Positions 1-23,510 of a stretch of DNA of 23,510 bases are shown here, one piece after another. Made by a program: the position numbers and the translations under genes. Within the stretch, counting starts at the first letter, position 1; each line of letters begins with the position of its first letter. The notes below the pieces were generated by a model, which ran no database searches, was not told the DNA's origin, and worked only from the letters and a program-made list of their open reading frames with translations. The DNA is from Dichomitus squalens LYAD-421 SS1 (Eukaryota > Basidiomycota > Agaricomycetes > Polyporales > Polyporaceae): NCBI RefSeq assembly GCF_000275845.1, contig NW_006766979.1:1-23510 (forward strand), written 5' to 3'.

Positions 1-170
1 ATGGACGCGAAGATCTCCGAGTACGCGATGAGCACGTACGCGCCCGTCTGGATCCAGACGTTGAGGTCGGACGCGATCGGGTTCCCATCGCCGTCCTGGC
101 ACGTCGCGATGTGGTAACTGCACCGTCTCCCGCCTCCTGTCTTCCACTTCCCGCCTGCTCCGCCTGCCAT
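1..170 (-). pseudogene. POT/PTR2 oligopeptide transporter fragment (runs off left edge)
   Basis: Read on the minus strand, 117 down to 1 encodes a segment with YHIATC, then DLNVWIQTGAYVLIAYSEIFAS. This is the conserved late region of fungal PTR2 proton-coupled di/tripeptide transporters, which sit in the plasma membrane: the VWIQ..AYVLIA.SEIFASI transmembrane segment. The frame is open up to an ATG at 170-168, but residues before YHIATC are a Gly/Lys/Arg stretch unlike the family. A CAG acceptor at 120-118 suggests the recognisable exon starts at 117 after an intron. No exon for the N-terminal membrane half is visible upstream as far as 2.2 kb, on either strand. The C-terminus lies outside the window. 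I therefore call it a 5'-truncated fragment. A distant or unrecognised first exon is possible. Confidence 0.6.
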
Positions 171-2119
171 CGTCCGCCTTCCTACCTGTGACCAGCCGCT
201 TCCCGCGCGCAGGCTCGCAAGGTCGTGCTGTGGACCCGGTAAGGGGCCCGGTCATCGGTCATCGGGTATCGGTTGTGATTAATGTGATTAGCGCCACACG
301 ATGACATACATTGTGATTAGCGCCATACGATGACATGCGTCCCCACTGCTCCAGCTAACAGTCCCTCCTCCCCTGCTCTGTCCACACCGTTCAATATGTT
401 CTCCGTCCCTTGCTCTTCGTACCCCATCTCTGCCGCCTTATATCTTACCGCGGCGTACTGGAGTGTTTGAGCGTCATCATATTGAGAAGGGGCACATGAA
501 CGCGTGCTCACGCGTCGTCTATCTCTAATTGATGGGACAGGAGGGCGCACGGACGGTCGGTAGGGCGACACTGGGGCCACTGGTAAGGTATCAGCACGTG
601 CAAGGGGCTTGGGAGGTTTGATACCTCCCTGGCCCGATATCCCAGAGGTTTACATACCTCGTTGTAGGCTACTCGATTCTACCTCATCCTCCAACATGGC
701 TAAAACGCTCATCTTTGCCTCCCGCGAACAACGGGCCCAAAGGCATGAAGACCACGACAAGTCAGACACTCCATCGGTTCGACTGCCCGGGATGCATTGG
801 GACGCATGATGCCGCGACGATGTGCGACGCCCGCGGCCTGCATATCGCGGCGTTCAGAATCAGCGCGACGCTCTACCGCTAGCACAGAGACATCCAGAGT
901 TTCATGCCCGAGGACGATGTTCTGTATCGCACGCGACAGAGAGTATCGTGTCCGGATGCTTTATGCTCCGAACCGCCGCGCTCAATACCACTGGACGCAC
1001 AGTCGCGCATTTCAAACTTGAAGCCAGTCACGGTACATTTCATCGTCCTCCTATTGTGGCCTTTATGCGGTAGCCGACGCTGACCGGTCCCGCTGCTCTC
1101 CGGACTCACGGCCGGACCTGAAATGATGCGGTTCGTCCACCGCGCCGGGGCGGCAGGTCGCCGAGCTGCAAGCAGGCGGTAGTAGGCTGTCCGGGCTCCA
1201 ACACGGCTATGGAGCAGTGTCGATGCGCCTCTGGTTCCCACAACGTAGTAGCCGCTGTAAGTGAGGCTGACTATGAGGGATAGACGAGATACAGCCATTG
1301 TGAGCTATCCTCCGACTCAAACTCAAACATGTTATAGTGATTTCCCCTCCGGCGCTCTGAGTTGTCCTCCGTGTCGATATCACTTCAAATGCAAGAACAG
1401 ATGTACGAAGTGTGTAGCAATCGCGAAAATGCGTCCGTAGGTCCATCGAATGATCTCCGAGGCCTACGGCGGCAATCGACGCGAAATGCGTCAGCATTTT
1501 GCAGGTCCACCACATGCATTGCTCGTCCTTTGTCAAGCGTACCAAAGACACAGCCACAGGCCACGTTTCGATGGAGGGGCATCGAGGCGCTTCCACTCTC
1601 ATCGCCCGAGTGCCTTTGAAACCCGGAGACATCTCCGGTTCGGCTCTCTCTCCTGAGGTACGCCGACAACGGAGGGCTCGCTCCTTCCGGCCATAAACTG
1701 CGACGGATGTCAAGCCCGCGGGTGCCCGTTGGATTGTCGGCTTATGCATTCCGCGACCGCGAAGGACATTTGGATCCTGGACGATAAACACAACAGCGTG
1801 CAAATCAACGGGGCATGAAGGAGGAACATGAAGACGATAGGACGTACAGTACTTATCTCCATCAGCGGGTCCGTGCAGCAACACAGCGCAGCTGTGAACT
1901 GCTCCCACAGCTCTGCGCTCCCACACCTGATACTGAGCGAGAGCGCTGGGCGCCGCCATGATGACGAGTGGGTGTTCCCTCGGACCGCCTGACGCAGCCT
2001 GGGCCGGAACCATATATACAGCTCGGCCTGGGTTGCGTGAGCGGTCGATTTCGAAACACTCAGGCGCGGGCCCGCCGATACACCCACAGCTGCAACCTGG
2101 ACACCCACACCAACGCCGA
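171..2119. other. Gene-poor interval with a short tandem repeat
   Basis: No convincing gene is seen in about 1.95 kb. Near 275-340 a roughly 29-bp unit beginning gtgattagcgcca is present twice in tandem with small changes, and a partial copy (ttgtgattaatgtgatta) precedes it. The longest open frame here (minus, 1207-2214) has no family signature, is Cys/Arg-rich and lacks codon-like patterning, so it is treated as chance. The interval presumably holds the upstream region of the DUF6593 gene and the decayed upstream side of the transporter fragment. Confidence 0.4.
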
Positions 2120-2127
2120 TATATATT
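2120..2127 (+). promoter_or_regulatory. TATA-like box upstream of the DUF6593 gene
   Basis: The sequence tatatatt lies about 105 bp before the ATG at 2232, a usual spacing for a fungal TATA box plus 5' leader. A second AT-rich match (catatataca) occurs near 2010. Assignment is by sequence and position only. Confidence 0.4.
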
Positions 2128-2231
2128 GGAACATCTTTCCAGACGCGCTCCTACTTGAATCCGAACCCGAACCCAGATTCTTGAACGCAAAAACGCATCG
2201 CACCCCTTCGCCACGCCGATAACGGAGAGAG

Positions 2232-2843
2232 ATGCTGCAACTCACATTCACGGACCGCCCGCTGAACTCGGTCGTCGTCAACACGGCGACCTACCAAGTA
2301 CTGTATGACATCAAGACCCCGCACTTGCTAGGCGGGTCGTTGACGACGGTGCGCGATGCGACGGGGGACATCGTGGCGACATACGAGACCTCTGCGTATA
2401 CTCACGAGCTAACGATTGGAGGCGAGAGGAGGGGCTTGAACGAGTGGCTGGAACGGGAACACACCTTCTCATTGTGCGTATGTCTCACGATCTGTGTGCT
2501 ATATGGGCTGACGGGGGTGTGCGCCGGGCAGATCGCGGCGGATGCACGCACCGAATGGGAGGCAGTATGCGTGGACGAGGTCGAAGTACACCTGGTCGGT
2601 GAGTCTTGCATGGCAACATGTTTGGTGCAGACTTCGTAATGAGTACTCACCTTGCGAGAACAGGTCACCGACTGTGAGACGGGCCAGGTCATCGCGATGT
2701 CGCGAAGCGCGAGTAAGGTGGATGGGACGAAGTTCACAGTGGACATACTGGAGGATGGCTTGCCTATACTGGATGCGATCGTGACGGCATTTGCGATCCT
2801 CGAGGCAAGGGCGAAGGCGGTATCAAGGTCAGAAACGAGATAG
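2232..2843 (+). CDS. DUF6593-domain small protein (3 exons)
   Basis: Proposed exons are 2232-2473, 2532-2598 and 2664-2843, giving 162 residues. Both introns (58 and 65 nt) have good GT..AG ends, and splicing keeps one frame. The spliced protein shows the DUF6593 pattern: LTFTDRPLNSVV near the start, a YDIKTP strand, the TTVRDATGDIVATYE core, then HAPNGRQYAW, which corresponds to the F.APDGR.Y.W signature and appears only after splicing. This is followed by DCETGQVIAMSRSASK and the C-terminal VDILEDGLPILDAIVTAF strand. The fold resembles small scramblase/Tubby-like basidiomycete proteins of unknown function, often in expanded families. There is no signal peptide or membrane segment. The last exon could instead be spliced at 2820 to 2873, ending in VNGF at 2887. 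Family assignment is fairly sure; function is unknown. Confidence 0.8.
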
Positions 2844-2887
2844 TTTGCTGGAGTTGTGGTTCTGGTTTGCAGGTCAATGGGTTTTAA

Positions 2888-3670
2888 GCATGTCCCCTCG
2901 CGCGGGAGTATGCATTATGTATCGCTAGTGCCACATGTTGTACTCACATAGTATTTATTGTTCATCGACCCAGAACGTCAGTTTTCCAGTATGGTTGCAC
3001 CATAGTCAAGCCGTGTATGGCGCCGCAGTGGATCGGCTCACCTACGCGTCGAACTTTGTGCTTTGCGGATTTTCCCGAGAAATTTCGCTTATAGGTACTA
3101 CGTCCAAGCGCGTCTCCGGAGGCTTGTCGTCGTGCTCCCCACGTACGTCGCGCCGGGGGATCTCAACGTTGTCGGAGTACTCTGAGCTACCTATAACCCT
3201 TCTCAAAGTATCACTAAGATGGCCTTGGGGCACTTTCACCTCGAGATGAGAGCTTGGGACTCTCCACCAGTACACGTGAGGCCATTAGCGCTTCTGGAGT
3301 TATTTCCGCTAAAAAAAAAGTTTGGGCGTTTGCCACACGTGGTGCTCACCGCGACGCCATACACGGCTGACCGCGGTGCAACCATACTGGAAATCTAACG
3401 TTCCGCATCGACCACTTTCATCGGACCTATTTTATCTCTCTCGCAACCTCCAGCCCCATGTTGCCTCAAGACCACGGGAACAATAGTGGGCCACAATAAA
3501 TCGACAGGTCGAAGAGACAACAGGATTGATGGGCGACGACAGGCACGAGGCGCCTGTTGTTACATCCCGAGAAAGCCGGAACAATGGGCGCTTGCCGAAG
3601 GTGCTGGAACAGACGAGTGGACCGGCACCGGCCATGCTTACTACGACCACCACTGCTATTGTAAACTGCT
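2888..3670. other. Intergenic interval between DUF6593 and FYVE-RING genes
   Basis: About 780 bp. No gene is supported. A minus-strand open frame at 3042-3275 is hydrophilic but has no recognisable motif or splice partner. The interval should hold the DUF6593 3' UTR and the promoter of the next gene. A run of nine A residues lies near 3311. Confidence 0.4.
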
Positions 3671-3677
3671 TTATATA
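3671..3677 (+). promoter_or_regulatory. TATA box of the FYVE-SAP-RING gene
   Basis: ttatata lies 60-66 bp before the ATG at 3737 and is the only strong TATA-like match close to this start. It supports the choice of 3737 (context ctcaccATGtc) as the initiation codon. Confidence 0.5.
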
Positions 3678-3736
3678 CATCAGCCTGTCTGACCACGTAT
3701 ACGTATTCTCCTTCGACCGCCCAATCGTTGCTCACC

Positions 3737-6390
3737 ATGTCGGATGGAAGGGGAATGCCGCTGCTAAGTGGTCCTGCACCCGAGTACACCGCGAACGAGT
3801 CGTCCTGCCGTAAATGCAACAAGGAGTTCAATATTCTGTTTGCGCGATCGAGGAAGTGTAATCATTGTGGTGCGTCAAGTCCTATGCTCACGCTCATGAG
3901 CGAGGCTTATCGAAGGCATCTTGTGTATGTTTGGGTTTCACAGGATACTTGTATTGCCATTCATGTACGGATTACCAGGCGCTCATGCCAAGACGCCAGG
4001 ACGCGGATGCCGGGAGCACGGTCGGATACGATCCAATGCCAGTATGTGCGTTCTGCATCGAGATGCTTCAAAGTATGTGCTTGCCGCTCGTTCTGAGATG
4101 GATATGAGAGAGTTGAGAAGGACGCATGCGTAGTCACCGCAAGCGGGAAGGGGCAGCTTAAGCAGTTGCCGATGGCCAAGCTCAAGAAGTACGCAAAGGC
4201 CTACAATATCGACGTCTCCGGCATTCTGGAGAAGGACGAGTTTATCGAAAGACTTGTAGCAGCAAGGGTATGTCTATTTTCCTCTTCTACCGCTCTGCGA
4301 AATCCCGCTCCCGTCGCCTTCGCTCTTGCCTGCTTGGCTCATATCCTGGGTCATGCTCTACACTTGTGCATCTCCTCCTGAAGCTGCGGCTTAAATGTGA
4401 GCTGCGACTCAATCTGGCTTGTTGTTTGCTTTGCAGTTGTGGCCCCTACCTCACCTTTCCCCTTCCCTGCATGTTCGCTCTCGTTCTGCGCCGTCGGGTG
4501 GGGCGCGTCCGCTTGAAGTGGGATGAAGTGTTCACGGCATGGGACCAGGGTAGCAGGGCACGAGGCACGTTCGGAACCCTGCCTCAAAGGCCCACCGTCA
4601 TCCTTTCGTCCACTCACGTTCTCGCTGCTTGGCAGCGGGCGCACACAGCGTCATTCCTCCCGTCAGCCATCTGTCTTCGGAAACATGTGGCGTTGAGTTG
4701 TGTTACGTCTCATGACTTCAGTCATGCCCGGCCATCTACGAGTCTCGTCTTCTTGACGTCGCATAGCCGGTCTAGTTCCTCTGCTCGACGGTGGAAGTTC
4801 TCGTAAAGTGCGGTCGGTGCTTGGATCAGAAGACCCTCAGTTGTCTCACCGCATGAGTGGACGATCCCAGGTTCCATTTTATCGACGTCGGGCACCTCTT
4901 CGCTCGTGTATCCCGGTCACAATCCGAACCACAGGACTACGCGACGACTAATTCTCATCTCGCAATCTAATAACGTCGTCACCGGGACTCTTGATGACTT
5001 AATCGTCCTGATACTCCTTGTGCTCTGTCCAACGATATTGGCCATCTCCGGCTTGCGCATGCATCTGAGCCTTCTCTATTCCCCATACCGAAATCGGTGT
5101 TGCCGGTTTACATACTTACCTTATGGATTTAGACTCCCGAAGGATGCCTGCCACATGCGAACGAGAGCTACTACAGGAAGCACTCAATACCGAACCGCGC
5201 AAGCAATCGACCGCGCGGGATATTCACTCGCGCAATGGATGCGATGTCGGGCGACCGGACTTCAACGTCCTCAACGCCACCCCCACGACAACAGCCTCAG
5301 CCTCAATATCAGCAACGGCAGCAGTACCAACAATACCCGCAATACACTCAATACCAACCGCGCCAGCGCACTAATTCCGGTCCTAGTAGATACAGCCCTC
5401 ATAGTCAGACTGACCCTCGGACGCGGCAACAACAGCCACAACAACAGGCGCCTCGCCCTAGTACTGCCCATCCACATCCGCATCCACATCCACAATACGC
5501 TCCACCTCCAGGCGCGCCCCCACGATATAGCCAATCTGCGCGCCCCGACCACCTCAACGTACCGCCGCAACGTCCCCGCGCAGCGTCGACGTCGTCCACT
5601 CCGCGCGGAACTTCCCCCGCACGCCCTGTCGTCGTACCGAGCATCGACGAGCTCCTGAAGATGTCGGACGAGCAGGTCGCGGCGCTCTCGATCGGCTCGC
5701 TCAAGGAGATCCTCTTCAAGAATCACGTCACAGCCCGCCTCGTCGTGGAGAAGGGCGAGCTCGTCTCACGTGTGAAGACGCTCATCGAGCAGGAGAAGGC
5801 CGAGCGGGAGCGCAAGGCGGCAGAAGAGGCGGCGGAGAGGGAGTATGAGGAACAGATGCGCCGTGCACGCGAGGAATCTCTGGCTTCGGCGTCTCAAGCC
5901 GGCCTGTCGCACCCCGCATCCCCAGGACCAGCGCGTGCGGAGGGCAATGACGGGGAGGGAGCTAATGTGCAGATACCTATCCCTGAGCCCGCCGGCACAG
6001 GAGAAGGTGTGCAGATGCCTGTTCCTCAACCGGCGACGGGAGAGGACTCGGGTTCTCCTCCGCAGGCGTCCACGCCGCCTACACGTGTTGTCACTCCCCC
6101 GCCTGCCAGCACACTCACGCCCAAGGCGCAGGCGATGGCGTCCCGTCTCGAGCGGACGGGGCTATGTGTTATCTGTCAGGATGAAGAGGCGAATATCGCA
6201 ATCGTCGACTGCGGGTGCGTGGTCTGGCATCTCAGCGTGCAATGTGTCAGCTAAAGCATAGGTCGTACACAGACATCTGGCTATGTGTCGAGGGTGCTCC
6301 GATCTGATCATGAACAGCACGAGAGAGTGTCCTTTATGTCGGACGAGGATCGTGACGGAGAGTCGACTTCTTCGAATCTTCAGGGCTTGA
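3737..6390 (+). CDS. FYVE-like / SAP-like / RING E3 ubiquitin ligase, RNF34/RFFL-type (5 exons)
   Basis: Proposed exons are 3737-3869, 3944-4072, 4134-4267, 5133-6214 and 6273-6390, giving 531 residues with all phases consistent. An N-terminal FYVE-like zinc finger has eight Cys (C24, C27, C41, C44, C49, C52, C79, C82) with SRKCNHCGYLYCHSC in place of the lipid-binding RRHHCR motif. A SAP-like helical segment follows at about 88-132 (QLKQLPMAKLKKYAKAYNID). Residues 165-300 are low-complexity (Gln/Pro, His-Pro repeats). A second SAP-like segment lies near 302-352, then a charged coiled coil (353-382), a disordered linker, and a C3HC4 RING at 477-515 (C477, C480, C492, H494, C498, C501, C512, C515). 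The order matches animal RNF34 and rififylin, E3 ligases acting at membranes and on regulatory proteins. E3 activity is inferred from the intact RING. The lack of the phosphoinositide motif suggests weak or altered lipid binding. Confidence 0.88.
4268..5132 (+). other. Unusually long intron (865 nt) in the FYVE-SAP-RING gene
   Basis: Exon 3 ends in ...AAR before gtatgt at 4268. The next coding segment that fits the family (TPEGCLPHANES, then YYRKHSIPNRAS) starts after tttag at 5133, in the same phase. Other introns in this window are mostly 46-80 nt. Open frames on the plus strand at 4270-4806 and from 4906 lie wholly or partly inside this intron and match nothing I recognise. I see no clear terminal inverted repeats or target duplication, but a small insertion is a reasonable explanation. 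Confidence 0.65.
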
Positions 6391-7205
6391 GGACCATTCA
6401 TGCTTATGTTTCGGCGCGCCGGTGCACCTCTAGACTCGTCGAGTTGCTTTCTCTGGGCTCTGCTTGTTGTGGTTGTATACTATGTATATGCTGTGTGCGA
6501 TGATTGTACTTTGCCATTCATGCTCGTAATGTAAGACGTACTATCGCTTCTCCCTTGTGCCGCCTCCCACCCGGACTGATCATGTCTAATGTGATGTGAG
6601 TTTCCTTATTTCTAGTTATGCCTGAGTTGACGATCTTTGAGTTCTAGAAGGGGCATTCCGCTCTCGAGCGACTCAATCGCGCGTAGAACTGCTTCTCGGT
6701 GCTTGCGTCGTCATTCGGCGGGTCGTTGATTACGCCAACACAACATCGGCATGTGTCGCCGTATGGTTCAACGTCATGCTCCCCCCAGCGTAATATACCG
6801 ACCGGCGAAGAAGAGTGGGCGAACCGATCTATGTACCGATCGGAATATGAAGCGCGCATAAACACTTCCCGTAAGGGGAAACATTCCCGCATTACCCCCT
6901 ATTATTCCTGGCTTGTATGCTGATCCGACTGTCGCCTGTTAATTCACACTCCTCCAGTGGCGGCATTGAACAATGCGCAAGCTACGGCTTGTGCAGAAGC
7001 CGCTCCTCGCCGCGAGGGCAATTACACTTGCGTTCGGCTCACGAAGCCCTGTTCCTCCGGGATCTCGTTATCCACGGGCCACAGGTAAGATGCCATTATG
7101 CAGCTTTGTGTTCAGTGGCTGCCGGTCTGACGCGTTCAGCTGGCTTGCTTTTCCAGGCGGCATGGGAGTAAGAACCTAGAATCTTCGCGTCTAAGCGCAT
7201 CGCAC
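6391..7205. other. Intergenic interval between the RING and aldo/keto reductase genes
   Basis: About 815 bp with no supported gene. It holds the 3' UTR of the RING gene (T-rich just after the stop) and the upstream region of the reductase. Short open frames on both strands show no motifs. Confidence 0.4.
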
Positions 7206-7213
7206 ATATATAA
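7206..7213 (+). promoter_or_regulatory. TATA box of the aryl-alcohol dehydrogenase gene
   Basis: atatataa lies about 114 bp upstream of the ATG at 7327. It is followed by a pyrimidine-rich leader (ttctatctctcacttcatcg) typical of well-expressed fungal genes. Confidence 0.5.
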
Positions 7214-7326
7214 TCCCAGGCCTATGGCTGGAAGGCCGACTGCAACACATCACCACTGTCTTCTGCCTTGTAGACTTCCCAGCACTCTCCGTCGTACTTC
7301 TATCTCTCACTTCATCGTCCACCAAC

Positions 7327-8884
7327 ATGTCCGCTGCGCACCTTTGGGCCCCCGCCGGAGCGCCTCCGACCAAGCTTGGCCGCCACCGCCGTCTCAGCGA
7401 CAAGGCTGGGGTCCACGTCTCGCCCATCTGCCTTGGCGGTATGAGCATCGGAGACAAGTGGGCCAGTTATGGCATGGGAGCTATGGACAAGCAATCCAGC
7501 TTCAAGCTTCTCGACGCCTTCTACGAGGCTGGCGGTAACTTCATCGACACGGCCAACAATTATCAGGACGAGAGTTCTGAGGCATTCATCGGGGAATGGA
7601 TGGAGACCCGCGGTATCAGGGACCAGATCATCATTGCTACCAAGGTAGGTGGCTCGAGGCAACACCGAGCTATTCGCGTGCTAACCGGGTTGCCGATGTT
7701 GTCAGTATTCGACCAATTACAAACGCGGTCGCCAGGACGTCAAGCAGCATTCGGCATATGTCGGGAACCATATGAAATCTCTTCATGTCTCCGTCGAGGA
7801 TTCCCTCAAGAAGCTTCGGACCAGCTACATTGACATACTCTATGTACACTGGGTCAGTAAGGGCTGTATCTATAGCATGACCGTTACTGACGTTGTTGTA
7901 CGCCGACTAGTGGGACTGGCAGACTAGCGTCGAGGAGGTCATGAATGGTCTCCATGCCCTTGTTCTGGCGGGCAAGGTCCTGTACCTCGTATGTTCCCAC
8001 ATCTCTCCCACCTCCAGTATTACTCAAGCCCTCGGTACATGATCCATCATGCAGGGTATATCCGACGCCCCGTCCTGGATTGTCAGCCGCGCCAACCAAT
8101 ATGCACGTGACCACGGCAAGACCCCTTTCTGCATCTATCAGGGGCTGTGGAGTGTCATGCACCGTGACCTCGAGCGTGATATTCTTCCAATGGTCAAGGC
8201 CGAAGGCATGGCGCTCGCCCCATGGAATGTGCTTGCCTCCGGTAAGATCCGTACGGACGAGGAGGAGCGCCAGCGCCGCGAGACAGGCGAGAAGGGTGAG
8301 TGCGATGTGCAACTAGTAGCGATAGCATCCGTTGACTTTTGCGTATCATTAGGACGGACGGTCTTGTCTCCTAACTGGGAGCGCACTGAGGACGAGCGCA
8401 AGGTCGTGAAGGTTCTAGAGGAAGTAGCTGCCCAGGTTGGGGCGAAGACTGTTCAAGCTGGTGAGCCAAATTCTCTAAATTACACGGCATGGAAATGTTT
8501 GACTCACGTATTCATACCGTCCAGTTGCCATTGCGTATGTGATGCAGAAGATTCCGTACGTATTCCCCATCGTCGGAGGGCGAAAGGTCGAGCACCTGTA
8601 TGCCAACCTTGAGGCCCTCGATATCGTGCTCACCGGGGAGCACATCCGCAAGATAGAAGGCGCCGTGCCTTTCCGTGCTGGCTTCCCTTACGACATGATT
8701 GTGAGCTTAGATATCATCCGCAGAACACGAGATATATGCTGATCGGGCGATTCTTTATCAGGGCGACGGGACGTCCTACAATGTTGGCTACGCCAATGCA
8801 GGCCAGTATGACTTGTGGCCTGAACGTGCGGCCATCCGTCCGAATCAGCAGAACTCGGGGAATGCTGTCATGCCGAGCTTATGA
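7327..8884 (+). CDS. Aryl-alcohol dehydrogenase, aldo/keto reductase family (7 exons)
   Basis: Proposed exons are 7327-7644, 7706-7852, 7911-7988, 8055-8295, 8353-8460, 8525-8700 and 8762-8884, giving 396 residues, about the family's usual length. All junctions are GT..AG and in phase. The AKR barrel carries the catalytic tetrad: D74 and Y79 in [10 protein letters not shown]106 in IIIATK and H154 in [38 protein letters not shown] and the cofactor-side [12 protein letters not shown] are further landmarks of fungal aryl-alcohol dehydrogenases. These cytosolic NAD(P)H enzymes reduce aryl aldehydes such as veratraldehyde and are linked to lignin-derived aromatic turnover. The substrate here is inferred from family only. 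The C-terminal tail ([13 protein letters not shown]) is divergent. The gene converges on the DUF6533 gene, with about 440 bp between stop codons. Confidence 0.93.
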
Positions 8885-9322
8885 TACTAGCAAACCGCGC
8901 CCCAGCGTGGAGCCTGCCCTCGCAGTATTTCGAGTCGTCACTAGTACCTCATCAATCAATGTTCATGTGGTTTTAAGGTTCACTCTGCGACGGCTCGAAG
9001 ATGCTCGAAGAAAGTGAGAACAAGTATCCTCGACGAAAATGCCGAACATGGACCTTGATGAAGTCAGTCACGCCTATGGCTAGCCTGCGTGTACCGACCC
9101 AACATTTCAGCGACAACTTCGAGCTTTGAGGATGTGCTCGTACAGTTCTGCTGCCGCATACGGTTACAGATCTCACCTTCCCAAGATAGTTTTATCAAAA
9201 CGATATGGTACATACAATTTGTAAGCCACAACTCAACTATCAAGCAACAGTGTCAGGGTATTCGAACTCGATATCGATACAGAGTCAGTGGAGCACTGGG
9301 AGAACACGACACCTCACTTGTC

Positions 9323-11078
9323 CTACGGCCCCGACGAACCTCCCTCAGACGACGTCCCGTACGATGAAACACCTGTTGACTTGGCGGAAGATCCATGCGG
9401 GCCAGTGTTTGCGCGCCAGGGCAAGTCACTGAGCTCCGTGGCGCCGCTGCTCTGGTTTCGTAGCAGCCGAGGGTCGCGAAGATTGAGCATGAGGCGCGTG
9501 ATGAGGGAGCTTGCTATGCTAGATGCGCAAGAGGAAGGCGATTAGCGTGTCACTACCTAGAGTGGAAGAGCACGGCGGGATTGTGGAGGGAAGGACGCAC
9601 ACGTTCGTGATCGTTACGCTGATGCCACGAGTCACAGCCTGTGGGGTACCGATCAGTACTCAGTGTTGAGGCTTCCTGCTGGGCTACTCGGGCGCGCTCA
9701 CTTGGGCGAGCTAAAGGTGCAGTAATATTGGCAATCGATATCAGAAGGGTGTCTGGAGGTGGGGAGGGAACAACATACAAGACATGTCAAGATATTGCAC
9801 ATATGGCACACGAGTAGCACCCTACGCGTTCCGTGCAATGAGGTCAGGTTGGGAGTTATCTGGCTCTGGTCAAGACGACATACGCAAAGTAAAATGCCCC
9901 TGATATTCAGACGATGCAAAGGCCTGAATTCAGCGTCCTATTCGTCTTCATTCGTCGTGAAACTCACCATCGCGGAGCAACACGCCCATCAAGCTCCCTC
10001 GCCACCGCGATCCGCTTCCGAGTACTCGATACACCGTCAGTGCGAATACGGTTGTATCCCAAGCTAGCACGCTCGCCCAGACAAACGACAGGTCTAGAGT
10101 CACGTCGTAAGCTTTGACATCGTGTAACACACAAGCCGAGATATAATGCTTACATTTGCCTCTGCGGGGCAAAAATCAGTGTGGGGACTTAGCAGCAGGC
10201 AAGGTTGGACTTACTGAGCCTCAGTCATTGTAAGGTCGCAACCGACCCCCGGTATGCCTGCCATGGTCTTGTCACCAGAAGGCTGGTGCCAAGCCTGCGA
10301 TACCGCCCACTAGAGAACAGTACAAGCACCGGCAGACGATTTGTGTAGGTATCATGGGTATGGATATTTGAGAGGGTCGTACTCACAGCACTGATGGCGC
10401 AGCAAACGAGACACAGGCAGGAGAGCGCGGAAGTTATCCGACGGTTCCCATGATACAAAGCGTGTATACGGAATAATTGCAATCCTGGCCACGTAGTAAG
10501 TGCCAATAGTGAAAAAAAAAGCCAGGTATAAGACGTACCTGCGACGATGACTTGCGTGATCCCGGCTAGCAGCTGGTGGTACATCTGCACCCTCGAGCAC
10601 CTTCACGCGAAGAGGTGTCAGCCATGATAACCATCACATTGCCTCCTCCAGCACTTACAGCTATATCGGCAGAATATATGAGCGAATCATCATTCATAGA
10701 CCCGCGTAGCAAACTTACTTCTTGGTTATGAGTACCATAAAATTCGTATAAGACAGGGATGTGGCCAAATAGCGCCAAATAGCGGTTGAAATAGAAAATG
10801 AAAGAGGCAAAGGAAAAGCGACCCTTCCAGAACCTTTCTACTTCGGCAGAATATGTCAGGGTGTAGTCAAAGTAGAGAATGCCTGTGGAATATAACATGT
10901 GTTCAACCCCACTGGTCGGCCGACGTTTGTCGAGATGCTCACCGAATGCTATGGCGGATGCGATGCGGATGTCATGGTCTGACTCGGCGCTGCGATAGGG
11001 GCAGGTCGGTCATGTCAGTCAAATGGGCAGCTCAGGCTCAGCGACCACAGTCACTCACATCACAAGGATGCTGTTCAT
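9323..11078 (-). CDS. DUF6533-domain multi-pass membrane protein with micro-exons (14 exons)
   Basis: Proposed exons, in transcription order: 11078-11059, 10989-10943, 10882-10719, 10660-10659, 10600-10539, 10484-10387, 10309-10215, 10161-10154, 10093-9968, 9899-9884, 9821-9779, 9710-9702, 9638-9601 and 9518-9323. They give 307 residues with every phase consistent. The N-terminus has the DUF6533 signature: SDHDIRIASAIAFGILYFDYTLT, broken here as SDHDIRIASAIAF then GILYFDYTLTYSAEVERFW. Further landmarks are RYLALFGHIPVLYEFY, VQMYHQLLAGITQVIVA, SFVWASVLAWDTTVFALT and the C-terminal SSLITRLMLNLRDP. About seven hydrophobic segments imply a multi-pass membrane protein. The family is abundant in mushrooms, often receptor-like in topology, and has no known function. 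Exons of 2, 8, 16 and 9 nt are unusual; the first three are needed to hold the frame. Start chosen at 11078 because the ATG precedes exon 2 in phase. Confidence 0.83.
10659..10660 (-). other. Proposed 2-nt micro-exon (CT) of the DUF6533 gene
   Basis: Two 58-nt introns, 10718-10661 (gtaagt..atag) and 10658-10601 (gtaagt..gaag, with a gctgac branch site), leave only CT between them. Joined to the next exon this reads L-C-S-R-V-Q-M-Y-H-Q, matching the family's Cys then LQ.YHQ pattern. The main alternative is one long intron ending at the CAG before ATG-TAC-CAC at 10584, which would delete the Cys and the residues up to MYHQ. Confidence 0.5.
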
Positions 11079-12438
11079 GGCATGGATTGAGGAAGGCGTG
11101 AGCCCGCACGACAGTGGCCGGCACGAAGTAAGAGATGGGCAAGCAGACGAAGGACGGGGCTTAGAGAGGGTCGCGAGCCCAGCGCAGACAAAGGGTGGTC
11201 CTCAAGAGTGGCTGAGTTTGAGTTTGAGTCTGAGGACGAGAATAGGCTTCTGGATTCCTTACCTGTGAGCAACTTCGGTCTATATGTTCCTATCCGGTAG
11301 GTATGGGAGCAATCTACTCCATCATGGATATCTGACTGGGAACCGACCTACGAATATCTTGAGGAACACTTGTCCACATCTGCAGAGCTGTGCGAGAGAT
11401 CTTATACTCCTTGGACATAGGACGGGAGATCTACACCTTCAAGTTGACTTCAGCAGCTGGGATCGCTGCCACGGCTGTCCGAGACGCCGCAGGCCACGTT
11501 GCGTACGGTTCTGTCAACGCACAAGCCGAGCTGCCTACTCGAGACCGGAACGCCTCTTCGGGAGCCACGGCAGGCTCGGGCAGAGCTGTCGCGGCTGCAG
11601 TGGTTCCATGCGACGCGGCCTTCTGATCAACGCTCTGTAAGTAAAGGCGCCACTACCAGTTTGTCCGCCAAGGGACGTAATCTCCGGAGGATTGTTCTCC
11701 ATGTTCCTTGGCGTTCCCGTTTTATCGTCGCAGCCGCTCAACAAGGTTCGACGGAGGGCGCATTTTAACTCTTCAACTCTTGTTCGAGGCTGCCTTTTCC
11801 GTGGTCGAGCGTAGCTACTAACTCGCCGCGGACTCGTGTACCTGCGGCCTCAGCATTTCAGGGGGATAGCACATACAGTCAAGTCGCTGACGGTGAGCTA
11901 ATAGGAGGTCAACAATCAGCTTTACACATGGATAACCATGATCTGAATCGGGCAACACTTGCCGCATAGCTGTGTGGTCTGTACTGCCAAGCGCAGCGGT
12001 TCTCACGTAAAAGGCACCCGCTAGAGGCCGCGGATATCTCCGCTTCCCACAGTCAGAATGTGAGCTGAGAACTTTAGCTCACTTGCGCGATCTTTTCCAC
12101 AGTCAGCATGAAGACAATCGCAGCAGAGTATCAGGCACTCACCAAGTTGAACACACGAAGTACCATCAGTATGGGGCGCTCGAGCGAGAGTACCTGCAGC
12201 AGGCGCTGCAGATTCAAGGGCAACACAGGGCAGTGAATATTGTACTCTAACGTCGCGGGGTATGCTACAAGATACGACTAGCGATGCGGTGCGAAAGCGG
12301 AGACCTGACGGTGACACAGCGAAAATGGTCGGCGATTAGGTGCATTAAGAGTGTAGCGAACGGGAGAGCGAGAAGGGAAGCTGAAAGAACTTAAAAGGGA
12401 CGACGGCTAGAGGACAAGAATCAGGAAGAATAACGGTA
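11079..12438. other. Intergenic interval upstream of the DUF6533 gene
   Basis: About 1.36 kb. Just upstream of the DUF6533 start, on the minus strand, is a C/T-rich leader with repeated ctcaaa units (near 11205-11235). Minus-strand open frames at 12021-12317 and 11818-12006 and a plus frame at 11390-11626 have no motif I trust. A TATA-like cttttaag near 12393 (minus) precedes a short ATG frame, so a small unrecognised gene on the minus strand at 11.8-12.4 kb cannot be excluded. Confidence 0.35.
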
Positions 12439-15400
12439 TCATGGCCCTGCCCAGCCTGCGGCGGCAGCCTCATTGAGCAGGATCGTATTGTCGCGCGCGT
12501 CGAGGTCACGACCCTCTATCTCGGCCGCCTGCTCGAACTCTTCGATGAACTTGCCACACTCGCCTAGGTGCTCGTTCGCCGCCCACGTCGCTAGGTCCGC
12601 CTTGTATCTGCCATTTCGCATTGATTGATACCCACTCAGCAAAGGAGAGAAGAGAGAAACTGGACGCACCCGTCCCACTTGACCAGCCACATGTACTCCG
12701 TCGACTCGCGGACATCCGTATCGATCTCGGGCTTGAACGGCCTGCGCCCGATGATGCGATCTACAAAGTACTCGTTCGTGTCCTCCGCCGCGCCAGGAAA
12801 GTCGCAGTCTGGACGGAGACACGCCGCGGCCTTGTAACGCTCAGCTCTTCGCTGTATTTGTACGGCCCTACGCACCACGTCGGGTCAGCGTATATTCTGC
12901 AGAGCGCGGAGAGTAGGAGGAAGGACTCACTCGGAAGTCTCGCATGGCGGGCAGTAAAACTGTGCACTCGGGTCGAGCCGAGGGTCTCCCGTTATTATGC
13001 CCACACACCCGAAGTGGTACCACCCTTCGCAACTATTTAAAGCAAGTCAACTACAACACCGCCCAGCCAGTTCAGAGGGGGACTCACTTGTCGCACTGCA
13101 CGAACTGCGAATGCAAAGCAGTCAAACATGAGCTAACACATCCCGAAGCAGAACCGGCCCGCAAGCGTTCGACGCACCTCCCGCCTGGACGTCTCTTCGC
13201 CCAAGACCTTACCCGGCCACGGGCAGTCCGTTCCAATCATCGGCGGCTCGTACCGTGTCTTCGGCTGCTGTTGCTGCTGCACCGGTTCCTTGATCGGCGT
13301 AATTAGCAGCTGCTGCTGTGACGATTTCCCTCCACCTCTCCCTCCTCCGTTCTCTCCCCCTCCCCCTCTTCCTTTGGATCTTCCGCGTCCCCGACCACGC
13401 GTAGAGGTTCCCCGACCAGAATTCACGGCCGCAGACGTAGAAGCAGAAGCAGAGCTAGAATTACCAGGCTCGTCTTTGAGTTCGACGTCCGTCCCTAGCG
13501 TCCTACGGCGTTTCGCGGGCCGTGCGCTCGTGAGCGGCATCTCCTCGCCTCGCTCTTTCTTGACGCGCACGACTGCGCTCGCGCTCTTTCCGGTCTTTCC
13601 GCCGCGTGCGGCATACTGCTTTGGCCTCTTCTGTGGCTGAGACGTCTGAGTATGGGCTGGTTCGGGATGTATCGCTGTTGACAGGGAGGACAGGGAGGAC
13701 ATGGACGAAAGGGAGGAGGCGCGCGTGAGAGGCGATAGGACAGAAGATAAGTGCTCTTGTAGTTCTTGTAGCTGCGGCGGTGGCGTAGGCGGGACCGCAG
13801 GCTGGAGATACGGAGAAGGCGGAGAGGGTGAGAGGGATGGAGATGGCTCGAGTTGAGGCGGGGGTAGTTGCGCCGGCCGGAGTTGTGCCACACGAGGTTG
13901 GGGACGTTGCGGAGCGAGCGGCGGCGATGGATTGCTCGAGCTTACGCTCGAGAGAGACGAGTCAGACGCAGAAGCAGACAGAGGTGGGGGCGAGGATCTC
14001 GCGCTGAGTCTGGTGAAGCCATTGGGTAGCGGACTATCTTGCGGACGGGGCGCTGCTGTCCCACTCGCTGAAAAGATCCCGGCACCATGCGACGGCTTGG
14101 TAGGAGACTCGTTTCCAACATCGTACCCGGGAGGAGATGGGAACGGCCCAGGCTCTTTTGCTGCAGGAATGTGAGGCGGGAATCTGGATGAGGTACCATG
14201 ATTACGGGCAGAGGGGAAAAGGGGCGCACGGATTGGAGAGGTGCGAGGAGGGCTCTGGGGGATCGCGCCAACAGGAGAGGTGGGATACTGAGACACGTTA
14301 TCGAGTTCATCCATAATCTCTTGTTCGTCAAAGATGGAGCTAGGCCGGGGCGAAAGCTGAGTGCGCGAGGTGGAAGGGACGGCCGTGCTCATGCTCATGC
14401 TCGTTCTCGCACTCGTCGTAGGTCGGGGAGGGGGAGATGGAGCCTTGCTGGTAGCTCTCGAGATCGAACTATCTGCGCTCATTGGCGGCGCAGAGACAGC
14501 TTCAACAAGCTGAGGCATACTGTGTGGCGGATTTTGCTCACCACTTGCTGTGTCAATGGGACTCCATGACGCCGGGGCGAGAGGTTGTGGGACGAACGAC
14601 GGTGTATAGAAACCAGACATTGTCGTGACTGTCGAGACGTTAGGAAAGCCACATCAAACTGCCTACGGACTTACCAAGGTGGGCAGAAGGCGTGAAAACC
14701 GTTTGTGAACCCGTAGACACCATCTCCTGACTCGGCGGACGCGCCTCGACTCCGGCTTCGACGAAGGTAGGCTGTTCAGCTTGAATACCCATATCCGCAT
14801 GCGGAATAGGTGGCACAAGATCTATCGCGTCGATAGCGACATCGACTGTGGGGCGACTCTGCGGACTAGTGTTGACAGCGGCTTCGTGCCTGACAATAGC
14901 AGGACGCCCCGCATCGGGGTCCGCAACGGTTTCTGTCAACTCTGTGATCGCGAGCTCGAGCTGCTCAATCCGCCCCATGAGTGTCGAGTTTTGCTGTTCC
15001 GTGTCCATGCTCCTATTCTCCGGGTCACCTAAGATCATCGCGAGCCTCTCACTCTTCACAATGGAGGCTTGTGCGCTGCGCAAGAGGTGGCCCTGCAGCC
15101 TGTCGAAGCCTTCTTTGCATTCCCGACGTGCCGATTTTGCGACCTGAAGCGCATCATCCGTCACTCTGGCGAGGTTTCCAATCGCGATCTCCATCATGTC
15201 CATGCGTGCGGACGAATTATTGTTCATCTTATCAAGAGCAGCTATGAGCGCAGACTCGAGCTCGCGAAAGGGCTGGGGATCGTAGGGCGGCCGCGACGGT
15301 GGCTCTGAAGCCGCTGCCATCATATGTTGCGCGGGATGAGCTGAATGTGCTTGGTAGACTGAGTGCGTCTGCATCGACTCCAACTGGACACGGGGATGGG

Positions 15401-15446
15401 CAGCACGCTGGCCCTGCCGCCAGTGTGCATGGGGATAGGGGTTCAT
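12439..15446 (-). CDS. PHD-like finger and chromodomain nuclear protein (6 exons)
   Basis: Proposed exons are 15446-14675, 14628-13178, 13104-13088, 13032-12931, 12867-12670 and 12607-12439, giving 902 residues in one frame. Residues 1-257 include a likely helical/coiled region (SALIAALDKMNNNSSARMDM onward). Residues 258-725 are Ser/Pro-rich and disordered, with basic, Gly/Arg-rich stretches (GRGRGRSKGRGGG) and possible nuclear localisation (PAKRRRT). A PHD-like finger spans 726-777, with FVQCDNCEGWYHFGCVGI and FYCPPC. It has C745, C748, H753, C756, C774, C777 and only one upstream Cys (C726). The C-terminal chromodomain (813-862) has NEYFVDRIIGRRPF, YMWLVKWDGY and TWAANEHL; the cage residues Y814, W845 and Y848 are kept. 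It probably reads histone marks in chromatin regulation, which is inference. The canonical TWEP is TWAA here. Exon 3 is only 17 nt. Confidence 0.85.
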
Positions 15447-15973
15447 GTATGCGGTCTTTTCTTCGTTTCAGTTCATGAGATGCATGAGATCAAAAGAAGC
15501 TCATGCCATGCGTCATGCAGAAGAGCACGAAGCCACGACTTACCTCGCCCGACTTGACTCGCCCGACTTGACTCGCCCGACTTGACTCGCCCGACTTGAC
15601 TCGCCCGACTTATCTCCTGCTGCTCGACTTCCTCGTCGGTTGGTGCTGGTCCTCGACGAGGGTTCCTCGCGGTTTGGACGACTCAAGGGCACGCTAGCGA
15701 CCCGAAGACAAAGGATGCGAGTGAGCAAAGGGCGGAAGCAGACGAAGCAGGCATCGCTCGACAAGCGGCGCGAGGACCGGAGTGTCGCGCCGGCTAATGC
15801 CTCCATACCACGATCACGTGTGGCCGACCCCACCAATATATTCCCCATTAATACTGCAATAGCACGGCCACCGGCAATCTTTGCTTGTTCCCAATTAAAA
15901 TGCAAATGAGAAGCTCGGAGAAGTCTATCCAAAGCTTGACTGCGGCCAGTCATCACCCACTGCCTCCACGAAA
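15447..15973. other. Upstream region of the chromodomain gene and 3' flank of the FMO gene
   Basis: About 530 bp between two genes on the same (minus) strand. It holds the chromodomain gene's promoter and leader, the 14-bp minisatellite described separately, and the FMO 3' UTR. Several overlapping catg-containing words (gcatgagatc, gctcatgccatgcgtcatgc) lie at 15480-15520. No coding region is supported. Confidence 0.45.
15544..15612. repeat. 14-bp minisatellite, five copies
   Basis: The word cgcccgactt recurs at 15546, 15560, 15574, 15588 and 15602, a perfect 14-bp period of unit cgcccgacttgact. The spacers between copies each contain TGACTC, the core of the Gcn4/Cpc1 (TGASTCA) half of the site, though followed by G rather than A. 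The array sits roughly 100-165 bp upstream of the chromodomain gene's ATG. Confidence 0.95.
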
Positions 15974-17653
15974 CTACGCTGAAGCCCTCGACTCCTCGCG
16001 GCGAAGGACCTTCCACATGAATTCGGCCCACTCCTGCCACGGATCCCCCCGAGCCCCGACGCCCCTCGACCACTCGTCGGCCTCCCCAAGTCTCTCCAGC
16101 TCCCGCCACTGCTCCCTCAGCGCATCCTTCTGCTCGAACAGCCGCTTCTCCCACTCCGGGACCCGGTACTCGTCCCCCATGAACTCGTGCAGCTCGTCCC
16201 GGTAGTCGAACATCTCCTTGAACCCGAACCGGAACCACGCGTCCGCGATCGCGATCTCGTTGTCGCCCTTCTCCGCGCGGAACGCCTGGTACCGCGCATC
16301 GATGGCCGCGGCCTCGCGCTCGAGGTCGAGCGAGGACGGGTCCGCGAAGACCTTGAGCGCGGCGCGGGTCTGGACCTCGGTCAAGGGGAACGGCGCGACA
16401 CGCAGGGGGAGCCCGAGGAAGGCGAGGCTGGAGGGCGGGTAGGAGGTGACGAGCGGGAACATGGCCTTCGCCATCGGGAAGACGTGGTAGGTCGAGTTGT
16501 ACAGCACCGGAGGGACTGGCGGGACGCGCGGCGGCATCGCGGCGACGACTTCGGGTTCGGATAGGAAGGGGAAGTTGAATTGGTACCCGGTCGCGAGCAC
16601 GACGTGGTCGATCCCAGACACGGTCGTGCCGTCTTCGAAGACGACGTCTCCCTTGTCGGCGTCGAGGTACTCGGCCACGCGTCCGCGTTTCTTGAGCTTA
16701 CCGCCATTTAGGTCTTCCGGGGCGGCATTCGTGATGGAATGGATGACCTCTGTCGCAAACGGCTGTGTCTCTGCAGCGACGTCCTGTCCGCTGTACCCGC
16801 CTCCGATGACAAGCAGTTTGCCAGTGTAATCATCGGGGCGGCGGTACCAAGCCGTATGAGTGACCTTGCCTTTCTTGATCCACGCCGCGAGGCCCTTGAG
16901 GTCCGGTATGCGAGGAACACGGAAGTGTCCGTTCGCGACGAGAACGAGGTCGAACGGGATCGTCTCGTCCCCATCCTCCCCCGCCACTGTCACGTTCCAT
17001 TTACTTGACGTCGCGTCCCAGTGCACGGCAAGCACAGAAGTGCGCAACCGGATGTGCGGATTCAAGTCGAAATGTCTCGCGTAGGCCTCGATATACTCCA
17101 GGACGACCTTTGCACGTGGGTAGAGCGGCGTCGCGGGTGGGAAGAGGTACGAGCTGTAGCACATGAGTGGGTGGGGCGTGTTCGCCGTCAGCGAGTCGTA
17201 CAGCGCGGTCAGTGGAGGATCTCCTTCGGCAGGAGCGGGCAACCTGGAAGTTATATCGTCTTGATGAGCATACATGTAATGTCACTGGGAAAGAGATGAT
17301 GGTACCAAATCCCTCCAATCTTCTCTCGCGCTTCGAACGCAGTTACCTTCCATTTGCCCTCCTTGAATTGAGGCGAATCCTTGACGATCTTGAGCGCCCC
17401 AAGGCCGACTGGCCCTACGCCAATGATGCAAATGTGTTTGGTGGAAGACTCCGACTCGGGAGCTGCGGGTGCAGTTCCTGGAACAGGCAATGATGGTTAG
17501 AACAACGTACGAACTGATCATGAGGGTGACCAAGAACGATCGCAGATGACGTCTCCAGGGGTCCATTGGCATCACGACGTCGTTTCACAACCACAACGGC
17601 GGGCCCAGGAGTGGTCGTCATCAACACTCACCTGTAGAAGATGAAGATCCCAT
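15974..17653 (-). CDS. Flavin-containing monooxygenase (3 exons)
   Basis: Proposed exons are 17653-17632, 17477-17306 and 17243-15974, giving 487 residues. The FAD-binding Rossmann motif is ICIIGVGPVG (G27, G29, G32) with the acidic end of the second strand at FEAREKIGG. The FMO-identifying motif appears as KKGKVTHTAWY (about 189-199). The NADPH site is VIGGGYSG (about 210-217) and the late LATGY is at 281-285. These place it in the class B flavin monooxygenases (N,S-oxygenating FMO or Baeyer-Villiger relatives), soluble or loosely membrane-attached. The first exon, MGSSSSTG in a 22-nt exon, is inferred from a gtgagt donor at 17631 and a ctaac..ttccag acceptor at 17478. A simpler start at 17490 (MPVPGTAPAA) is also in frame and gives 484 residues. 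It is transcribed divergently from the MDR reductase gene. The substrate is unknown. Confidence 0.92.
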
Positions 17654-18527
17654 CCTGCTCCCCTTACCGACGCGATGTAGAGGTGAATAGGTAACCTTCT
17701 GGATAGCGAACGTGCACGAAGACGAGCTGCCCTTATCGGAAAGCTCCTACTACCACTCCTTCGAGCGGGCTTTGGTTTCCGTGAATTCCGGCTGCTTGAC
17801 GCCATCCGGACGCCATCGCACGACAGTGAGAAAACAACAGCCTGAGGGAACAGCAGTCGATCTGGACTGGGCCTCGACGAGGACACGGCAGCCGCTGCAC
17901 CGTGAGCTGGGCATGAGATGGGTCGGTCCACGATGGTCGAGTCGGAGTGCACGAACGGTACGCGTACTTACTGAGACGCGTCCACGATCGAAATGCGTGT
18001 GCCGGTTCGGCTGGGTTAGTCATAAGCGCGCAAGTTGATGCCTCGCAAGATATTGTTCTCCTCCTGTCTCCCAGAACGTCCAAGGGCTCGACCGTAAGTG
18101 CGCGTCATTCAACTTGTCAGCGAGACATGGTCTTTCTGTGTCCACCATCACGCGAGGACTGCAGCCCATGAACCACTCCATTGTCTGATACTAACCATCA
18201 CTTCTGGTAAGTCAGTGACCTGACGTAGTCGGAATATCTCGTTCCGCTTCCGTTGTGCTTCAAGGGGGCAGCGGTTCCGTTGCTTCAACTACCCACACCA
18301 TTCTCCGACGATTGATGCCCTCCCATCTGGACAGCAGAGCCGTTGAACCAGGAGTACAGGGCTTCCTGTTTGAGCCACGAGTCGCAGTAAGAGCCACTTC
18401 AAATCCGACGCCATCCGACGCCTATCCCAAGCTGACGCTCGCACGCATACATGATCTCAGATCCAAAGTATGCGCTTCGGTTACTACTCGAACTTCCTTG
18501 TAGGAACTTCAAACTACCCGAGGTCAG
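17654..18527. other. Divergent promoter region between FMO and MDR reductase genes
   Basis: About 875 bp with no supported gene. It lies between two start codons pointing away from each other and should carry regulatory sites for both. A short direct repeat, ccgacgccatccgacgcc, lies near 18407-18424. Open frames on both strands here show no family motif. Confidence 0.45.
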
Positions 18528-18535
18528 TATATTTA
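18528..18535 (+). promoter_or_regulatory. TATA-like box of the MDR reductase gene
   Basis: tatattta (context gtatatttaat) lies about 70-78 bp before the ATG at 18606 and fits a normal short leader. Confidence 0.5.
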
Positions 18536-18605
18536 ATGCTTCAGCGGCCTGACTTCTCATCGACCGCACTACCATCCTCAACGACTTCCCTCCTGCATCG
18601 TGATC

Positions 18606-19941
18606 ATGCCTCCCGCCACCCAGAAAGCACTCGTCCTTCCAGCCGAGAAGGCATCCTTTGAACTTGTCACCGACTGGCCCGTGACCCTGCCAGGGCCGAC
18701 AGAGGTTCTCGTCAAGCCCACTTCTGCTGCGTTGAACCCCGCGGATGCGTTTATCAAGGACAACGGCGGTGGACCGCTCGTACCTGCATACCCGTTCATC
18801 CTCGGGGTCGATGGCGCCGGTGTTATCGAGGAGGTGGGCTCTGAGCTCAACAATGTCGCGAAGGGAGAAAGAGTGTAAGTTATCTTTGCTCAGTTACATC
18901 TCTAAATCAGATTACGCAGTACACTCACACGAGTGGACAGGATGGTTCGTGCCGGGCTCGACGTCAAGCGTTCAACGTTCAAGGAATATGCAGTATTTCC
19001 TGCCGCCGAAGTGTTGAGGGTATGTCCTGTGCAGGCGGTCCGCCACGGTGTAAACTCATTGACTGGATTTCAGTTCCCTGCCAATATCTCTTTCGATGAA
19101 GCGGCGACCATCCCTCTCGCCTTTGCGACGGCCGTCACCGGCATCTGGGCTCATGGAGAAGGCAACCACTCTGCCGAACTCACCCCTCCCTGGTATGAGG
19201 GAGGCACGACGAAGTATGCGGGCAAAGCTGCGCTCATCCTTGGGGGCTCTACGTCCGTCGGCCAGTTCGGTGCGTACTGTCGCATCCCTTTCTTTAATTT
19301 GCAGCGACTGACTTGTGCGCACCTTACAGTCATTCAATGTGCGCGTATGCAAAACTTCTCGCCCATCATCGCGACCTCATCCATCAAGCACGAGGAATAC
19401 CTCAAGTCCCTTGGCGCGACCCATGTCATCGACCGTTCTCTCTCTTTCGACGAGATCAAGAACACGCTCTCGTCGCTTACGGCAGGCACCACGATCGAGC
19501 TCGTCTATGACCCTTGGGGCAGAGACCGCGACTCCCACCGATTCGGTTACAGTGTCCTTGCGCCTGGTGGAGCGTTCGTCCACGTCAATCCCTTTGCCGC
19601 AGATTGGCTCGCTGACCTGGTCGCGGAGAGCGAGAAGAAGGGAGAGGACAAGCGGGTGGCGCTCTCATGGTCCAGCTACAATAGCCCCGGAAACAAGGAG
19701 CTGGGGAAGGAGATTTTCGACAGGCTGCCCGGATGGCTCGAAACGGGCGTCATCGTGGTACGTGATACCGCACTGCTGCCTATGGTTCCCGAGCGGACTG
19801 ATTTCATGACCTGGTTGCTAGCCAAACAGGTTCGAGGTGCTTCCGAACGGTCTTGCGGGGGTCGATGCGGGCCTGGAGAGGATGTCGAAGGGCCTGGTCA
19901 GCGGGATAAAGCTTACTGTGCATCCTGCCGAGACCCTGTGA
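18606..19941 (+). CDS. Zinc-independent MDR oxidoreductase, quinone oxidoreductase/enoyl reductase-like (5 exons)
   Basis: Proposed exons are 18606-18874, 18941-19019, 19074-19269, 19330-19757 and 19822-19941, giving 363 residues. The N-terminal GroES-like fold shows ALVLPAEK, VLVKPTSAALNPAD and YPFILGVDGAGVIEEVG. Next comes FPANISFDEAATIPLAFATA, and the NADPH-binding motif ALILGGSTSVG at about 169-179. The C-terminus has PNRFEVLPNGLAG and AGLERMSKGLVSGIKLTVHP, typical of fungal alcohol dehydrogenase-like / ToxD-type enoyl reductases. The Cys cluster for structural zinc is absent. The last intron acceptor is set at 19821 because it yields PNRFEVLPNG. The exon 2 acceptor is less certain: 18940 is used, and the cag at 18917-18919 is also in frame. 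Such proteins reduce quinones or activated double bonds in the cytosol. The substrate is unknown. The divergent FMO neighbour may be co-regulated. Confidence 0.92.
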
Positions 19942-21606
19942 GCGTGTACGCGCCACTTTGTGCATGTATCTGCTCTGCTGCCCTTCTAAACGAACGCTCC
20001 CCGCAAGTAGGCTCTGTCGCAACCAAGTACTCTTTGATACTGATACTGAATTTGAGGTGTTGCGATGAACATCATCGGAACCTCCATGCACACCACATTC
20101 ACCGTGCTCGTGTATTCCCATCTCGCGCGCCCAGCAGTCTCGCACCACACATCACTCTCGCTATGTCGCACATGGGACTCTTACGTTTGTCCCACTGGCT
20201 CTGCGTCGGGCTCCGGCTAGGCCGTAATGAATGAATCGCTCCTTGGCCTTCATATGTATTGTTTTGCACCAGCCAAATGCCACCCCATGTTTGAAGTCTT
20301 GTGCATCTTTCCCTCTTGCCCGCGACTCTCCCTCCATCTCCATCCTAGATGACCTATCTTAATAGCCGTCTCAGAGTGTCTTGGACATCTTCCCTGCAGT
20401 TCCCCTCAGTAAGATACGACAGGCCCAGACGTTCATACTCGAGCATGCAGATATAATGACGCTGGAATGTGCTTCAACATTGAAGTCATGTGGCGGTATA
20501 GTGTGCGAAACTCCGGATTCCTCCCTTGCTTTGACGAGCGACCGAGATCATAAATACGTAATAGACAACCCGGTCTCTTAAATAATCTGTTTGCTACAAG
20601 CTAGGTACGTCCGAATGGACCATGAACAGGTTGGCAGCCAGGATGAAACTTCTGTCAAGCTCTCTACCCAGGATAACTTAAGCAGGCGGCTCATCAATAT
20701 GGTGCTCACCTCCGTGAGCATACAAAATCTCTCGAATGGTTGCCATTGTCGGATGTGATTGGCTCATCATGCTGCGTGTACGGTTAATTCATACTCAAGA
20801 CACTCATATCAAGCTCAGACTTCTTATGGCTCAGATTATTTCCAACGAAGACGAGAATGCCTGAGACGTGCATTTGGTAGTACCTTGCGAGTACATTCCA
20901 CACTTCTCGCGCTGTGGCACAACTTGTTGATTTTCTCACTGAGTACTTGTACTTGGTCACCTCGATAATTCCACGCAGTATATTTGCCAAAGAGTCCACC
21001 TATCTGGATTCTTTTCGTGCGAACCCTTGAGATTTTGTCACCATGGAGGACGACACGACGCCGGTGCGTCCATATGTCCCCTTGGTCTCGCAGCTTGGCG
21101 TCCGAATCAGAATTGGGCCCCGCCGCGCACGCAGACTCCAGTCAATCCCACGTCGGGTCTAGGTGACGGGAACGTCAATGAGATACATCAAAAATCTATG
21201 TGGGTATCGGCAATACGGGTATGTACTGGTAGCACAGGATGACAACGGACCGCGACAGTATGATCAAGACAGGTCTAAGGCCGTGACTCGGTATCCAGGG
21301 TGCATCCCGGGGCCAAAGATGGGGGAGTGCTGGAGAGATAAAAGGCGTCCCCTGGTCTGACGACGTGGCTCCACGAAGGCAAACTGGACGAGATGGGGCG
21401 ATGGGATGGGTGGTGGGGTGCCAGGAAGGAGAATGATAATAGCACGAGAAAGGCGCGAAACACGGAGAAGGAGGCTAGTAGACGAGGTGACGAGGAGTGG
21501 CCATTATATAGGAGAACGGTTGCAGCCGGAATGACCATCGCGGTCTTCGCCGCCGGGAAGCGCAGTGAGCGTCTGATATAAATGAGCGATATGAATGAGT
21601 GAGCAG
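19942..21606. other. Intergenic interval between convergent MDR and FunK1 genes
   Basis: About 1.66 kb between two convergent stop codons. No intact gene is supported. It is AT-richer than the coding regions. A possible decayed retroelement fragment at 20784-20999 (minus) is listed separately. Open frames at 20381-20581, 21163-21360 and 21275-21538 have no motifs. Confidence 0.4.
20784..20999 (-). mobile_element. Possible decayed Copia-type gag (UBN2-like) remnant
   Basis: On the minus strand a short frame reads DSLANILRGIIEVTKYKYS, then VRKSTSCATAREVWNVLARY. This resembles the Copia gag pattern of a helix ending in A..IL..I, a short loop, then TAKE.WD.L...Y. Flanking sequence in the other frames is broken and no protease, integrase, reverse transcriptase or LTR is seen nearby. 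The likeness is short and could be chance. Confidence 0.25.
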
Positions 21607-23510
21607 CTAGATCCTGCTGCGCTTGGTGGGGCGCGGCGGCTTGCCACCGGGTATATCGTCCATACTTCGCCGCTTCGAGCTAGTGCGTATAGAGTCCGAC
21701 GGCATCGCAGACTTCGGTGGCGCGTAACCTCCTTCGGGCTTCTTGTCAGGGCCCTTATCGTTCGCTGGCCAAACCCTCTCAAAAGAGTTGTTGAAGAGGG
21801 AGAGGATCGCTTCGTGCGTCTCGAGATTATTTCTGAGGGCTTCGTCCTCTTTTAGTTTGGCAGCGGTGGGCTGGAGGGAGCGCCCACGAGCCCATTTCTG
21901 GTCCTGGTGTCCGTCATTCCTCAGGGCCGCCCTAGACCGGCTTGGGATGATACCTTTCGACGTCTTCTTTGTTCTGGAACTGGCAGAGGATGTACGAGTG
22001 TGCTCCGCATCCAGGGCATAGTACGCCCGGAACCACGTCAGCAGCTCCGAGATGATTTCGTTGATAGGGTGCTCCTCGTCAGGAGCGGAGTCGTCCGAGT
22101 TCAGCGGAGTGAGGTCCGAACCGTCAATGGCACTGAATTGAGGGGAAGGTGAGCGTCCAGAAGGAATGCTGCTGTTCGAACTCGCAGACGGGCGCTCGGC
22201 GGGGGATGGGCTGCTCCTAGGGGAAGGAGAGGGCGACTGTTCCCGGGGCCCTGCAGTGGGCGTAGCATTGGCGGGAGGAGTCGGCCAAAGGAACTTGAGA
22301 CTGTTCTTTGTCTTGTCGTCTTGATGGCCGTGGTACGTTTCGAGGTCGATGTGACCGTACTTCATCGCATCGTGCTTCGCCCTCCCGCATATGTAGTACC
22401 CTTCGTAGGTCGAGTAATCATCGAAATAGTCAGTCAGGAATTTTCCAACACAGCTGTCTTGGAGATTATGGGGGAGGAAGCGGATGGCGTAGTAGAGCAG
22501 GACGTGGAAGAAAGACTCCAGTTCGTCTTGGATGACGATCCTACGACGTGGATCGTTGAGAGCGTGCGCAGACATGTATTGCCAGGTACCCTGCAACGTA
22601 CAACATCAGCACCCGCTGTCCTGCGCATTGCGATACGAAGTACTCACAGTGCGATCCGGCTGACGACCCTCAGGAGCTTCGTTGTCCACCTTCTTCGACA
22701 GTTCCCAGTCGTTGAGCAGCCCAGTCCACTCGCCCTCGTCGTCCTTGTATATCAACAGGTTGCCTGCACTGATATCGCGATGAATGATGCCAGCATCGAA
22801 GGCTGCGGCATGGGCTAAATTCAAGCGGTCAGCCAATCAGTCAATGTGCTACCAACGCCACACACCTTTGATACAACAATACAAGGCATAGCATAACTCG
22901 GAAGAACTTTCCAGGAATTTCTCAAGCGGAAGCCCGACCTCCTTCACCACAACCCGGTAATGCGAGTGCGTCTTCAGAGGGACCTTCTCTACTTCGGGAT
23001 GCAACTCCTTCCAGTGTTTCTGCGACTGCGTGACCTGCCCGAGGTCGCCGTGGCACACCAACGTCGGCACGTACGGCACATTACGTTGATTAAGAAACTG
23101 CAGCGTCGCCCCTTCCTGCTCGATCCCGGGGTGATCCACGCGCCACGCGTCCTTCAGAAACACAAACGTGGCATCTTTGCTGATTCCACCTTGATCGTTG
23201 ACAGGCAGGGCGATGTAGCCACGCGTGAACCGTCCAGCCACACCGGGAGCCTGGAAGTACGGTGCGCCGACAGCGAACTTGTGGATGACGGGTTCCAGGT
23301 CGCGTCCCGTGTCATCCTTGCGCTGCTCGTGGACCTCGAGCTTCCACCACGGCCGACGTAACTTGAGCGTATGTCTGAACAATTCACGCACGTAGTCGTG
23401 CGGATCATCCGTATTGACGTTTCTGGCCCGTTCCTTCATCTCCTTGTAGAGCGGGTCCGTCGATAGGATTCGCGTGGCGGTAGGGTCATGTCCACGGTCG
23501 ACAGCCGACA
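21607..23510 (-). CDS. FunK1-type protein kinase (3 exons seen, 5' end outside window)
   Basis: Proposed exons are 23510-22866 (continuing beyond the edge), 22814-22648 and 22590-21607. The two introns are 51 and 57 nt, GT..AG, in phase. The upstream part has the FunK1 region with FTRGYIALPVNDQG and FVFLKDAWR. Next come LNQRNVPYVPTLVCHGD and a hinge-side VVVKEVGLPLEKFL. The catalytic loop IIHRDISAGNLLIY and the metal-binding LLNDWELSK (DWE in place of DFG) follow, then GTWQYMSAHAL and DELESFFHVLLYY of the C-lobe. After the kinase core, about 200 residues are Ser/Pro-rich and disordered, ending in a basic tail (PPRPTKRSRI) that could serve nuclear import. FunK1 kinases are expanded in multicellular basidiomycetes. 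Their targets are largely unknown. An intact HRD and the substituted DFG suggest possible activity, unproven here. Confidence 0.93.

What the first reader, a model, noticed from the sequence alone, without database searches (positions are those of the whole stretch)
9323..11078. DUF6533 gene split by a series of micro-exons (2, 8, 16 and 9 nt)
The minus-strand frame can be carried from the DUF6533 N-terminus to the RLMLNLRDP C-terminus only if exons of 2 nt (10659-10660), 8 nt (10154-10161) and 16 nt (9884-9899) are included. A 9-nt exon (9702-9710, LAQ) is in frame and optional. Each is flanked by good GT and AG ends and introns of 53-68 nt. An automatic gene caller would probably break this gene or shift its frame. 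Such density of tiny exons in one fungal gene is striking and raises the question of how exon definition works here.
Basis: partly seen in the sequence, partly recalled or inferred. Interest (0 to 1): 0.75.

Follow-up and report, generated by a model that had tools for sequence, protein, structure and literature searches.

The report
Conserved two-nucleotide exons in mushroom genes
The tiny exons reported in this fungal membrane-protein gene look real, and one or two of them, as small as two letters, recur at the same places in most of the 89 sister genes examined in the same genome, where deposited gene models are often wrong.

Summary
The gene is no oddity. In 89 DUF6533 paralogs of the same genome (Dichomitus squalens LYAD-421, by protein identity), that profile finds the 2-nt exon at the same codon in 63, the second micro-exon in 66 (2 nt in 50, 8 nt in 16) and the 16-nt exon in 75. 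A refined, partly circular pass gives 78, 81 and 78 of 90 genes. Support: shuffled introns give a 2-nt exon there in 10 of 306 runs, real ones in 43 of 51; serine at the 2-nt exon is spelled AGY 39 times, TCN once, against 576:1560 elsewhere; exon -1 and intron +5 compensate; transcript-like homologues are broken there in 0 of 17 cases, other deposited proteins in 75 of 180. Corrections: 'only if' is too strong, the 9-nt exon is probably not optional, and the architecture is family-wide. No RNA read for this gene was available.

The parts
11059..11078 (-). exon 1 (20 nt, start codon 11078-11076)
   Evidence: in the spliced alignment, which runs on 15 nt further upstream; same start in the deposited models P0001 and P0002
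10943..10989 (-). exon 2 (47 nt)
10719..10882 (-). exon 3 (164 nt), holds nearly all of the DUF6533 match
10659..10660 (-). micro-exon A, 2 nt (CT), phase 0 to 2; with the next G it makes Leu just before the conserved Cys
   Evidence: (21 bits)
10539..10600 (-). exon 5 (62 nt)
   Evidence: the same 62-nt length in most paralogs
10387..10484 (-). exon 6 (98 nt)
10215..10309 (-). exon 7 (95 nt)
10154..10161 (-). micro-exon B, 8 nt (AGGCAAAT), phase 2 to 1; 2 nt at the same site and phases in more distant paralogs
   Evidence: (46 bits)
9968..10093 (-). exon 9 (126 nt)
9884..9899 (-). micro-exon C, 16 nt (most of GAFYFA), phase 1 to 2
   Evidence: (39 bits)
9779..9821 (-). exon 11 (43 nt)
9702..9710 (-). 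micro-exon D, 9 nt (LAQ), phase 0 to 0
   Evidence: (19 bits); transcript-like P0102 holds the equivalent residues
9601..9638 (-). exon 13 (38 nt)
9323..9518 (-). exon 14 (196 nt) to stop codon TAG 9325-9323
   Evidence: the alignment itself ends at 9416

Best explanation
This is an intact DUF6533 gene (a predicted seven-helix membrane protein) whose coding sequence is cut by 13 short introns. Its micro-exons A (2 nt), B (8 nt here, 2 nt in most kin) and C (16 nt) are inherited, probably constitutive exons of the family; D (9 nt) is shared with close kin. They are probably spliced by intron definition: each intron of about 55 nt is recognised by itself, so exon length hardly matters. Because a 2-nt exon cannot carry both an acceptor complex and a U1 snRNP at once, its two introns must come out one after the other. 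At site A the upstream intron, which across the family has the much stronger donor, probably goes first; the 2 nt are then the end of exon 3 and present the second donor. Shown here: exon positions, frame, family-wide conservation, sequence constraint. Inferred: inclusion in the mRNA of this very gene, the order of splicing, constitutive use.
For: (1) A profile without the known Dichomitus proteins recovers the model exactly; masking each micro-exon costs 19-46 bits. (2) First pass with that profile over 89 paralogs: A 2 nt in 63, B 2 nt in 50 and 8 nt in 16, C 16 nt in 75, D 9 nt in 15. Refined pass over 90 genes: A 78, B 64 (2 nt) plus 17 (8 nt), C 78, D 15; 60 genes hold two 2-nt exons. Only 2 of 978 internal exons are 2 nt long away from these sites. 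(3) Shuffle control: a 2-nt exon in 10 of 306 (A) and 11 of 312 (B) runs, against 43 of 51 and 43 of 52 real micro-exons kept in the same trimmed runs. (4) Natural fusions: L017, L031 and L047 lack the intron after the 2 nt and L059 and L038 the one before it, and the same codon sits in a normal exon. (5) Ser at A: AGY 39, TCN 1 against 576:1560, p=5e-21. (6) Donor compensation at A: 30 of 31 donors without G at +5 have G as last exon base, and 24 of 25 exons not ending in G have G at +5, p=4e-6; the same tendency, weaker, is seen over all introns (p=0.0007). (7) Transcript-like P0102 reads RCRQLQ and MAPNIG where the annotated Fomes fomentarius model P0107 (92% identical) lacks them; 0 of 17 transcript-like proteins are broken at A against 75 of 180 others. 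(8) Order: intronic donor score at A 3.39 upstream, 0.03 downstream, upstream higher in 64 of 78, p=2e-10; at site C no difference.
Against: No RNA read of this gene or any D. squalens paralog was available; 'transcript-like' is inferred from full-length intronless reading frames on short contigs. Neither of the two deposited D. squalens models of this gene that I saw contains the 2-nt exon. In the shuffle test 52 of 306 (A) and 47 of 312 (B) shuffled runs scored as high as the real sequence or higher, with or without a micro-exon, since the first profile fits the distant paralogs only weakly. 12 of 90 genes do not parse with a 2-nt exon A: five have it fused, two contain the pattern inside a longer predicted exon, five parse otherwise. 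The splice-site scorer and aligner are my own; an exon ending in AG gains up to about 1 bit over one ending in neither, which favours AG slightly, and the second-pass profile was built from first-pass predictions. For 3 of 78 A exons and 3 of 64 B exons masking costs under 5 bits. Some of the 75 proteins counted as broken at A may truly lack the Cys (62 of 180 lack the residue of A altogether). In the window gene both donors at A begin GTAAGT, so the order argument rests on the family.
Confidence: 0.9

Rival explanations
1. There is no 2-nt exon: one intron of 134 nt runs from 10718 to 10585, and the protein simply lacks the residues LCSRVQ.
For: The donor GTAAGT and the acceptor GCAG before 10584 are good and the frame stays open; it is the best parse when the 2-nt exon is forbidden. 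The deposited LYAD-421 model also has no 2-nt exon.
Against: Costs 21 bits and removes a Cys present in 17 of 17 transcript-like homologues. It does not explain the 2-nt pattern in 63 of 89 paralogs, the AGY bias or the fused genes. An intron of 134 nt is more than twice the family medians of 54-61 nt.
Confidence: 0.05
2. The pair of introns is a spliceosomal twin intron (stwintron) or a zero-length ratchet point: an internal intron sits inside a splice element of an external one and nothing between them stays in the mRNA.
For: Two adjacent introns, stepwise removal, and the dinucleotide AG right after an acceptor AG in 39 of 78 site-A exons look alike at first sight; [D1,2] stwintrons are common in some fungi (abstract starts seen).
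Against: Both introns have complete GT and AG ends, and the 2 nt are needed to keep the frame into a conserved exon. Five genes with one intron missing keep those 2 nt as coding sequence.
Confidence: 0.03
3. The micro-exons are alternative: inclusion or skipping is regulated to make different proteins or to switch the gene off by frameshift.
For: Skipping A, B or C alone shifts the frame and would act as an off switch; skipping D keeps the frame. Site-A downstream donors are weak across the family. A regulated micro-exon is reported for Trichoderma Xlr2 (abstract and passages of PMC11121469).
Against: 17 of 17 transcript-like homologues are whole at A, 18 of 18 at B and 17 of 17 at C, which fits constitutive use, though assembled full-length frames favour the included form. 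No direct data for this species.
Confidence: 0.15
4. The gene is a decaying copy and the micro-exons are chance patches that happen to restore an open frame.
For: A 2-nt exon can be found by chance in 10 of 306 shuffled introns and some exon of 2-20 nt in 41 of 306.
Against: The other-strain protein P0001 is 97% identical over the whole length; four micro-exons coincide with family sites; no stop or frameshift has to be crossed.
Confidence: 0.01

Closest known systems
One-nucleotide exon of Arabidopsis APC11 (PMC4674806; passages seen) and of plant VPS55 (PMC8831610; passages seen)
   Same: Exon of 1 nt needed for the frame, conserved, missed by annotation; the authors of the APC11 paper propose intron definition combined with recursive splicing, one intron after the other.
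   Different: Single genes of plants, one 1-nt exon per gene; here two 2-nt exons in the same gene in 60 of 90 genes of one fungal genome.
One-nucleotide exon of Fusarium CYP621A (PMC12940212, 2026; passages seen)
   Same: Fungal; found by comparing homologues; short introns; frame lost without it; an intronless relative serves as length marker; SRA reads support it. The authors call it the first one-nucleotide exon of a fungal gene.
   Different: Ascomycete (recalled), one set of orthologous genes, 1 nt. That paper cites exons of 2-5 bp from Arabidopsis, Drosophila and human, so the size alone is not new.
Micro-exons of Phanerochaete chrysosporium P450 genes (PMC1184071; passages seen)
   Same: Same order (Polyporales, recalled), many short introns, very small exons in a large expanded family.
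   Different: Smallest is 6 bp; described as spread over families and suggested as a source of alternative splicing, not as fixed 2-nt exons at one codon of a family.
Stwintrons (Hypoxylaceae and others; listing and abstract starts seen)
   Same: Two introns in immediate succession, removed stepwise.
   Different: A stwintron leaves no coding sequence between the two introns; here 2 nt are needed in the mRNA.

Membership tests
DUF6533 (Pfam PF20151) | match above the Pfam gathering score | tested here: met
   39 bits against 24.1, residues 20-61
DUF6533 (Pfam PF20151) | integral membrane protein; seven helices in the described member SNB1 (passage of PMC10949477) | tested here: met
   AlphaFold model of homologue P0004 (57% identical over 92% of the query): seven long helices, two of them in broken pieces, pLDDT 87.5, pTM 0.84; the window protein itself was not modelled
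G protein-coupled receptor | GPCR arrangement of the seven helices | tested here: inconclusive
Constitutive micro-exon (up to 15 nt; C, at 16 nt, is just above) | complete canonical splice sites on both sides and need for the reading frame | tested here: met
   for D the frame does not need it, only the conserved residues do
Constitutive micro-exon (up to 15 nt; C, at 16 nt, is just above) | conserved in homologous genes | tested here: met
   A 63, B 66, C 75, D 15 of 89 paralogs with the profile free of known Dichomitus proteins
Constitutive micro-exon (up to 15 nt; C, at 16 nt, is just above) | included in the mRNA of this gene, always | not testable with these tools
   no reads; transcript-like homologues of other species only
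Stwintron | internal intron interrupts a splice element of the external intron and no exon remains between them | tested here: not met
   both introns complete, and 2 nt are kept in the frame

The most novel reading that the evidence does not exclude
A large mushroom gene family has carried two constitutive 2-nt exons, at two fixed codons, since before the family expanded, and splices the first of them in a fixed upstream-first order, with the dinucleotide itself selected as the docking end of the second donor. One genome would hold over 140 two-nucleotide exons, and a large share of the deposited proteins of this family would be wrong at that point.
Probability: 0.6. Interest if true: 0.8.

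Novelty: new variant of a known kind. Interest (0 to 1): 0.72.

Why it matters
Ultra-short exons are known mostly as single curiosities. A natural panel of about 140 two-nucleotide exons in one genome, with paralogs that have lost either flanking intron, would let one test how the spliceosome handles an exon too short to hold two complexes, and in which order. It also means that gene sets of mushroom-forming fungi carry a recurrent error: 75 of 180 deposited DUF6533 proteins assessed here are broken at site A (some may be true divergence), in a family that includes SNB1, needed for fruiting-body patterning (title and passage of PMC10949477). The Pfam model of the family (46 positions) ends before site A, perhaps because models beyond it are often broken (inference).

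Tried and rejected
Single 134-nt intron without the 2-nt exon: rejected on score, conserved Cys and family evidence. Stwintron: rejected because the 2 nt are needed. Pseudogene: rejected because the whole frame is open and conserved in another strain. Donor compensation at site B: tested and not found (p=0.54), so that argument holds for site A only. Order of splicing from donor strength: strong at A (p=2e-10), weak at B (p=0.01), absent at C and D. Breakage of deposited proteins at sites C and D is not significantly above that of transcript-like proteins (p=0.23 and 0.13), and three ordinary places between A and B are also broken in 35 of 180, 27 of 181 and 32 of 182 (two single-intron positions and an exon interior), partly because skipping at A removes whole exons; further controls are broken in 0 of 174, 6 of 180 and 2 of 154. 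Shuffled introns scored as high as the real ones in 52 of 306 (A) and 47 of 312 (B) runs, so score alone does not decide for the weakly fitting paralogs; the argument rests on the recurrence of the same exon. Whether D is optional cannot be settled without RNA. Fold and sequence searches against solved structures were weak or inconclusive for a receptor assignment. Literature searches for micro-exons in Agaricomycetes or DUF6533 listed nothing on this architecture in the held library, which lacks most subscription papers and preprints.

Rows dropped: of 98 loci held, 9 were left out before counting (L009, L010, L011, L013, L016 and L035 are the window gene; L029 and L036 repeat L014; L037 repeats L008). 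In the first run 17 loci were read on the wrong strand and scored low; they were rerun on the other strand, and the shuffle control was made before that, on the loci then in hand. The loci are those with the best DUF6533 scores or closest to the window gene, not a random sample: 88 of the 150 places and one more (L018). From the 56 proteins, 15 were left out of the profile: four from Dichomitus and 11 that looked partial or broken. P0196 was counted as transcript-like but left out, as its contig is 4,617 bases; P0050 and P0055 were left out of the deposited set. skips, for each site, proteins whose alignment does not reach across it.

Full report
What is there. The window lies on contig C96 of a 40.3-Mb genome in 116 contigs. 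The deposited Dichomitus squalens LYAD-421 protein P0002 equals the spliced protein except for one 54-residue gap, and two other LYAD-421 proteins (P0066, P0068) sit on contigs whose lengths match C72 and C15 exactly, so the source is almost surely that strain (Polyporales). The contig listed for P0002 (70,897 bases) is longer than C96 (58,810 bases), so the two assemblies are not cut alike. The minus strand from 11078 to 9323 holds 14 exons; joined they give 924 nt and 307 aa with a stop. Pfam finds DUF6533 at residues 20-61.

Independent check of the model. I wrote a spliced-alignment program (GT/GC-AG introns of 40-250 nt, exons down to 1 nt, no bonus for short exons) and gave it a profile of 41 homologues from which the four known Dichomitus proteins and 11 partial or broken ones had been removed. 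Forbidding each micro-exon in turn lowers the score by 21 (A, 2 nt), 46 (B, 8 nt), 39 (C, 16 nt) and 19 bits (D, 9 nt). The bypasses for A, B and C delete 6, 10 and 4 residues; for D the program falls back on a different 9-nt exon rather than none.

The family. DUF6533 gives 150 matches in this genome, a lower bound. I parsed 89 genes besides the window gene: 88 of those places and one more. With the first profile the 2-nt exon A (phase 0 to 2, at the codon before the conserved Cys) is found in 63 of 89; exon B (phase 2 to 1) is 2 nt in 50 and 8 nt in 16; C (phase 1 to 2) is 16 nt in 75; D is 9 nt in 15. A second profile for the 73 more distant genes, built from 59 of the first-pass predictions and therefore partly circular, sharpens this to a nearly uniform structure. 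Over 90 genes A is 2 nt in 78, B is 2 nt in 64 and 8 nt in 17, C is 16 nt in 78, D is 9 nt in 15, and 60 genes have two 2-nt exons. The 2-nt and 8-nt forms of B differ by exactly two codons and share both phases. Of 978 internal exons only 2 are 2 nt long outside A and B. Forbidding the 2-nt exons gene by gene costs a median of 16 (A, n=78) and 17 bits (B, n=64), under 5 bits in 3 and 3 genes.

Controls and constraint. Shuffling the stretch between the outer splice sites while keeping dinucleotides gives a 2-nt exon using the same outer sites in 10 of 306 (A) and 11 of 312 (B) runs, and some exon of up to 30 nt in 41 of 306 and 39 of 312; the real sequences keep their micro-exon in 43 of 51 and 43 of 52 trimmed runs. 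Against this, 52 of 306 and 47 of 312 shuffled runs score as high as the real one, so for weakly fitting paralogs the score alone does not decide; the recurrence of the same exon does. The 2 nt behave as the end of an exon in front of a donor: Ser is the residue at A in 40 of 78 genes, written AGY 39 times and TCN once, while Ser elsewhere in the same genes is AGY 576 and TCN 1560. Donors at A without G at +5 nearly all follow an exon ending in G (30 of 31), and exons not ending in G nearly all have G at +5 (24 of 25), p=4e-6; over all introns the same tendency is weaker (p=0.0007), and site B shows none (p=0.54). My program favours an exon ending in AG by up to about 1 bit, too little to make these patterns (judgement, not tested). 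Intron lengths around A and B (medians 54, 56, 55, 59) are like those of the other introns (58).

Natural fusions. In L017, L031 and L047 the intron after the 2 nt is absent (exon of 64 = 2 + 62 nt), in L059 and L038 the intron before them; the same codon before Cys is then ordinary coding sequence. L024 carries C and D fused (142 = 126 + 16; 52 = 43 + 9). Of the other genes without a clean 2-nt exon A, L062 and L082 contain the pattern inside a longer predicted exon, and L018, L034, L049, L067 and L068 parse otherwise; L067 has a quite different exon structure and L068 parses only in part.

Transcript-like evidence. Several homologues come from contigs of about 1-3 kb that hold a long frame without introns, as a cDNA assembly would; that they are transcripts is my inference. 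P0102 (1,770-base contig) is 92% identical to the annotated Fomes fomentarius protein P0107, but reads LPSPRCRQLQ and TFMAPNIGDS where the annotated model has LPSPRFLQ and TFMIGDS: the residues of A and D are in the former and missing from the latter. P0196 against the annotated Armillaria protein P0018 (96% identical) shows the same kind of error at A, which suggests that site A is interrupted in Agaricales too (inference; the P0196 contig is 4,617 bases and may not be a transcript). Over all proteins assessed, site A is broken in 0 of 17 transcript-like and 75 of 180 other proteins (p=0.0003), site B in 0 of 18 and 37 of 182 (p=0.03), C in 0 of 17 and 19 of 170 (p=0.23), D in 1 of 17 and 41 of 169 (p=0.13); a control inside exon 3 is broken in 0 of 174, while ordinary intron positions between A and B are broken in 35 of 180 and 32 of 182. 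'Broken' at A means the residue of A or the following Cys is missing; 62 of 180 lack the residue itself, and some of the rest may truly lack the Cys, as a few D. squalens paralogs do.

Deposited models of this gene. P0002 skips exons 4 to 6; P0001 (another strain) has an extra VSL at the 2-nt exon. Both include B, C and D. For the paralog L020 the strain BD310 model P0094 contains the residue of A but lacks B and D and garbles C, while the models of two other strains lack A as well. Deposited D. squalens models of further family members (P0063, P0068, P0071, P0076, P0083) break at A, B or both when set against the nearest spliced paralog.

How it probably works. The introns are short and uniform, which fits intron definition. 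The authors of the paper on the 1-nt exon of APC11 proposed intron definition plus stepwise removal (PMC4674806, passage), and the same must hold here, since a 2-nt exon cannot bind an acceptor complex and U1 together (inference). At A the upstream donor is much stronger in its intronic part (3.39 against 0.03, higher in 64 of 78 genes, p=2e-10); at B the difference is small (p=0.01), at C and D absent. I therefore think that at A the upstream intron usually leaves first, which turns the 2 nt into the end of a normal exon in front of the weak second donor. In the window gene both donors at A are GTAAGT, so the order there is open.

Novelty. Ultra-short exons are a known kind. New, as far as seven searches of the held library show, are two 2-nt exons per gene kept at fixed codons through a large paralog family, in Agaricomycetes, with a codon-level signature of their splicing role.

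Noticed in passing
G000, 150 places listed: DUF6533 is hugely expanded in this genome (at least 150 matches, with groups of matches on C14, C32, C43, C44, C72 and C2).
   Followed up: partly
L067 (G000:C7:677208-680108): A DUF6533 gene that parses with a quite different exon structure and without the micro-exons A, B, C; it may belong to another branch of the family.
   Followed up: no
paralog loci, site A (such as L062, L065, L069): In 39 of 78 site-A exons the 2 nt are AG, so that AG-AG stands before GT: acceptor slippage by 2 nt would give a zero-length exon and a frameshift.
   Followed up: partly
window 10767-10880 (minus strand): The Pfam DUF6533 model covers just the stretch before micro-exon A; the short 'domain' may reflect broken models downstream of it.
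   Followed up: no
window 7195-7830 (+), 15977-17281 (-), 18906-20231 (+): Open frames matching aldo/keto reductase, flavin-binding monooxygenase and zinc-binding dehydrogenase lie around the gene; a small oxidoreductase neighbourhood.
   Followed up: no
P0004 residues 86 and 164: Two conserved Cys, near the start of helix 3 and in the loop before helix 5, sit where class A GPCRs have their conserved disulfide (placement of the GPCR disulfide recalled).
   Followed up: partly
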